Part shown: positions 1 to 54,909 of the stretch, piece by piece
Layout of the letters: each line of letters begins with the position of its first letter
Position numbering within the stretch: position 1 is the first letter of the stretch
Source of the DNA: Candidatus Saccharimonadota bacterium
GTDB taxonomy: Bacteria > Patescibacteriota > Saccharimonadia > Saccharimonadales > Saccharimonadaceae
NCBI GenBank assembly: GCA_017460625.1
Contig: JAFUAT010000012.1
Location: 1-54,909, forward strand
Reading direction: 5' to 3'
Length of the DNA stretch: 54,909 nt
Made by a program: the position numbers and the translations under genes
The notes under the pieces: generated by a model
Seen by the model: the letters and a program-made list of their open reading frames with translations, nothing else
Databases searched by the model: none
Told to the model about the DNA's origin: nothing

Positions 1-372
1 TATATATATTAGACTTAGTACTAAAAGAGTTAGAACGATTAAAACGTTTAATAATATTTGTGTGATTGTTTATAAGTGTATGACCCAACATAATGTCTTT
101 ATTATAGGACAGGAAAAGCATAATTGCAATACCTTTTTGTGACCATTTTGAGTTTTGAGATATTTATTTATCTTTATTCACGGCCGGTTTGGTCGTTACA
201 TAACCGACTCCGGAACGAGAGTGGTCGATGGCGTTGTTCAATATGTGTACTTTTGTCAAGTATATGTGTAGTATGTGTGTAGTTTTGGTGTAGATGATGG
301 GTAATTCTGGAACGATCAACATTAAAAACCTTTGCAAGCTGCTCTTAGGTAGCCTAGATAGTTTCTTTCTGC
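1..372. other. intergenic region, no gene recognised
   Basis: This AT-rich stretch lies beyond the 3' end of ftsK and runs to the window edge. I see no open frame with a credible start, no tRNA and no clear terminator. A short open reading on the minus strand through about 175-260 lacks a start and family resemblance, so I do not call it. Confidence 0.4.
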
Positions 373-2670
373 TTACCGTGCTAGGTTGTCGAATTCTTCC
401 ATAGTAGTGATGAGAAGCTCACGTGGTTTGGTGCCGTTGACTGGGCCGATGACACCAAGTTCTTCTAGCCAAACGCCAAGACCCGAAACGTAACCGTGAG
501 ATTTGCTTAGATAAGTTTGCAAGAGCGAGGTAGAGAATTTGCCGTTTTTCAGACAGATTTCGATGGCTTTTCTGACGAGTGGGTCTTCAGGGTCGAATTT
601 ACGACCGAGACCGTCCATGTCGCTTAGACCGCCAGCACCACCTTTGATTGCGACTGCCTGAGCGATGACTTCTTCGTTGTACTGAGGTGGACGTTGAGAG
701 CGCAAGAAATCAGTAACCTTCTTGATATCAGCATCTGGAGTCCATGCACCCTGGATGCGCTCTGGGCCGTTTGATGTTTGCTCGCTCGAAAGAAGCATGT
801 CACCCTGGCCGAGAAGCTTTTCGGCGCCTGATGAGTCAAGCACGATACGGGAATCCATGGAACTAAGTACTCGGAAAGCGATACGAGATGGGATGTTACC
901 CTTGATGAGACCGGTGATAACTTTTACCACTGGTTTCTGGGTGGCAAGGACTAGATGCATACCAGCAGCACGACCGAGTTGGGCGATACGAACAATAAGA
1001 GGTTCCAGCTCTTTTGATGCCTGCATCATAAGATCGGACATTTCGTCAATTACAATGACAATGTATGGCATTTTACCATTTTCGTTTTCGTTTTTATCTT
1101 CGTTGGAGTTTTCGCCGTCTGGTGTGTCTTTCTTTGGTGATTTGGACTTTTCGGCCATGAGATCGTTGTAATCATTGATGGTTTTGACACCGGCTTCTTC
1201 CATGACGGTATAGCGGCGATCCATTTCGCCGGCTGCCCATTTCATAGCGGAGAGAGCTTTGGTGGTGTCGTTGATGATTGGCGTTAATAAATGCGGGATG
1301 TCTTTGTAAATGGCCATTTCTACGCGCTTTGGATCTACGATGATTAAGCGCATGTCTGATGGGGCATTGCGATATAGTAGCGACATAATAAGAGTGTTCG
1401 TCATGACGGATTTACCAGAACCGGTAGTACCGGCAATAAGAAGGTGGCGCATATCAGCGAGGTCAGCAACGACTGGTTTGCCGGAAATATCCTTCCCTAC
1501 TGCGAAGGTAAGTGGGTGCTTGGCATGACGCCATTCTTCTGATTCGATGAGACCGCGGAGAGAGACCCCTTCGGCTCGAACATTTGGAACTTCTACACCG
1601 ATGAGCTGAGTGCCTGGAATTGGGGCCTCGATGCGGACGGTTTTGGCGGAGAGTTTATATGCGAGCTCTTTGTCACGCGCAGCGATTTTGGAGAGATTGA
1701 CACCACCTGGAGCTTTTAAGGTGTACTGAGTGACGCGCGGACCGACGTTGGCGCCTTTCATTTCTACTTCTATACCGAATTCGGCAAAGGTATCTTTGAT
1801 AATAAGGGCGTTTTGTTGGACGTTACCTGCATCGGCTGGCGACTGATTTTTGGTAAGAAGTGAAGTGGACGGCATTTTCCAGTCTGGGTCGTTCACGGCA
1901 ACAAGAGCGGTTGGCTCCTTTGGTGCTTCTGGAGCATCGGCGACTTTGGCTTTTGGAGCGGTTTTTACGGCTAATTTGGATTTGCGTTTCAAAAAGCCGC
2001 CGCGAGCTGGAGTTTCTTCTGATTCTTCTGAGATGCCGGAATTGACTTTGATTTCTAGCTGGCCTTTTGGCTCGTCTTCTTTTGATTCTTTTGCTACGGA
2101 TTTTTTGGCTGGGCTTGCCATGTTTTTGGCGTTTTTGAAGAAAGTGAGCGGAGAAACCTGGAATAGGAAAAGTAGGGTAATAAAAATCAACAAGATATAT
2201 ATAACAATAACGAAACCTTGGTCTAAGGCTTCTAGCATGATGCCGTTTAACCAGTCGCCGACGATGCCGCCATTTCCCCAAATGGCGCCGACGCCAGTAA
2301 GCCAGAATAAAATCAAAACGCTCGAGAAATAGACTGGAAGGGCGACACGATTGGTGTCTGAACGGAAAATCCTAACGGCTAAATAGACTAGCAGGGCTGG
2401 GATAAAATAGGTAGCAACGCCTAGACCTTTTAAAATGGATTCGTGAATCGTGTTTAAGAATGAGCCGCCGTGACCGAACCAAGTGATAACGAAAAAGAGT
2501 GCCAATGCAATCATGAATACGGCAAAAATTTGATGCCAAAAACCGCCTGGGAGCTCGTACTCGGTGGTTACTTCCTTTTGAGCCGCCTTGGAGCTACGGG
2601 CATTTCTGGTGGATTTGGTTGACCGTGATTTTGATGGTTTTCTGGTTGTTTTTCTTCTTGATGCAGGCAT
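373..2670 (-). CDS. ftsK: DNA translocase FtsK
   Basis: FtsK/SpoIIIE motor that pumps chromosomal DNA through the closing septum and links segregation to division. The N-terminal ~180 residues hold several hydrophobic segments (membrane anchor). A charged Lys/Glu/Pro linker follows, then the RecA-like motor with Walker A GTTGSGKS near residue 415 and Walker B IVIVIDEMSDLM. The C-terminus is a winged-helix gamma domain (KNGKFSTSLLQTYL...LEELGVIGP). At about 765 aa it is compact for the family. An upstream in-frame ATG at 2688 exists, but the basic MPASRRKTTRK start at 2670 looks more natural. An acidic Asn/Glu/Lys-rich insert (ENSNEDKNENENGK) sits between the Walker boxes. The gene stands alone, downstream of tRNA-Gln. 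Identification is firm; the exact start is not. Confidence 0.95.
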   Translation of the reverse strand: MPASRRKTTRKPSKSRSTKSTRNARSSKAAQKEVTTEYELPGGFWHQIFAVFMIALALFFVITWFGHGGSFLNTIHESILKGLGVATYFIPALLVYLAVRIFRSDTNRVALPVYFSSVLILFWLTGVGAIWGNGGIVGDWLNGIMLEALDQGFVIVIYILLIFITLLFLFQVSPLTFFKNAKNMASPAKKSVAKESKEDEPKGQLEIKVNSGISEESEETPARGGFLKRKSKLAVKTAPKAKVADAPEAPKEPTALVAVNDPDWKMPSTSLLTKNQSPADAGNVQQNALIIKDTFAEFGIEVEMKGANVGPRVTQYTLKAPGGVNLSKIAARDKELAYKLSAKTVRIEAPIPGTQLIGVEVPNVRAEGVSLRGLIESEEWRHAKHPLTFAVGKDISGKPVVADLADMRHLLIAGTTGSGKSVMTNTLIMSLLYRNAPSDMRLIIVDPKRVEMAIYKDIPHLLTPIINDTTKALSAMKWAAGEMDRRYTVMEEAGVKTINDYNDLMAEKSKSPKKDTPDGENSNEDKNENENGKMPYIVIVIDEMSDLMMQASKELEPLIVRIAQLGRAAGMHLVLATQKPVVKVITGLIKGNIPSRIAFRVLSSMDSRIVLDSSGAEKLLGQGDMLLSSEQTSNGPERIQGAWTPDADIKKVTDFLRSQRPPQYNEEVIAQAVAIKGGAGGLSDMDGLGRKFDPEDPLVRKAIEICLKNGKFSTSLLQTYLSKSHGYVSGLGVWLEELGVIGPVNGTKPRELLITTMEEFDNLAR

Positions 2671-2762
2671 ATATAATATATATAGCATACTTCAGGGGAA
2701 AACGCAAGCGGAATGAGCGGTGGGACCGTAAAAAAATACCGAGCAAGTTCGTTATTTTTTTG

Positions 2763-2801
2763 TGGCTGGACCGGCAGGAAAATAATCCTAAGCCGGTCGC
2801 A
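2763..2801 (-). other. tRNA-Gln acceptor-stem minihelix ending in CCA
   Basis: On the minus strand this 39-nt segment ends with the same 17 nt as the tRNA-Gln gene (TCCTGCCGGTCCAGCCA). Its 5' part (TGCGACCGGC) pairs with that end to rebuild a 7-bp acceptor-like stem with one bulged C, continued by an AGGA/TCCT stem. It lies just past the tRNA's terminator and is followed by an A-rich then T-rich hairpin (about 2730-2762). A similar unit follows tRNA-Arg and tRNA-Ser(GGA). Precedent in general terms: the rtT repeats of the E. coli tyrT operon, which carry a tRNA 3' end. Function is unknown. Confidence 0.6.
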
Positions 2802-2841
2802 TGAAAATAAAATAAGCCCTTCGGGCTCATTTTATTTTCAT
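2801..2841 (-). terminator. intrinsic terminator of tRNA-Gln
   Basis: A long hairpin whose arms read ATGAAAATAAAATAAGCCC and GGGCTCATTTTATTTTCAT around a TTCG-type loop. It starts at the tRNA CCA end and has an A-rich arm and T-rich arm, so it can stop transcription in either direction. Confidence 0.75.
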
Positions 2842-2915
2842 GGCTGGACCGGCAGGATTCGAACCTGCGAATGCTGGGACCAAAACCCAGTGCCTTACCG
2901 CTTGGCGACGGTCCA
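2841..2915 (-). tRNA. tRNA-Gln(TTG)
   Basis: A 75-nt cloverleaf with encoded CCA. Acceptor stem TGGACCG/CGGTCCA, discriminator G, D-stem GCC/GGC, anticodon stem CTGGG/CCCAG with loop TTTTGGT (anticodon TTG, glutamine), and T-arm GCAGG-TTCGAAT-CCTGC. It lies between tsaD and ftsK and is read in the same direction as both. Confidence 0.95.
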
Positions 2916-2960
2916 ATGTACTTTCATATTACCATATAAAGAGATAAAAGTAAAGCTAGA

Positions 2961-4169
2961 CTAGTTTTCGATGGAAATGCGGGGGTAAATGTTTAGCTTG
3001 TATGGGTCGGTTGGTTTGACGCCTGATTTGATTTCGTAATAAGCTGCTGCAGCGACCATGGCACCGTTGTCGCCGGATAGGCCTGGTAGGGGGAACGCAA
3101 CCAGTGGGGACCCTAAAAGCTTTTTTTGAAGATAGCGCTCCGGGGCGCTGGCCCGAGTCTTACTATCTTCAAAAAAACTTTTAGGGTCCCCTTGCACTCC
3201 GGCTGCACTACGCTTATACTCTTCAGAAAACACTGTATCAGTTGCTCTTTGCAAGCGCTGATTGGCGGAGACGCCGCCAGCGAAGACGACGGATTTTGCG
3301 TCGGGGTGCAATTCTAGAGCTTTTTTTAGCTTCTCTAGGAGAATATCTACGGCGGTTTTTTCGAAGCTAGCTGCGAAATCAGCGACCTGCTGAGCGCTCA
3401 AGTGGTTTTTTAGATCATGGCTTGGATGTGAAATTGGGAGGCTGAGTTCTTTTTGGACGGCTCTTAAGACTGCGGTTTTTAGACCTGAGAATGAAAAGTT
3501 AAGCCCTTCAACCTTTGGGTGAGGAAGATGATATCTGTTTTCGTCTCCGTTTTTGGCGGCTTCTGAAATAGACGGTCCGCCGGGATATGGAAGGCCGAGA
3601 ATTTTGGCGACTTTATCAAAACACTCACCGATAGCGTCGTCGTGGGTAGTGCCGATGATTTTAAAATCGTTGTGGGCCGGCATATATAAAATCTGCGTGT
3701 GGCCACCGGAAATCACCATTGCTAGCAGCGGGAATGCATTGGCACTTTTAAGGCGCGCGCCTTCGTTGCTCTGCAGGCCCCCAGAGGTGCTCTTTTCGTT
3801 CTCTACTAGCCAATTAGCGTAGACGTGAGATTTAAGGTGGTGAACGGCGTAGAGTGGTTTGTCGTGGAGAATCGCTAAGGTGCGCGCGGTCAAGGTGCCG
3901 ATTAAGAGTGAGCCGAGTAAGCCAGGTGCGTGAGTAACCGCGATGGCGTCGATGTCATCCCAGGTACACTTGGCGTCCTTTAAAGATTTTTCTATCACAG
4001 GCATAATTACTTCCAGATGGGAGCGGGCTGCTACTTCTGGAATAACACCGCCGTATTCTGCAAAAATGTCAATCTGCGAAACAACAACGTTTGACAGGAT
4101 ATTTTTTCCATCTTCTACGACTGCGGCAGCGGTTTCATCACAGCTAGTTTCAATGCCTAGAATCTTCAT
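2961..4169 (-). CDS. tsaD: tRNA N6-adenosine threonylcarbamoyltransferase TsaD
   Basis: Catalyses the last step of t6A37 formation in ANN-decoding tRNAs, normally with TsaB and TsaE. The N-terminus reads MKILGIETSCDETAAAVV, the family signature. Metal-binding histidines are seen in AVHHLKSH, and the ASKHA-fold phosphate-binding motifs in VISGGHTQI, VFAGGVSANQRL and LSGDNGAM. At 402 aa it is longer than the usual ~340, because two family-atypical inserts are present: one around residues 118-140 containing a 14-bp palindrome, and one around 326-354 coded by an 86-bp inverted repeat (3106-3191). Both fall in loops between core motifs, so the enzyme is probably active. Start 4169 is preferred over 4202 because it begins the signature and is preceded at 6 nt by TATAAT, which predicts a leaderless mRNA. 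Confidence 0.95.
   Translation of the reverse strand: MKILGIETSCDETAAAVVEDGKNILSNVVVSQIDIFAEYGGVIPEVAARSHLEVIMPVIEKSLKDAKCTWDDIDAIAVTHAPGLLGSLLIGTLTARTLAILHDKPLYAVHHLKSHVYANWLVENEKSTSGGLQSNEGARLKSANAFPLLAMVISGGHTQILYMPAHNDFKIIGTTHDDAIGECFDKVAKILGLPYPGGPSISEAAKNGDENRYHLPHPKVEGLNFSFSGLKTAVLRAVQKELSLPISHPSHDLKNHLSAQQVADFAASFEKTAVDILLEKLKKALELHPDAKSVVFAGGVSANQRLQRATDTVFSEEYKRSAAGVQGDPKSFFEDSKTRASAPERYLQKKLLGSPLVAFPLPGLSGDNGAMVAAAAYYEIKSGVKPTDPYKLNIYPRISIEN
3106..3191. repeat. 86-bp palindromic element inside tsaD
   Basis: The left arm (3106-3135) begins GGGGACCCTAAAAG and ends TTTGAAGATAG. The right arm (3163-3191) is its reverse complement except for one extra C in the left arm, giving about 29 paired bases. 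The loop holds a smaller AGCGC/GCGCT inverted repeat. The reading frame stays open through it, adding about 29 residues to TsaD where homologues have a short loop. Confidence 0.85.
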
Positions 4170-4175
4170 TCTATA

Positions 4176-4181
4176 ATTATA
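4176..4181 (-). promoter_or_regulatory. -10 box of tsaD, leaderless spacing
   Basis: TATAAT on the minus strand, with TGG just upstream (extended -10), separated by exactly 6 nt from the tsaD ATG. Transcription would start at or next to the start codon. Confidence 0.65.
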
Positions 4182-4213
4182 CCATATCTTTAAATATATC
4201 ACCAGGCGAATAT

Positions 4214-4645
4214 TTATGCATGGTGATAGCGGGAGCCTTTTTGAATTTCAGCGGCGCGATAGGTCTGCTCTGTTACTATGATTCTGGCTAGCATGTGCGG
4301 AAAAACTAGTTTCGAAAAACTCCAGATGAAATCTGCTTTTTCTCTGATTTCCTCTGGAAATCCATAGGCTCCGCCAATCAAAATTGTGACGTTTTTGCCA
4401 TTTATAAAGGCGCTTTCAAGTAGGTCGGAATATTCTTCTGATGATATATTTTTGCCGCGTTCGTCGCAAATTATGACGTAATCGCGACCGGTAAATGGCC
4501 AGTTTTCTAATTTTTTAATTAGTTTTTCTTCTTCGAAGAACTCCCAGCTTAGATTATATGGTTTTTGAAGTCTTTTTTCGTATTCAAAGATAATTTCTGA
4601 AAAGTTTTTGTCGTGTTTTTTGCCGCCGGCGATTATCCTGATCAT
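4214..4645 (-). CDS. rlmH: 23S rRNA (pseudouridine1915-N3)-methyltransferase RlmH
   Basis: SPOUT-class methyltransferase that modifies pseudouridine 1915 in helix 69 of 23S rRNA on assembled 70S ribosomes. Diagnostic features are TILIGGAYGFPEEIREKADF (SAM-binding trefoil knot) and the C-terminal SKLVFPHMLARIIVTEQTYRAAEIQ...YHHA, which matches the family almost to the last residue. At 143 aa it is slightly shorter than E. coli RlmH (155 aa), mainly at the N-terminus. It lies between tsaD and the toxin gene, with AGGA about 9 nt before the ATG, so it is probably translated from a leadered or polycistronic transcript. Confidence 0.93.
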   Translation of the reverse strand: MIRIIAGGKKHDKNFSEIIFEYEKRLQKPYNLSWEFFEEEKLIKKLENWPFTGRDYVIICDERGKNISSEEYSDLLESAFINGKNVTILIGGAYGFPEEIREKADFIWSFSKLVFPHMLARIIVTEQTYRAAEIQKGSRYHHA

Positions 4646-4659
4646 GATATATTTTCCTG

Positions 4660-5064
4660 TTATTTAACTAGTGTAGCCGTTTCTGCCTGATTTGCAAATT
4701 TCTTATCGAATGTGTAGAGCGGGAGACGGTTTTCTTTTTTTGCTTGATAATCAAGGACACAATCTTCGAGTGATAGAGATGGATGTGATATAAATTTTTC
4801 AAATACCTCGTCAAACATTTTTTTGTCATAGTGGATCATTGTATTCGATAGAAAGTCCTTAGTATCCTCAACTATAGTTCTGCGGTCGAAATTATTCTTG
4901 GTCATCACATATACTGTCTCCATAATCGCGACCGAATCGACATAGTATTCCCTGCCGTCGAGCAACAGCTTTAGAGCGCGTTGTCGCTTAAGCGGGTTAT
5001 CATTCATCGTGAATAGAAGAATTATATTTGTATCGATGGAAGCGTATTTAGAGTTTAATTCCAT
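4660..5064 (-). CDS. PIN-domain ribonuclease toxin (VapC-type)
   Basis: Probable RNase toxin of a type II toxin-antitoxin module. The N-terminus carries the PIN signature YASIDTNIILLF with the first acidic residue (D). Later acidic positions are seen in METVYVM and in SLEDCVLDYQAKKENRLPLYTFDKKFA, the typical PIN C-terminal pattern. From the ATG at 5064 the protein is 134 aa, normal for VapC. An upstream in-frame start at 5124 would lie deep inside the antitoxin gene and is less likely. The ATG lies 17 bp inside the end of the antitoxin gene, an arrangement that usually couples translation. Confidence 0.88.
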   Translation of the reverse strand: MELNSKYASIDTNIILLFTMNDNPLKRQRALKLLLDGREYYVDSVAIMETVYVMTKNNFDRRTIVEDTKDFLSNTMIHYDKKMFDEVFEKFISHPSLSLEDCVLDYQAKKENRLPLYTFDKKFANQAETATLVK

Positions 5065-5383
5065 ATTTTTCCTCAAATTCTTTCTTACCTTCTGGCGTGG
5101 CATCGTAGGCGTCACGTATTTCATTGAACGTCATACCTTTATATTTTTCCTTGGCTTTTGTGATTTCGGGGTTCTTAAGTTCAGCCTGTCTGTTTCGCTC
5201 TTCGATACGCGCTATTGAAGCCATTAGCTTCTCCTTTGCGGATGCTTCCCGGCCTAGAACTACTTCTCCGTTGACGACGTCAAAGGTAAGGCGATTTTCG
5301 CCGGGCACGATATTTAATAATTGGCGAATTGCCTTAGGTATGGTGGCTTGACCAGAAGAGTTGATGGCGACTGCATAAGTCAT
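5048..5383 (-). CDS. AbrB/MazE-type antitoxin
   Basis: N-terminal SpoVT-AbrB swapped-hairpin DNA-binding domain (SSGQATIPKAIRQLLNIVPGENRLTFDVVNGEVVL), followed by a charged helical tail (residues ~55-111) that would wrap the toxin. The start at 5383 follows AAGGAG at good spacing; an ATG at 5410 has no such site. It is the first gene of the module with the PIN toxin, expressed from the promoter at 5456-5484 and expected to repress it together with the toxin. The tail (GMTFNEIRDAYDATPEG) resembles that of the second antitoxin at 12648 (GLSASEAREKWARSEEG), so the two modules belong to one lineage. Confidence 0.87.
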   Translation of the reverse strand: MTYAVAINSSGQATIPKAIRQLLNIVPGENRLTFDVVNGEVVLGREASAKEKLMASIARIEERNRQAELKNPEITKAKEKYKGMTFNEIRDAYDATPEGKKEFEEKYGIKL

Positions 5384-5429
5384 AGTTTCTCCTTTTTGCG
5401 ATTTTTTCATATTTTTGCCTACTTTTTTA

Positions 5430-5484
5430 AATTCATAATTTATTTTATAGTATGAATTATATATTGAGTATGAAAAAATGTCAA
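5430..5484 (-). promoter_or_regulatory. promoter and operator of the first VapBC-type module
   Basis: On the minus strand TTGACA (5479-5484) and TATAAT (5456-5461) are 17 bp apart, a consensus sigma70 promoter. An inverted repeat AATTCATA...TATGAATT (5430-5458) overlaps the -10 box and is a plausible autoregulatory operator for the AbrB-type antitoxin. Confidence 0.75.
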
Positions 5485-5506
5485 TAGAAATGCGATTTGT
5501 TTAGTA

Positions 5507-7684
5507 CTACCATACTAAGGTAAATTCAAAGAAGTCGCGAACGACTGGGACGAAGAGCGCTGCAATAAAAATACCGACAATAAGAGCTAAGAGACCAGCA
5601 CGGAAGAGGTTGAGTGGTTTTGAGACTTTGTAAATTAAAATCAAATCGATAGCGAAGACAATGATGGCTGATAGTGTGGTAAGCTTAGCTCTGGCGAAGT
5701 TGTTTGCATCTGAGACTATTGAGAGAATGACCATTGAAATTGCAACGGCTAGACCAGTTGGAACGGAATAATGTTTGATATTGTAAATAAATTTGTCTTT
5801 GATTCTGGCGGTGTTTTTCTCCAGAGCGAGAGCAAGCCCTGGGAAACCGATACAGGCGAAGCTCAGAAGAGACATTTCGATAGGACTGAACGGGTAGCTG
5901 AGCGGCAAAACCACGAAGAGTACGGCTAGAATGGTGGCGTAGACGGTTTTTGCTAGGAAGAGCGCGGTGCTTCTTTCTAGGTTGTTGATGGATTGGCGAC
6001 CTTCGTCGATAATGGATGGGACGCGATCGAAATCTGAGTCTAGAAGGACAAGTTTGGCGGAGCGACGAGCGGCGTCGGAACCATCACCTATAGCAATGGA
6101 ACAATCGGCTTCTTTCATTGCTAGGATATCATTGACACCATCACCAGTCATGGCGACAGTTTTGCCGGTTTTTTTGAAGGCGGTAACTAGGCGCTTCTTT
6201 TGCTCTGGTTTGACGCGCGTAAAAATGGAATATTCGCTAACTATTTTGTTAAAATCTGGGGATTTTTCGGCTGAAAGATCGATACCGCGAAGATCTCTGA
6301 CACCTACGGTGCTAGCTATAGTTTTTACGGTTTCTAAGTCGTCGCCAGAGATGATTTTGACATCAATATCGTTTTTGTAAAAATAGTTGATGATTTCTGG
6401 GGCGTTTTTTCGGATTTCGTCTTGGAGACGGATACATCCTAGGAAGGTTGAAGAAGACAGAGAAGATCTATCTTCTGTCTTCTTCATAACCGCTATTACT
6501 CTATAGTCGCCAGCGAATGATTTAACCTGTTTGATTAATTCTTGGTCGTCTGTGACGAATTCGATGGCGCCCATGAGATAGTCGCCGGATTTGGTTTTGA
6601 TGCCGGAGTATTTGCGGTCCGAGCTAAATGGGATGGATTCCAAAATACCGTCTATTTCTTTAATATTGGCCGTTTTTGCTAATGCTTTTTTCAAGGCGGT
6701 AGTTGTGGCGTTTTCACTCATTTGATGGCTTAGAATCGATGCTAGGGGCCTTAGAAAGGATTTTTCTGCTGATGCTGGAAGGTCTTTTAGATTTGCAATG
6801 ACCTTTTTGTTAGGCAAAATAAAGTCGTGGACTTTCATATTCCCTGATGTAAGTGTGCCGGTTTTGTCTAGACAAATTGTGTCTACTCTAGCTAAAGTTT
6901 CGATGGAATAGAGATCTTGGACTAGAACTTTCTTTTTGCTGAGCCTGATGGTGGCTAGAGCTAGAACAGAGCTAGTCAAGAGAATAAGCCCTTCTGGAAT
7001 CATGTTGATAAGACCGGCTACTGTAGATGTAATCGCTGTGGCTGTGTCTTGCTCGGTGCGAAATCTAGACCAAAGTAGCAAAGCGCCGACTGGAATAAGA
7101 GCGTAGCTGATGTATCTTACGATTTTGTTCATTAGGGTAAACAGTTTGGAATCGGCGGTTTTTAGTTGATGGGCGGCCTTTTCTAGTTTGGCGATGGAGT
7201 TTTCGTCGCCAACGTGAGTGACTTTAGCTTTGGCGGTGCCAGCCACGACGAAACTCCCTGAGATAAGTTCGTCGCCTGGATTTTTTTCGATGCTGTCTTG
7301 CTCCCCTGTGATGAAGGACTCGTTGACTTCAAGAGTTCCTTCTTCCATGGTGCTATCATAAAGAATTTGGTCGCCTAGAGATAGGACCACGATATCGCCT
7401 TTTTCGATTTCTTCTGATGGAATTTGCAGAGTTCTGCCGTTTCTGATGACGGTCGGTTTTTGTTCGGAAACAAGGCGCATTTTTTTGACGATTTTGTAGG
7501 CGCGGATTTCGTTGATGATACTAATTAAAGTGTTAGCTATGGCAATAAAAATAAACAGCATATTCTTAAAACTGCCGACAAAGGCCACCATGAGAGCCAG
7601 GACTAGGTTGACGAAGTTAAACAGAGTAAATGTGTTTTTAATTATAATTCTGAGGATTGGGTGATTTTTAAAGAAATTTTGCAT
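5507..7684 (-). CDS. P-type (HAD-IC) cation-transporting ATPase
   Basis: Membrane ATPase that moves a cation via a phospho-aspartate intermediate. Order: two N-terminal membrane segments, an actuator domain with TGEQ (usually TGES) near residue 127, a membrane pair with MIPEGL, phosphorylation motif DKTGTL near residue 270, hinge TGDGVNDILAMKEADCSIAIG near 515, then about six C-terminal segments. The PEGL motif places it with bacterial P2-like pumps; the ion cannot be read from sequence. At 725 aa it is short. Residues ~400-411 are coded by a palindrome (6450-6485). It begins directly after the FemAB stop codon with no gap, so it is probably the last gene of that operon. Confidence 0.9.
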   Translation of the reverse strand: MQNFFKNHPILRIIIKNTFTLFNFVNLVLALMVAFVGSFKNMLFIFIAIANTLISIINEIRAYKIVKKMRLVSEQKPTVIRNGRTLQIPSEEIEKGDIVVLSLGDQILYDSTMEEGTLEVNESFITGEQDSIEKNPGDELISGSFVVAGTAKAKVTHVGDENSIAKLEKAAHQLKTADSKLFTLMNKIVRYISYALIPVGALLLWSRFRTEQDTATAITSTVAGLINMIPEGLILLTSSVLALATIRLSKKKVLVQDLYSIETLARVDTICLDKTGTLTSGNMKVHDFILPNKKVIANLKDLPASAEKSFLRPLASILSHQMSENATTTALKKALAKTANIKEIDGILESIPFSSDRKYSGIKTKSGDYLMGAIEFVTDDQELIKQVKSFAGDYRVIAVMKKTEDRSSLSSSTFLGCIRLQDEIRKNAPEIINYFYKNDIDVKIISGDDLETVKTIASTVGVRDLRGIDLSAEKSPDFNKIVSEYSIFTRVKPEQKKRLVTAFKKTGKTVAMTGDGVNDILAMKEADCSIAIGDGSDAARRSAKLVLLDSDFDRVPSIIDEGRQSINNLERSTALFLAKTVYATILAVLFVVLPLSYPFSPIEMSLLSFACIGFPGLALALEKNTARIKDKFIYNIKHYSVPTGLAVAISMVILSIVSDANNFARAKLTTLSAIIVFAIDLILIYKVSKPLNLFRAGLLALIVGIFIAALFVPVVRDFFEFTLVW
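6450..6485. repeat. 36-bp palindrome inside the P-type ATPase gene
   Basis: GAAGAAGAC-AG-AGAAGAT and ATCTTCT-GTCTTCTTC form a 16-bp inverted repeat with two unpaired bases and a 2-nt centre. It encodes part of a Ser/Thr-rich stretch (TEDRSSLSSSTF) where homologues run directly from VxAxKK into GxIxLxD. Confidence 0.7.
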
Positions 7685-8767
7685 TTATTTGCCTCTGTTT
7701 TTTAGATTTGAAAGTAATTTCTTTAGTTGGTAGAATTTCTGATCTACTGGGAGTTCGTAGGTACCAATCATTTCGATGACGTGGCCGCCAAAGCCTTTTT
7801 TGAATTCATAGACGCCGTCGGTTTTGTCTTCGCTTGGAAGACCGTCGATGCCGTAGAAGTTATAGCGTTTAAAATGATGCTTGGCGGCGTATTTGATCAT
7901 GTGCCATTGGAGTTCGTATTGGGCGTTATATTCTTTCATGTATGCTTCGTCGCTACCGGAAAACAGATAAACGACTTCATCGCCGTAGAGCATGAACATG
8001 GCCGCTGAGAGTGGGGTAGAATTTGAATTGCCATTTGTAAGCTTTTCGTCTGCTTCTGCCACGAGAAACATGGCTTCTTTGCGGGGGACGAAGAGATCAT
8101 ACATCTGCTCATAGTACGTTAGTGACTTGTCGGTGAATTCGCGGCGTTTGCTGGTTTTTTCGGTGATGGTTTTAAAGATGCCAAGCTCGTCTTTTTTTAG
8201 TTCGCGAACTTTGACGTTCATTTTTTCGGCTTTTCTGATGTGTCCTCTGGTGTTACTCTTAAAATCAGCCATTAGCTCATTCTCTGATTTGCCGTTTATG
8301 TCTAGAGCATACATGATTTTAGGCTGGCTGGCGTTTTTGACTTCGGCGAAGCCTAGGTTTTTTAGATTTTTGATGGCGTTTTGATGGTTAAAACCCCCTT
8401 CAACTGGGGTGCCATGACGATCTCTTTCGGTAACTTCATAGTATGGACTGATATGAAGGATATAGCCATTGTGGGTTTTAATGTATTTTTTGAGACTAAT
8501 AATGAAGAAATTGACCAGGGGTTGGTCTTCTAAATCGAGCAGAGGGCCGCCTGGAGCGATGAAAGTGGATTTTCCTAGGAAAGTTGGTTTCGCTACAAGC
8601 ATAGATGCGGCTTTTATTTCTGAACCGTTTTTTGCGGCTAGATAATAGGCCGTCCAGCCGTTTTCTTCCCTGTATTTGGCAATTTCTGGAGTTTGCATAA
8701 AGGATTTGTATGGGCTATGTTTGGCAAAATCCCGAAATTCTGCTTCTGATATTTCTTCAAATGTCAT
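7685..8767 (-). CDS. FemAB-family peptidoglycan bridge-type aminoacyltransferase (first of two)
   Basis: FemA/FemX-type proteins use aminoacyl-tRNA to add amino acids to the peptidoglycan stem peptide. The protein (360 aa) has the double-GNAT layout: a first acyltransferase-like half with IAPGGPLLDL, and a second half with FKSNTRGHIRKAEKMNVKVRE, MFLVAEADEK and RYNFYGIDGLPSEDKTDGVYEFKKGFGGHVIEMIGTYE, the C-terminal family signature. It overlaps the second FemAB gene by 4 bp (ATGA-type) and abuts the ATPase gene. The pair suggests a peptide cross-bridge of at least two residues, which is inference. Which amino acid is used cannot be read. Confidence 0.88.
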   Translation of the reverse strand: MTFEEISEAEFRDFAKHSPYKSFMQTPEIAKYREENGWTAYYLAAKNGSEIKAASMLVAKPTFLGKSTFIAPGGPLLDLEDQPLVNFFIISLKKYIKTHNGYILHISPYYEVTERDRHGTPVEGGFNHQNAIKNLKNLGFAEVKNASQPKIMYALDINGKSENELMADFKSNTRGHIRKAEKMNVKVRELKKDELGIFKTITEKTSKRREFTDKSLTYYEQMYDLFVPRKEAMFLVAEADEKLTNGNSNSTPLSAAMFMLYGDEVVYLFSGSDEAYMKEYNAQYELQWHMIKYAAKHHFKRYNFYGIDGLPSEDKTDGVYEFKKGFGGHVIEMIGTYELPVDQKFYQLKKLLSNLKNRGK

Positions 8768-9687
8768 ATGAGTCTCCTGATTTTTCGCATGAACTGGTAT
8801 AGTTTGTACTTAAAGGGTTTCAGAACGATGTCGTAGGTACCAGCGTGCTTTACTTCGTGTCCATCGAAAGTCTTTTTAAAACTGGTAAAACCGGCCCAGG
8901 GATGAGTGCTCGGAGCGCCTTCTGGTGCAATACCCCAGAAATCGAAAGTTTTTAGACCTTTTTCTCTGGCATCCATGATAAGCTCAATAGTTAAAATACC
9001 TGTGGCGTGGAGCTTTCTGCCCTGTTCTGACTGGGCACCTTGAAGATTATATCTAGTGGTGCCGTAATCAAAAACTAAACCTGCGGCGACAATTTCTTCG
9101 TTATTTGTTTCTTTGTCTTGATGAATTACCAGATAAAGAGTAGAAAATGGCTGAGATAGCTCAGTTTTTAGATAGTTCTCTGAGAAGGTGCTGATTTTTT
9201 TCTTTTCGGCGAGTGCTTTTTGGAGTTTTAATAAATGCTTGATATCTGATGGATTATGTGATTTTTTTATAATGATGCCGTTTTTCTCTCTGTTTTTATA
9301 GTAACGGAGTAGCCTCGATGGGAGTTTTTTCTTGAAACTATCTTCTTCTTTGTCTAAATCGAGAATCCAGGTTTCTTTAGGGTTTAAATCTACGGATTTT
9401 TGGGAACTTTTAGGTAAATGGTGTGTATATTCTGGGTTTAATGGTTCCACGCGGATAAACGTTGAGTTTTCTTTATTCGCTAGCTCAGTTAGAGATTTTA
9501 GGGATTTTTTGAAATTCTCTTCCGTATCTGCGACTGGTCCGTAAGGCAAATATAGATAGTTCCCGCCTGGGATTTTCTTCTTAATAGCTAGATACTGATA
9601 GTCGGTGGTAGATTCAAAAAAACTAGTTTCGTTTAAGTCATTTTGGAGTTGCTCCCATTCCTTACTCTGCGTGATCGGAATATTCAT
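8764..9687 (-). CDS. FemAB-family peptidoglycan bridge-type aminoacyltransferase (second)
   Basis: A paralogue of the downstream FemAB protein. Visible signatures are YLYLPYGPV, KLPSRLLRYYKNREKNGIIIKKS (the helix that follows the first GNAT fold), HATGILTIELIMDAREKGLKTFDFWGIAPEG and SFKKTFDGHEVKHAGTYDIVLKP. At 307 aa it is shorter than Staphylococcus FemA (~420 aa), which has a coiled-coil arm missing here. Start 9687 is chosen over 9705: TATAAT ends 6 nt before it, which puts the predicted transcription start at the ATG. It is the first gene of the FemAB-FemAB-ATPase operon. Confidence 0.87.
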   Translation of the reverse strand: MNIPITQSKEWEQLQNDLNETSFFESTTDYQYLAIKKKIPGGNYLYLPYGPVADTEENFKKSLKSLTELANKENSTFIRVEPLNPEYTHHLPKSSQKSVDLNPKETWILDLDKEEDSFKKKLPSRLLRYYKNREKNGIIIKKSHNPSDIKHLLKLQKALAEKKKISTFSENYLKTELSQPFSTLYLVIHQDKETNNEEIVAAGLVFDYGTTRYNLQGAQSEQGRKLHATGILTIELIMDAREKGLKTFDFWGIAPEGAPSTHPWAGFTSFKKTFDGHEVKHAGTYDIVLKPFKYKLYQFMRKIRRLI

Positions 9688-9693
9688 AAACCC

Positions 9694-9699
9694 ATTATA
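9694..9699 (-). promoter_or_regulatory. -10 box with leaderless spacing (FemAB operon)
   Basis: TATAAT, preceded by TGTGT, with exactly 6 nt (GGGTTT on the minus strand) before the ATG at 9687. No Shine-Dalgarno sequence can fit between them. Confidence 0.65.
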
Positions 9700-9705
9700 A
9701 CACAA

Positions 9706-10034
9706 TTATTTCACAAATTTTTCCGTTATTTCTTCCCTGTTTTATGCACCTTTTAATTTTCTCTTAAGCACGTGCGTTTTTTTGACTGCTAATGCTTTTT
9801 ATGATTTTGCTTATGCATGCAAAATCACGACTTTTGTGCTAGTCGCTTAACAAAATCTAACTCTAAGGCTCCCAACTCTGGCGGGTTGCCAGGTTGATAC
9901 TTTGATTTTAGCGCAAGCGGATTTGGTTGTCAAGTGGGTTGCTAGTCCGAATGGTTGCCAGCATAACGGATATGCTATTTATTTTTGGTTATGGTTTTTG
10001 TGGAAAAATTTGTGGGTTTGTTGCGCAAAAATGC
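9706..10034. other. intergenic region, no gene recognised
   Basis: Between the divergent FemAB operon and the transposase-like remnant. It is AT-rich with some GC-rich patches (about 9870-9920) but has no open frame with a start signal, no tRNA and no strong hairpin. It may hold decayed mobile-element sequence belonging to the downstream remnant. Confidence 0.4.
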
Positions 10035-10040
10035 TATAAT
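10035..10040 (+). promoter_or_regulatory. -10 box with leaderless spacing (transposase-like remnant)
   Basis: TGCTATAAT, an extended -10 box, ends 6 nt before the ATG at 10047. The intact promoter suggests that the remnant is expressed. Confidence 0.6.
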
Positions 10041-10046
10041 TTTGGT

Positions 10047-10253
10047 ATGGCGTATATTCGAAAATTTAAGACGACTTCGGGTGCGACTGGCGTACAGGTG
10101 TGCTATAAAGAGGGAAGCAAAGTCGTCCGTACCGTACATGTGGGTTCTTCGGCTACCGAAGCTGGACTTTTAAAGCTCGAAAAAAAGGCGCAGGGAATCA
10201 TTGACGCAGGGAAGAAACCGCTTTTTAATCTGGATAAATACAACAAAAAATAA
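10047..10253 (+). CDS. IS1634/IS4-type transposase N-terminal domain, stand-alone or remnant
   Basis: A 68-aa protein beginning MAYIRKFKTTSGATGVQVCYKEGSK, followed by VRTVHVGSSATEAGLLKLEKKAQ. This matches the start of IS1634-like transposases (YIRKFKTASGATAVQ...HLGSA.DEAEL). The DDE catalytic core is missing: the frame ends normally at TAA and no further transposase sequence follows. It may be a degraded insertion sequence or a retained DNA-binding fragment. The clean extended -10 promoter with leaderless spacing argues that it is still expressed. Start 10047 is preferred over upstream in-frame starts for that reason. Confidence 0.6.
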   Translation: MAYIRKFKTTSGATGVQVCYKEGSKVVRTVHVGSSATEAGLLKLEKKAQGIIDAGKKPLFNLDKYNKK

Positions 10254-10277
10254 CCCTGGACTTAAGCGTCCAGGGTT
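10252..10277 (-). terminator. intrinsic terminator of the 99-aa orphan gene
   Basis: A perfect 10-bp hairpin AACCCTGGAC/GTCCAGGGTT. On the minus strand it is followed by ATTTTTTG, so it best serves the leftward gene ending at 10296. It touches the stop codon of the converging 68-aa gene and may also protect that transcript's 3' end. Confidence 0.75.
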
Positions 10278-10295
10278 GGGGAAAAAGGAGATGTT

Positions 10296-10595
10296 TTAGT
10301 ACCCGCTTGCGGCGGTTTTTTTGTTGAAATTTAATTCTCCTATAACTGAGGAAATAGCATTATATAAGACTACAGCCTGATCGGACTGTTTTACCATTTC
10401 TTCTGTTATAGGCTGCTCAAGGGCTATTATAACTGAATACAGGGAAGACTGCATCGCCCTAAGTCTCTCCTCAGTTATGATACGTCCAACTTCAGTCCCA
10501 TAAAGTTCTGCTTTCTTTACTGCAGTTGCGTACTCTTCGCGTACTGATTCGAGCTCCTCTTCCACGTTAAAACTACAATTTGCCATGTATGACAT
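10296..10595 (-). CDS. small orphan protein (99 aa) with near-perfect Shine-Dalgarno site
   Basis: Function not recognised. The predicted protein is soluble and largely helical, with an acidic N-terminal half (VEEELESVREEYATAVKKAELYG) likely to form a coiled coil, a central ITEERLRAMQSSLYSVIIALEQPITEEMV, and a short tail ending KKTAASGY. The start is 10595: the sequence AGGAGGTGATC, which matches the 16S rRNA 3' end almost completely, lies 8 nt upstream. A GTG inside that site (10604) would be in frame but is not credible. A TAAAAT box at about 10646 gives a 45-nt leader. The strong ribosome site contrasts with the leaderless style of nearby core genes and suggests an acquired gene made in quantity. 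Confidence 0.65.
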   Translation of the reverse strand: MSYMANCSFNVEEELESVREEYATAVKKAELYGTEVGRIITEERLRAMQSSLYSVIIALEQPITEEMVKQSDQAVVLYNAISSVIGELNFNKKTAASGY

Positions 10596-10604
10596 ACAGA
10601 TCAC

Positions 10605-10838
10605 CTCCTCACATTTTTTATCCGCATTTTGGCAAACTATTTATATTTTAGCATATTTCTATGGAAAAAGCAAGCTTGCTACTTTACACTGCTTTGCCAG
10701 CTTTTGGCCTAGAGTCCAGAGCGGGGTTTCGCCGGAGATCTGCGTGATTTTATATTGTTTTAATTTTAGTAAGTGTTTTTTGAAATTGTCAAGTTTTTAA
10801 TGTGGGACTAGGGTTTGCAAAACCAGAAAAAGCCATGG
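10605..10838. other. intergenic region between divergent orphan genes
   Basis: It contains the leader and extended -10 box (TGCTAAAAT on the minus strand, near 10646) of the 99-aa gene. The rest (about 10670-10838) shows no gene or clear repeat before the promoter of the pseudoknot RNA. Confidence 0.45.
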
Positions 10839-10844
10839 TATAAT
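10839..10844 (+). promoter_or_regulatory. -10 box for pseudoknot leader RNA, copy 1
   Basis: TATAAT preceded by TGG. Exactly 6 nt separate it from the first paired base of the RNA motif at 10851. The same spacing is found at copy 2, so in both loci the transcript would begin at the base of the first stem. Confidence 0.7.
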
Positions 10845-10850
10845 GAAAGT

Positions 10851-10966
10851 GCGAAACTGTAGTTTGTTTATTTATTTTGTCAAATTTGACTGATTAATGC
10901 GGCTATTTACGCAGGTTTGGTCAAATTTGGACAAACTATAGTTTCGCGACTAACGTAAATAGTCGC
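10851..10966 (+). ncRNA. pseudoknotted leader RNA motif, copy 1
   Basis: P1 pairs 10851-10867 (GCGAAACTGTAGTTTGT) with 10931-10947 (17 bp, one G-U). P2 pairs 10880-10891 with 10919-10930 (about 12 bp with wobbles), directly stacked on P1 on the 3' side and offset by a 12-nt bulge on the 5' side. The apical loop segment 10899-10911 (GCGGCTATTTACG) pairs with 10954-10966 (CGTAAATAGTCGC, 13 bp, one G-U), making a pseudoknot. An alternative hairpin GCGACTA/TAGTCGC (10946-10966) followed by ATTTTT looks like an intrinsic terminator and excludes the pseudoknot and the base of P1. This layout suggests an attenuator or riboswitch-like switch. The start codon of the 479-aa gene is 33 nt further on. 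Confidence 0.8.
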
Positions 10967-10998
10967 ATTTTTCGTTTAGGTGCGGCAGGAGGAGAAAA

Positions 10999-12438
10999 AT
11001 GAGTGGCGAAGATTTTAAGTTTAGCCAAGAGCAAGAAAATAGAGAACGGAGCCAAAATATCGGCGCGGAGGTTTTGATGCAGATGCCGGAATTTAGCGAG
11101 CGTATGCAATCGTTTAGCAAGGCTAAACAAAATGGAGAAGTGCCAGAGGAGGTGAGAGATGAGCAAGATTACAAGGAATATACACAAGAGAAAGAGGCTA
11201 GGCTAAATGAAGCGAGAACTCTGATATGGAACACTTACTGCGATGAGGGGATGCCCGATAATGCTGGGTATACTGAGGAAGTAAAAGATTTTCTAAGTTC
11301 CGAGAGTCTGAAGACTGTAGTGAATTCTGGATTTAACCTAGACGAGATGCTTAAAGATGGTATTCTTTCCAAGGCTGATGGAAGATATATAGGTAGCACT
11401 ATCCCTGGGCTAGCAAAACAATCGGCATTTAATGACGCAAAGGAAATTATTGGGGATTTGGCTGACTTTTGCGAGCTAACAGCTGATATGCCTAGTCCAG
11501 AGTATTTCGTCAATGAAATGCGAGGTATTTTTGATAATTGGCATAAAAACAGTCTAAAAGCAGCTCAATATGCGACGATAAATAACTGGATTACTCCTGG
11601 AACAGGTTTGCGGAACAGATTAATGTATGGTGAAGTAATCGATGAGAATGGGGTACTAACTATTAACACTGAACAAGTAAATCATACTCTTCATCTGATT
11701 GAAACCTTGCAAGGAATCCAAGATAGATACGACCCCAATTGCGATATATTATTAAGATTATACGTAGAGAAAATTAAAACTAAGCCAGAGGAAATTAGTC
11801 AGTATTTACACAACGATATAAAATCTGCCTTTGGTAAGGCGGCGCGTAAAAGGTTCGACGCCGTGTTGGACAGTATCTGTTATGATGGAGCCGCACGAGA
11901 CGTCGCAAAAAGCGTAATTACTGCGTACGATTTTGACCTGATAAAAAAGGCGAAGGAAGCGACGGATAGAACCAATGAATGGTTTGTTGAACCGCTTTTT
12001 ACGGACGAAGAGTTGCTATCGTCGATTTACGATATAGACCCTAGTGACAAGACAGAGAAGCTCTATGGACGAAAAGAAGCCGCCAATAGATTGCCGAGAG
12101 ATTTTGCAGCTTTGGAAGAAGCTGGTTTTTCTAGAGATTCACTGCTCAATATTATCCATGATAAAAATGTGCCTATACATATCAAGGAGGTAGTAAGTAT
12201 GCGAAGAGCGGGGATCAGTGATGTCGATATCGCTTATGCCAGCAAAGCATATGAGAGGTTTATAGTTGATGAGGACGAGGAAAGGGATTGGTTCAATCCT
12301 ATCAATAACGATTTCTTTGCCCGCGAGAAAGAAGGGTACGATCCGGCGTTTGGCTTGTCCGACACTGATATTTTGAATGCCGCCAACAAAAACTATTGGC
12401 GGAATGAAAGATTGGACAGAAATACTAGCGAAGAATAA
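10999..12438 (+). CDS. orphan soluble protein (479 aa) behind the pseudoknot RNA
   Basis: Function not recognised. No signal peptide or membrane segment is visible. The protein is acidic and probably all-helical. The N-terminal ~90 residues are highly charged (SQEQENRERSQ, RDEQDYKEYTQEKEARLNEA), followed by helical repeats with no catalytic motif I can identify. Other recognisable stretches are AQYATINNWITPGTGLRNRL, KAARKRFDAVLDSICYDGAARDVAK and SMRRAGISDVDIAYASKAYERF. The start follows AGGAGGAG at normal spacing. It is a single-gene unit with its own promoter, leader RNA and terminator. A homologous RNA precedes the methyltransferase operon at 24076, so a role in defence or mobile-element biology is possible, but this is inference only. 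Confidence 0.75.
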   Translation: MSGEDFKFSQEQENRERSQNIGAEVLMQMPEFSERMQSFSKAKQNGEVPEEVRDEQDYKEYTQEKEARLNEARTLIWNTYCDEGMPDNAGYTEEVKDFLSSESLKTVVNSGFNLDEMLKDGILSKADGRYIGSTIPGLAKQSAFNDAKEIIGDLADFCELTADMPSPEYFVNEMRGIFDNWHKNSLKAAQYATINNWITPGTGLRNRLMYGEVIDENGVLTINTEQVNHTLHLIETLQGIQDRYDPNCDILLRLYVEKIKTKPEEISQYLHNDIKSAFGKAARKRFDAVLDSICYDGAARDVAKSVITAYDFDLIKKAKEATDRTNEWFVEPLFTDEELLSSIYDIDPSDKTEKLYGRKEAANRLPRDFAALEEAGFSRDSLLNIIHDKNVPIHIKEVVSMRRAGISDVDIAYASKAYERFIVDEDEERDWFNPINNDFFAREKEGYDPAFGLSDTDILNAANKNYWRNERLDRNTSEE

Positions 12439-12451
12439 AGGCTCCCAATAA

Positions 12452-12480
12452 AAATCCGCATGGAAACGTGCGGATTTTTT
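12452..12480 (+). terminator. intrinsic terminator of the 479-aa gene
   Basis: AAATCCGCA and TGCGGATTT pair around TGGAAACG and are followed by TTTT, a strong rightward terminator 13 nt after the stop codon. Confidence 0.85.
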
Positions 12481-12600
12481 GTGCTTAGGCAGTGGCAGCG
12501 TAACTAGATTAACTAGAGCTGGGTTTGGGCTTGGACTCGTAGCGAAGGTTAGGTGAGCCTGAGCTAGGTTTGAAGCTTGATTTTTTAATGTTTGTTTGGT

Positions 12601-12629
12601 AAAATTAATGTATATTGATAAAATTAATG
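12601..12629 (+). promoter_or_regulatory. tandem repeat upstream of the second antitoxin gene
   Basis: AAAATTAATG occurs twice (12601-12610 and 12620-12629), 19 bp apart, in the probable promoter region just before the antitoxin gene. It is a candidate binding site for the AbrB-type antitoxin. Confidence 0.45.
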
Positions 12630-12647
12630 CGATAATAAGGAATTAAT

Positions 12648-12953
12648 ATGGGCATGACGGCGACATTAACGAAAACGGGGCAAATCACAATCCCGAAGTG
12701 GGTGAGGGAATATTTGGATGTGAAGCCGGGACAAGTGATTGTTTTTCGAAAAGAGAAAGATGGGATGAAAATTATGAGAGAAAAAACCGCTGAGGAGACA
12801 GCAGAGGCAATTGATAAATTAATACCGCCTGAAGCACGGGAGCATCATATGAAATATTATGCTGGTTTGTCTGCCAGCGAAGCAAGAGAGAAGTGGGCCC
12901 GGAGTGAGGAAGGAAGAGCCTACTTCAAAGATCAAATGGAGCGATACCTATGA
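12648..12953 (+). CDS. AbrB/MazE-type antitoxin (second module)
   Basis: A 101-aa antitoxin with an N-terminal SpoVT-AbrB domain (TKTGQITIPKWVREYLDVKPGQVIVFRKEKDGMKIM) and a charged C-terminal tail (EAREHHMKYYAGLSASEAREKWARSEEGRAYF). AAGGA lies 6 nt before the ATG. Its TGA overlaps the toxin ATG by 4 bp, so the two are translationally coupled. It is related in domain order and tail to the antitoxin at 5048 but clearly divergent, so cross-talk between the modules is not certain. Confidence 0.88.
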   Translation: MGMTATLTKTGQITIPKWVREYLDVKPGQVIVFRKEKDGMKIMREKTAEETAEAIDKLIPPEAREHHMKYYAGLSASEAREKWARSEEGRAYFKDQMERYL

Positions 12954-13342
12954 CATCATCACTCGACACCAATATTTTGCTACGCTATATTTGGAAAGAT
13001 GTGCCAGGACAAAGAGAAAAGGCTGCCGAATTATTGAATACCCCTGACAAAATGTTTTATATTTCTGATTTGGTAGTATCAGAGCTTGTTTACAATTTAC
13101 AATTAGATGATCTTCGCAGAAGCAGTATCGTAGGAGTACTTTATGAGCTGTTTGCGAGAAAAAACGTAATTTCTAATCCATTTTTGACTGAGCTGGTACT
13201 GCCATTTTATGCGGAGCATCCGGCGCTATCTTTCGTGGATTGCTATACGGCGTTTGAGGCGGAGGAGAAGAACCGTGCACCACTTTGGACTTTTGACAAA
13301 AAGTTAGCGAATCAGCACAAGAGCGCGGAACTAGTCAGATAG
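12950..13342 (+). CDS. PIN-domain ribonuclease toxin (second module)
   Basis: A 130-aa PIN-domain protein. The first catalytic acid is in SLDTNILLRYIW, the second in VVSELVYNL, and the C-terminal acidic cluster in LSFVDCYTAFEAEEKNRAPLWTFDKKLANQ. All expected acidic positions appear present, so it should be an active RNase. It starts inside the antitoxin stop codon. The C-terminal motif (APLWTFDKKLANQHKSAELVR) closely parallels the toxin at 4660 (LPLYTFDKKFANQAETATLVK), which shows common descent of the two modules. Confidence 0.88.
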   Translation: MTSSLDTNILLRYIWKDVPGQREKAAELLNTPDKMFYISDLVVSELVYNLQLDDLRRSSIVGVLYELFARKNVISNPFLTELVLPFYAEHPALSFVDCYTAFEAEEKNRAPLWTFDKKLANQHKSAELVR

Positions 13343-13369
13343 GTTTTGACTGAGCTTCGAAATATAGAA

Positions 13370-16099
13370 CTAAATTAGTTCAAGCTGTGTCTTAAGACGG
13401 GCGATAAGGGCTTCTTTCTCTTTGATTTGATCTCTGGTTTCCTTGACTAGATGCTCTGGAGCTCTTTCGACGTAGTTAGGGTTCATCATGCGGATATTCA
13501 AGGCATTTAGTTCGCCACCGACAGCGAGAATTTTGGCGGTAAGCGCCCCCTTATAGGCTTCCACAGTGGCTTCTGGAACGTCTAGATATAGTTCGTGGTT
13601 AGCTAGGGCCAATCTTAGACCTCTTGGATTACCGTTTAATGGGTTGATTTCTGGTACTCTGGTTAAGGTTTTAATAAGCAGGATATTATCTTCTACTAGA
13701 CTGTCTTTGTCATACATGAGTGGGAAGTTTTTGCTCTTAAAGGTGCCTGGAAGGGCCGTTAAGGTGCCTCTGACCTCGGAGACTATAGTCCTTATGTTTT
13801 CGAATTGCTCGGCCGTTATTGGGTCAAATTTTAGCTCAGATGGCCAATTCTTCGTGATAATGAAGCCTTCGGTCCAGCTTAGATTCTGCCAAATTGCTTC
13901 AGTAACAAACGGGGCAAACGGGTGAAGTGCAATTAAGAGATGCTCCAAAGTAATTTTAAGGAGTGGGACGTTTCTAAAAATCTTTTGAGATTCTAGGAAC
14001 CAGTCGGCATATTTGTCCCAAATAGTACTATAGAGAGTTTCGACAGCTTCGGCAAAGCGATATTCGCGCATATCTGTCTCGATTTGGGCTAGACAGTCGT
14101 TGATTTCGCGGCAGATCCAGTCTTCACCCATGTTGTCCGTAGTATAGGAGTTTGAAATAGCGTCTTCTCGACGCGCTCGCGCCGGCCCGTCGTCACGGGC
14201 GGCGCTTCGCTCTCCTTGCTCCCGTTGTCGCAAGACGGTCTCGAAGTCGCTATTTTCAAACTCCTCGTCTACCGTGCTTTGGATGAGACGGGAGATGTTC
14301 CAGAGCTTGTTGCAGAGATTGCGGCCGGCAACAACACTGTTTTCGGAGAAGGCTTGGTTCATGCCAGCGGAGCGACCTCTCAAAATTCCAAGTCGGAATG
14401 CATCGGAACCGTACTTTGAGACTAGTTCTATAGGGTTGATGACGTTGCCTTTGGATTTGCTCATCTTTTGACCGTGTTCATCTAAAACAAGCCCATGAAG
14501 ATAGACTTCTTTAAATGGTACTTCTCCAGTGACGTAAAGCCCCATCATAATCATACGAGCAACCCAGGCGAAGAGAATATCGGCGCCAGTTTCCATTACG
14601 TTTAAAGGATAATATGGCGTAGGATTTTCTTCGCTCCAATCTGTACAAACAATCGGCCAGTGGCTTGACGAGAACCAGGTGTCAAAGGTGTCTTCGTCTC
14701 TAACATAGGTGACACCGGATTTTTCGATTTCTTTTAGATTTGTACGGCGGTCAAAAATCCAATCTGGTTCATCGGTGGCTTCTGCTGTAACTTTTCTAAA
14801 CATTGGAATAGCGATACCCCATGGAATTTGACGGGATATATTCCAATCTTTCAGATTTCCTAGATAATTAATAAGAACACGTTTTTTGCTTTCTGGGTGG
14901 AACTTGATTTCGTCGTTTTCGAGATGCTTAATGGCGGTACCTGCTAGTTTTTCTACGTCAATAAACCATTGCTCTTTTAACATTGGCTCTAGAACTGTAC
15001 CACATTTGTAGCAATGAGCAACGGAGTGAACGATTTTCTTTTCGCCTTTTAAAAAGCCGCCGGCTTTTAAATCTTTTAGTACTTGTTTTCGGCATTCTTC
15101 GGTGGTGAGACCGTTGTATTTTTCTGGAACATTAATCATGTGGCCATCTTCTGAAATCACCTGAATGCGAGGAAGGTTGTGACGCTCACCGACTTCAAAA
15201 TCATCAAAATCGTGCGCAGGGGTGATTTTAACTGCGCCGGTGCCGTATTCTGGGTCAGCGTGTTCGTCTGCAATGATAGGGATTTCTCTGTCTGTTAGAG
15301 GTAAGTGGACGGTTTTGCCGATTAGGTCTTTGTAGCGTGGGTCGTCGGGATTAACAGCGACTGCCGTATCGCCAAACAGTGTTTCTGGTCTAGTAGTAGA
15401 AACTATGAGACAAACTTCTGATACTTCATAAGCAATTTCCCAGAGAGTGCCTTTTTCGTCCTTGTGTTCTACTTCGATGTCGGCAAAGGCGGTTTGATGC
15501 TTTGGACAAAAATTGACTAGCTTTTCGCCTCGGTAGATAAGGCCGTCGTTCCACATTTTTTCAAAGGTGGTATAAACACGGTCTACGACGTTTTCGTCTA
15601 GAGTAAAGGTTAAATCATCCCAGGAGCAGGAGGCACCGAGACTCCTTAATTGGAGCTCCATGTTGCCACGCTGCATCTGCACAAAATCCCAAACGCGTGC
15701 ATAAAGCTCGTCTCTAGAATACTCAAAACGAGTGTGGCCTTCTTTTTCCAAATATTTTTCATATACCACCCAGGTCTCGAAACCGGCGTGGTCGGCGCCT
15801 GGAATGTACCAAGTTGAGTCGCCTTTTAAGCGATGAAAACGAATAAGAGAGTCTTCTAGAGCAACTGTTAGGCCATGGCCAATATGAAGATTGCCATTAG
15901 CGTTTGGCGGTGGCATAACAATGGAGTAACAAGTGCGGGAATTAGAAGCTCCTGCTGCCTCAAACCGATCATCTACGCCGTCACTATTATTATCTACTGG
16001 TATGGTTGGAATGGTAGGTTTAAAAACGCCAGCAGTCTCCCAAGCAGCATAGATATCTGTTTCGTATTCGTTTGGTTCATAACTACTGGCGAATTTCAT
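13370..16099 (-). CDS. valS: valyl-tRNA synthetase
   Basis: Class I synthetase charging tRNA-Val. HIGH is at about residue 72 (NGNLHIGHGLTV) and KMSKS at about 545 (GQKMSKSKGN). The CP1 editing domain shows TTRPETLFGDTAVAVNP, and the C-terminal coiled coil is present (KEKEALIARLKTQLELI). At 909 aa it has normal length. Residues ~612-651, coded by an imperfect inverted repeat at 14147-14264, form an Arg/Glu/Asp/Ala-rich insert (RQREQGERSAARDDGPARAR) that is foreign to the family and sits between the catalytic core and the anticodon-binding domain. Upstream, TATAAT and a ~35-nt leader with GGGAG precede the ATG, so this core gene is leadered. Confidence 0.96.
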   Translation of the reverse strand: MKFASSYEPNEYETDIYAAWETAGVFKPTIPTIPVDNNSDGVDDRFEAAGASNSRTCYSIVMPPPNANGNLHIGHGLTVALEDSLIRFHRLKGDSTWYIPGADHAGFETWVVYEKYLEKEGHTRFEYSRDELYARVWDFVQMQRGNMELQLRSLGASCSWDDLTFTLDENVVDRVYTTFEKMWNDGLIYRGEKLVNFCPKHQTAFADIEVEHKDEKGTLWEIAYEVSEVCLIVSTTRPETLFGDTAVAVNPDDPRYKDLIGKTVHLPLTDREIPIIADEHADPEYGTGAVKITPAHDFDDFEVGERHNLPRIQVISEDGHMINVPEKYNGLTTEECRKQVLKDLKAGGFLKGEKKIVHSVAHCYKCGTVLEPMLKEQWFIDVEKLAGTAIKHLENDEIKFHPESKKRVLINYLGNLKDWNISRQIPWGIAIPMFRKVTAEATDEPDWIFDRRTNLKEIEKSGVTYVRDEDTFDTWFSSSHWPIVCTDWSEENPTPYYPLNVMETGADILFAWVARMIMMGLYVTGEVPFKEVYLHGLVLDEHGQKMSKSKGNVINPIELVSKYGSDAFRLGILRGRSAGMNQAFSENSVVAGRNLCNKLWNISRLIQSTVDEEFENSDFETVLRQREQGERSAARDDGPARARREDAISNSYTTDNMGEDWICREINDCLAQIETDMREYRFAEAVETLYSTIWDKYADWFLESQKIFRNVPLLKITLEHLLIALHPFAPFVTEAIWQNLSWTEGFIITKNWPSELKFDPITAEQFENIRTIVSEVRGTLTALPGTFKSKNFPLMYDKDSLVEDNILLIKTLTRVPEINPLNGNPRGLRLALANHELYLDVPEATVEAYKGALTAKILAVGGELNALNIRMMNPNYVERAPEHLVKETRDQIKEKEALIARLKTQLELI
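14147..14264. repeat. palindromic element inside valS
   Basis: The outer arms GGAGTTTGAAATAGCGTCTTC (14147-14167, written in part) and its near reverse complement ending at 14264 pair over about 24 bp with three small irregularities. The interior is GC-rich, unlike the surrounding gene, and contains a second hairpin (GCCCGT/ACGGGC). The frame stays open and adds about 39 residues. Confidence 0.7.
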
Positions 16100-16170
16100 T
16101 TTGGTTTTAAACTCCCTTACTCTTATATTAGTATAATTATACTACTTTTTAAGCAAGAAGGCAAAACCGA

Positions 16171-16614
16171 TTATTTCGTATAGTTGCCGGCGGCGTCAAA
16201 GGTTATTTCCTCGACATTGCCATAAGCGGTACCGTAGGCTTTGGTTAGAGCGATTATCCAGTCTACCAACTCCCAAATTCCCAAGGTTAACCAGCTGAAC
16301 AATAATTTACAAATACCTACACCGATTTGACCCCTTAAGAAACGATCTACACCAAGAGTACCGAGAAGAAAAGTGCCAATCCAGACAAATAGATGTTTAT
16401 TTATTTTCTTGCTACCGTCACCGTCTTCCTGATAAAAACTATTCGTGGTGGATGCTTTTTTGACTATATAATCTTTGCCATCTTTGTAGACATTAACATT
16501 GTCGTTTTCGCGTGGATCTGCATAGCCAATACTAGCGATAGGGACGGTAATTACTTTGCCGTCGTCCGTACCGATTTTAGCTGTACTGCCGTCGATTTTT
16601 AAAATTTGTGCCAT
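16171..16614 (-). CDS. TM2-domain membrane protein
   Basis: The C-terminal ~75 residues form a TM2 domain: two membrane helices joined by a short turn with the conserved pattern (HLFVWIGTFLLGTLGVDRFLRGQIGVGICKLL...LGIWELVDWIIAL). The N-terminal ~65 residues form a small soluble domain rich in short beta-like segments (AQILKIDGSTAKIGTDDGKVITVPIASI). The role of TM2 proteins is poorly defined. AAAGGAG stands a few bases before the ATG, and the gene follows the HIT hydrolase gene in the same direction with a 30-nt gap, so co-transcription is likely. Confidence 0.8.
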   Translation of the reverse strand: MAQILKIDGSTAKIGTDDGKVITVPIASIGYADPRENDNVNVYKDGKDYIVKKASTTNSFYQEDGDGSKKINKHLFVWIGTFLLGTLGVDRFLRGQIGVGICKLLFSWLTLGIWELVDWIIALTKAYGTAYGNVEEITFDAAGNYTK

Positions 16615-16644
16615 TTTTGCTCCTTTATTTGAATTAATTATATA

Positions 16645-17028
16645 CTATTCCGTTTCGTAAACAAGTTTTTGTCTGATTTCTTCAAATTCTTCTGGGGTTA
16701 ATTCTAGAGTCTTTCCATATTGCCAAGTGTCACTCTGAGGCATCAAATGAACGTGGGTATGCGGGACATCGGTGCCGATAACTTTCCAGAGAGTACGAGC
16801 ACCTAGGACCTTTTCCATGTGAACACTTAGCTTTTTTGCTACTTGCATAAGAGCGTTAAAATCTTCGTCAGGAAGATCGTAGATTTTGTCTACTTCGTTT
16901 TTAGGAACGACTAGGGTGTGGCCTTTGGTCTCTGGGGCAATATCCAAGAAGGCAATAACTTTATCGTCTTCGTAGATTTTGTAGCAGGGAATTTCGCCGT
17001 TGATGATTTTTGTGAATACACTACTCAT
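16645..17028 (-). CDS. HIT-family nucleotide hydrolase
   Basis: Histidine-triad protein that hydrolyses or transfers nucleotidyl groups, for example from AMP-lysine or dinucleoside polyphosphates. The active-site motif is seen as PHTHVHLMP near residue 90, and the N-terminal signature as VFTKIINGEIPCYKIYEDDKVIAFLDIAPETKGHTLVVPKNEV. The 127-aa length is normal. It overlaps the PAP2 gene by 8 bp and has AAAAGGAG before the ATG. The physiological substrate cannot be named. Confidence 0.92.
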   Translation of the reverse strand: MSSVFTKIINGEIPCYKIYEDDKVIAFLDIAPETKGHTLVVPKNEVDKIYDLPDEDFNALMQVAKKLSVHMEKVLGARTLWKVIGTDVPHTHVHLMPQSDTWQYGKTLELTPEEFEEIRQKLVYETE

Positions 17029-17512
17029 GTTTCTCCTTTTTAGTGATTTTTTTAACTAAAATAAAGTAAATAGCAGCAAAGATTAGGGAAAAGATGAGAC
17101 CGCCGATGACATCCGAAGTCCAATGTTTGTTTGCCAAAACCCTTCCGACAGGTACGAGCACTACGAATGCTAGCATCAAGATATCTAGAAAAGCAACTAG
17201 AGTTTTACTTTTGATATATTTAGGAAGAAGAATGGCTGTACAGAAAAAGGCAGTAGCAGTAATCATTGTATGAGTGGAAGGGAAGCTTGGCTCACCAGAG
17301 CCGTCTGGACGGGTGTTTAAAATAAATACGTGATCGAAAATAAAATAAGTAATAACTACGAGTACTAAGGGAACAAGAAGAAGAAGTAAAGATTTATCCA
17401 CTTTTTTTAATGATTTTCTAGTAATCCATTGATACAGGCCTAGAACCGCAAAAATACCAATAACGGCGATAGCGGTATAGACCATAATGTCTGTTGCTTT
17501 ATCCCAATTCAT
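17021..17512 (-). CDS. PAP2-superfamily membrane phosphatase
   Basis: Integral membrane lipid phosphatase, perhaps acting on undecaprenyl pyrophosphate or phosphatidic acid. Five to six hydrophobic segments are visible. Phosphatase motifs 2 and 3 are PSFPSTHTMITA and GRVLANKHWTSDVIGG. Motif 1 (KxxxxxxRP) is represented at best by the DHVFILNTRPDGSGEP region. In an organism that builds peptidoglycan, recycling of the undecaprenyl carrier is an attractive role, but this is inference. The ATG at 17512 is 6 nt after TGCTATAAT, another leaderless promoter, which heads the PAP2-HIT-TM2 operon. Confidence 0.85.
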   Translation of the reverse strand: MNWDKATDIMVYTAIAVIGIFAVLGLYQWITRKSLKKVDKSLLLLLVPLVLVVITYFIFDHVFILNTRPDGSGEPSFPSTHTMITATAFFCTAILLPKYIKSKTLVAFLDILMLAFVVLVPVGRVLANKHWTSDVIGGLIFSLIFAAIYFILVKKITKKEKHE

Positions 17513-17518
17513 GAGTTA

Positions 17519-17524
17519 ATTATA
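17519..17524 (-). promoter_or_regulatory. extended -10 box, leaderless spacing (PAP2 operon)
   Basis: TGCTATAAT on the minus strand, 6 nt (TAACTC) before the ATG at 17512. Confidence 0.65.
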
Positions 17525-17550
17525 GCACAAAAAAGTCTCACTGTTTTTTG

Positions 17551-17579
17551 TGGTACGCCCGTTGGCGAAGCCCGGGCGC
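17551..17579 (-). other. tRNA-Arg acceptor-stem minihelix ending in ACCA
   Basis: On the minus strand: GCGCCCG, an 11-nt GGCTTCGCCAA linker hairpin, CGGGCGT, then ACCA. The two 7-nt strands are identical to the acceptor stem strands of the tRNA-Arg gene 50 bp upstream, and the discriminator A and CCA are kept, so the whole middle of a tRNA is replaced by a tiny hairpin. It is followed by an A6...T6 sequence resembling a weak terminator. This is the cleanest of the three such units in the window. Confidence 0.7.
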
Positions 17580-17603
17580 CAGCTAGATTTAGTTTTCTGG
17601 AAC

Positions 17604-17624
17604 AAAAAAAGCCTTACGGCTTTT
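17604..17624 (-). terminator. intrinsic terminator of tRNA-Arg
   Basis: AAAAGCC/GGCTTTT hairpin with a run of seven T on the minus strand, 3 nt after the tRNA CCA. Confidence 0.85.
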
Positions 17625-17626
17625 CA

Positions 17627-17703
17627 TGGTACGCCCGACAGGATTTGAACCTACGACCTTTTGCTCCGCAAGCAAACGCTCTATCCAGCTGAGCTACGGG
17701 CGC
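17627..17703 (-). tRNA. tRNA-Arg(GCG)
   Basis: A 77-nt cloverleaf with encoded CCA: acceptor GCGCCCG/CGGGCGT, discriminator A, D-arm GCTC...GAGC, anticodon stem TTTGC/GCAAA with loop TTGCGGA, T-arm GTAGG-TTCAAAT-CCTGT. The anticodon is GCG, reading CGC and CGU. Most bacteria read these codons with an A34-to-inosine edited ACG tRNA, so this gene would not need the deaminase. Confidence 0.92.
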
Positions 17704-17749
17704 GTGAAATGATTCCGCCGACCAGCCTTTAGGGCTGAACGGCGCATAT

Positions 17750-17803
17750 GTGGATGTAAAAACATCCACCTAGAAATTAAATGAGCATCACCATAGAGGT
17801 GAC
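17750..17803. terminator. hairpins between folC-like gene and tRNA-Arg
   Basis: Two hairpins: GTGGATGT-AAAA-ACATCCAC (17750-17769, perfect 8 bp) and GCATCACC/GGTGACGC (17783-17803, one wobble). The second lies 7 nt beyond the stop of the folC-like gene, but its downstream T-run is weak. They may be an imperfect terminator or an RNA-processing site ahead of the tRNA. Confidence 0.5.
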
Positions 17804-17810
17804 GCTATTA

Positions 17811-19088
17811 TTATAACACATTTTTTAAAATTTGGGAGACTTTTTTAACTTCGCTCGGTAGATACATTGAACCGAGTACTACTAAGGAGAGATTCTTGCT
17901 AGCCGATTCTGTTAGTGCTTTTTTGATAAGGGCTTGGTGGTCTGGGTCGGCAATGATTTGGATATTTTTGGTGTGGTTTTGGCAGTCTGGGTCGACAAAT
18001 ACTTGGTCAACGCTTTTTGAGAAAACAGCTTTCATACGAGTGAAATCGGATTTTTTATAGTCGCCTGGACGTGTAAGATAAATTGTCTCGAACAGATTTG
18101 ACTTGATGATTGCGGCGGCGATTTTTTCGACATTTTTGCCTTTCGCACAAGCAAAAATCAAGTTACCTTTAATATGGTCTTTTTTCATGCGCGCTAGAAC
18201 GCTTTTTATGCTATTTTCGGTGTGGGCGCCGTCCATTAAGAGATATGGGAGGCCACGGTAATTCTCAATTAACTCGTAGCGACCGGGTAGAGAAGTATTA
18301 AATGCAATGGAGACGGCGGTTTCTTGGTTGAGGTTTCTTAAGACTTTTTTGACGCAGCTTGCGGAGATTTTGGCATCAAGTAATCGGTAGTCCGATTCAT
18401 TAATGTATTCTACTTCGGTTTGATTACGGGCGGCTTTTTCTTTAAACACTGCCTGGACCTCGGGAGCTTGAGGGGCCGAAATAATGGGAACGTTTGGCTT
18501 AAAGACGCCGGACTTTTCAGTGGCGATTTTTGCGAGGGTGTTGCCAAGATAATCAGTATGCTCGAGCTCAATTGGTCCCATACCGATGGCGAGCGGGTGA
18601 ATGACATTAGTGACATCGAGGCGACCGCCCCTACCCACCTCATAGATGGCGTAATCCACCTTTGCTTCACGAAAAGTAAGCATCGCAAAAATCGTGACAA
18701 GTTCAAACCAAGTGAGGGAAGACTTTTCTATTTTTTTAGAATCAAGCAGGTTTTTAATACCGGTTTTTAGCTCTTTTTCGGCGGCAGCGTAGATTTTTGG
18801 CTCAAAAGCTTCAACACCATCAGATATACGTTCGGTAAAATGATAGACATGCGGGGATGAATATACACCGGTTTTGTAACCATTTTTCCTCAGGATTGCG
18901 GCGATGCCACCTGCAATCGTGCCTTTACCTTTTGAGCCGGCGACGTGAAAACATGGACAATAATCTTCGGGGTGACCAAAGTAGGCACAGAGTTTAGACA
19001 TGGTCTCTAGTTTATTTTCGAGTGGGCGAAATCCTTGATTTGAGAACTCGTCCAGATATTCTTCTAGAGAAGGTAAATCGAAGTTCAT
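17811..19088 (-). CDS. FolC/Mur-ligase-family folylpolyglutamate synthase-like protein
   Basis: ATP-dependent amide ligase of the Mur/FolC superfamily. It starts with the FolC pattern PSLEEYLDEFSNQGFRPLENKLETMSKLCAYFGHPEDYCPCFHVAGSKGKGT (P-loop GSKGKGT near residue 50), then YSSPHVYHFTERISDG (folate-loop type) and a central ELEHTDYLGNTLAKIATEKSGVFKPNVPII, ending with the C-terminal glutamate-ligase Rossmann domain. At 425 aa it has normal FolC length. Reduced CPR genomes often lack folate synthesis, so the true acceptor might be salvaged folate. It is co-transcribed with, and 3 nt after, the membrane protein gene. Confidence 0.85.
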   Translation of the reverse strand: MNFDLPSLEEYLDEFSNQGFRPLENKLETMSKLCAYFGHPEDYCPCFHVAGSKGKGTIAGGIAAILRKNGYKTGVYSSPHVYHFTERISDGVEAFEPKIYAAAEKELKTGIKNLLDSKKIEKSSLTWFELVTIFAMLTFREAKVDYAIYEVGRGGRLDVTNVIHPLAIGMGPIELEHTDYLGNTLAKIATEKSGVFKPNVPIISAPQAPEVQAVFKEKAARNQTEVEYINESDYRLLDAKISASCVKKVLRNLNQETAVSIAFNTSLPGRYELIENYRGLPYLLMDGAHTENSIKSVLARMKKDHIKGNLIFACAKGKNVEKIAAAIIKSNLFETIYLTRPGDYKKSDFTRMKAVFSKSVDQVFVDPDCQNHTKNIQIIADPDHQALIKKALTESASKNLSLVVLGSMYLPSEVKKVSQILKNVL

Positions 19089-19091
19089 AAA

Positions 19092-20060
19092 CTAGGCTTC
19101 GGAGTGAAGTTTAGCAAATTTTTTGGATTTTTTGTCTAATTCTGCGTAGTCGCTTTCGGAAATCTTTGTTTCGTTGCCGGATTTAATGAAGTTTCTGAGG
19201 ACACCGATGAGGATAAATGGACGAACAAAGGCGGAATGGAGCATTGACCACATGATAACGCCAATAATTGCCGAGAAGATCGCACTAAGCGCAGTAACAT
19301 TGTTGACGAATTCTGGAACTTCGCCACCTTCTCGAGTGATAGCTTCGGCGATTTCGGTGCTTAGTGAGCTCATAGCGTCTGGGAAAGCCTGGAATACCAA
19401 GAAGGCAATACTAAAGAAGATGCCACCGATAATTAAGAATGAAATAACGCTAATACCAAAGATGCGACCAAGATTTTTTATTAGGGTTTTGCCATGTTTG
19501 AAGAAGATAGCGGCACCTTCGAGAGTGGCGGCAACTGCGCCTTTGTCTTTTTTGTAAAATACCCAACCGAGGCAGCAATCACAGAGATAGGCGATGATAG
19601 TATTGATGACGCCAGCAATTGTTCCGCCCACTGCGCCACCATTGTCGCCGCCAACGGCTCGGCCGACTGCAGTAATACCATTACCAATTTGTTGGAAGAC
19701 TCCTTTAATAGCACCGGTGACAGCGTAATAGGCAGCGACAGTCGCGAAGCGTTCTTTGATGATTTTTTTGCCTTCTTTGATGGTATCTGCCGGAAGCTTA
19801 CCCTCAGAGACGCCTTTAGTCATCATGGCGATTTGGCCGGCCTTGTAGGTGTAGGCAACGAAATGCAGAATAATGTATGCGCAAATGCCGCCAAGGACGG
19901 CTCCAATGGCTAGGCCGATTAAACCTTTGTCTGAAGTTTTATCTGCGATGATAAATCCTGCGCCTGTAAATAGCCCGAAGGCAACAAAAGCCAGGAGATC
20001 CCAGAGTATTCGCCAGAGAGAAAAACCAATGGTTTTTTTATAAATTGCTTTGTTGTCCAT
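19092..20060 (-). CDS. polytopic membrane protein of unknown function
   Basis: A 322-aa protein with about six hydrophobic segments, including WDLLAFVAFGLFTGAGFII, GLAIGAVLGGICAYIILHFVAY, GISVISFLIIGGIFFSIAFLVF and ALSAIFSAIIGVIMWSMLHSAFVRPFILIGVL. A central Gly-rich stretch (IGNGITAVGRAVGGDNGGAVGG) and a soluble C-terminal tail with Lys/Glu are present. No catalytic motif is seen. A TATAAT box and a ~24-nt leader with TGGAG precede the ATG. It is first in a two-gene operon with the folC-like gene. Confidence 0.7.
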   Translation of the reverse strand: MDNKAIYKKTIGFSLWRILWDLLAFVAFGLFTGAGFIIADKTSDKGLIGLAIGAVLGGICAYIILHFVAYTYKAGQIAMMTKGVSEGKLPADTIKEGKKIIKERFATVAAYYAVTGAIKGVFQQIGNGITAVGRAVGGDNGGAVGGTIAGVINTIIAYLCDCCLGWVFYKKDKGAVAATLEGAAIFFKHGKTLIKNLGRIFGISVISFLIIGGIFFSIAFLVFQAFPDAMSSLSTEIAEAITREGGEVPEFVNNVTALSAIFSAIIGVIMWSMLHSAFVRPFILIGVLRNFIKSGNETKISESDYAELDKKSKKFAKLHSEA

Positions 20061-20155
20061 TTTTTACTCCAATTAGATATTTTGATTATATCATATTTTT
20101 AACGTTGAAATGATTTTGGTTGGAAATAGGGAAGGAATGTGATAAAATTAGAGAC

Positions 20156-20245
20156 GGAAGCGTGGCCGAGTGGTTGAAGGCGCACGACTCGAAATCGTGT
20201 GGGGTCGCAAGACTCTCGGGAGTTCGAATCTCCCCGCTTCCGCCA
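20156..20245 (+). tRNA. tRNA-Ser(CGA), hybrid gene restored by the integrated element
   Basis: A 90-nt class II tRNA: acceptor GGAAGCG/CGCTTCC, discriminator G, encoded CCA, anticodon stem CACGA/TCGTG with loop CTCGAAA (anticodon CGA), and a long variable arm. Its 3' half (GGGAGTTCGAATCTCCC T-arm) differs from that of tRNA-Ser(GGA) at 35798, whereas a displaced 3' half at 28431-28488 carries the same T-arm as tRNA-Ser(GGA). The inference is that the element's integrase recombined in the anticodon region (20188-20203) and the element supplied the present 3' half. Confidence 0.93.
20188..20203 (+). mobile_element. attL core (16 bp) inside tRNA-Ser(CGA)
   Basis: CTCGAAATCGTGTGGG, covering the anticodon loop and the 3' anticodon stem, is repeated exactly at 28431-28446. 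The two copies are 8,243 bp apart and bracket the integrase and cargo genes. Confidence 0.85.
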
Positions 20246-20278
20246 TGTTTATATCTGTTAAATAATGATTATATGTAA

Positions 20279-20310
20279 AAAGAAGAGGGTTTATTTCAAT
20301 CCTCTTCTTT
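20279..20310 (-). terminator. intrinsic terminator of the integrase gene
   Basis: AAAGAAGAGG/CCTCTTCTTT hairpin; on the minus strand it is followed by TTTTTAC. It can also stop rightward transcription coming from tRNA-Ser. Confidence 0.75.
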
Positions 20311-20312
20311 GC

Positions 20313-20335
20313 TTTTACATCAGTTTTTACATCAG
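20313..20335 (+). promoter_or_regulatory. tandem TTTTACATCAG sites near attL
   Basis: TTTTACATCAG (20313-20323) and TTTTTACATCAG (20324-20335), about one helical turn apart. The same tandem pair occurs at 28332-28354 near attR. Paired sites at both ends suggest arm-type binding sites of the integrase. Confidence 0.6.
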
Positions 20336-20341
20336 TTTGGC

Positions 20342-21409
20342 TTAAAAACTCATTTTTTCGGCGTATTTACACAATGCTGTTCTTTTGTCTTCGATGCTAC
20401 TATGTTGGTAATATAGCATTGTTGTAACCGGAGATGAATGCCCTAAAATTTCTTGCGCTTCTTTTACTGTAACCCCAGCATTTTTTAACGAGGTTGCTGC
20501 AAAATGCCTTAGGCTATGAAGTGTAACTTCTGGCAGATTGGCTTTCTTTTTAATTTGCTTAAACTCATAGTCTACACTAGCAGGATTAATGGGGCTACCA
20601 TTTACAGAAACCAAATAGCCTGTATCTCTGCCAACTGCTAATTGCCGGAGTAACTTTTCGATGTGTGGCAAAATAGGTAAATCTCTTACACTGCCGGCAG
20701 TTTTCAAATCACATATAGTGGGAACCCCATTAACTAGTGTATATTGTCGGCGAATATGGATTACCCTAGTCTCTAAGTCTACATCATCCCATTCTATAGC
20801 AATCGCTTCACCCCTACGGAGACCATAAGTCATACACATTAAGAAGATAGGGTAATATTTATTATCTTTAATCGCCTCTAAAAATCTTTTAGCCTCACTT
20901 TCGTCCCAGACTTTTCGTTCTTTCGGATGGTAGGTTTCTAGTTTGACGTATTTCGTTATATTTGGTTGAACAAGATTCTGAATTTCGGCGTCTTTTAGAG
21001 CCTTAGACAATATATTTTTTAAAATTTGAGTAGTCCTAGGAGATACCCCCTTTCTTATCAGAGAATCCATCATTTTTTGGATAGTCATAACGTTAAGCCT
21101 AGATAGTCGGACTTTGCCAATTTCAGGAATAATATGTTTGCGAATCTCTCCCTTATAACCAGACCTCGTTGATTCACGTATACCTCTTGCCATTTCTACC
21201 CAATTAGTTAAATATTGCTCTACGGTTATCATAGTATTATTTACTGGATGCCCATTAATAGCATTAGCAACTATCCTGTCTCGCTTTTCTTTTGCCTCTG
21301 TTGCAGAGTGCCCGTATGCAAATTCTCTTTTTCTGCTACCATCCCATAAAGTTATATAGTAAGGGACCTGAAATAGCCCATCTTTTCGCTCAGTCGCTTT
21401 AGAAACCAT
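20342..21409 (-). CDS. int: tyrosine recombinase/integrase
   Basis: Phage/ICE-type tyrosine integrase (355 aa). An N-terminal arm-binding domain (AYGHSATEAKEKRDRIV) is followed by a SAM-like core-binding domain (TVEQYLTNWVEMARGIRESTRSGYKGEIRKHIIPEIGKVRLSRL) and the catalytic domain. Catalytic residues visible: Arg in TYGLRRGEAIAIEW, His-x-x-Arg in LHSLRHFAATSL, His in LGHSSPVTTMLYYQHS and the nucleophilic Tyr in the same motif. The start at 21409 follows AAGGAGG at 5 nt; the in-frame start at 21433 has no such site. It overlaps the Xis-like gene by 11 bp and sits next to attL, the usual arrangement. Confidence 0.95.
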   Translation of the reverse strand: MVSKATERKDGLFQVPYYITLWDGSRKREFAYGHSATEAKEKRDRIVANAINGHPVNNTMITVEQYLTNWVEMARGIRESTRSGYKGEIRKHIIPEIGKVRLSRLNVMTIQKMMDSLIRKGVSPRTTQILKNILSKALKDAEIQNLVQPNITKYVKLETYHPKERKVWDESEAKRFLEAIKDNKYYPIFLMCMTYGLRRGEAIAIEWDDVDLETRVIHIRRQYTLVNGVPTICDLKTAGSVRDLPILPHIEKLLRQLAVGRDTGYLVSVNGSPINPASVDYEFKQIKKKANLPEVTLHSLRHFAATSLKNAGVTVKEAQEILGHSSPVTTMLYYQHSSIEDKRTALCKYAEKMSF

Positions 21410-21599
21410 TTGGACCTCCTTCATAATTATCAAGATTATTAATATAATCCATTACGTCCTTATTACTAAACATCGTGCGTTTGCCAACTTTTTTTGCAGG
21501 CAATGCCTTAGTATTCACTAGTCTATATAGAGTGGTGCGTCCAATTCCGCCCAGTGTGCTCATAACTTCTTCCATATTCAACAATCTTAAATCATCCAT
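21399..21599 (-). CDS. excisionase-like HTH protein
   Basis: A 66-aa protein with a MerR/excisionase-type helix-turn-helix (LLNMEEVMSTLGGIGRTTLYRLVNTKALPAKKVGKRTMFSNKDVMDYI), the family that includes Xis and AlpA-like directionality factors. AAGGAAG stands before the ATG. Its end overlaps the integrase start by 11 bp, so the two are probably co-translated, as in many elements where Xis and Int are balanced. It could also act as a transcriptional regulator of the AT-rich region upstream (21601-21835). Confidence 0.85.
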   Translation of the reverse strand: MDDLRLLNMEEVMSTLGGIGRTTLYRLVNTKALPAKKVGKRTMFSNKDVMDYINNLDNYEGGPNGF

Positions 21600-21600
21600 A

Positions 21601-21835
21601 TTATACTTCCTTTTTCATAATTCGTCAAATTTCTATCCCTGTTATTACTCATAATATTTAAATTGTTATTTTCTTTTTTAAATTTTATAATTCGCATAGA
21701 CCCATAGATTTACCTAATATTAGCAATCTATTCTATTACAAGAACCTATAGTTACTAATATTAGGTATCTAGGTATATAGTTTTAAACTATAATCTATAA
21801 TATATCTATATAGTATATAGGTTATTAATCTATGG
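21601..21835. promoter_or_regulatory. AT-rich control region with inverted repeats
   Basis: Very AT-rich. It contains the perfect inverted repeat ACCTAATATTAG (21712-21723) / CTAATATTAGGT (21755-21766) and several overlapping short TATA-type palindromes between 21775 and 21832. No gene fits. It probably holds the promoter of xis-int and operator or Xis sites; a replication start cannot be excluded. Confidence 0.5.
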
Positions 21836-22225
21836 CTAGAATGGGATGTCTGAAATATTAATCTCCATTCTTTCGGCTGTTTTTTCTGGCAATTGGCATT
21901 TATTTAAATCGACCTCGAACTCCCCACCATATTCATGTAGCCTGCCAGTGTTCTCGTAGTGTTTGTAAGCCGATACACAGGCTTTGTAAATGGCCTTTGC
22001 AAGAGGGTTTTCCTTAAAATCTGGGAATTCCACATACGGCTTGTATTTATCGTTTTTCCCCTTAAACGAAGGTGGAAACGCATACATATGGTCCACATCT
22101 CCGATTGTATTTGTTACGGTATAGGAGTTGATATGCATCAATCCCCCTATACTTACATTGGCGAATGCTTTTTTCGCCGTTTGCCCATCCATTACGTTGT
22201 AAATTTTGGCTTTGACTGTAGCCAT
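21836..22225 (-). CDS. SpoVG-like nucleic-acid-binding protein with SSB-type C-terminal tip
   Basis: Residues ~1-95 follow the SpoVG pattern: VKAKIYNVMDGQTAKKAFANVSIGGLMHI (beta strands), then YAFPPSFKGKNDKYKPYVEFPDF and LAKAIYKACVSAYKHY (C-terminal helix). SpoVG proteins bind DNA or RNA and act as regulators. The unusual part is the last residues, MEINISDIPF, which resemble the acidic DDIPF tip by which single-stranded-DNA-binding proteins recruit replication and repair enzymes. A linker of ~25 residues separates the two. AAGGAGG precedes the ATG. I infer an element-encoded nucleic-acid-binding protein that may recruit host SSB partners. Confidence 0.65.
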   Translation of the reverse strand: MATVKAKIYNVMDGQTAKKAFANVSIGGLMHINSYTVTNTIGDVDHMYAFPPSFKGKNDKYKPYVEFPDFKENPLAKAIYKACVSAYKHYENTGRLHEYGGEFEVDLNKCQLPEKTAERMEINISDIPF

Positions 22226-22367
22226 TTTTACCTCCTTATTTTTTAAAATTTATATTACCCTTATAGTAATTCAGTTTATAATGCGCTACTAGGGAAAAAT
22301 ATTTTCACTAAATGCGCCTCTGTTTTCTGAACAAAAAAATAACACACCATAAATACTAGGTGGGTAT

Positions 22368-23309
22368 TTAGTCCTTTTTATAGAGTTTCTTTATCCTATC
22401 GATTTCTGTGTCAGTATCTGATTCTGGGTAAAGCCACTTAACCATACCACTCACAGTTGTGTGTTCTGGGGACTCTTTGTCAACATACAGTGGTCGCCAA
22501 ATTAGAACTTCGTCATCCTTTGTTTCTGCAACGGTAAGTTGAGCCAAAATCGGCTTAAAAGCATTGTGAATAATCCTGCCATAAGATGCTCTGAATCCTG
22601 GTCTAATTGTTATAGTTATACAATCACCACAAACCCTATCAACTTTAATGGGAAAATCATCGTCTAGAATTCTCCGGAATGAAATATTACTCTGTTTTTT
22701 GTCTGGAGATGCAATTTTAGCAAGAACATATTCTCGCCACCCCCCACTGAGGCAGAACTTTTTTAAGATATAATCGGTACTATGATTAACTGCGCCTGTA
22801 TAGCGATAAATAAACTTTGTGTCCGATTCAGATAATGCCCCAGAATTCACCTTCTCTATTTTTTCTAGAATGTCTTTTTCGAAATCACCCTTAGACCCCC
22901 AAGTTAGCCATAACTGATATAATAAATCGTCACTAGCCTCTTCTATATCTTTATAGGTTTTTTGAGAGTGTTTTATCTTATCTAATTCCAAGCCCTCTCT
23001 TACTAGATAAAGTTCTTTTAAGAATTTCTTGTCTTTGTCCAAAAAACGTCTAAGGTTATCTAGTTCGGCTCCATACCCACCTTTCCTTTTGTCATTGTTT
23101 TCTAAGACTATCCTAATCTGTCTATCGCAAAATTTTGTAAGCGTTTTGTCTTTTTCCTCAGATGAAAACCCAAAAGTTTTCTCGCAAAAATCATAAAATT
23201 TCTCTTTGTCCGATAACTTCTCATCAGATATTTTTGGAATTTCTGAGCATTCTAACATAGCGCCCAATAACTCTTCACTGGGTATTTCTGGGATTTCTAA
23301 GTCTTCCAT
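22368..23309 (-). CDS. orphan element protein (313 aa)
   Basis: Not recognised. No signal peptide or membrane segment. The N-terminus is acidic and proline-containing (MEDLEIPEIPSEELLGAMLE), the middle highly charged and helical (KDKKFLKELYLVREGLELDKIKHSQKTYKDIEEA), and the C-terminal ~110 residues appear more beta-rich (RVCGDCITITIRPGFRASYGRIIHNAFKPILAQLTVAETKDDEVLIWRPLY), followed by an acidic end. It lies in the leftward half of the element between the SpoVG-like and terminase-like genes. A replication or regulatory role would be typical for this position, but nothing in the sequence proves it. Confidence 0.6.
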   Translation of the reverse strand: MEDLEIPEIPSEELLGAMLECSEIPKISDEKLSDKEKFYDFCEKTFGFSSEEKDKTLTKFCDRQIRIVLENNDKRKGGYGAELDNLRRFLDKDKKFLKELYLVREGLELDKIKHSQKTYKDIEEASDDLLYQLWLTWGSKGDFEKDILEKIEKVNSGALSESDTKFIYRYTGAVNHSTDYILKKFCLSGGWREYVLAKIASPDKKQSNISFRRILDDDFPIKVDRVCGDCITITIRPGFRASYGRIIHNAFKPILAQLTVAETKDDEVLIWRPLYVDKESPEHTTVSGMVKWLYPESDTDTEIDRIKKLYKKD

Positions 23310-23384
23310 CCCTATAATAATAAATCAGATCTTCTGATTATGCTAGCATTTGCTTTTTAACTAATTATCTCGCTCAAAACTCAC

Positions 23385-23741
23385 TCAAGATTCTTCATCT
23401 GGTCTTGGTCTGTTCGGCACAACATTAAACACAAAGTTTGCTCTTTGGAAAAATCCTTCTTCTTCGCCACTTTGCTCGTTCACATATGAGGATACCCAAG
23501 TTGCCGCCCTAACATCACCGTTTATGGCCTTTATTATCATTGAATATGCCAGTGCTGTCGCATAAGTCGCCGGCGAATTTTCCGGATACCCACGCATATG
23601 GTCGGAATTAATAATATCTGGATTGATTGGGTTCGCTAGCAGTTCACCCACTATGGTTGAAAAATTTTTTGAGCCTTTTTTACGCCCATTCTGCCTTCGT
23701 GGGTCGTCGGCTCCGGTAAATGGTTTCAGATTATTGTTCAT
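23385..23741 (-). CDS. terminase-small-subunit-like / DUF5681-type protein
   Basis: A 118-aa protein beginning KPFTGADDPRRQNGRKKGSKNFSTIVGELL, which matches the start shared by DUF5681-type and small-terminase-like phage proteins (NDPRR...GRPKGSKN). The rest is helical (ATYATALAYSMIIKAINGDVRAATWVSSYV). Small terminases recognise phage packaging sites; on an element without a large terminase such a protein may redirect a helper phage or have another DNA-binding role. AAGGA precedes the ATG by 8 nt. The similarity is strongest in the basic N-terminal motif only. Confidence 0.6.
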   Translation of the reverse strand: MNNNLKPFTGADDPRRQNGRKKGSKNFSTIVGELLANPINPDIINSDHMRGYPENSPATYATALAYSMIIKAINGDVRAATWVSSYVNEQSGEEEGFFQRANFVFNVVPNRPRPDEES

Positions 23742-23927
23742 TTTTATTATCCTTATTATTTACCAAAAGTATATCAAACAGCGTATTTTTGGCTTGGATT
23801 TAAAAAAATACACTAGGACCCCTGTTCAAAACACGCTCTGATTCACAAAATTTGGTGCTTCTGAGCCATTTTAGACTAGTCTGCGTATGTTTCTGAACTA
23901 TGAGTTGCGAGAGAGATAAAAATGAGA

Positions 23928-23933
23928 TATAAT
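23928..23933 (+). promoter_or_regulatory. -10 box for pseudoknot leader RNA, copy 2
   Basis: TATAAT, exactly 6 nt before the first paired base of the RNA (23940), as at copy 1. Confidence 0.7.
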
Positions 23934-23939
23934 TAAAAT

Positions 23940-24040
23940 GCTAAACTATAGTTCAATTATCTCTGTTTGAGGTAAGTATGCGGCCATTTACCGTGTTCTC
24001 AAACAGAGGACTATAGTTTAGCGACTAAGTAAATGGTCGC
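23940..24040 (+). ncRNA. pseudoknotted leader RNA motif, copy 2
   Basis: P1 pairs 23940-23952 (GCTAAACTATAGT) with 24010-24022, 13 perfect pairs. P2 pairs 23961-23971 (CTCTGTTTGAG) with 23998-24008, 11 perfect pairs. The loop segment 23980-23991 (GCGGCCATTTAC) pairs with 24029-24040 (GTAAATGGTCGC), 12 bp with one G-U at the same place as in copy 1. Against copy 1, base pairs change on both sides in P1 (G-C to T-A) and in the pseudoknot (T-A to C-G), and P2 has an entirely different sequence. The base of P1 plus the 3' strand can instead form GCGAC/GTCGC followed by TTCTTTATTT. The sequence GCTAAACTAT recurs at 24068-24077 over the start codon and could pair with the P1 3' strand. Confidence 0.82.
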
Positions 24041-24075
24041 TTCTTTATTTGGCGACCAGGAAAGGTTGCTAAACT

Positions 24076-25104
24076 ATGGCTATTAAATCGCTGGATTCTG
24101 CGAAGAAAAACAAAAATGATGAGTTCTACACTCGTTTTGACGACATAAGTGAGGAGATTCTAGGGCATAAAGACTATCAGGAACATTTTAAAGGGAAAGT
24201 CATATATTGCAACTGTGACGACCCTGCAGAAAGTGCGTTCGCTGATTTCTTCAAATTGAATTTTGAATACCTAGGGCTTAAGAAATTAATTTGCACCAGA
24301 TATGCGCACTCAAAACTATTATGGGACCTCTATGGTAAAGACCCAGTCAAGAGAGAAGGATATAAACTTGAAATAACCGGAAGAAATAACTGTAAAAAAA
24401 CGAATATAAATGGCAACGGAGATTTTAGGAGCAAAGAAAGCCTTGAGTTGCTAAAAGGAGCGGACATCGTTTGCACTAACCCGCCGTTTTCTTTGTTTCG
24501 TGAATACGTCACGCAATTAATTGAGCAGAAAAAGAAATTCCTTATCATTGGTCCAGTAAATGCTATAACCTATAAAGAATTTTTTCCTTTTATAGCGGAT
24601 AATAAAGTATGGGGCGGGTATGGACACCCTAAAAAGTTTATAATGCCAGATGGTGGAATTAAAAGCCTTGGCAATGTCCAATGGTGGACAAATCTACTGA
24701 TTAATAAAAGAACTGAAAGGATTGAACTAGTAGATAAATATACACCTGATAGATATCCAAAATTTGATAATTATGACGCCATAAACATAGACAATGTTAA
24801 ACATATACCTTGTGACTATTTTGAAACCATGGGTGTGCCAATTTCATTTTTGGATAAGTATAATCCAGAGCAATTTGAGATAGTCGGTATAACCAAAACA
24901 CCAATAGGTTCACATTTGAGAACAAAAATTTATAATAAACAAGAACAAATTAGTAAAGATGGAAAACATTCATATGTTACAAAACTAAACGATGGCCCGG
25001 CTCTATGCGTAGAAGAACCGCCGAAGAACAAAACATACTATCGTATAAAGGACAAGTTATACATATCGCCATACGCACGACTACTAATAAGGAGAAAAAA
25101 ATGA
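24076..25104 (+). CDS. EcoRI-type adenine-specific DNA methyltransferase
   Basis: A 342-aa member of the M.EcoRI family of N6-adenine methyltransferases. Signatures: IYCNCDDPAESAFADFF (SAM-binding region typical of this family), catalytic NPPF in DIVCTNPPFSLFREYV near residue 140, LIIGPVNAITYKEFFPFI, and NVQWWTNL. It would methylate adenine in a short site and protect element or host DNA. The ATG lies inside a repeat of the leader RNA's first strand and follows AGGAAAGG. It overlaps the DUF262-HNH gene by 4 bp (ATGA), so the two are translationally coupled, which supports a restriction-modification unit. The recognition sequence is not predictable. Confidence 0.9.
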   Translation: MAIKSLDSAKKNKNDEFYTRFDDISEEILGHKDYQEHFKGKVIYCNCDDPAESAFADFFKLNFEYLGLKKLICTRYAHSKLLWDLYGKDPVKREGYKLEITGRNNCKKTNINGNGDFRSKESLELLKGADIVCTNPPFSLFREYVTQLIEQKKKFLIIGPVNAITYKEFFPFIADNKVWGGYGHPKKFIMPDGGIKSLGNVQWWTNLLINKRTERIELVDKYTPDRYPKFDNYDAINIDNVKHIPCDYFETMGVPISFLDKYNPEQFEIVGITKTPIGSHLRTKIYNKQEQISKDGKHSYVTKLNDGPALCVEEPPKNKTYYRIKDKLYISPYARLLIRRKK

Positions 25105-26240
25105 ATAGTTCAGAGATGAAGACAAAGCGAATAACAGTAACCGTGCAACAGATTTATGATGGTTATGAGGACCACGATTGGGACGGCGTAGTTGGTTATG
25201 GTGGAAAGTTAGATATTAGACCTAAATATCAGAGAGAATTTATTTATGATTTAGAAAGACAGAGAAAAGTTATTGATACGATTCTAAATAAAAGGCCACT
25301 AAATATAATCTACTGGGTATCAACAAAAAATGGCAACTACGAACTGCTGGATGGACAACAACGCACTTTGTCTATATGTAAATTTCTAGACCATAGGTAT
25401 CATATTGAAGACAAGGATGGAAATAAATTTTATTTTGATACATTGCCAAAGGAGCAACAACAAAAGATTCTGAACTATGAACTAGAAATATGCGTTTGTG
25501 AAGGGGATGAAAATGAAATATTAGAATGGTTTAAGACTATTAATATAAGCGGGCTGGAACTAAAGCCACAAGAAAGACTAAATGCTGTATATAGTGGTCC
25601 TTGGACGGAAGACGCTAGAAAACTTTTTAGTAAAATCAATTGTGCTGCTGATACATTAGGCGGAGAGTATATGAGTGGGGAAATAACAAGGCAAGCATAT
25701 TTAGAAAAAGTATTAAAATGGATAAGTAATGGCGATATACAAGGATATATGGCAAAACACCGTTATGATGATAATGCTAACGAACTCTGGAAATATTTTG
25801 AATCGGTGATTTCTTGGGTAAAGGCAACATTCCCGACATACAGAGAACAGATGAAAGGTCTTGATTGGGGCAGATTTTATAATGACCATAAAAATGATGA
25901 ACTAGACCCAGTGGCTCTCGAAAAAACCATTTCTAGCCTAATGAGGGATGACGAGGACGAGATACAGAAGAAAGATGGAATTTATGAATATGTCCTTTAC
26001 GGAGATGAGAAAGCCCTAAACTTAAGGGCATTCAGCAAAAAAGATAAGAGCACCGCATATGAGCGACAAGGTGGAATTTGCCCTCTGTGTAAGGAGTCTG
26101 GAATAGAAAAACACTATGAAATTGACGAGATGCAAGCCGACCACATTATTCCTTGGAGCAAAGGGGGAAAAACTACATTAGAGAATTGCCAATTACTCTG
26201 CGCAAGACATAATCTAATAAAAAATAATCATATATTGTAA
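25101..26240 (+). CDS. DUF262-HNH nuclease (GmrSD-like)
   Basis: A 379-aa putative restriction or anti-phage nuclease. The N-terminal DUF262 (ParB/Srx-like NTPase fold) shows KYQREFIYDLERQRKVIDTILNKRPL and the key motif LLDGQQRTLS. The middle is helical. The C-terminus is an HNH nuclease: CPLC...EIDEMQADHIIPWSKGGKTTLENCQLLCARHN, with zinc-like Cys pairs (CPLC and the final C) and the catalytic DHIIPW. The start at 25101 follows AAGGAG and overlaps the methyltransferase stop; longer in-frame readings would lie inside that gene. GmrSD-type enzymes cleave modified phage DNA using NTP. Here the coupled methyltransferase suggests that cleavage depends on the methylation state, which is inference. 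Confidence 0.88.
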   Translation: MNSSEMKTKRITVTVQQIYDGYEDHDWDGVVGYGGKLDIRPKYQREFIYDLERQRKVIDTILNKRPLNIIYWVSTKNGNYELLDGQQRTLSICKFLDHRYHIEDKDGNKFYFDTLPKEQQQKILNYELEICVCEGDENEILEWFKTINISGLELKPQERLNAVYSGPWTEDARKLFSKINCAADTLGGEYMSGEITRQAYLEKVLKWISNGDIQGYMAKHRYDDNANELWKYFESVISWVKATFPTYREQMKGLDWGRFYNDHKNDELDPVALEKTISSLMRDDEDEIQKKDGIYEYVLYGDEKALNLRAFSKKDKSTAYERQGGICPLCKESGIEKHYEIDEMQADHIIPWSKGGKTTLENCQLLCARHNLIKNNHIL

Positions 26241-26265
26241 TATAATAGAGTAAAGGAGAATCTTT

Positions 26266-26460
26266 ATGGATGAATATCAGAAAAAACAAGACGAGTTCCT
26301 AGAAGTCATTAAGAAATACGACCCAGAGGAATATGATGACCTTATGAATTGTCCTAATGGAGGCATTGTTGAGGACCATTTAGACCACTTGATAAAAACA
26401 TATGGCACCGCCGAGGCTTATGAAAAGACATTTAAGGATGATAATGAGCCATCCGATTAA
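26266..26460 (+). CDS. small acidic protein (64 aa) of the methyltransferase operon
   Basis: Not recognised. Strongly acidic and helical (MDEYQKKQDEFLEVIKKYDPEEYDDLMNCPNGG...HLDHLIKTYGTAEAYEKTFKDDNEPSD). AAAGGAG lies 8 nt before the ATG. It follows the nuclease gene by 25 bp and overlaps the next small gene, so it probably belongs to the same transcript. Its acidity would suit a DNA-mimic inhibitor or a nuclease immunity protein, but this is speculation. Confidence 0.65.
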   Translation: MDEYQKKQDEFLEVIKKYDPEEYDDLMNCPNGGIVEDHLDHLIKTYGTAEAYEKTFKDDNEPSD

Positions 26461-26674
26461 TTTTGCTATGGGACAGCCAAAATGGTTGTCAAAAATAAAA
26501 GACGAGGATGTAAGGGCTACGATTTTTGCAATTATTTTCTCGGCTAATATAGACCAGAAAAATCCTACAGTTGATGAGTTGCGTAAGAAAATAAAAGATT
26601 TGAACCCAGATTGGGATAAAGAAAAAGTGGAAGATACTATTAGACTGCTAATAGAACATACCAACGACGATTAA
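26444..26674 (+). CDS. small protein (76 aa), last gene of the methyltransferase operon
   Basis: Not recognised. It reads MSHPINFAMGQPKWLSKIKDEDVRATIFAIIF, then a helical IDQKNPTVDELRKKIKDLNPDWDKEKVEDTIRLLIEHTNDD that could form a winged-helix-like module. The start at 26444 is chosen because AAGGA stands 5 nt before it; an ATG at 26438 is possible. It overlaps the acidic gene by 17 bp, implying coupled translation and joint function. Confidence 0.6.
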   Translation: MSHPINFAMGQPKWLSKIKDEDVRATIFAIIFSANIDQKNPTVDELRKKIKDLNPDWDKEKVEDTIRLLIEHTNDD

Positions 26675-26745
26675 GAAGAGATTTGTGATACTAAAACTGT
26701 TATTTTATCTAAGACAATGCTCTAGACAATACACAGCGCTAGTGA

Positions 26746-26751
26746 TATAAT
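26746..26751 (+). promoter_or_regulatory. -10 box of the DUF3800 transcript
   Basis: TATAAT ending about 9 nt before the structured leader at 26761, placing the transcript start at about 26758. Confidence 0.55.
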
Positions 26752-26760
26752 GTAGGTATT

Positions 26761-26810
26761 GGGCTGGTCGCAAGACCTGGGTCCACCAGAGGACGGGGCG
26801 AGCCCCCGTC
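26761..26810 (+). ncRNA. structured leader RNA upstream of the DUF3800 gene
   Basis: A compact GC-rich leader in an AT-rich region. Pairings: GGTC-GCAA-GACC (26766-26777, GNRA-type loop), GTCC/GGAC (26781-26784 with 26791-26794), and GGGCT/AGCCC (26761-26765 with 26801-26805). The last excludes a 7-bp terminal hairpin GACGGGG/CCCCGTC (26792-26810) followed by ATTTTG, which resembles a terminator. Conserved RNAs upstream of DUF3800 genes are a known set of motifs (the DUF3800 RNA motifs of Weinberg and colleagues, as I recall). I cannot say which subtype, if any, this is. Confidence 0.65.
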
Positions 26811-26826
26811 ATTTTGTTTAAAGGCT

Positions 26827-27507
26827 ATGAAAGAATTAAGCATATTTATTGATGAATCTGGAGATTTCGGAGATTACGACCCGAAAGCCCCTTTTTATAT
26901 TATTGGAATGGTATTGCACGACCAGAGAAAGAATATTAATGAGCCTATTCGTTATTTGGACAGTGGACTAAAACAGATTGGTTTTACTCGCAATTGTATA
27001 CATCTGGGGCCTCTAATTCGTAGAGAAAATGAATATGTCCATATGACAATTGAGGAACGAATAAAAGTTTTGCGTAGGATGATGAACTTTGTCTCTCGCG
27101 TAGATTTTATGTATAAATCTTTTGTTGTTGAAAAGAAACATCTGGAAAGCGAAGCCGAACTTGCTGCTAGACTTGCAAAACAGGTAGCGAATTTTATTAG
27201 ACAGCATTATCCATATTTCTTAGCATATGATAAGGTCAAGATTTATTATGATAACGGCCAAGTAGAAATTACAAAAATTATTATCTCTATTTTTACTACA
27301 TTATTTGACAATACTGAACTTAAAAAGGCTTATCAGAAAGACTACAAAATGTCCCAAGTAGCAGATTTGGTATGCACAGCCACTCTAACTGAGTTAAAGA
27401 TGGCTGATAAATCCCTTTCTCGGTCAGAACGACATATACTGGGCACCGATAGAGACATTAATAAAAATCTATTAAAACCTTTGAAACGAAAAGAATTTAG
27501 AGACTAA
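26827..27507 (+). CDS. DUF3800 family protein
   Basis: A 226-aa protein opening with the DUF3800 signature LSIFIDESGDFGDYDPKAPFYIIGMVLHD and later KVKIYYDNGQVEITKIIISIF and YKMSQVADLVCTATLTELK, which carry the conserved acidic residues of its proposed RNase H-like fold. The biochemical role is not established; these genes are frequent in phages, islands and defence regions and are often preceded by structured RNAs, as here. It has its own promoter and leader and is convergent with the HNH gene (2 bp gap). The weak ribosome site (AAAGG) sits just after the leader's last hairpin, which suggests regulation by the leader. Confidence 0.85.
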   Translation: MKELSIFIDESGDFGDYDPKAPFYIIGMVLHDQRKNINEPIRYLDSGLKQIGFTRNCIHLGPLIRRENEYVHMTIEERIKVLRRMMNFVSRVDFMYKSFVVEKKHLESEAELAARLAKQVANFIRQHYPYFLAYDKVKIYYDNGQVEITKIIISIFTTLFDNTELKKAYQKDYKMSQVADLVCTATLTELKMADKSLSRSERHILGTDRDINKNLLKPLKRKEFRD

Positions 27508-27509
27508 AC

Positions 27510-28271
27510 CTAGTTTTTGTTACAGTTTGTTTCTAGAATTTTCTCAAGAGTAGTTTTTTCATCAGTTGTTACGGAGAGGTCATATTTATCTTTTATATGT
27601 ATTTGAAAAGTAACATATTTACACCAAAACTTCTCGTTAGACGGTAGCCACTCGGAAGCATCTTTATCGCCTTTACTACGATTGGCTTTAGCAGAAGTAG
27701 CCATTAATACTTCCTCGTCATTGATATAAGTTTTCCATTTATCTGTATCCCAAGTATAACCACCAGATTCCCAAGCATTACCTTTTGCTACAATGTGGTC
27801 AACATCTATTCCACCACCACTAACTAGCCGATTATACTTAACTAGTGTTCCGGTGTAATAATCAAACATTGTGCCAGATTTAATTTTACAGTTAGATTCA
27901 TCGACTTTTTCATTTAGAATATCTCTTACTAAAACGTCGTATCTGGTAGAGCAGCCATCTCCATCGATATCAGACCAATCTGGCATCGTGCCGCTATTAT
28001 AATCTGGTATAGTTTCGGAACCACTACGGACGTTTAATTTTGAAAGTGTAGTTTTAGTGGTTTTTAAATCTTGGGTAGATATCGTATAAACTGGCTCGAA
28101 ATCTTGAATGTCTTGGTTTGTGAGGGCGCCTAAACCATAACCACCAGCACCTACTGCGATAACAGCACCTGCTATCCCTACGGTTCCGGCCACGATTTTT
28201 CCAGTTTTCTTGGATTGCTTTGGCTGCGATGTAGCAATGCCTGCATTAGTAGTCGTTTCGTTGTTGTCCAT
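27510..28271 (-). CDS. membrane-anchored or secreted HNH nuclease (DUF1524-like)
   Basis: A 253-aa protein with a cytoplasmic N-terminus (~27 residues), one hydrophobic segment (IVAGTVGIAGAVIAVGAGGYGLGAL) and an exported C-terminal nuclease domain. Nuclease signatures are DGCSTRYDVLVRD, GGGIDVDHIVAKGNAWESGGYTWDTDKW (catalytic DH) and LMATSAKANRSKGDKDASEWLP (N-x-x-K), typical of extracellular HNH/DUF1524 nucleases of Actinobacteria and Saccharibacteria. The position outside the membrane suggests DNA scavenging or attack on incoming or host DNA. It is the last gene before attR, so it is element cargo. Cysteine pairs (C-S-T-R, SNCK, FWCKY, TNCNKN) may form disulfides. Confidence 0.85.
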   Translation of the reverse strand: MDNNETTTNAGIATSQPKQSKKTGKIVAGTVGIAGAVIAVGAGGYGLGALTNQDIQDFEPVYTISTQDLKTTKTTLSKLNVRSGSETIPDYNSGTMPDWSDIDGDGCSTRYDVLVRDILNEKVDESNCKIKSGTMFDYYTGTLVKYNRLVSGGGIDVDHIVAKGNAWESGGYTWDTDKWKTYINDEEVLMATSAKANRSKGDKDASEWLPSNEKFWCKYVTFQIHIKDKYDLSVTTDEKTTLEKILETNCNKN

Positions 28272-28331
28272 TTGGTTTTATTTTATCATAACAAAGATGG
28301 ATAAGGAAATAAACCAGAATCATTTCGCAGA

Positions 28332-28354
28332 TTTTACATCAATTTTTACATCAG
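28332..28354 (+). promoter_or_regulatory. tandem TTTTACATCA sites near attR
   Basis: TTTTACATCAA (28332-28342) and TTTTTACATCAG (28343-28354), the counterpart of the pair at 20313-20335 by attL. Candidate integrase arm sites. Confidence 0.6.
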
Positions 28355-28430
28355 TATCATAGTATTCATCAGTGCACTTTATTGTTCGTTGAAGTCTGTT
28401 AAAAATACGTGTCCGAAGGGGAAAATATGC

Positions 28431-28488
28431 CTCGAAATCGTGTGGGCGGGTGACCGTCTCGGAGGTTCGAATCCTCTCGCTTCCGCCA
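28431..28488 (+). pseudogene. displaced 3' half of the original tRNA-Ser(CGA), attR
   Basis: It begins with the 16-bp core repeat (28431-28446), continues through a variable arm and T-arm (GGAGGTTCGAATCCTC) and ends CGCTTCCGCCA. The T-arm and acceptor are the same as in tRNA-Ser(GGA) at 35798, so this is most likely the native chromosomal 3' half cut off by integration. It has no 5' half and cannot make a tRNA. Confidence 0.85.
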
Positions 28489-28548
28489 TGTCCTAGCGGA
28501 CATGCACAAAAAAATAGGATATCGTCCTTCGCTTCGCTCAGGTCGAAT

Positions 28549-28641
28549 TCTCTCGCTTCCGCCAATCAGAATGAATAGCCGAAATAAGGCTATTTTTCTC
28601 TGTTCTGAGCTTGTTCGAACCTAAACTTTGCAAGAGTTCTC
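28549..28641 (+). repeat. repeat shared with the tRNA-Ser(GGA) locus (inverted copy at about 35640-35735)
   Basis: It starts with a partial tRNA-Ser 3' end (CTCTCGCTTCCGCCA), followed by a terminator-like AATAGCC/GGCTATT hairpin with T5 and then TTCTGAGCTTGTTCGAACC and GCAAGAG. The same order occurs on the opposite strand downstream of tRNA-Ser(GGA). The two tRNA-Ser loci are thus inverted duplicates extending at least 100 bp past the tRNA 3' end. Confidence 0.75.
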
Positions 28642-28761
28642 GTTTGGCTAAAATACCATTACTAGAACACTGGTTTGTTTAATTGTTCAATTTGTTATTA
28701 AATTTTTTTAGTAGTTTGGTTTAATTTTATGTTTTATTATTAAACTTTTTGATAAAAAATG

Positions 28762-28790
28762 TTGAATTACTTTAAAATCCGTGATACAAT
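28762..28790 (+). promoter_or_regulatory. leaderless promoter of the Fic gene
   Basis: TTGAAT (28762-28767), 17-bp spacer, TACAAT (28785-28790), then exactly 6 nt to the ATG at 28797. It is a complete promoter with both boxes and no room for a ribosome binding site. Confidence 0.75.
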
Positions 28791-28796
28791 ATAGAT

Positions 28797-29936
28797 ATGA
28801 AACGATATAATCAGGGAGAATTCATAAGAGAACAGGCCAATACTGATTTTGAGTATAAATATTTTATGCCGAGCTTGTTGCCAGAAGTGTTTGAATTCGA
28901 TGACCCGAATATAAGTGTCTTGTTAGAGGATGCAACGCAAAAATTGGGGGAACTAAATGCTTATTCCCTTCTGACTCCAGACATAGATTTTTTCATTAAA
29001 ATGCATGAAGTGAAGGAGGCCACGGAATCGAGCCGAATAGAGGGGACAAGAACAAATGTTGACGAAGCCGTTATGGACGAGGAGGATGTCGAGCCAGAAA
29101 AACGTGATGATTGGCGAGAAGTTCAAAATTATGTTAAGGCTTTGAATTTTGCTATTGACAGGATGCAGACATTGCCATTAGCTACTCGGCTAATTAAAGA
29201 AACGCATGCTGTACTTCTTTCTGGAGTTCGCGGTGAAAATAAAACACCTGGCGAGATACGGAAATCGCAGAACTGGATTGGTGGAGAGACCATTAGAGAC
29301 GCGCGCTTTGTCCCGCCACTATACACTGAAATCGATAAATATTTATCTGATTTAGACCATTATTTGAATGATAAGGCCCTAAGCACTCCGATCTTGATAA
29401 AGACGGCTATTGCGCACTATCAATTTGAGACTGTTCATCCTTTCTTAGATGGTAACGGCAGAATGGGGCGCCTTCTAATAGTACTTTATTTAATTAACAA
29501 GAAAAAACTTTCTCGACCAGTATTATATTTGTCAGACTACTTTTCTAAACATAGGCAAGGCTATTATTCTGCGCTGGATGCCGTCCGATATGATGGCGAT
29601 CTAGAACACTGGGTTAAGTTCTTCTTGGTTGCGGTTGCCGATACTGCAAAAGTGTCCTGCGAGACCTTACAGAAGATCATTGAATTAAGAGAAAGAACCA
29701 GTGCTAAAATAATCAGCAACGGCAAAATGGTACAGAATTCTACAAAAATAATAAACGCTATGTATAGCCGACCAGTGTTGTCGATAAATGAAATGGCTAG
29801 TATGATGGGGGTGTCATATCAAGCTGCGAATAAAATCGTAAAGGAGCTAGTAGCACTCGGCATTTTAGGAGAAATTGCTGGAGTGCAGAGAAGCAAAAAC
29901 TATGCTTTTAAGGAATATCTAGAGCTATTTATGTAA
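28797..29936 (+). CDS. Fic-domain AMPylase-type protein with inhibitory motif
   Basis: A 379-aa Fic protein of the common N-terminally inhibited class. The inhibitory helix motif (S/T)xxxE(G/N) is present as SSRIEGT near residue 80. The catalytic motif HPFxxGNGRxGR is intact (HPFLDGNGRMGR) near residue 220, preceded by the IAHYQFETV lead-in. The C-terminus is a winged helix (SRPVLSINEMASMMGVSYQAANKIVKELVALGIL). Fic enzymes usually transfer AMP to target hydroxyls; the target is unknown. It stands alone just outside the integrated element, has a leaderless promoter, and is followed by remains of a second, unrelated Fic gene. Confidence 0.92.
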   Translation: MKRYNQGEFIREQANTDFEYKYFMPSLLPEVFEFDDPNISVLLEDATQKLGELNAYSLLTPDIDFFIKMHEVKEATESSRIEGTRTNVDEAVMDEEDVEPEKRDDWREVQNYVKALNFAIDRMQTLPLATRLIKETHAVLLSGVRGENKTPGEIRKSQNWIGGETIRDARFVPPLYTEIDKYLSDLDHYLNDKALSTPILIKTAIAHYQFETVHPFLDGNGRMGRLLIVLYLINKKKLSRPVLYLSDYFSKHRQGYYSALDAVRYDGDLEHWVKFFLVAVADTAKVSCETLQKIIELRERTSAKIISNGKMVQNSTKIINAMYSRPVLSINEMASMMGVSYQAANKIVKELVALGILGEIAGVQRSKNYAFKEYLELFM

Positions 29937-30086
29937 GGGAGTTATAGGGCGAATTCTCTCGTATTATCTCACACCCTTTGTAACATAAAAAGGCAAAATT
30001 ATTGTTATCAAAATATGTAGGATTAACGAGCATAAGAGAATTGGGTATTGTTTTTTAAATAGTTTTTATTATGACATAATGGTTTT

Positions 30087-30318
30087 ATGGGCAGGGAAGA
30101 TAAAATAATCCGTTCGGCAGAATCTAATTTTAGATGTCGCTGGACGAGAAATTTCAGGTTTAAAAGCCGTAGAATTTGCCGATAATCCTTCTCCCGAAAG
30201 ACTAGACTTTGCCTATATTAAGAAGCTCCACAGGTTTCTATTCGAAGATATCTATGGCTGGGCTGGAAAGATTAGAACTATTGATATTAACAAAGGGAAC
30301 ATTTCACAAAAACTCTAA
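30087..30318 (+). pseudogene. Fic/Doc-family pseudogene (N-terminal fragment)
   Basis: After a start at 30087 (MGREDKIIRSAESN) the frame shifts near 30130 and continues as SGLKAVEFADNPSPERLDFAYIKKLHRFLFEDIYGWAGKIRTIDINKGN, the unmistakable pre-catalytic part of a Fic protein (LHRxLFxDxYxWAGxIRTxDIxKG). It stops at 30318 without the HPFxxGNGR motif. It thus has a frameshift and a C-terminal truncation and cannot be an active enzyme. It belongs to a different Fic subfamily from the neighbour at 28797, so it is not a simple duplicate. Confidence 0.8.
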
Positions 30319-30374
30319 AAGCTATGCTATAATTTTGCTAATAGGTTGTTTAAGGCCTTGGTTCTCAGGAAAAA

Positions 30375-30396
30375 GGGCCCGACGATTGACGGGCCC
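30375..30396 (-). terminator. intrinsic terminator of the 109-aa orphan gene
   Basis: GGGCCCG/CGGGCCC hairpin; on the minus strand followed by TTTTTCC, 18 nt past the stop codon at 30414. Confidence 0.85.
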
Positions 30397-30413
30397 AATA
30401 ATGTGCTGGCTCC

Positions 30414-30743
30414 TTAGGCGTTACTATTGATGCGATTATTAATCGCTACTACAAGATGGTGGAGCGCTCTAGGCGAGCTAGTGAAGAAGTCCGAAATCCC
30501 AACTTTATTACATGCTATTGCCAGACTTGCGGCCTTAATATTGTCTTCATGAGGCTCGGCCAGGAATAGATAGAAGTCAGGGTTGTCCTTCAGCGTAGCT
30601 ACAAGTTTGAAGTCATCTGGGCTAAACGAATCGATATAATCCTTCGCGGACATTGTCACAAGTGGACTATGATTGGTGACAGGCGCGGTCGCGCCCATCT
30701 GCTCAGAACTTCTAGACATGTCTTTTTCTAAGTTGACTGCCAT
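30414..30743 (-). CDS. small orphan protein (109 aa)
   Basis: Not recognised. It reads MAVNLEKDMSRSSEQMGATAPV, then a compact domain TMSAKDYIDSFSPDDFKLVATLKDNPDFYLFLAEPHEDNIKAASLAIACNKVGISDFF, ending SPRALHHLVVAINNRINSNA. No signal peptide or membrane segment. AAAGGAGG lies 9 nt before the ATG at 30743, which decides the start over 30764. A TATAAT at 30788-30793 gives a leader of ~40 nt. With its own promoter, strong ribosome site and strong terminator it resembles the orphan genes at 10296 and 35005. Confidence 0.65.
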   Translation of the reverse strand: MAVNLEKDMSRSSEQMGATAPVTNHSPLVTMSAKDYIDSFSPDDFKLVATLKDNPDFYLFLAEPHEDNIKAASLAIACNKVGISDFFTSSPRALHHLVVAINNRINSNA

Positions 30744-30873
30744 CGTGGGTACCCTCCTTTCCACTAGATTTGTAAGCTCACCAGGATATTATATCACTTC
30801 TTAATCGCTATTACCAGCATGAGCTTTATCTAAATTTAAGGTGCTTAAGTTTTGTATTTTTTTGGATTGGTGA

Positions 30874-30879
30874 TAGAAT
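30874..30879 (+). promoter_or_regulatory. -10 box with leaderless spacing (truncated Mur ligase homologue)
   Basis: TAGAAT ends 6 nt before the ATG at 30886; TTGTAT at 30852-30857 is a possible -35 box with a 16-bp spacer. Confidence 0.55.
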
Positions 30880-30885
30880 AAAAAT

Positions 30886-31632
30886 ATGAAGAAGCGAGAG
30901 ACGTCGACTAAAGCTCAAAATAAAAAAGGTGGGTTTAAAGTTAGTTCGCAAAAAATGAAGGCAAGGCTTCTTAAGTCTTATTATGGTAATCCGACCAAAG
31001 ATATGAGACTGATTGCCATCACTGGTACCACTGGCAAAACCATTGTCGCTCATTATGTCCATGAGATACTTCGAGCTACTGGCGAACAGGTAGCGGTACT
31101 TGCGAGCGATCAGCCATTCAAGATGAGCGTTCTACACAAATTCTTGTCTGACGCCTGGAAGGCTGGGGCAAATTATGTGATTGTGACCGTTCCAGCAGAA
31201 GGGCTTAGAGACAATGTATTTTATGGTTTGCCGGTTTATGTGGCAGCAATGACTAATTTTGTAACAGCTGGGCTTGAAGATATGACCCCAGAAGAATACA
31301 TCGAAAATGAAAAGACTCTCTTTGATATGAAACCAGAAATCGTGGTTCTAAATCACGATGACATTAATTACGATTCATTTAAGGAATTTACTGGGACCAA
31401 GAAGACAATTGATTTTGGTACTACTGGCACTGGAGTAAAGGTGCTTAATTCAAAGCTTTATTCTAAGGGGACAGAAGCGACTGTTTCTATAAAGTCCGAG
31501 ATTACGACAGTAGCCTCATTTATCCCAGGCGAAATCACCGTTTCTTATATGGCCTGTGCGGTAGCAATTGGCGTAGCTCTTGGAATTGATACAGAAAAAA
31601 TTATCGACGGCATCGCAAATTACGAAGCCTAG
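30886..31632 (+). CDS. truncated Mur-ligase-like protein (MurE paralogue)
   Basis: A 248-aa protein with a basic N-terminus, a P-loop (AITGTTGKTIVAHYVHEIL near residue 47) and the central Mur ligase domain (MTNFVTAGLEDMTPEEYIENEKTLFDM, VVLNHDDINYDSF). It ends after the region equivalent to the GEITVSYMACAVAIGVALGI helix, so the whole C-terminal ligase domain is missing, and the central-domain H-D pattern (THEHLDYH in MurE) is replaced by AGLEDMTPEEY. It faces the intact MurE-like gene tail to tail with a 19-bp gap. It may be a regulatory or scaffolding paralogue or a relic; the clean frame and promoter favour the former. Confidence 0.75.
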   Translation: MKKRETSTKAQNKKGGFKVSSQKMKARLLKSYYGNPTKDMRLIAITGTTGKTIVAHYVHEILRATGEQVAVLASDQPFKMSVLHKFLSDAWKAGANYVIVTVPAEGLRDNVFYGLPVYVAAMTNFVTAGLEDMTPEEYIENEKTLFDMKPEIVVLNHDDINYDSFKEFTGTKKTIDFGTTGTGVKVLNSKLYSKGTEATVSIKSEITTVASFIPGEITVSYMACAVAIGVALGIDTEKIIDGIANYEA

Positions 31633-31651
31633 GTTCTTGATTTTTATTGTG

Positions 31652-32902
31652 TTATTTTAGAGTTCTTAAAAGTTTTTTGGCAATTTTAATATCTTCAAAA
31701 TCGTGAGGGCCATCAGCGCGGAGAATGGTTTTTTCGTGGCCTTTTCCAAGAATAAGAACTATGTCGCCTTTTTTGGCTAGGTTGAAGGCGGTTTTGATTG
31801 CAGATTCACGATTTAAATCCTTGATTAGAGTTTTTCCTAGAACTTTGCCTTCTTTTTCTGCGCCTTTGATGAACCCGGCGGCGATGGATTCTGGGCTTTC
31901 GTCGCGTGAGTCGTCTTCGGTGATGATGACAATATCGGAATATTTAGCTAGGATGGCTCCACGGATTGGACGAGTCGAACTATCGCGGCGGCCGGCTCCA
32001 CCGTGAACAGAAATGACCTTGCCTTGGTGACTCTTGATAGAGTCAAACACCTTTTCGATTGCGTCTGGAGTGTGAGCGTAATCTACTATTACGGTGAATG
32101 GTTGACCCTCGTCAATAATATTCATGCGCCCTTCAACGGACTTTAGAGTCTTAATACCGGTTTCTATTTGTTTATCTGTAAGGCCTAACTTTTTCCCAAC
32201 TAAAACAGCGGCTAGGGAATTATAAACATTAAATTCGCCTGGGATGCTGGTTTCAATTTTCATATCACCGTATGAATATTTTACTCCAGAAACGCCGAGT
32301 TTAACGTCCGAAGCGCGATTTTCACCATTTTTTATACCATATGTGATATATTCTCTCGAGAGATTTTGGTAATATTTTGTCGAAGGATCATCAGCATTTA
32401 GAATGCTAAACGTGGCTTTTTTGAAGAGTTTACCCTTGGCGTCACGGTAACGAGCGAAGGTTTTATGATAGTCTAGATGCTCGTGAGTTAGATTGGTGAA
32501 GACGGCAATTTCGAAAGGAATGCCAAGGGTGCGATATTCTGCTAAGGCATGAGAAGTCACTTCGAGCACAAGAAACTCAGCACCGGAGTCGGCGATTTTT
32601 TTGATGCGACGATTTAGAGTAATTGAATCTACTGTAGTCATGTGGCCTAGCTCTGGCTCTAAGTCCTTTACACCCCAGGCCACGGTAGTCATTAAGCCGG
32701 TTTTAAAGCCAGCGGAATTTAAAAGGTGCCAAATCATAAAACAGGTGGTGGTTTTGCCGTTGGTGCCGGTAACGCCAATAACGCGGAGCTTTTTGCCTGG
32801 CCAATGGTTTTTAGTTCCGGCTGCTACAGATTGTGCGTAGTGATAGGGAAGCACAGCAGAATTATAAAATGGGAGCTTTTCTAGAGTGGTTTTTATGCTC
32901 AT
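31652..32902 (-). CDS. MurE-like UDP-MurNAc-tripeptide ligase
   Basis: ATP-dependent ligase adding the third amino acid of the peptidoglycan stem, or a close relative. P-loop GVTGTNGKTTTC near residue 43, central-domain FTNLTHEHLDYHKTFARYRDAKGKLF, and C-terminal VEGRMNIIDEGQPFTVIVDYAHTPDAIEKVFDSIK, ...GGAGRRDSSTRPIRGAILA, ITEDDSRDE are MurE signatures. At 416 aa it lacks the N-terminal UDP-sugar-binding domain (~80-100 aa) of classical MurE and starts almost directly at the P-loop domain. The acceptor amino acid is uncertain; the MurE specificity motif would lie around EDDSRDES. It overlaps the permease gene by 4 bp. Confidence 0.85.
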   Translation of the reverse strand: MSIKTTLEKLPFYNSAVLPYHYAQSVAAGTKNHWPGKKLRVIGVTGTNGKTTTCFMIWHLLNSAGFKTGLMTTVAWGVKDLEPELGHMTTVDSITLNRRIKKIADSGAEFLVLEVTSHALAEYRTLGIPFEIAVFTNLTHEHLDYHKTFARYRDAKGKLFKKATFSILNADDPSTKYYQNLSREYITYGIKNGENRASDVKLGVSGVKYSYGDMKIETSIPGEFNVYNSLAAVLVGKKLGLTDKQIETGIKTLKSVEGRMNIIDEGQPFTVIVDYAHTPDAIEKVFDSIKSHQGKVISVHGGAGRRDSSTRPIRGAILAKYSDIVIITEDDSRDESPESIAAGFIKGAEKEGKVLGKTLIKDLNRESAIKTAFNLAKKGDIVLILGKGHEKTILRADGPHDFEDIKIAKKLLRTLK

Positions 32903-34128
32903 CGGTAGTACCTTAGGGAGTCAATTGGACGTTTGCGGGCAGCCTTCAAGGCTGGGTAGGTGCCAAAGACGATAGCAACTACAATGGTAGTAAGAGCGGT
33001 AACGGCTACGATAACCCAGCTAATATGTGGGCTAAATGGAGTGACAAGCGAAACAAGGAAGGCTAGTAGATAGCCTAGGAATATGCCTAGAATAGTACCG
33101 AGGATAGAAAGGATGAAGGCTTCGAAGATGAACTGCATTAGGATATTATATGCGGAGGCGCCGACGGCTTTTCTAATACCGATTTCGTGGGTCCGCTCCG
33201 ATACGGAAACTAGCATAATATTCATAATACCAACACCGCCGACCACAAGAGAAATTCCTGCAACTATTGCTAGCATGCTCGAAATGATAGTAAGTAGATT
33301 GCTGGCGGGATGAGTGATGGAATCGCCGTATGAAACTGAAAAATTGGTATCACCATAACGGTGCTCTTTAAGAGCAGAAGTAATGTTGTTTGAGATTGGC
33401 TCTAGAAGACTGGTGTTTAAAGTGCGCACGTTTATCTGTTGGATTTGAACGAAGTCCATGAGCTTTTCCATCATTTCGATGTCCATGAAAAGGGCGTTAT
33501 TGAAATTTACGTTGTCAAAATTGATGGTACTGTCGATTTCTTCCAGGACGCCAACGATGATGAATCTCTGCCCGTAGAAGGTCAAAGTGCGGCCAACTGG
33601 ATTTGACGTGTTGTAGAGATTTAGAGCTAGATTATGGCCAATGACGACGGCGTTTTCGCTGTTTTTGTCGCTGATGAAGACGCCGTATTTAAGAGCCAAA
33701 GGTTCGATGGTGATAAAATCTTGGCTGGTGCCGAGAATGGTAGCAGAAGAAACGGTGTTTTCTTCGTTCGAAAGAGTATTGGTGGAAATTGCAATTGGCG
33801 CGACCGCTGTGACGCCTTCGACGGAACTAATAGTGGAGACATCTGTAAGAGAGAGACTGCTTCTTTCAAATGAGTTTGCAGCGGTGAGTTCTTCTACGAT
33901 ACTGGTGACGGAGTCCTTGTTTCTACTAGGACGGACGACTATTAAATCAGAGCCAATACCTGATACTTCTTGGTGAATTAGACTAGAAATGCTACCCGTA
34001 AGACTAAGAATTAAAGTAATACTAGCAATACCAATAGCGATGCCAAGGCAGGTTAGAAACGACCTGGCACGATTTTGTCTGATGGAAGCTTTGGCAAGAC
34101 GAAGATGAGTGCGAAGAAGTAGAGACAT
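32899..34128 (-). CDS. MacB/FtsX-type ABC transporter permease
   Basis: A 409-aa permease: one N-terminal membrane segment (ARSFLTCLGIAIGIASITLILSLTG), a large extracytoplasmic MacB-like periplasmic core domain (residues ~50-270), then three membrane segments with the family signature VVGGVGIMNIMLVSVSERTHEIGIRKAVGASAYNILMQFIFEAFILSILGTILGIFLGY, and ending YPALKAARKRPIDSLRYYR. Such permeases work as mechanotransducers exporting peptides or acting on envelope enzymes. It directly follows its ATPase gene (stop and start adjacent) and overlaps the MurE-like gene. The substrate is unknown. Confidence 0.92.
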   Translation of the reverse strand: MSLLLRTHLRLAKASIRQNRARSFLTCLGIAIGIASITLILSLTGSISSLIHQEVSGIGSDLIVVRPSRNKDSVTSIVEELTAANSFERSSLSLTDVSTISSVEGVTAVAPIAISTNTLSNEENTVSSATILGTSQDFITIEPLALKYGVFISDKNSENAVVIGHNLALNLYNTSNPVGRTLTFYGQRFIIVGVLEEIDSTINFDNVNFNNALFMDIEMMEKLMDFVQIQQINVRTLNTSLLEPISNNITSALKEHRYGDTNFSVSYGDSITHPASNLLTIISSMLAIVAGISLVVGGVGIMNIMLVSVSERTHEIGIRKAVGASAYNILMQFIFEAFILSILGTILGIFLGYLLAFLVSLVTPFSPHISWVIVAVTALTTIVVAIVFGTYPALKAARKRPIDSLRYYR

Positions 34129-34902
34129 TTAATTTTCCTCCTTTTCGGCTGATTTATTGCGGCGGCGTTTTTTGGTTTTGACACTGACTGGCTGTGGGAG
34201 ATTGTGATCCGCAACGGTTTTTACATCTGTATCAATCTGGCCGTCTAGCATATTGATAACTCTAGTAGCATAAACGGTGAGCGCTGGATTATGAGTCACC
34301 ATGATGATAGTATTGCCTTCCTCATGGATGGCTTTTAATTCTTCCATGACGATACTAGAAGAGCGGGAGTCTAGATTACCTGTAGGCTCGTCTGCCAGGA
34401 TGATTTCTGGATCCGAAACAATGGCCCGAGCGATAGCGACGCGTTGCTGTTGGCCACCAGAGAGTTGCGATGGGCGATAATATTCGCGCTCGCTCAAATG
34501 AAAACGATTCAAAGCGGCGGAGGCGGCTTTCAAACGGACGGTGCGCGGACGATTGACATAGACTAGGGGAAGTGCGACGTTTTCGATGACGGTAAGATTT
34601 TGGATGAGATTAAAATCTTGAAAGATAAAACCGATTTTTTTGGCGCGGAGTCGAGCCTGACGGGAAGAAGAAATATCGGAAACATCTTCTCCGTCTAGGG
34701 TGTATTCTCCGTCGGTGGCGCGGTCTAGAAGGCCGATGATGTTAAGAAGCGTGGTTTTGCCACAGCCGGATGGCCCCATAATCATGACAAACTCGCCGCG
34801 TTTAATAGTAAGATCGAAATCCTTTAAAGCATACGAAGCAGTGTCGCCATAACCGTAGCGCTTCGTGAGACCGCTCAATTGAATGACAATGTTATCGTCC
34901 AT
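34129..34902 (-). CDS. MacB/LolD-type ABC transporter ATP-binding protein
   Basis: A 257-aa ATPase: Walker [10 protein letters not shown] near residue 45, Q-loop FIFQDFNL, signature [33 protein letters not shown] (C-loop and Walker B), H-loop IIMVTHNP. The MacB/LolD-type spacing and the EPTGNLDS motif fit its partner permease. A charged C-terminal extension ([17 protein letters not shown]) is unusual for the family. A TATAAT with a ~35-nt leader containing GGGG precedes the ATG, so this is the first gene of the ATPase-permease-MurE operon. Confidence 0.95.
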
Positions 34903-34974
34903 TTTACCCCAATAAAATATTATCCGCTATTAAAAATATTATAGCAAAGCGACGATTAAAATACAATGCATGAA

Positions 34975-35000
34975 AAAGCCGCGGAGTGTGCCGCGGCTTT
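34975..35000 (-). terminator. intrinsic terminator of the 154-aa orphan gene
   Basis: AAAGCCGCGG/CCGCGGCTTT hairpin with T-runs on both sides; on the minus strand it ends with TTTTTC. It may work in both directions. Confidence 0.85.
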
Positions 35001-35004
35001 CTTT

Positions 35005-35469
35005 TTATACTTCTTTGAAAACGAGGAAATAAGCATCCTCGTTTTCTCTTTTGGTTGCGCGCATGTGTTCGCGCTCGCAGGACGGGTCGAGCCCGTGGGG
35101 AAATTGGGTCTTAATTTCGGACAACCGATATCCTAAATTAAGGATGTCGTCAATGTCCTGATACCCAAAATTTATCTCATATTCTTCATAAGTGCCGAGT
35201 GCGACAATTCTGTCTTTCTCGAAGCTAAGCCCCATAATTGGGGTAGAAAGGATGGTCGAGCCATCTGGGAACGTTGGATCATCATAGAGATTACCCAGGA
35301 TGTAAAATCCGTGTTCCCCCATGAATTCTTTTGTTTGCCTTACGTTGTTTTGGCGGCGTAAGAATTCGGCAACCGCTCTTCTGATGAGTATTGCGCGTTC
35401 CTTGTCTTTTTCGGACGGGCTTGCAATGTCCTTTCTGGTTAATATCCTTGCGTTTTCGTATCTTTTCAT
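35005..35469 (-). CDS. orphan soluble protein (154 aa) with leader peptide frame
   Basis: Not recognised. Charged N-terminus (MKRYENARILTRKDIASPSEKDKERAILIRRAVAEFLRR), then a mixed domain GEHGFYILGNLYDDPTFPDGSTILSTPIMGLSFEKDRIVALGTYEEYEINFGYQDIDDIL and a C-terminus rich in Glu/Arg. No membrane segment. The start at 35469 has GGGGG 8 nt upstream; a GTG at 35478 overlaps that site and is unlikely. Upstream, a 17-codon frame with its own strong ribosome site (35486-35539) lies in the leader. The transcript starts at a TATAAT near 35605, giving a leader of more than 100 nt. Confidence 0.65.
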   Translation of the reverse strand: MKRYENARILTRKDIASPSEKDKERAILIRRAVAEFLRRQNNVRQTKEFMGEHGFYILGNLYDDPTFPDGSTILSTPIMGLSFEKDRIVALGTYEEYEINFGYQDIDDILNLGYRLSEIKTQFPHGLDPSCEREHMRATKRENEDAYFLVFKEV

Positions 35470-35485
35470 TTCTGTCACCCCCTTT

Positions 35486-35539
35486 TTATGAAAAGATTGC
35501 TAAAAAATTCCAGACCTTTTCCAAAAACTTAATTCTCAT
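35486..35539 (-). CDS. 17-aa leader peptide
   Basis: MRIKFLEKVWNFLAIFS followed by TAA. AAGGAGG stands 7 nt before the ATG, a much better ribosome site than most genes here have. The peptide is amphipathic with a basic start and hydrophobic end. It ends 16 nt before the orphan gene's start and could couple translation, sense translation rate, or be a short membrane-active peptide. It is too short for homology-based support. Confidence 0.55.
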   Translation of the reverse strand: MRIKFLEKVWNFLAIFS

Positions 35540-35639
35540 ACCTATTCCTCCTTTTTCCTGCGTTTTTAAACTGCTATCTAAAATTTAGATTATCTTTAAT
35601 ATTATACCACATGCGGGATATAATGTCAAGGATGTCGTA

Positions 35640-35735
35640 TTAGAGCTCTTGCGATGTTTAGGCTCGAACAAGCTCAGAATAGAAAAAATAGCCAATCTTG
35701 GTCATTCGTTTCATCTGGCGGAAGCGAGAGGATTT
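35640..35735 (-). repeat. repeat downstream of tRNA-Ser(GGA), inverted copy of 28549-28641
   Basis: Read on the minus strand: CTCTCGCTTCCGCCA, a CCAA/TTGG hairpin with CTATTTTTT, TTCTGAGCTTGTTCGAGCC, GCAAGAG. Same order and clear identity with the plus-strand sequence after the displaced tRNA-Ser(CGA) half. Confidence 0.75.
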
Positions 35736-35753
35736 ATAATCCTCGGTGCTCCC
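35716..35753 (-). other. tRNA-Ser acceptor-stem minihelix ending in GCCA
   Basis: On the minus strand GGGAGC pairs with the tRNA-like 3' strand GCTTCC (six pairs, one wobble), a GAGGATT/AATCCTC hairpin takes the place of the T-arm, and the sequence ends CGCTTCCGCCA exactly as the tRNA does. It lies after the tRNA-Ser(GGA) terminator and is followed by a second terminator-like hairpin. The acceptor is less perfect than in the tRNA-Arg unit. Confidence 0.55.
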
Positions 35754-35765
35754 TTCAAAAAAACA

Positions 35766-35791
35766 AAATACGAGAGCAAGCTCTCGATTTT
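35766..35791 (-). terminator. intrinsic terminator of tRNA-Ser(GGA)
   Basis: CGAGAG-CTTG-CTCTCG extended by AAAAT/TATTTT arms, then TTTTTTT further on, on the minus strand. Confidence 0.75.
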
Positions 35792-35797
35792 ATTTTT

Positions 35798-35887
35798 TGG
35801 CGGAAGCGAGAGGATTCGAACCTCCGGTAGAGTTGCCCCTACACACGCTTTCCAAGCGTGCTCCTTAAACCACTCGGACACACTTCC
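35798..35887 (-). tRNA. tRNA-Ser(GGA)
   Basis: A 90-nt class II tRNA: acceptor GGAAGTG/CGCTTCC, discriminator G, encoded CCA, anticodon stem CACGC/GCGTG with loop TTGGAAA (anticodon GGA), long variable arm (TAGGGGCAACTCTA), T-arm GGAGG-TTCGAAT-CCTCT. It reads UCC and UCU codons. Confidence 0.93.
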
Positions 35888-35962
35888 GCATAGGTTCATT
35901 ATAGCACGAATATGAGAATTCGGGAAGGAAACCCTTTACTTCGTGCCCTTATGTTTGCAAGT

Positions 35963-37114
35963 TTATTTTCGTTTTAAGACGACTAGGTTTTCGATATGGG
36001 GAGTGTGGGGGAAAAAATTAAAAGTTTTGACTTTTAGGATTTCGTATTTTTCTAATAAAATTGCCACGTCGCGGGCCTGTGTAATAGGATTACAAGAAAG
36101 ATAGATGATAGTTTCTGGAGTGACGTTTGTAAAATGTTCAACAAGAGAAGGAGAAAGCCCGGCGCGAGGCGGGTCAACGATGACGGTTTGGTCTGATTTA
36201 ATAAATTCTGGAACCTCTTCGGATTTTGCTAAAATCGGAGTGGCAAGATTACCACAGTTTCTCTGAAGCTCGGCGAAGGCAGATTTATCTACTTCGACCA
36301 GAGTTAAATGTTTGTCTCCTGCGACGGAAAGCCCAATAGTGCCGACGCCGGCGTAGAGATCAAGGACTTCGCCAGTAGTGATGTGTTTTTTGATTTCTAA
36401 TAAGGCAAGCTCATAAACTGGAAGATTGATTTGGAAAAATCCGTTTGGAGAATAGGAATAGGTCTTGCCTAAAATTTTATCTTCTAGGTTTTTAAAAACT
36501 GGGTGGGGTTTGTGGTTTTCAAAAAGTCCGCCAGAAACCTCGCCGTTTTGATTGCAACGAAGGAGAAGGGTTTGATATTTACGAGCTTCTTCGTGGCGGG
36601 CATTTAAATCGTCTATAATGCCTAGGGCTTTTTTAAATATTTCTGGACGCTCTAGGGAAGAACTTGTGATGGGGAGTTTTTTATGCGAGCCGCGCGCATG
36701 GAAGGCGGGATGAATCTTTTCGTCGCCATAATCGTAGTAGAGTGCATATTCCATTTTGTTGCGGTAGAAATATTCTTTACCATCGGTAACTATTTCTGGT
36801 GTTTTGATATTTATACCGTGTTCTCTAAACATTTCTACGACAAGTGCGGCTTTTTGCTGTAGTTCGTACTCAAAATCTAGGATTTGCCACGGGGAAGTAG
36901 AGAGAAAACAGGCGTTTTTTGGTTCGTTGCGAAAGGGGGAAGGGTCTTTAACTTCTAGAGCGACAGCTTCGAGATAGGATGATTTTTCTTTGGTCGTTTC
37001 AAAATTTACGACCGTTTCACCGGGAAGGGCGTTCCAAAAAAAGCACTTTTTGCCGTTTTTAGCTGTACCTAGGGCGAAGCCACCAGGGATAAATTTGTCG
37101 ACTTTTACTTCCAA
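35963..37114 (-). CDS. RumA/TrmA-family RNA (uracil-5-)-methyltransferase
   Basis: SAM-dependent m5U methyltransferase of tRNA or 23S rRNA (383 aa). The N-terminus resembles a TRAM domain (KVDKFIPGGFALGTAKNGKKCFFWNALPGETV). Then come NGFFQINLPVYELAL, SAM-binding VLDLYAGVGTIGLSV, TVIVDPPRAGLS and the catalytic cysteine in IIYLSCNPITQARDV, all in family order. The usual four-cysteine Fe-S pattern is not complete. The start is TTG at 37114, supported by AAAGGA 6 nt upstream; no ATG is nearby. It is a single gene divergent from the 729-aa membrane protein gene. Whether the target is U54 of tRNA or 23S rRNA cannot be decided. Confidence 0.9.
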   Translation of the reverse strand: MEVKVDKFIPGGFALGTAKNGKKCFFWNALPGETVVNFETTKEKSSYLEAVALEVKDPSPFRNEPKNACFLSTSPWQILDFEYELQQKAALVVEMFREHGINIKTPEIVTDGKEYFYRNKMEYALYYDYGDEKIHPAFHARGSHKKLPITSSSLERPEIFKKALGIIDDLNARHEEARKYQTLLLRCNQNGEVSGGLFENHKPHPVFKNLEDKILGKTYSYSPNGFFQINLPVYELALLEIKKHITTGEVLDLYAGVGTIGLSVAGDKHLTLVEVDKSAFAELQRNCGNLATPILAKSEEVPEFIKSDQTVIVDPPRAGLSPSLVEHFTNVTPETIIYLSCNPITQARDVAILLEKYEILKVKTFNFFPHTPHIENLVVLKRK

Positions 37115-37191
37115 GTTTAATCCTTTATTGGTAGCATTTATTATACCATCTATTTACGATAAAGGGAAGATGTTATATAATATAAATAATT

Positions 37192-39381
37192 ATGTCCGCA
37201 GAAGAAGCGCTTAGGGCAAGCGAAAGGTCAGCAGCTACAACTGGTCCAGACATGGAAAACCAGGTGTTTTCTCGTGTGAATGGAAAAACCTCTAATAATA
37301 AATACCAAATGGTTTTAAACGGTATTAAGAACCATAAATCTTTTGGAGCGCTGGGGTTAATTACACTGATTTTTATATTCTTGATTGTTTTGATTTCTTC
37401 TGGAAGTTTAATTCCGGCGGCTATACTAGAACGTTTGGTCGAGGCTACCGATGTACAATATGCTGATGCTGTAGAGAGCAAGCTGTTGGTTTTTCAACAG
37501 GCGCTTGAAACCGAGAGTGTACCAGAAAACACCGTGGCGCGACTTGAGCTAAATGAGATAAAGGTTGAAGGTTCGTCCATTGTTTTTGATGGTCAGGTGA
37601 TAGCGGCGGAAAATTTTATTGATGCGATACATGGAGATGCTAGGCTTTATAAAGCATTCAACAATGCAACTTATAATCGCGCAGCGTATTATTATGATGA
37701 ATCGGCTGAAGCGGTTTTTAAGAAGATTGGGACAAATCGGAATAATTACACCGCGAGTTCGTCTTTTGATGCAGTAATGAGTGGATTAGTGGGGGAAGGG
37801 AGCGATGTAAAAGTAAATAATGTAGGGTTGTTTGAAAGAGAAGACGAAGAAGGTAATAAATATACAGAATATGATACCGTGGGCGAAAATGCATCAAGTG
37901 GGGAAGGAGCTGAAGGATTTATTAGTAGGGTGGCAGAAAATAATCTTGCAGAAAATAGTTTCTCTGCGACATTAAACGCAACCGATGCTTTAAATACGGC
38001 GGATACGATTTCTAAGGAACAGAAATCCAGTATTTTCTTTATGGCTCTAATGGAAAATATTAGCAAGATGAAAGCTGGTCAGGGAAATAATGCTAAAATC
38101 AACGAGGCGATGAATTTTCTTTATAAGGAGCAAGATTCTAGCGTGCTTGATGTGGATTCGGGAGAAATGGTGACGGTGCATGGGAGTATGCTTGAAGCGC
38201 CAAGTTTGTATGCAATTTTAGCAGGAAGTAAAATTGATACGAGCAAGGTAAAGAATTACGCGTCGGATAGAATCCTTGGAACGATCGAAAATAAGATTGG
38301 TGTAGAGTCTATTGGAACAGAAGCAAAAACAGGAAATGTCACCTCTACGAGCAATAAAATTAAGGGCACAATTGGGAGATTTTTGCCTGAAATGGGTGAG
38401 ATGGCGGACGCTGGGGTTTTGGGTCTTGTTGCGCCAACAATTAATAGCTCGCTTGTTGATAATGGGTTTAATTCTATTGGGGGAATTTACGGGGGTGAAG
38501 TATTAGTAGAAGGGGCAGTAAATGTAGGGAAGGAGCTTGCTAAAGCGAGTGGGGCAACCGCTGGGGATGCGGGTGCGGTACTATCCTATTCTCGGGTAAG
38601 TGATAAAATTTTGGCACTAGATGCAGAAGTGGATAGGATGAATAGAAGCCCGTTTGATATTACTTCTAAAAACACCTTCCTTGGTTCTATCGTTTATAAG
38701 CTTGGTGTAAATATGCCAAATCAGCCGTTTCTTAAAATTATCGGAATTATGGCTAGCGGGATAATTCCTTCTACTCACGCAGAGGATGAGGGGACGAACT
38801 ATTTAAATAATTTTGGTAAGTGCGAGACCCTAAAATATATTGGCGCGGTTGGTTCTGCGCTCTGTTCGGAAATCGCTACTTTTGATACTTCTACTCTTAA
38901 TGACACTTTTCATGATGAAGGATTTTTGGCTTTCGTAGAAGAAAACACTACTCTTAGCGAGAATGGCTCTAGGACTATTAATAAAAACTCCAAGCTGGCT
39001 GATTTTATTAAATATAATGATGAGAGAATTACTCCGCTTGGAGTGATGGATGGTGGGATTTTGGAATCAATCAAACGCGGTTCTATTAAACTACCATTTG
39101 TTTCTAATATTATTGCAATGATAAAAACTTTTCTAGAATCTAGTGATGCGGACAAGAATTTGGCCACTGGTAAAAGTTTTGTAAATTCTAGTAGTAACCC
39201 GGATTGGGAGACGTATAAATATGCTCAAAGATACGTGTCACTTGCTAGAGCCACAGACGCGCTTCGACAGTATGATGGTGATGAGACAGCTTATAATAGC
39301 TTAAAGGGATTTGAAGGTTCTGAGAACCCAGTAGTGGCATTTATAAGAGATTATTATCAAGATATTGCTTCTTCTAATTAA
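37192..39381 (+). CDS. large membrane-anchored protein of unknown function (729 aa)
   Basis: A ~45-residue cytoplasmic N-terminus is followed by one strong membrane segment (ALGLITLIFIFLIVLISSGSLIPAAIL) and a ~650-residue exported part rich in Asn/Ser/Asp/Ala. The middle has a Gly/Ala-rich region (GVLGLVAPTINSSLVDNGFNSIGGIYGGEVLVEGAVNVGKEL) and SPFDITSKNTFLGSIVYKLGVNMPNQPFLKIIGIMASGIIP, which might be membrane-embedded. No catalytic motif. Saccharibacteria carry large surface proteins near type IV pilus or secretion genes, and a secretion or attachment role is possible but unproven. TATAAT stands 10 nt before the ATG. It converges on recF with a 4-bp overlap, where gyrB often lies in other genomes. 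Confidence 0.7.
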   Translation: MSAEEALRASERSAATTGPDMENQVFSRVNGKTSNNKYQMVLNGIKNHKSFGALGLITLIFIFLIVLISSGSLIPAAILERLVEATDVQYADAVESKLLVFQQALETESVPENTVARLELNEIKVEGSSIVFDGQVIAAENFIDAIHGDARLYKAFNNATYNRAAYYYDESAEAVFKKIGTNRNNYTASSSFDAVMSGLVGEGSDVKVNNVGLFEREDEEGNKYTEYDTVGENASSGEGAEGFISRVAENNLAENSFSATLNATDALNTADTISKEQKSSIFFMALMENISKMKAGQGNNAKINEAMNFLYKEQDSSVLDVDSGEMVTVHGSMLEAPSLYAILAGSKIDTSKVKNYASDRILGTIENKIGVESIGTEAKTGNVTSTSNKIKGTIGRFLPEMGEMADAGVLGLVAPTINSSLVDNGFNSIGGIYGGEVLVEGAVNVGKELAKASGATAGDAGAVLSYSRVSDKILALDAEVDRMNRSPFDITSKNTFLGSIVYKLGVNMPNQPFLKIIGIMASGIIPSTHAEDEGTNYLNNFGKCETLKYIGAVGSALCSEIATFDTSTLNDTFHDEGFLAFVEENTTLSENGSRTINKNSKLADFIKYNDERITPLGVMDGGILESIKRGSIKLPFVSNIIAMIKTFLESSDADKNLATGKSFVNSSSNPDWETYKYAQRYVSLARATDALRQYDGDETAYNSLKGFEGSENPVVAFIRDYYQDIASSN

Positions 39382-40388
39382 TCTTTTGTGGTAAATTTTT
39401 CTACACTTGTAATAATTACTTGGTGGTTTTTAAAATTATTAATCAGCGCGGCGCGACGTTCGTTGTCTAACTCTGAAAATACATCATCTAGTAGAATGAT
39501 TGGAGCTTTTTTTAATTTAAATTTTATAATGGCAGCTTCAATAAATTTAATCGCTAGGATAATTGAACGGGTTTCACCACGAGAAGCAGAACCATCTGCT
39601 AGTTTTTGATTAAAAATGAACTCAAAATCGTCTTTATGGACTCCGAAACTAGTGTGTCCGATAATTTTATCTTTTTCATAGTTTTGCTCTAAAATACTAA
39701 GATACTGGTTTTCAGTGATATTTTCTTGGAGCTCGGTTTGATAATTTAACTCTACTTCGTCTTGATTGTCTGCGATAGAACGGTAGGTAGTTGTTAGAGA
39801 ATTATTTATAATTGAAATGTATTCTCTTCTAACTTTACTAATTAGAGCACCGTTTTTGGCGAGTAAAATATTCCAGGGGAAGATAGTAGTAGGATTTACG
39901 AAATTTTCTTTTAATAATTTGTTTCTTTGAGATAAAGCCTTTTCGTATTTACTAAGAGCAGATGCGTATACCGGGTTTAGTATACAAAAGAAACGATCAA
40001 AATATTTACGTCGGCTAGATGGCGAGCCACTAATAAGATTTAGATCGCTTGGAAGAAATAAAATGATTGGATATCTTTGTTTTGAAGGAAGACGAGATGT
40101 TTTTTTATCCATTACTTCGAACGATTTTTTCTTTTGATTGTAGGTTGCGATGATCTTTTCTCCGTTGTCATATCTTAGTTCAATACGATAAAATTCGGCG
40201 TCTCTTTTTATGATGTCTGGGTCGGTGGCGCGAAAACTTTTTCCTTGAGTCAAAATATAGATGGCCTCTAGGACTGAAGTTTTACCACAGCCATTTTCGC
40301 CTAGAATAAGAGTAGTGGTGGGGTTACATTCTAGGTTGTATTTTGTATGGTTTCGGAAGTTTGTTAGAGAAATTGATTTAATTAACAT
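39378..40388 (-). CDS. recF: DNA replication and repair protein RecF
   Basis: SMC-like ATPase that loads RecA at gaps with RecO/RecR. Walker A is GENGCGKTSVLEAIYILTQGKSFRATD near residue 30, preceded by ISLTNFRNH, the RecF opening. LILFLPSDLNLISGSPSSRRKYFDRF, the signature DGSASRGETRSIILAIKFIEA and Walker B PIILLDDVFSELDNERR complete the pattern. At 336 aa it is slightly short. It follows dnaN by one base in the conserved dnaA-dnaN-recF order, so it is probably co-transcribed and coupled. Confidence 0.95.
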   Translation of the reverse strand: MLIKSISLTNFRNHTKYNLECNPTTTLILGENGCGKTSVLEAIYILTQGKSFRATDPDIIKRDAEFYRIELRYDNGEKIIATYNQKKKSFEVMDKKTSRLPSKQRYPIILFLPSDLNLISGSPSSRRKYFDRFFCILNPVYASALSKYEKALSQRNKLLKENFVNPTTIFPWNILLAKNGALISKVRREYISIINNSLTTTYRSIADNQDEVELNYQTELQENITENQYLSILEQNYEKDKIIGHTSFGVHKDDFEFIFNQKLADGSASRGETRSIILAIKFIEAAIIKFKLKKAPIILLDDVFSELDNERRAALINNFKNHQVIITSVEKFTTKD

Positions 40389-40389
40389 T

Positions 40390-41514
40390 TTAAGAATCTA
40401 GTGGCATTAGAATATAAACATAGTCGTCTGAGTTTTGTTTTTTAATAACCATTGGAGCGGAAATATTTGTATTTTTATCAATTCCAGTAGAGAAGGCGAT
40501 ATGGATTTTTTCACTATCTACTACGCTTAGTGCGTCGATGAAGTATTTGGAAGTAATGGTGATTTTTCCTTCATTATCTACTTTAGTGTTTATTATGGAG
40601 TCGTTTTCACCAAATTCGTTTGCGATAGCATGAATAGAGAAGGTGTCTGGGGTTTTAGTCTCACAGGTGATGGCGTCGTTAGCCCCGTGGCGAGCAAAAA
40701 GACTGGCTAGCTTCGCAATACGAAGAAGTTCATCTCGCTCTGCTATAATGTTTATTTCGGAAGTTTTTGGAATAAGACTGTCGATGTTTGGGTATTCTGC
40801 GTCGATTAGTTTAGAAATAATCTCAATTTCACCTAGGCGGAAGCGGACGAGATCTTCATTGAAGGAGATTTCAATTTCGTCCATTTCGTCATTAATACTT
40901 CTTAATACTTCTTGTAAAGTGTTCGCAGGGATGGTGACTTTGATTTCACTCTTAACATTATCCACCATTTTCTTTTTAGCTACTCTATATCCATCAGTTG
41001 CTACAATATAAAGAGATTTATCATTTGTATAAAAATGCACACCTGTAAGGGCTGGACGATTAAAATCGTTGCTACTTGCAATGATTACTTGATTAATACC
41101 GTTTTTAAATTCTTCTACGTCCATAGAAAAGGCAACGGCGGACTTTTCGTCAATTTCTGGGAGTTCTGGGAAGTCATCTGCTAGGGACCCATTAATGGTG
41201 GAAGAGTATTTGTCTGCCACTACGGTAACCTTTGTATCTTTTGATGATACTTTTACTTGAGTGGATTTTGGGAGATTAGAAATAAATTCGGTAAGAAGTT
41301 TAGCTGGCAAAGTAATAACACCATCTTTAGAACTGGAAACGGGGAGAAAATCTATAATGGCCATATCTAGATTAGTTGTAATTAAAGAGACTTTTTTGTC
41401 TTTAACTTTTATTAAGACGTTATTTAATACTGGGAGAGTTACTTTTCCTGCTGCAATGCGACTTACATTACTAAGAGCACGTGAGAGTTTGTCACTAATG
41501 ACTTCTATTTCCAT
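40390..41514 (-). CDS. dnaN: DNA polymerase III sliding clamp (beta subunit)
   Basis: Ring-shaped processivity clamp. The 374-aa protein shows the three-domain beta-clamp pattern: LSRALSNVSRIAAGKVTLPVLNNVLIKVKDKKVSLITTNLDMAI (domain 1), FKNGINQVIIASSNDFNRPALTGVHFYTNDKSLYIVATDGYRVA (domain 2) and the C-terminal PMVIKKQNSDDYVYILMPLDS (domain 3, in place of the usual PVLIxxxxxxxxYVLMPMRL). AAAGGA stands before the ATG. It lies between dnaA and recF; the 251-bp dnaA-dnaN gap holds DnaA boxes. Confidence 0.96.
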   Translation of the reverse strand: MEIEVISDKLSRALSNVSRIAAGKVTLPVLNNVLIKVKDKKVSLITTNLDMAIIDFLPVSSSKDGVITLPAKLLTEFISNLPKSTQVKVSSKDTKVTVVADKYSSTINGSLADDFPELPEIDEKSAVAFSMDVEEFKNGINQVIIASSNDFNRPALTGVHFYTNDKSLYIVATDGYRVAKKKMVDNVKSEIKVTIPANTLQEVLRSINDEMDEIEISFNEDLVRFRLGEIEIISKLIDAEYPNIDSLIPKTSEINIIAERDELLRIAKLASLFARHGANDAITCETKTPDTFSIHAIANEFGENDSIINTKVDNEGKITITSKYFIDALSVVDSEKIHIAFSTGIDKNTNISAPMVIKKQNSDDYVYILMPLDS

Positions 41515-41515
41515 T

Positions 41516-41765
41516 TTAGTCCTTTCTATTATTAATATTATTATATATATAGTTGTAGTGGTAGTAAGGCTTGTGAAAATGTGTAAAAGTATTGATTAAA
41601 ACAGTGGAGAAATGAGTGTGTAAAAGTAGGTGTGAAAAATGGTGAAATAGATGTTCAAAACGCAAAGTTTTACACTGAACAATTTTGTTTTTAAAGTTGT
41701 TCACAAAAATATACACTGGATTTTCGCACTGATTTACACATAGATTTGCACAAGAAATACACATA
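41516..41765. other. oriC part 1: DnaA-box cluster between dnaA and dnaN
   Basis: An AT-rich run (41528-41552) lies next to several DnaA-box-like sequences: TGTGAAAAT (41572-41580), TGTGTAAAA (41580-41588 and 41617-41625), TGTGAAAAA (41631-41639), TTTTACACT (41668-41676), GTTCACAAA (about 41698-41706) and TTTACACAT (about 41733). These are variants of TTWTNCACA in both orientations. The AT-rich run is a plausible unwinding element. Confidence 0.7.
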
Positions 41766-43124
41766 TCATTCATAAATACTTTCCTTAATTGAAGCGATTT
41801 GATCTCTCAAGACGAAGTTTAGTTTTAAATCGTTCTGGATTTTTTTAATGCCGTGCATAACGGTGCTATGATCTTTTACGCCGACTTCAGTGGCGATCTT
41901 GGTAGTACTTAGAGACAATTCTTCTTGGAGAAGATACATAGCTACCTGACGAGCGTTTTTAATATTGGCGACACGAGATTTGCTTTTTAGTTCTGCGGTG
42001 GATAGTTGGTAATATTTAGCTACGCGATCTACGATGCGCTTAGGGGAAGTAGGACGGAGTTTATCGACATGGGACACTTTAACAGAACCGTTATTAATAA
42101 GTTGTAAAGGGGTAAGCCCACGAACATCTGACATTAAGAGAATGGTGGATAATTCGCCTTCCAAATCTCTAATATTTGTGTTGATGTTTTCGGCGATATA
42201 TTCGATGGCTTCGTCTTCTATTTCGGCGCCGATTAAATCTGCTTTGGAACGAAGAATGGCACATTTGTCCTCAAATTTAGGGAGTTGAAGATCAAAAGCG
42301 CCGGCCCAGGTGAGACGATTAGCTAAGCGTTCGTCTACGGATTTAATCTGGCTAGGAAGACGGTCGGATGTAACGATGATTTGTTTATCTAGTTGGTGAA
42401 GGTTGTTAAAAATATTAAAGAATTCCTCTTGGGATTTCTCCTTATTAACAATAAGTTGAAAATCGTCAATTATTAGAACATCTATAGAACGAAATTTATT
42501 ATTGAAATCTTTGCCTTTTTTCTTGAGAACGGAATCTACGAAATCTGCGTAAAAATCGGAAACAGGGGTGTAAAAAACTTTAAGGTTGGGGTGTTTTTTG
42601 AGAATTTCATTGCCAATTGCTTGAACTAGGTGAGTTTTTCCTAGGCCGGAACCACCATACAAAAAGAAAGGATTATAATTGGTGCCAGGGTTATCGATGA
42701 TATTTCTAGCGGCGGCAACAGCGAGATCATTATTGGAGCCGACAACGAAATTGTCTAGAGTGTATTTGCTGTTTAGACCTGTAGTAAAACTCTTGGTTGA
42801 TTTAAGGGTGGATTTAACGGTGGATAGACGTTCTTTTAGTTTGGTTGGTTCGGTAATTTCATGAGGTCGGACTTTGGATTTGCTTTTGGTTTGGATTTCA
42901 AAATCTATATCTTTAATTTCTACGCCGTTGTTTTTTAAAGCTTCGGTGATGACGTCTAAAAATTTAGAGCGGAGCTGTTTTATGAAGAATGAATTTTTAA
43001 CGCCGATAACAATGTGACCACCTTCGGTAGATAGTAGGGAAGTGTCTTGGAACCAAGTAGAAAAATTACCAGAAGAAATTTTTTGCTCAATCTCAGCTAG
43101 GGTGTTTTCCCACACGTTGTACAC
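41766..43124 (-). CDS. dnaA: chromosomal replication initiator DnaA
   Basis: AAA+ initiator (452 aa). Domain I: WENTLAEIEQKISSGNFSTWFQDTSLL. The domain II linker is short. Domain III starts at KYTLDNFVVGSNNDLAVAAARNI with Walker A FLYGGSGLGKTHL, Walker B DVLIIDDFQLI and sensor IVTSDRLPSQI. Domain IV contains the DnaA-box-binding signature KDHSTVMHGIKKIQ. The start is GTG at 43124 with AAAGGAGG 5 nt upstream. Its promoter has an extended TGCTACAAT box (43148-43153), and a TTTTCCACA box (43170-43178) sits at the -35 position, so DnaA probably controls its own gene. Confidence 0.97.
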   Translation of the reverse strand: MYNVWENTLAEIEQKISSGNFSTWFQDTSLLSTEGGHIVIGVKNSFFIKQLRSKFLDVITEALKNNGVEIKDIDFEIQTKSKSKVRPHEITEPTKLKERLSTVKSTLKSTKSFTTGLNSKYTLDNFVVGSNNDLAVAAARNIIDNPGTNYNPFFLYGGSGLGKTHLVQAIGNEILKKHPNLKVFYTPVSDFYADFVDSVLKKKGKDFNNKFRSIDVLIIDDFQLIVNKEKSQEEFFNIFNNLHQLDKQIIVTSDRLPSQIKSVDERLANRLTWAGAFDLQLPKFEDKCAILRSKADLIGAEIEDEAIEYIAENINTNIRDLEGELSTILLMSDVRGLTPLQLINNGSVKVSHVDKLRPTSPKRIVDRVAKYYQLSTAELKSKSRVANIKNARQVAMYLLQEELSLSTTKIATEVGVKDHSTVMHGIKKIQNDLKLNFVLRDQIASIKESIYE

Positions 43125-43139
43125 TTTGACCTCCTTTAT

Positions 43140-43312
43140 TTAAGTTAATTGTAGCATTTTTTGGGAAAGTTTTCCACAGGTTTTTGAGTAAAAATTAAAT
43201 GTTTTATAATATGTAAAAATTTTGACAGGGGTGGAGATTTGCACATGTAGACGAGAATCCCTAAAAGGATTGTGGAAAAGTCTTTGAAAAATGTGGAAAA
43301 GTGTGCTATACT
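43140..43312. promoter_or_regulatory. oriC part 2: DnaA boxes and divergent promoters of dnaA and rpmH
   Basis: Consensus TTTTCCACA boxes occur at 43170-43178 (plus) and as TGTGGAAAA at 43271-43279 and 43292-43300. The rpmH promoter is TTGAAA (43284-43289), 17 bp, TGC-TATACT (43307-43312), and the third DnaA box lies exactly between its -35 and -10. The dnaA promoter -10 is at 43148-43153 on the minus strand. The gene switch from leftward to rightward here supports a bidirectional origin. Confidence 0.8.
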
Positions 43313-43352
43313 ATAACAAGAATTTGCAAAATAATAAAATATAGGAAAAATT

Positions 43353-43490
43353 ATGCCAAAGAGAACCTATCAACCACATAAGAGACAGCGTAAAGCTGAG
43401 CATGGTTTTATGAAAAGAAATGCTAGTGTGAATGGGCGAAAAGTATTGAAGAGACGCCGCATTAAAGGACGTGCTAAATTAGCTATATAG
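43353..43490 (+). CDS. rpmH: 50S ribosomal protein L34
   Basis: A 45-aa basic protein reading [45 protein letters not shown], a full match to the L34 family (RTYQPxxxxRxxxHGFxxRMxTxxGRxVLxxRRxKGRxxL). The transcript begins about 35 nt upstream at the promoter overlapping a DnaA box, and AGGAAAA precedes the ATG. It heads the conserved rpmH-rnpA-yidC-jag series. Confidence 0.96.
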
Positions 43491-43493
43491 ATA

Positions 43494-43499
43494 TATAAT
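43494..43499 (+). promoter_or_regulatory. -10 box with leaderless spacing (rnpA)
   Basis: TATAAT, 6 nt before the ATG at 43506, directly after the rpmH stop codon. The region is a run of TA repeats, so the match is partly compositional. Confidence 0.45.
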
Positions 43500-43505
43500 A
43501 TATAT

Positions 43506-43850
43506 ATGCTAGCGAAAAAATACCGATTTCATTCGCGTGGGGGAGTGAAATATGTATATCAGAAAGGAAAAACTATAAGAAGAGGAAAAGCTTCTTTAGT
43601 TTTTTGCGATAATACCAAGGGTTTTACTAGAGTAGCTGTAGTGGTCTCAAAGAAAGTAATGAAAACCGCTGTAGGGAGAAACCGGATTAGGCGGCGTGTA
43701 TACGAAGTAATTCGGAAAAACCTAGAGCTCTTACCGAAGAAACGAGATTATATTTTTGTGATCTATTCTAAGGAAATTGGGATAATGCCGAGCTCTGAAC
43801 TTGAGAAACTTTTAGGTGAACTAGTACAAGATACAAAAAGTATGTTATAA
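43506..43850 (+). CDS. rnpA: ribonuclease P protein component
   Basis: Protein subunit that helps RNase P RNA bind and cleave pre-tRNA 5' leaders. The 114-aa sequence has the RNPA layout: FHSRGGVKYVYQKGKTIRRGKASLVF (N-terminal strand), RVAVVVSKKVMKTAVGRNRIRRRVYEVIRKN with the RNR motif (GRNRIRRR), and RDYIFVIYSKE. It lies 15 bp after rpmH. No ribosome site is seen; a possible leaderless -10 box directly precedes it. Confidence 0.93.
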   Translation: MLAKKYRFHSRGGVKYVYQKGKTIRRGKASLVFCDNTKGFTRVAVVVSKKVMKTAVGRNRIRRRVYEVIRKNLELLPKKRDYIFVIYSKEIGIMPSSELEKLLGELVQDTKSML

Positions 43851-43851
43851 T
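43846..43851 (+). promoter_or_regulatory. -10 box with leaderless spacing (yidC)
   Basis: TATAAT overlapping the rnpA stop codon, 7 nt before the ATG at 43859. Confidence 0.5.
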
Positions 43852-43858
43852 TGACGTA

Positions 43859-45028
43859 ATGGATAAGAAGAGTGTGAAAAAATATATTATCTTTGTTTTG
43901 GTAATATTGTTTATTGTTGGTTCAATAGTGGCCGGTAATATTAGAGGATATTTCGGAGCGTTTGCGCTTCTTGATATAATAATCGTTCAACCAATTGTAA
44001 ACATCCAGTTTATGATCTTTAACTTGGTGCATGACTTTGGTTTGGCGATTGTGATACTAGCTATTTTGGTGAAACTATTTATGTGGCCGCTTTCTAAGAG
44101 ACAACTAATGCAAACGCGATTGATGCAAAAGATTCAACCAGAGCTTACAAAGATACGAAAGAACTGTAATGGAAATAAACAGTTGGAATCTCTTCAAACA
44201 ATGGATCTGTATAAGAGATATAATGTAAAACCCTTTGCATCATTATTAGTATTATTTATACAGTTGCCGATATTTATCGCGGTGTTCTCGGCGATTAGAG
44301 TGATTGCTACGCCGCTTCCGAATGATAACTTATCAAACAGAGCATATAGTTTTGTGGCGTATGAAGGTTCAGAGATTGCAAACTTGAAGGAGAAACAGGC
44401 GGAGTACTTAGAAGATTTGAGTAATAATGATATTCCAGCTGAAGAGAAGCGGGCTTATGATTTTCATCCAATGTTGTTTAATTCGATTGATATGACGGCG
44501 AAAGCAAGTGATGTGATTAATCCAGCAAGATTCTCTTGGAGTGCGGTCTTTATGTTGGTAATATCGATTGCTGCGGCTCTGGCACAATATTTTGCGACAA
44601 AACAACAAACAGCATCTAATAAGAGTATAAAGCGGAAAAAATTCCGTGAGATTCTAGCCGAGGCAAAAGCTGGTAAGGAGGTGGATGATAGTGATATCAG
44701 TAGTATGACTACTGGCCAAATGTCTGCAATGATGCCTATAATGATGTTTTTGATTATGTTTAATTTGCATGGTGCTTTGGCATTCTATTATTTCTTGTCT
44801 AACATCTTTACGATTTTGCAGCAAAAAATAATCTTTAATAAGGTAAGAGATGAATTAGATGATAATACTGACAAAGCAATTTTGAAGGAACTTAAAAAGT
44901 CTGAAAAAGGGCAGAAAATTGCAAAGGGGGCTAAACTTAAGGAAGCAGAGGTGGTGGAAAATAAAAAGACAGGAACAAAAATTACTAGAATCTCCGCAAA
45001 GGATAATAAAAAGAAAAGGAGAAAGTAA
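43859..45028 (+). CDS. yidC: membrane protein insertase YidC/Oxa1
   Basis: Inserts and folds membrane proteins with or without SecYEG. The 389-aa protein has an N-terminal membrane helix, LLDIIIVQPIVNIQFMIFNLVHDFGLAIVILAILVKLFMWPLSKRQLMQTRLMQKIQPELTKIRK (helix 1 and cytoplasmic helical hairpin), PFASLLVLFIQLPIFIAVFSAI, then later helices (MMPIMMFLIMFNLHGALAFYYFLSNIFTILQQ). The region between the middle helices is long and acidic. A basic Lys-rich C-tail (KKTGTKITRISAKDNKKKRRK) may bind ribosomes. It ends overlapping jag by one base. Confidence 0.95.
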   Translation: MDKKSVKKYIIFVLVILFIVGSIVAGNIRGYFGAFALLDIIIVQPIVNIQFMIFNLVHDFGLAIVILAILVKLFMWPLSKRQLMQTRLMQKIQPELTKIRKNCNGNKQLESLQTMDLYKRYNVKPFASLLVLFIQLPIFIAVFSAIRVIATPLPNDNLSNRAYSFVAYEGSEIANLKEKQAEYLEDLSNNDIPAEEKRAYDFHPMLFNSIDMTAKASDVINPARFSWSAVFMLVISIAAALAQYFATKQQTASNKSIKRKKFREILAEAKAGKEVDDSDISSMTTGQMSAMMPIMMFLIMFNLHGALAFYYFLSNIFTILQQKIIFNKVRDELDDNTDKAILKELKKSEKGQKIAKGAKLKEAEVVENKKTGTKITRISAKDNKKKRRK

Positions 45029-45483
45029 TGAATAAGGAAGAATCAATTAGGTTTGCGGCAAAGTACCTTGAAGATTTGCTGAGCTTTTTTGGTATAAATG
45101 TGGCTGTTTATGCATCAGCAGAAGATGATGTGGTTCAATTATCGGTGCCGTCAACATCGCTTAATTCGCTTTTGATTGGTCGGAATGCGGATAACTTGAG
45201 AGCGTTACAGCATATTGTAATGATGGCGCTTGTTACAAAAAATGCAGAGCTTACTCGTGTTAATATTGATATTGCTAATTATAAAAGGCAACGAGAAGAT
45301 AGGATTGCAGCGAAGGCTGAAGGTTGGATTGCGAAGGTGCGCGAATCTGGGGAGCCAATGACGATTAATTTGAACGCTGCAGATAGACGAGTAGTGCATA
45401 AACTTGCACAGGATTATTCCGATATTGAAACTCACTCTGAAGGTGAAGGTAGAGAGCGGAAGCTGATTATATCGAGGGTGTAA
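45028..45483 (+). CDS. jag: Jag/KhpB RNA-binding protein (KH-R3H)
   Basis: A 151-aa RNA-binding protein with a KH domain (LNSLLIGRNADNLRALQHIVMMAL, GxxG-like IGRN) followed by an R3H domain (ADRRVVHKLAQDYSDIETHSEGEGRERKLII, with R-x-x-x-H). In Firmicutes KhpB partners KhpA and affects cell elongation and division genes. The N-terminal Jag-N domain is absent, so this is the short form. It shares one base with the yidC stop and precedes the polysaccharide gene set by one base, so it may be co-transcribed with it. Confidence 0.93.
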   Translation: MNKEESIRFAAKYLEDLLSFFGINVAVYASAEDDVVQLSVPSTSLNSLLIGRNADNLRALQHIVMMALVTKNAELTRVNIDIANYKRQREDRIAAKAEGWIAKVRESGEPMTINLNAADRRVVHKLAQDYSDIETHSEGEGRERKLIISRV

Positions 45484-45484
45484 T

Positions 45485-46387
45485 ATGCGATATTTATTGC
45501 TTGGAGGTAGCGGTTTTATCGGTAGTTATTTAGCAAATTCTCTTGCTAGAGAAAATCAGGTTGTGGTGGTGGGCCGTCAGCCGAAATGTGATTTTGAGTC
45601 TAAAAATATAGAATATAGACAGATGGATTTTGTGAAGTGCGATGATTTTACTGACTACATAAAAGATGTAGATATAATAGTGCATATGATTTCTACGATT
45701 ATACCGTCTGAAGATACAAGTAAATTTAATTTAGAAATAAATGAAAACGTTTTGCCAACGATAAGACTCCTAGAAGATGCTAGTCGGTTGAAGAAAAAAG
45801 TGGTTTTTATATCTTCTGGCGGGGCAATATATGGAGAAAATGACAATAAAAATAAGGAGAGTAGTCCGACTAACCCGATTTGTAACTACGGGATTATAAA
45901 GTTAATGATTGAAAAATACTTGGCTCTATACCACGAATATTATGGACTGGAATACAGGATAATTCGTCCGTCGAATCCGTATAGCGAGACAGTCTATCAT
46001 AATAAGAAACAAGGTATTATCCCGGTTATTGTAGAAAATTTAATAAAAGGTGAACCAATGTCTGTCTATGGTGGCGAACAGATTAGGGATTATATTTACA
46101 TAGATGATTTGGTAGATGGCATAAGCGCAGTGTTAGAATATGCTGGGGAACAGCGTATATTTAATATAGGCACTGGGGAGGGTTGTACTGTGGAGGCTAT
46201 TATAAAGATGGCCGAGAAAAAAACAGGCAGAAAATTAAAAGTAAAGTTACTTCCAATGCGCAAATGTGACGTTGTAAAGAACATTTTGGATATTTCTCTA
46301 ATTAAGGAAGAGACAGGTTGGACCCCAAAGATCTCTTTAGAAAGTGGCCTTGATAAAATTATAGAGAGGGAAATTGCTTATGTTTGA
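45485..46387 (+). CDS. NAD-dependent sugar-nucleotide epimerase/dehydratase
   Basis: Extended short-chain dehydrogenase (300 aa) acting on nucleotide sugars. NAD-binding GGSGFIGSYLA at residue 7, catalytic Tyr-x-x-x-Lys as NYGIIKLMIEKYL near residue 138, RPSNPYSE and the C-terminal IRDYIYIDDLVDGISAVLEY are typical of UDP-glucose 4-epimerase-like enzymes. The exact sugar is not decidable. It overlaps the methyltransferase gene by 8 bp and starts the surface-sugar operon. Confidence 0.9.
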   Translation: MRYLLLGGSGFIGSYLANSLARENQVVVVGRQPKCDFESKNIEYRQMDFVKCDDFTDYIKDVDIIVHMISTIIPSEDTSKFNLEINENVLPTIRLLEDASRLKKKVVFISSGGAIYGENDNKNKESSPTNPICNYGIIKLMIEKYLALYHEYYGLEYRIIRPSNPYSETVYHNKKQGIIPVIVENLIKGEPMSVYGGEQIRDYIYIDDLVDGISAVLEYAGEQRIFNIGTGEGCTVEAIIKMAEKKTGRKLKVKLLPMRKCDVVKNILDISLIKEETGWTPKISLESGLDKIIEREIAYV

Positions 46388-47111
46388 GCTGGGTAATGCA
46401 TATAAAAATCAATTAATTGATCAATATGCTGAGAATAAATATTACAGTGAAAATATTAAGATTGATATGAAAGATAAAAATAACGCTAAAGTGATTATTG
46501 CAAATTATATCAATAAGAATAGTGTGTGCCTTGATGTCGGTTGTGGGGTAGGATATTTGGGAGAGATCTTGCATAAACACAGGGGGGCAAAAGTATATGG
46601 TATTGATCTAGATCAGAAAGCACTGGAATATGCAACTAAGAAGAAATGCTTTGAGAAATTGTATAATTTTTCAATTACCGACCTTAAGGGGGAAGAATAT
46701 AATAAATTTGTAAATGCAAGATTAAAATTTGACTATATTATATTTGCTGATGTAGTGGAGCATGTAGTTGATGCGGAAAAATTACTTAGAACTTTTGCTA
46801 AGTTTCTTGATGACGGCGGGAAGATGCTTATTAGCTTGCCAAATGTTGCTCATTTTGACATCATAAGGGGATTAATAAATGGTAAATTTAATTATAGCCA
46901 TATTGGGTTGCTAGATAATACACATCTGAGATTTTATACAAAAAGCTCTTTTCTGGAGCTGGTACAACAAATTAATGAAATATATAATCAAAATTTTGTA
47001 ATTAGAGAAATCGGTAGAACTATTGTGAAGCCAGAATATTTAAAAGAATATCCTGGTATGTATAAGATCTTAAATAGAGATAAAGAAGCCTGCGTTCTGC
47101 AATATATATGA
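46380..47111 (+). CDS. class I SAM-dependent methyltransferase of the polysaccharide cluster
   Basis: A 243-aa methyltransferase: SAM-binding motif VCLDVGCGVGYLGEIL near residue 48, post-I acidic GIDLDQKALEYA, motif IIFADVVEHVVDAEKLLRTFAKFLDDGGKMLISLPNVAHF. Such enzymes cap or decorate glycan chains. ATG at 46380 is preferred; a TTG two codons earlier is possible. It overlaps the epimerase gene. A 14-codon frame begins in its stop codon (ATGA, 47108) and ends in the next gene's start, so it may pass ribosomes on. Confidence 0.88.
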   Translation: MFELGNAYKNQLIDQYAENKYYSENIKIDMKDKNNAKVIIANYINKNSVCLDVGCGVGYLGEILHKHRGAKVYGIDLDQKALEYATKKKCFEKLYNFSITDLKGEEYNKFVNARLKFDYIIFADVVEHVVDAEKLLRTFAKFLDDGGKMLISLPNVAHFDIIRGLINGKFNYSHIGLLDNTHLRFYTKSSFLELVQQINEIYNQNFVIREIGRTIVKPEYLKEYPGMYKILNRDKEACVLQYI

Positions 47112-47148
47112 AATTTCTATTGGTAAAAAAGGAACGAGTGAGCAGCAA

Positions 47149-47370
47149 GTGAAGGAGAAAAACACATTTGATGAAATAGAAAAAATTATAGAGAATGCCG
47201 AAAGAATACAGATTGAACATGACAGATTGCAAGTAAGAGTTTTGGAATTAGAAAAAGGAATAGACAACATATATAAAAGCAAAAGCTGGAAGATAACAAA
47301 ACCAATTAGGGGGATCACTAATATATCTAAAAAAATAAAAGGGAGCAATCATGATAAAGAGAGCAATTAG
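47149..47370 (+). CDS. small coiled-coil protein (73 aa)
   Basis: A predicted coiled coil (FDEIEKIIENAERIQIEHDRLQVRVLELEKGIDNIY) followed by YKSKSWKITKPIRGITNISKKIKG. The second part resembles the SxSWRxTxPLR tail often found at the ends of glycosyltransferases and methyltransferases of polysaccharide clusters. It may be a detached tail that ties the methyltransferase to the glycosyltransferase. The start is GTG; no ATG is available, and the overlap GTGA with a tiny upstream frame suggests coupling. It overlaps the glycosyltransferase gene by 20 bp. Confidence 0.6.
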   Translation: MKEKNTFDEIEKIIENAERIQIEHDRLQVRVLELEKGIDNIYKSKSWKITKPIRGITNISKKIKGSNHDKESN

Positions 47371-50300
47371 GAGGTCGTTAGATAAAGTAGGTCTTCACGG
47401 TAAGGCTAAAGCTTTGAAGTACAAGCGCCTAACAGAATTTTTAGGGCTAAAGGATGGCTTTGTTTATCATACTCATCAGATAAAATTTTCGGATGGCAAA
47501 TTGTTTGCTACTGGAGATGATCCGCAGATTTTGATTGAATTAAAAAACAAAACTAGCTCTATGGAAATAGAGTTTAATATAGATCATGGTGGTGACGATG
47601 TAGAACTTTTTTGCTCTAAGGACGGGGCGGTGTTTGATGAAAAAAATAAGATAGTGGTAGGAAAGGCTGACGGAGAAGATAATTCTGAAATAGCACCATT
47701 CAATGTGTCGACTAAATACTTTAGACTTGATTTGGCGAAGACGCCTGGCGAAATATGTATAAAAAAATTTGATTTAGTTCCAGACGATTTTTGTGGGGAT
47801 AGGCTCGATTTAAAATTGGAGCGTATTCCGGTAGCATCCGGGAATGGATACGTAGTGGTGACGCATGCGATGGACGGAACGGGAGCTCCGCTTCTAGCGT
47901 ACAATATTAGCAAAAGACTGAAAGAACGTGGGGAGGATGTAGTAGTTTTGGCTTTGTCAGGCGGTTTCCTGATAAAGAAATACAAAGAGCAACAAATTCC
48001 TGTAATTAGCCTTTTTCAGGATTTAAATATAGGAAGAATTGAAAACAAAGAAGACCTTTCTAGAATTGCACAAAAATTGAGAGAGAAAGAGTATTCTAAC
48101 CTGCTTACAAACACTGTCATCTCTGGACTTGTGACTCCATATTTTAAGGAGTGTGGGTATAAAATTGTTTCTTTGATTCATGAAATGAAAAACTCCATTG
48201 TTAATTATAAAATGGAAGATGGGGGGCGAAACGCTAATTTTTATGCTGATTGGCTCATATTTCCCGACAAGATTGTAGAAAGAGAATTTCAAGATGTCTT
48301 TGATAGCGCGGGGTCAAGAGTGGTTGTTCTGCCGCAGGGTTTGTATAAGAAGTACGAGAAAAACATCCCTAACAAGGTGGCAGTTTGCAAAAAATATAAT
48401 ATTCCAGAAAATGCAAAAATTATTTTTGGATCTGGGTCGGCGGATCTTAGAAAAGGGATAGATTTGTTTTTCCACGCTGCTGCAGATTTGGTGGGTAGAG
48501 AAGAAAAAGGACAAGAGTGCCATTTCATTTGGACAGGGGACTATGTAGATGATAATTTGGAAAATTGGTTAAACTATCAGGCTGACAAAATGGGCATAAA
48601 GTCGCGTATGCACGTTGCAAAATTTGTAAAAGATTTAAAAGTATACCAGAATATGGTTGAATGCGCAGATGCTTTTTGGTTGACATCCAGAGAAGACCCG
48701 TTTCCGTCGGTGATGGTGGAAGCTCTTAGATATGGTACTCCTGTGGTTGCATTCGAAGGCTGTGGCGGGGCTGATACTATGTTGGCTGATGGCAGAGGGA
48801 TATTGATTGAAAATTTTGACACCCAGAAGATGGCTATTGAAACTAAAAAGCTAATCGATGATTCGTGCAGGATGGATAAGATGATAGAAAAAGCACGAGA
48901 TTATATCGAAAAAAATTTGAATTTTGATAAATATGCAGATAGAATTATGGGCTATTTTGCTACAACTATTCATCAAGAGCAAATTGACCTAACAGTGGTG
49001 ATTCCGAATTATAATTATGAGAAGTATTTGCCAATGAGGATTGCGAGTATCTTGTCTCAGACGGTTTTGCCGAAAGAGATTATATTGCTTGACGATAATT
49101 CTACTGATGATAGTGTGAAAATCGCGGAGCCGATTCTGGATGCAGCAAACAAAAAATATGGAATTAAATATAAAATTATTAAAAATAGTGATAACCGCGG
49201 TTGCTTTAGACAATGGGTAAAGGGTTTTGAAGAAGCAAGTTATGATTTTGTCTGGGTAGCGGAGGCGGATGATTATGCGGCGCCGACCTTCGTGGCTACG
49301 GTAATGGACGGCTTTAAAGATAAAGGGGTAGTATTGTCGTATTGTAAGTCAGTGGTAATTGATAGCGATTCGGTGGTGGCTGATTATGATTATAATTCTT
49401 ATCTGGAGGATCTTGATGCGCGTAAATGGGAGAAAGATTTTATTTTAAATGGCAAAAAATTCGTGACGAATTATTTGTCTCAGAAAAACGTTATTCCTAA
49501 TGCGAGTAGTGTAATCTTTAGAAAAAGTGCAGTCAAAAACATCGGAGAATATTTAGATGAATATCAAGCAATTGGCGATTGGCTTGCTTATATTTATGTG
49601 ATTGGGCAAGGGGAGGTTTCTTACTGCGCTAAGACTTTGAATGGGCATCGAAGACACGGAAAGAGTATCATTGCAAATCAAGAAAAAAGTGCATGCTTCG
49701 CAAAAGAAATGATGATGATAAAAACATATCTGCTAGAGAACTTTGAATTTGACGATAAGAAATTAAACGAATTAATGCTTTCCACTCTAAACGAAAATTT
49801 TGATATTAGTTTAGTAAATCATAACGAAGGCCTAAAAGCAGAGTACAACGATTTGGTAAACCTTTATTGCGAAAAAAGAAAACGAGACAACCTGTTGATT
49901 GTACTACCAGATTTTGAGGTTGGCGGGGGACAGGCTGTAGGAATTAGGTTTGCTAACTATTTTAAGAAATACTACAATGTATTTATCTTGAATACTAGAG
50001 AGAAATTAGAGACAAAATACATGAGAGAGATGATTGATGGCGATATAGTAGTGCTGAAACATGGTGATAAAATGGATAGAATAAAATTTTTCCAGACGAC
50101 GTTTAAATTTAAGGCGGTAATATCATTGATTTGGTGGTCTGATAAATTGTCATACCAAGCATTCACTGGCGCTGATACAAAGAGAATCATTTCTATGCAC
50201 GGATGTTATGAAAATATTTTGGAGCATCCAGAAATTGATACATTCTTTGATGATAACGTTGAAAAAATGTTGTCATCAGCTGCATATGTAGTTTATACGG

Positions 50301-50980
50301 CAGAAAAGAATAAAAAAGTGTTTAAAGAAAAGAATATCGACTTAGGGGATAAGTTAGTAAAGATTGATAATGGGTTCTTGCTGGGTGATTATCCTAAAAA
50401 AACAAAAAAAGAATTGGGGATAGACGATAAAGATTTTGTTTTTGGATTAGTAGCTAGAGGAATCCCAGAAAAAGGATATGAACAGGCGATTACAGGTTTA
50501 GAATACGTGAATAGTGTTTTGAAAAATAAGGCGCACTTGGTATTGGTGGGGGCGGGGGATTATATAGATGAGCTAAAAGAGAAATATGTTTCAAAATATA
50601 TTCATTTTGTAGATAATACTTCTGAACCTCTTGAATGGATCGGATGGGAAGAGACATTTGATGTGGGGCTCTTGCCGTCGTATTTTAAATCCGAAAGTAT
50701 GCCGACGGCTGTAATAGAGATGTTGTTTTTGGGTAAACCAATTATTGCGACTAATATAGGAGAGATAAAATCAATGCTTATCGGAGATGGGGTGGAGGCT
50801 GGAGTGGTGATTTCGCTCGTGGACGGTAAGCCTAATCAAAAAGAATTGAATTCGACAATGCTTGATTTTGCTAAAAACCCAAAACGATTAAAAAAGTATC
50901 AGCAGGGAGCTAAAAAAATGGCGGGTAGATTTGATATGGAAAAATGTATCCGTGAATACCGGAAATTGATAGAGAAGTAA
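47351..50980 (+). CDS. three-module glycosyltransferase (GT4-GT2-GT4), 1209 aa
   Basis: A giant cytoplasmic enzyme for surface glycan synthesis. Residues ~1-160 form a beta-rich N-terminal domain. Module 1 (~165-535) is GT4-like: VVVTHAMDGTGAPLLAYNI, IFGSGSADLRKGIDLF, TSREDPFPSVMVEALRYGTPVVAFEG. Module 2 (~540-830) is GT2/GT-A: LTVVIPNYNYEKYLPMRIASIL, ILLDDNSTDDS and WVAEADDY (DxD-like acidic motif). Module 3 (~845-1209) is GT4-like again: LLIVLPDFEVGGGQAVGIRFANYF, VFGLVARGIPEKGYEQAI and SESMPTAVIEMLFLGKPIIATNIGEI. Three linked activities may build a repeat unit. It ends 8 bp from the convergent LCP gene. Confidence 0.9.
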   Translation: MIKRAIRRSLDKVGLHGKAKALKYKRLTEFLGLKDGFVYHTHQIKFSDGKLFATGDDPQILIELKNKTSSMEIEFNIDHGGDDVELFCSKDGAVFDEKNKIVVGKADGEDNSEIAPFNVSTKYFRLDLAKTPGEICIKKFDLVPDDFCGDRLDLKLERIPVASGNGYVVVTHAMDGTGAPLLAYNISKRLKERGEDVVVLALSGGFLIKKYKEQQIPVISLFQDLNIGRIENKEDLSRIAQKLREKEYSNLLTNTVISGLVTPYFKECGYKIVSLIHEMKNSIVNYKMEDGGRNANFYADWLIFPDKIVEREFQDVFDSAGSRVVVLPQGLYKKYEKNIPNKVAVCKKYNIPENAKIIFGSGSADLRKGIDLFFHAAADLVGREEKGQECHFIWTGDYVDDNLENWLNYQADKMGIKSRMHVAKFVKDLKVYQNMVECADAFWLTSREDPFPSVMVEALRYGTPVVAFEGCGGADTMLADGRGILIENFDTQKMAIETKKLIDDSCRMDKMIEKARDYIEKNLNFDKYADRIMGYFATTIHQEQIDLTVVIPNYNYEKYLPMRIASILSQTVLPKEIILLDDNSTDDSVKIAEPILDAANKKYGIKYKIIKNSDNRGCFRQWVKGFEEASYDFVWVAEADDYAAPTFVATVMDGFKDKGVVLSYCKSVVIDSDSVVADYDYNSYLEDLDARKWEKDFILNGKKFVTNYLSQKNVIPNASSVIFRKSAVKNIGEYLDEYQAIGDWLAYIYVIGQGEVSYCAKTLNGHRRHGKSIIANQEKSACFAKEMMMIKTYLLENFEFDDKKLNELMLSTLNENFDISLVNHNEGLKAEYNDLVNLYCEKRKRDNLLIVLPDFEVGGGQAVGIRFANYFKKYYNVFILNTREKLETKYMREMIDGDIVVLKHGDKMDRIKFFQTTFKFKAVISLIWWSDKLSYQAFTGADTKRIISMHGCYENILEHPEIDTFFDDNVEKMLSSAAYVVYTAEKNKKVFKEKNIDLGDKLVKIDNGFLLGDYPKKTKKELGIDDKDFVFGLVARGIPEKGYEQAITGLEYVNSVLKNKAHLVLVGAGDYIDELKEKYVSKYIHFVDNTSEPLEWIGWEETFDVGLLPSYFKSESMPTAVIEMLFLGKPIIATNIGEIKSMLIGDGVEAGVVISLVDGKPNQKELNSTMLDFAKNPKRLKKYQQGAKKMAGRFDMEKCIREYRKLIEK

Positions 50981-50988
50981 TTCCTGAT

Positions 50989-52851
50989 CTAGTCGTTTAG
51001 GATAATGATAAAATCGTAGTCTGGCGCGATGGTGGCCGGAAGCTCTGTAGCTGGTTTGGCTTCGTAGCCATAATCTTCTTCTAGAAGGCGTTTGGTACCT
51101 GGTTTTTCGGTGGAGATAGCATAGATAGTAGTGCCTTTCTCGTAGGTCCCTTCTGGGGCGTTATCTATCTTGGTGATAGTATAATTCTTGGCTTCTAGTT
51201 TAGATTTTTCACTACTGGCTAACCCTACAGTTTCGGAGGCGTTGTAGATGGCAATAGTAGGTTCTTCGTAGTCGCGTGGGTCAGATGATAACTGTTTGGC
51301 AATGTAAGCTTTGATAGAGCCATAATTGCCAGCGCCGCCTTTTGGCAGGACATAAGAAATGCCGTTAAGCATACCGGTGGTCATGTAGTCTGGGTAAAGG
51401 GAGACTTGACGCATGACGTCAAAATCTAGAATTTCTGACGAATGAGCGAGGGTCTTGAGCTCAGAAACAGAGAAGTTGGTACGGAGATTATCGCCTAGGG
51501 TAGAAACGAGTCCAAGGATATCCCCAATGGAGAGACTTTTTTCAAAAATGCGATTCTTGATGCCGATGATAATTTTTTGTTGAGATGCGCCACGGGAGAA
51601 ATCTCCACCAGCAGTACCATGACGAGCGCGGGCTAGACCGACGGCTTCGGTGCCATTAATAGTATATGGCGTGTTGGCGCGATAAACTGCACCAGTATAT
51701 TCGTAATCTAAGATATCTTCGTCTAGGGTGACGGTAATGCCACCTAAGGTATCAACAATAGAAATAATGGAACCCCAGTTGAGATGAGCGTAATATTGAA
51801 TATCTACACCTAGAATAGAGCCAACGGCTTCCATAAGCGCAGTGGCAGCTTTTTCTTCTTGCTCGGTAGAATTATTGCCGTCGCCGCCGTTGCACCAGTA
51901 GACTTCATTAATCTTACCAGTGGAAGTACAGGTGGCCGGACCTTTCAGATCACGTGGAAGACTAATCATGACCGTATCGCCAGTTTTTTGATCAAAACTG
52001 ATAAGCATGATAGAGTCGGTAAGCTGAGCGCCGTCATGCACGCCACCGCCTTCTTCGCCGTTCATGTCGTAACCACCCGTGCCAAAGGCTAAGATATTGG
52101 TGCGACCATTGGCGTCGGTCTTAAGTGGGTCATAAGTCTCACTGGTAAAAGTAAGAAGATCAAGGACGTTTCCGCGGCCACCGGTAATTTTGGCAATAAT
52201 ATCATTGCCCCATAAGACTAACCAGAGTACACCGCCGATTAGGATAAGAACTATAATTAGTGCCGTAATAGTAATAATCCGGCGTTTTTTGCTAGGTTTC
52301 TTCTTCTCTTTTTTGGCTTGTTTTTTGGCTTCTTTGGCGGCTTTTTTAGCAGATTTTTTGTCGGTGGGGCTTGCTAACATTTCGGTAAAATCCTCTTCCT
52401 CATCTTTTTCTTCTTCATCGGTATCTTCTAGGGACAGATTTTTCATGTCTTCTACGGTTTCTTCGCTCTCGGTCAAACCTTCTTCTTCGTTAAAGTCAAA
52501 AGCTTGGACAGGTTTTAAGAAACTGGCAGTATCTTCTGGCTTTTTGGCAGGTTTACTGACTCCATCGATGGTTCTAGCTTTTTTGGACTTTGGAGCTGGA
52601 GCTGGTTCTTCTTTTTCTCCAATAACTTCTTCTGTCTCGGCAAGATCTAGGTCAGCGTCGTCTGAACTGGAGCTAATGGAATCCCAGATATTAGTATCAG
52701 GAGTAGCAGCAAAATCTTCAGAAGCAATGGTTTTTTCTTTAGTTTTTTTGGTGGCTTTTTTAGCGGTAGTTTTTGTTGTTACCTTAACCCCAGCGGTCTT
52801 TTCTTTAGCCGCGCGAGTAGAAAGCCCATCAATTGATTTATTACTAGTCAT
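50989..52851 (-). CDS. LytR-CpsA-Psr (LCP) family glycopolymer ligase
   Basis: Membrane enzyme that transfers glycopolymers from lipid carriers to peptidoglycan (620 aa). The cytoplasmic N-terminus (~195 residues) is unusually long and low in complexity (Lys/Ala/Glu/Ser). One membrane helix follows (IITITALIIVLILIGGVLWLVLW), then the LCP domain: QLTDSIMLISFDQKTGDTVMISLPRDL, GGITVTLDEDILDYEY and GLARARHGTAGGDFSRGASQQKIIIGI with conserved Asp and Arg residues. A LytR_C domain closes the protein (EEPTIAIYNASETVGLASSEKSKLEAKNYTI). It fits functionally with the neighbouring glycosyltransferase. Its -10 box overlaps that of the divergent lexA-like gene. Confidence 0.92.
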   Translation of the reverse strand: MTSNKSIDGLSTRAAKEKTAGVKVTTKTTAKKATKKTKEKTIASEDFAATPDTNIWDSISSSSDDADLDLAETEEVIGEKEEPAPAPKSKKARTIDGVSKPAKKPEDTASFLKPVQAFDFNEEEGLTESEETVEDMKNLSLEDTDEEEKDEEEDFTEMLASPTDKKSAKKAAKEAKKQAKKEKKKPSKKRRIITITALIIVLILIGGVLWLVLWGNDIIAKITGGRGNVLDLLTFTSETYDPLKTDANGRTNILAFGTGGYDMNGEEGGGVHDGAQLTDSIMLISFDQKTGDTVMISLPRDLKGPATCTSTGKINEVYWCNGGDGNNSTEQEEKAATALMEAVGSILGVDIQYYAHLNWGSIISIVDTLGGITVTLDEDILDYEYTGAVYRANTPYTINGTEAVGLARARHGTAGGDFSRGASQQKIIIGIKNRIFEKSLSIGDILGLVSTLGDNLRTNFSVSELKTLAHSSEILDFDVMRQVSLYPDYMTTGMLNGISYVLPKGGAGNYGSIKAYIAKQLSSDPRDYEEPTIAIYNASETVGLASSEKSKLEAKNYTITKIDNAPEGTYEKGTTIYAISTEKPGTKRLLEEDYGYEAKPATELPATIAPDYDFIIILND

Positions 52852-52855
52852 TGTA

Positions 52856-52865
52856 TATAATTATA
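52856..52865. promoter_or_regulatory. overlapping divergent -10 boxes (LCP gene and lexA-like gene)
   Basis: TATAAT on the plus strand at 52856-52861 serves the lexA-like gene (6 nt to its ATG). TATAAT on the minus strand at 52860-52865 serves the LCP gene (8 nt to its ATG). Only 16 bp separate the two start codons, so RNA polymerase could occupy only one of these promoters at a time. Confidence 0.7.
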
Positions 52866-52867
52866 GC

Positions 52868-53197
52868 ATGAATGCGGTCAAACTTACCAAAAAACAATTA
52901 GCAGTATTTGATTTTATCCAGGATTTTACAGAAGAGAATGGGCATTCGCCGTCCTATCGGGAGATTATGGAGGGTCTAGGCTTGACGTCGGTGTCGGCAG
53001 TGGCGGAGCATATCGATAATTTAGTAGAGAAGGGGGCGCTCAGAAAGACTCCGGGGGAAGCAAGATCACTCGAAATACTAGATTTTAAGCATACAGAGAC
53101 AGTGGATCTGTTTAAAGCTAAACTGATTGGAGCGAGCGAAGAAGACAAGACCGCGCTTCTAAAGGTAGCAGAAATCTTGGGATTGGATTTGGATTAA
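52868..53197 (+). CDS. LexA-like repressor without peptidase domain
   Basis: The N-terminal ~70 residues are the LexA DNA-binding winged helix (LTKKQLAVFDFIQDFTEENGHSPSYREIMEGLGLTSVSAVAEHIDNLVEKGALRKTPGEARSLEI). After that only ~38 charged residues remain (KAKLIGASEEDKTALLKVAEILGLDLD). The S24 autoprotease domain with its Ser-Lys dyad is missing, so it cannot be inactivated by RecA-stimulated self-cleavage. At 109 aa it is about half normal length. Start 52868 has TATAAT 6 nt upstream, a leaderless arrangement. It probably regulates itself and the LCP gene through the shared promoter. It overlaps the convergent CotH-like gene by 4 bp. Confidence 0.85.
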   Translation: MNAVKLTKKQLAVFDFIQDFTEENGHSPSYREIMEGLGLTSVSAVAEHIDNLVEKGALRKTPGEARSLEILDFKHTETVDLFKAKLIGASEEDKTALLKVAEILGLDLD

Positions 53198-54642
53198 CTT
53201 TCTTCTAAAGTAATGGGTTCGGCTGGAATTTCTTTAGGGGAGCTTTCGATGTCTTCTTCGTTTTTGTTCTCTTCGGGCTCTTTGGCGTCTTTGCCATAGG
53301 TTTGCTCAAAATGATTATAACGCTTGGCGACCCAATCAATGAGATAGTCGACTTCTTCATCGAAGTTGGTTTTTAGCTTCCAGCGCTCTTGATCTCTGAG
53401 CGCGGCGTCTCTAATGTAAATGGCTTGATTTTTGATATGATCTAATATTTCTTCGCTATGACCCGAGAGAGTTGATTGATAAATCTCTTTGACGCGAGCT
53501 TTGAATTCCGGGATATCTAATAGGCTATAGACAACATTCGAGATATGAAGAGCGTGTTCCTCTGCAGCAGTTTTTGAAGTGTTTGAGCTTGTAGAAATAT
53601 TTTTGAAGATTGTATCAGAAGATGGGGAAATGGCTTCCGAATATTCACCTAGATGCTTATTTCCAAATGCGGCGTCAAAATCCCAAGCTGGCCCGACATG
53701 GATTTTGTCTTGTTCACCATCTGTATATAAGAAAAAACTTGAACCGTAGGCGTCTTGATCATTAGTAAATTCTTTAATTAGAAAGTATCTAGCAAATGAA
53801 TCTACGTCTATGATTTTTGATATAGTGGTGTAGTCTTTTTTTGATGTGGCGGTTACTAAATCATTGAATTTTTTGATGAAAATTTCCATGGATTGGTCGG
53901 AGAGATCTTGGTTGACAACATCGTGTATGATAATGCAATCTCCGTTTTTTGCGTGAATAGGGCAAATTTCATCGGTGTTATGAAGATTATCTATTTCTGT
54001 AATAATGCCAGATGGATCTTTCAAATCAAGGCGATTTTTGCCTATTTCGACCTTTTCGGCCAAGTAGTATAATCCATAATAAATGTTGTCTATATAGAGC
54101 TCCAAGTGATGTCCATTGATATTGTTTTCAGGTTTGAGCAAATGTTCCAAAAAGAAAGCTGTATCGTTCCTGAGATGAGTCTCATCTTGATAATCGGCAA
54201 GCAGAATCCATTTTTTTGAAGCGCCGTATCCAAATAAGCTGGTTTTTTCTGGTAATTTTAATTGGTAGGGCTTTTTGGCTTGAGCCCAGGTGGAATTGCC
54301 ATGGCCTTTAATTTCGACATCGTTATAGACGGTTGTTTCGTTATTTATGGTGAATGTGATGGTGTTGTTGGGGTATTTAATGGCAGACTTTTCGGGATGC
54401 TCAACATCTTTTGAGTCAATATTGATTTGCTCGATAGGAACTTCGGCTAGAGAAATTTCTAGTTTGGGGAAATTGTTGGTGGAGTTCTGTGAAGTGACAA
54501 ATTCTATGATTTTGTAGACTGTGGCAGCAAGTATAAAAATGGTAATAAAAGACAATAAAACATGAATAATAAAAGGTGATTTTTTGGTCCTTTTGGTCTT
54601 CTTAGGATTGGGTATAGACCTGACATACTTTCCCTTTGCCAT
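53194..54642 (-). CDS. CotH-kinase-family membrane-anchored protein
   Basis: A 482-aa protein: basic N-terminus, one membrane helix (FIIHVLLSFITIFILAATVYKII), then a CotH domain outside the membrane (VEIKGHGNSTWAQAKKPYQLKLPEKTSLFGYGASKKWILLADYQDETHLRNDTAFFLEHLL, YYGLYYLAEKVEIGKNRLDL, GPAWDFDAAFGN). CotH proteins of Bacillus spores phosphorylate coat proteins; bacterial homologues outside spores are common and mostly uncharacterised. The C-terminus is acidic (EENKNEEDIESSPKEIPAEP). TGCTAAAAT lies 6 nt before the ATG. Expressed divergently from the truncated membrane protein gene at the window end. Confidence 0.88.
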   Translation of the reverse strand: MAKGKYVRSIPNPKKTKRTKKSPFIIHVLLSFITIFILAATVYKIIEFVTSQNSTNNFPKLEISLAEVPIEQINIDSKDVEHPEKSAIKYPNNTITFTINNETTVYNDVEIKGHGNSTWAQAKKPYQLKLPEKTSLFGYGASKKWILLADYQDETHLRNDTAFFLEHLLKPENNINGHHLELYIDNIYYGLYYLAEKVEIGKNRLDLKDPSGIITEIDNLHNTDEICPIHAKNGDCIIIHDVVNQDLSDQSMEIFIKKFNDLVTATSKKDYTTISKIIDVDSFARYFLIKEFTNDQDAYGSSFFLYTDGEQDKIHVGPAWDFDAAFGNKHLGEYSEAISPSSDTIFKNISTSSNTSKTAAEEHALHISNVVYSLLDIPEFKARVKEIYQSTLSGHSEEILDHIKNQAIYIRDAALRDQERWKLKTNFDEEVDYLIDWVAKRYNHFEQTYGKDAKEPEENKNEEDIESSPKEIPAEPITLEES

Positions 54643-54648
54643 AATTAT

Positions 54649-54654
54649 ATTTTA
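54649..54654 (-). promoter_or_regulatory. extended -10 box with leaderless spacing (CotH-like gene)
   Basis: TGCTAAAAT on the minus strand with 6 nt (ATAATT) before the ATG at 54642. Confidence 0.6.
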
Positions 54655-54723
54655 GCATAAACTGTTAGTGGTTGAAAATGAAAAAAAATAGTCTATAATT
54701 ATAATTGGAGTATTGTCATAAAA

Positions 54724-54909
54724 TGTCAGAGAGAAGAAGAAAAATTACATGGCTGAAGGCTTTGGCGCTTTTAGCGTTGGTGGCTGTAATCGTAGCGGTA
54801 GTATTTTTGGTGAAGAATTTGTTTATTAATAATACGGGCAGTGATAGTGGACAGACATCTACTAATATAGAAACAGTAGAAGATAAAGAAAAGAAAAAGA
54901 AAAAGAAAA
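54724..54909 (+). CDS. membrane-anchored protein, truncated by the window end
   Basis: The reading frame stays open to the last base. It encodes MSERRRKITWLKALALLALVAVIVAVVFLVKNLF..., a basic N-terminus and a single membrane helix, followed by a Ser/Thr/Asn linker and a Lys/Glu-rich stretch. The exported domain is not visible, so no function can be given. TATAAT boxes at 54695-54700 and 54701-54706 precede it. GGAG at 54708-54711 lies 12 nt before the ATG, a rather long spacing. Confidence 0.65.

Follow-up and report, generated by a model that had tools for sequence, protein, structure and literature searches.

The stretch of DNA analysed here, which we call the window, is 54,909 nt of a Candidatus Saccharimonadota bacterium (contig JAFUAT010000012.1), and it carries the same predicted RNA structure twice, directly ahead of two genes. 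The question is what such an RNA does between a promoter and a gene. An earlier note, made from the sequence alone, had described a pseudoknot leader RNA, and both copies are indeed present at 10851-10966 and 23940-24040 with their parts in the described order (Table 1). A -10 box stands 6 nt before the basal helix P1 in each (TATAAT at 10839-10844 and 23928-23933), the start codon follows 33 nt (copy 1, 10999) or 36 nt (copy 2, 24076) after the motif, and in both the loop at the apex, GCGGC-Y-ATTTAC, has its complement in the 3' flank GTAAAT-R-GTCGC. The upper helix P2 has a wholly different sequence in each copy but keeps its pairing, a two-sided change is found in P1 and another in the pseudoknot, and the shared G-U pair is retained. 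The hairpins of copies 1 and 2 fold 7.9 and 7.5 standard deviations below dinucleotide shuffles, and none of 200 shuffles equals them. What does not hold is the stacking of P2 straight on P1: the parts P1, bulge and P2 stand, but a stack of about 29 bp is incompatible with the pseudoknot when the linker has only 4-7 nt. This geometry needs a hinge or sharp bend at the bulge (4-26 nt long across all copies), opening of P1, or pairing between two molecules.

Table 1. Parts of the two leader copies and the genes behind them; coordinates are those of the window, all on the + strand.
Copy	Feature	Position	Remarks
1	Extended -10 promoter element TGGTATAAT	10836-10844	Promoter-like site, TG before the -10
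1	P1 5' strand	10851-10868	Predicted transcript 5' end
1	5' bulge	10869-10880	U-rich; possible hinge
1	P2 5' strand	10881-10893	
1	Apical loop strand of pseudoknot AATGCGGCTATTTACG	10896-10911	Conserved 12-mer at 10899-10910
1	Pseudoknot loop sequence GCGGCTATTTAC		
1	P2 3' strand	10917-10929	
1	P1 3' strand	10930-10947	
1	Predicted terminator hairpin GCGACTA-loop-TAGTCGC	10946-10966	Excludes pseudoknot, overlaps P1 base; from independent scan
1	Pseudoknot 3' strand CGTAAATAGTCGCATT	10954-10969	
1	U-run ATTTTT	10967-10972	
1	GGTGCGGC	10979-10986	Directly before Shine-Dalgarno; second possible partner of GTCGCATT
1	Shine-Dalgarno AGGAGGAG	10987-10994	
1	Gene 1, 479-aa protein	10999-12438	No Pfam match; N-terminus common to other putatively leader-controlled genes
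2	-10 box TATAAT	23928-23933	
2	P1 5' strand	23940-23953	
2	5' bulge	23954-23960	
2	P2 5' strand	23961-23972	
2	Apical loop strand of pseudoknot GCGGCCATTTAC	23980-23991	
2	P2 3' strand	23997-24008	
2	P1 3' strand	24009-24022	
2	Terminator-like hairpin AGCGACTA-loop-TGGTCGCT	24020-24041	Imperfect U tract TCTTTATTT
2	Pseudoknot 3' strand GTAAATGGTCGC	24029-24040	
2	RBS region GGCGACC-AGGAAAGG-TTGCTAAACTAT	24051-24077	GCTAAACTAT repeats own P1 5' strand, could pair with P1 3' strand
2	Gene 2, EcoRI-type adenine methyltransferase	24076-25104	PF13651
2	Restriction enzyme gene	25005-26240	GmrSD_N + HNH; type II REase by PADLOC; overlaps methyltransferase gene

To place the motif we searched with covariance models, as had been proposed, and these found further copies in Saccharibacteria genomes. 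Sixty-four distinct copies of this first sequence family (family A) were gathered, all of them from Saccharibacteria. Positive genomes numbered 35 of 174 for the genus, with one to four copies apiece, 22 of 295 for the family, 23 of 393 for the class and 2 of 333 for the phylum, counts that are lower bounds given the strict filters of the genome searches; every positive genome belongs to one family (f1). Among 11.3 million genome contigs the exact loop-and-flank pattern matched 29 times, always in contigs labelled as Saccharibacteria and mostly from ruminant gut, and 2.9 million viral contigs yielded zero matches. A phage origin was rejected, as the three viral matches to a relaxed pattern were stemless, had no model score and are attributed to chance. 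No Rfam 15 family scored above its gathering threshold, no T-box model of that release matched, the two window copies had no match up to E = 5, and we found no description of a leader RNA in Saccharibacteria in the open-access papers searched. As far as Rfam 15 and those papers go, the leader RNA is undescribed. An extended -10 element (TGnTATAAT) has conserved TG and TATAAT columns at fixed spacing in 62 copies, and every copy has P1 starting at the predicted 5' end of the transcript. Four divergent copies (L050, L053, L054 and L063) have an extra small hairpin in the 5' bulge, which produces a three-way junction.

The two-sided covariation first seen between two copies is strong by pair count in an alignment of 44. 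Standard pairs fill 99.4% of pair cells in these distinct copies, compared with 35-41% after the partner strand is shifted by 1-3 columns. Both sides have changed at 9 of 12 pairs in P1, 8 of 8 in P2 and 5 of 12 in the pseudoknot, with no shuffle as high, although the 90-column alignment had been cut to uniform length around helices selected for their pairing, so that the P1 and P2 counts favour the structure, and the aligned copies share descent. The pseudoknot columns were picked by complementarity to the flank, yet at one fixed place in the loop, and 0 of 500 shuffles matched their five two-sided positions; one of these positions is U-A, G-C or A-U in the alignment and C-G in copy L051. Loop and flank are otherwise nearly invariant in family A. 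Loop and flank occur in 26 distinct combinations, of which 20 pair along their full length; when partners are exchanged, this holds for 17.5%, a difference which points to pairing within one RNA. The placement of the leader RNA on the strand of the gene was also borne out: the stems hold G-U pairs and A-C mismatches in a ratio of 153 to 1, an asymmetry which indicates that selection acts on the sense RNA. The ratio is 77 to 4 in the pseudoknot, and the sense strand folds at -46.9 kcal/mol compared with -36.4 kcal/mol for the antisense strand. Together the additional copies and the covariation support the interpretation as a leader RNA, and the lack of an Rfam match its novelty.

What this RNA may do is indicated by a second structure in the same segment. 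The 3' end of P1 and the linker (GCGACTA) pair with the end of the flank (TAGTCGC; GCGACUA..URGUCGC as RNA), followed by ATTTTT, at about -8 to -9 kcal/mol, and a terminator scan independently selected this hairpin in both window copies. The 3' strand of the pseudoknot doubles as the 3' arm of the terminator, an overlap that the earlier note missed, as it did the part played by the transcript 5' end and the families of unrelated sequence described below, and over the last part of the pseudoknot the two structures are therefore mutually exclusive. As in an attenuator, a G+C-rich hairpin and a U-run lie between promoter and gene, and a competing upstream pairing excludes the hairpin, the pseudoknot strand spanning the whole 3' arm in 17 of 17 leaders. 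Within family A the terminator stem pairs in 96.8% of cells without covariation, and because it hardly varies, family A alone gives no proof. Its sole informative copies, L044 and L062, keep the pseudoknot and have a broken terminator stem, L062 also being without the U-run; a poor U-run or broken stem with retained pseudoknot is found in L044, L062 and L067. Further downstream, past the U-run but ahead of the Shine-Dalgarno sequence, 43 of 57 copies have a segment able to pair with GUCGCAUU, whereas a reversed query gives 5; this partner, UGCGGC, is transcribed later and so has no role in the termination decision. A leader peptide initiated at the AUG of the loop was rejected, since the frames differ and L062, L066 and L067 have no start codon there.

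The same overlap recurs in leaders of unrelated sequence. Apart from two already known, the other EcoRI-type methyltransferase genes of the genus have no model match, and most of them are preceded by leaders of the same layout in different letters, which form two further sequence families: one with loop AATCGGGCGCTGTAG, flank CTACAGCGTCCGATT and hairpin GGACGCT..AGCGTCC, the other with loop CAGGGCATCTCG, flank CGAGGTGTCCTG and hairpin GACACC..GGTGTC. A sequence-blind scan, which uses the pairing scheme only and permits without demanding the overlap of 5' end and terminator, recovered these methyltransferase leaders. On both strands of the window it found exactly the two copies, with zero hits in four shuffled windows, and across two genomes (1.44 Mb) it gave 12 hits, one of them a copy on a segment from a third genome, compared with 2 weak hits in shuffles. 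Each of the 12 has a properly spaced -10 box, though this was absent from the scan criteria. A second scan, starting from the -10 box, added one leader in the genome of the window and one in genome G035; the total for the former is then seven, and in five of these the core has no relation to that of family A. Nothing rose above the null level in the scanned parts of G405 (0.52 Mb; another family of the order) and G204 (0.22 Mb; same genus, without family A).

Leaders with the cores GCGAC, GGACGCT, GACACC, GGAACACCC, GCACC, GAGCATCG, GACAGCC and GAACACTC all keep the terminator stem, the U-rich tail and the pseudoknot. The pseudoknot measures 12-20 bp across 17 leaders and contains at least one G-U pair in every one of them (35 in total, against 10 in the terminators), as expected if strand exchange has to stay possible. 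In 16 of the 17, the 5'-terminal bases of the transcript, which close P1, also pair with the 5' arm of the terminator. These bases largely repeat the end of the terminator 3' arm (UGUC/UGUC, UGCUC/UGCUC, UGUUC/UGUUC, GUGC/GUGC), so two locks, the transcript 5' end and the loop, would appear to hold both arms of one terminator. The family A leader belongs to a larger class that is recognised by its architecture.

Judging by sequence, we consider it probable that the motif acts as a transcription attenuator close to its promoter. Directly visible in the sequence are the two competing helices, which overlap in full, as well as a conserved promoter and covariation in P1, P2 and the pseudoknot. In the model that we propose, transcription would begin at the base of P1, and the P1-bulge-P2 hairpin would form and expose the apical loop. 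The emerging 3' flank could then pair with this loop to give the pseudoknot of 12-20 bp. As long as this pseudoknot persists and the 5' end of the transcript keeps the base of P1 closed, both terminator arms would be occupied, and polymerase would read through into the gene. Were the pseudoknot absent or displaced, the flank would fold back onto the last bases of the P1 3' strand; a terminator would then form before the U-run, and transcription would halt about 120 nt from its start. We infer a regulatory role for the leader and, with it, actual termination, the pseudoknot as the ON direction and the existence of a signal. Against an attenuator speak the straight P1-P2 rod of 29 bp, which exceeds the 4-7-nt linker, the copies named above with a poor U-run or broken stem, and the downstream partner that has no part in a termination decision. 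The lengths of P1 and P2 are correlated, but negatively, which disfavours a simple fold-back, and the correlation was discarded as support for one.

Several features of the leader would also suit a 5' stabiliser of the messenger or an aid to translation, in which the 5' stem and pseudoknot shield the RNA from 5'-end-dependent ribonucleases and the terminator-like hairpin is a by-product. P1 is at the predicted transcript 5' end in all copies, the hairpins are very stable, and some copies without a U-run still keep P1, P2 and the pseudoknot. Such a role leaves unexplained, however, why a terminator stem and U-rich tail lie under the pseudoknot strand in families unrelated in sequence, and why G-U pairs are systematic in the pseudoknot, and we regard it as rather unlikely. 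We give a somewhat similar, low credence to a landing site at which a protein or small RNA acting in trans would recognise the pseudoknot and control accessory genes as a regulon. The near-invariant loop and flank of family A, the unrelated genes that carry the leader and, in a manner resembling messenger mimicry, the ribosome-binding regions of the five family A methyltransferase leaders, which repeat the leader's own P1 strand, would all fit this proposal. Yet a single sequence-specific factor cannot serve the unrelated cores that occur in the same genome, and the patchy occurrence of copies, in 35 of 174 genus genomes, is that expected of self-contained cassettes.

In the transcriptional type of fluoride (crcB) riboswitch, an intrinsic terminator is overlapped at its base by one strand of a cotranscriptional pseudoknot; the outcome is decided by strand displacement, and a wobble pair is important for the switch (PMC11077080). 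The leaders described here share with it a pseudoknot strand that overlaps the terminator, and this likeness, together with the conserved loop within family A, could argue for a metabolite riboswitch whose aptamer is pseudoknotted and whose expression platform is a terminator. The fluoride riboswitch, however, has a conserved aptamer that binds fluoride, whereas in the present leaders no set of unpaired nucleotides is conserved across families as a ligand pocket, and for this reason we do not call the leader a riboswitch. P1 and P2 are also much longer than in the fluoride RNA, and the transcript 5' end joins the competition. No Rfam riboswitch matches, the downstream genes have no common pathway, and we regard a metabolite riboswitch as improbable. 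That the motif is a folded DNA element, such as a recombination or attachment site for which the RNA is irrelevant, is very hard to believe: copy 2 lies within an integrative island and the copies are patchy, but the G-U/A-C asymmetry in stems and pseudoknot rules against it, the sense strand folds better than the antisense, and promoter and start codon are at fixed places.

With the attenuator as our preferred reading, the leaders can be set beside other known systems. The put-type processive antiterminator RNA of HK022, which binds RNA polymerase and suppresses distant terminators, has the promoter-proximal position in common with the present leader. The trp-type attenuators likewise have four competing segments, whose helices exclude one another above a terminator, but the leaders described here have no conserved leader peptide and their antiterminating helix is a pseudoknot. 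The preQ1 riboswitches and ribosomal-protein leaders also have a pseudoknot in the 5' UTR before the gene; the present leader matches neither their sequences nor their models, and the genes controlled are unrelated. In the EcoRI restriction-modification system, a separate antisense RNA from a reverse promoter exerts control (PMC3874152), which again is control at the RNA level of an EcoRI-type methyltransferase, whereas our candidate is a cis-acting leader on the sense strand.

Given this proposed role, we evaluated the genes that lie behind the leaders. They are diverse and exchangeable and encode methyltransferases (EcoRI type, N6_N4 and MmeI type), GIY-YIG nucleases, T4SS pilins and Fib_succ_major surface proteins, as well as many proteins without a Pfam match that have the N-terminus PSFEEH ... 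PEGVRDxxDYxEY in common. Leaders of other sequence precede the same gene types, with a PSFEEH protein (L204), a Fib_succ_major-type protein (L168), membrane proteins and methyltransferases among them. The PSFEEH/PEGVRDxxDYxEY proteins have diverse C-termini and comprise the product of gene 1 and homologues at L006, L011, L015, L016, L020, L025-L029, L035 and L204; their genes often follow these leaders, and they are possibly delivered proteins. A MazE/PrlF-like antitoxin and a PIN-domain toxin are encoded directly 3' of gene 1 (12648-13342).

The methyltransferase leaders have a further feature at the start codon. In 5 of 5 of those in family A (L002, L061, L062, L056 and L003/L043) the region of the ribosome-binding site repeats the leader's own P1 strand (GCTAAACTATG, GCGAAACTATG, GCAAAACTATG, GCTAAAATG). 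This repeat, at 24047-24077 in the window, follows the variable third base of the P1 5' strand, which is T in L002, G in L062 and A in L003, and it could pair with the P1 3' strand. In most methyltransferase leaders of the second family, a hairpin at the start site repeats the arms of the leader helix (CAACAGAG). At L119, L120, L125, L126, L130-L133 and L135, the EcoRI-type methyltransferase starts behind a perfect hairpin whose arms repeat leader strands and whose loop holds a purine-rich, Shine-Dalgarno-like stretch, for example CUCUGUUG-UAGGAAAG-CAACAGAG-AUG. These repeats suggest a second, translational output for the leaders. Since the methyltransferase versions combine a weaker terminator with a ribosome-binding region that repeats a leader strand, control there is probably translational.

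An integrative island of about 8.2 kb (20156-28491) carries copy 2 and the restriction-modification genes behind it as cargo. It has an intact tRNA-Ser(cga) at 20156-20245 and, at 28431-28491, a copy of the 3' half of this tRNA; another tRNA fragment lies at 28543-28564. The island encodes a phage-type integrase (20342-21433, - strand), and a tblastn search with this integrase found none near other leader copies. It also carries a DUF3800-XI RNA (RF02975; 26760-26807) directly 5' of a DUF3800 gene (26827-27507), a distinct 48-nt motif to which the present motif has no match. Genes for a GmrSD C-terminal domain (27510-28271, - strand) and a Fic/DOC protein (28797-29936, + strand) are located at or beyond the distal end of the island.

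These data also allow us to put forward, tentatively and as a possibility that we would not yet favour, a wider hypothesis: that the leaders make up a class of regulatory RNA defined by its pairing scheme, in which the 5' bases and the apical-loop pseudoknot would each lock one arm of the terminator. Termination would then read the state of the 5' end, meaning start-site choice or 5' integrity, and private, orthogonal sets of pairings may travel with exchangeable Saccharibacteria genes. If the lock at the 5' end is true, it would be a compact and portable switch that could be built in vitro. For RNA discovery the leaders carry a warning. Their pairing scheme is conserved and their core sequence is not, so Rfam, covariance models and sequence searches each see one sequence family; it was a search by architecture that revealed the others.

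To our knowledge, little is known about gene regulation in the ultrasmall, epibiotic Saccharibacteria. Synthetic riboswitches have been proposed for them solely as future tools (PMC11665869). The predicted targets of the leaders, which include surface proteins, type IV secretion pilins, the uncharacterised proteins with a shared N-terminus and restriction-modification systems, likely matter for life with the host cell. That one design recurs with wholly different sequences within a genome suggests a novel form of on/off control over exchangeable genes in these ultrasmall bacteria.
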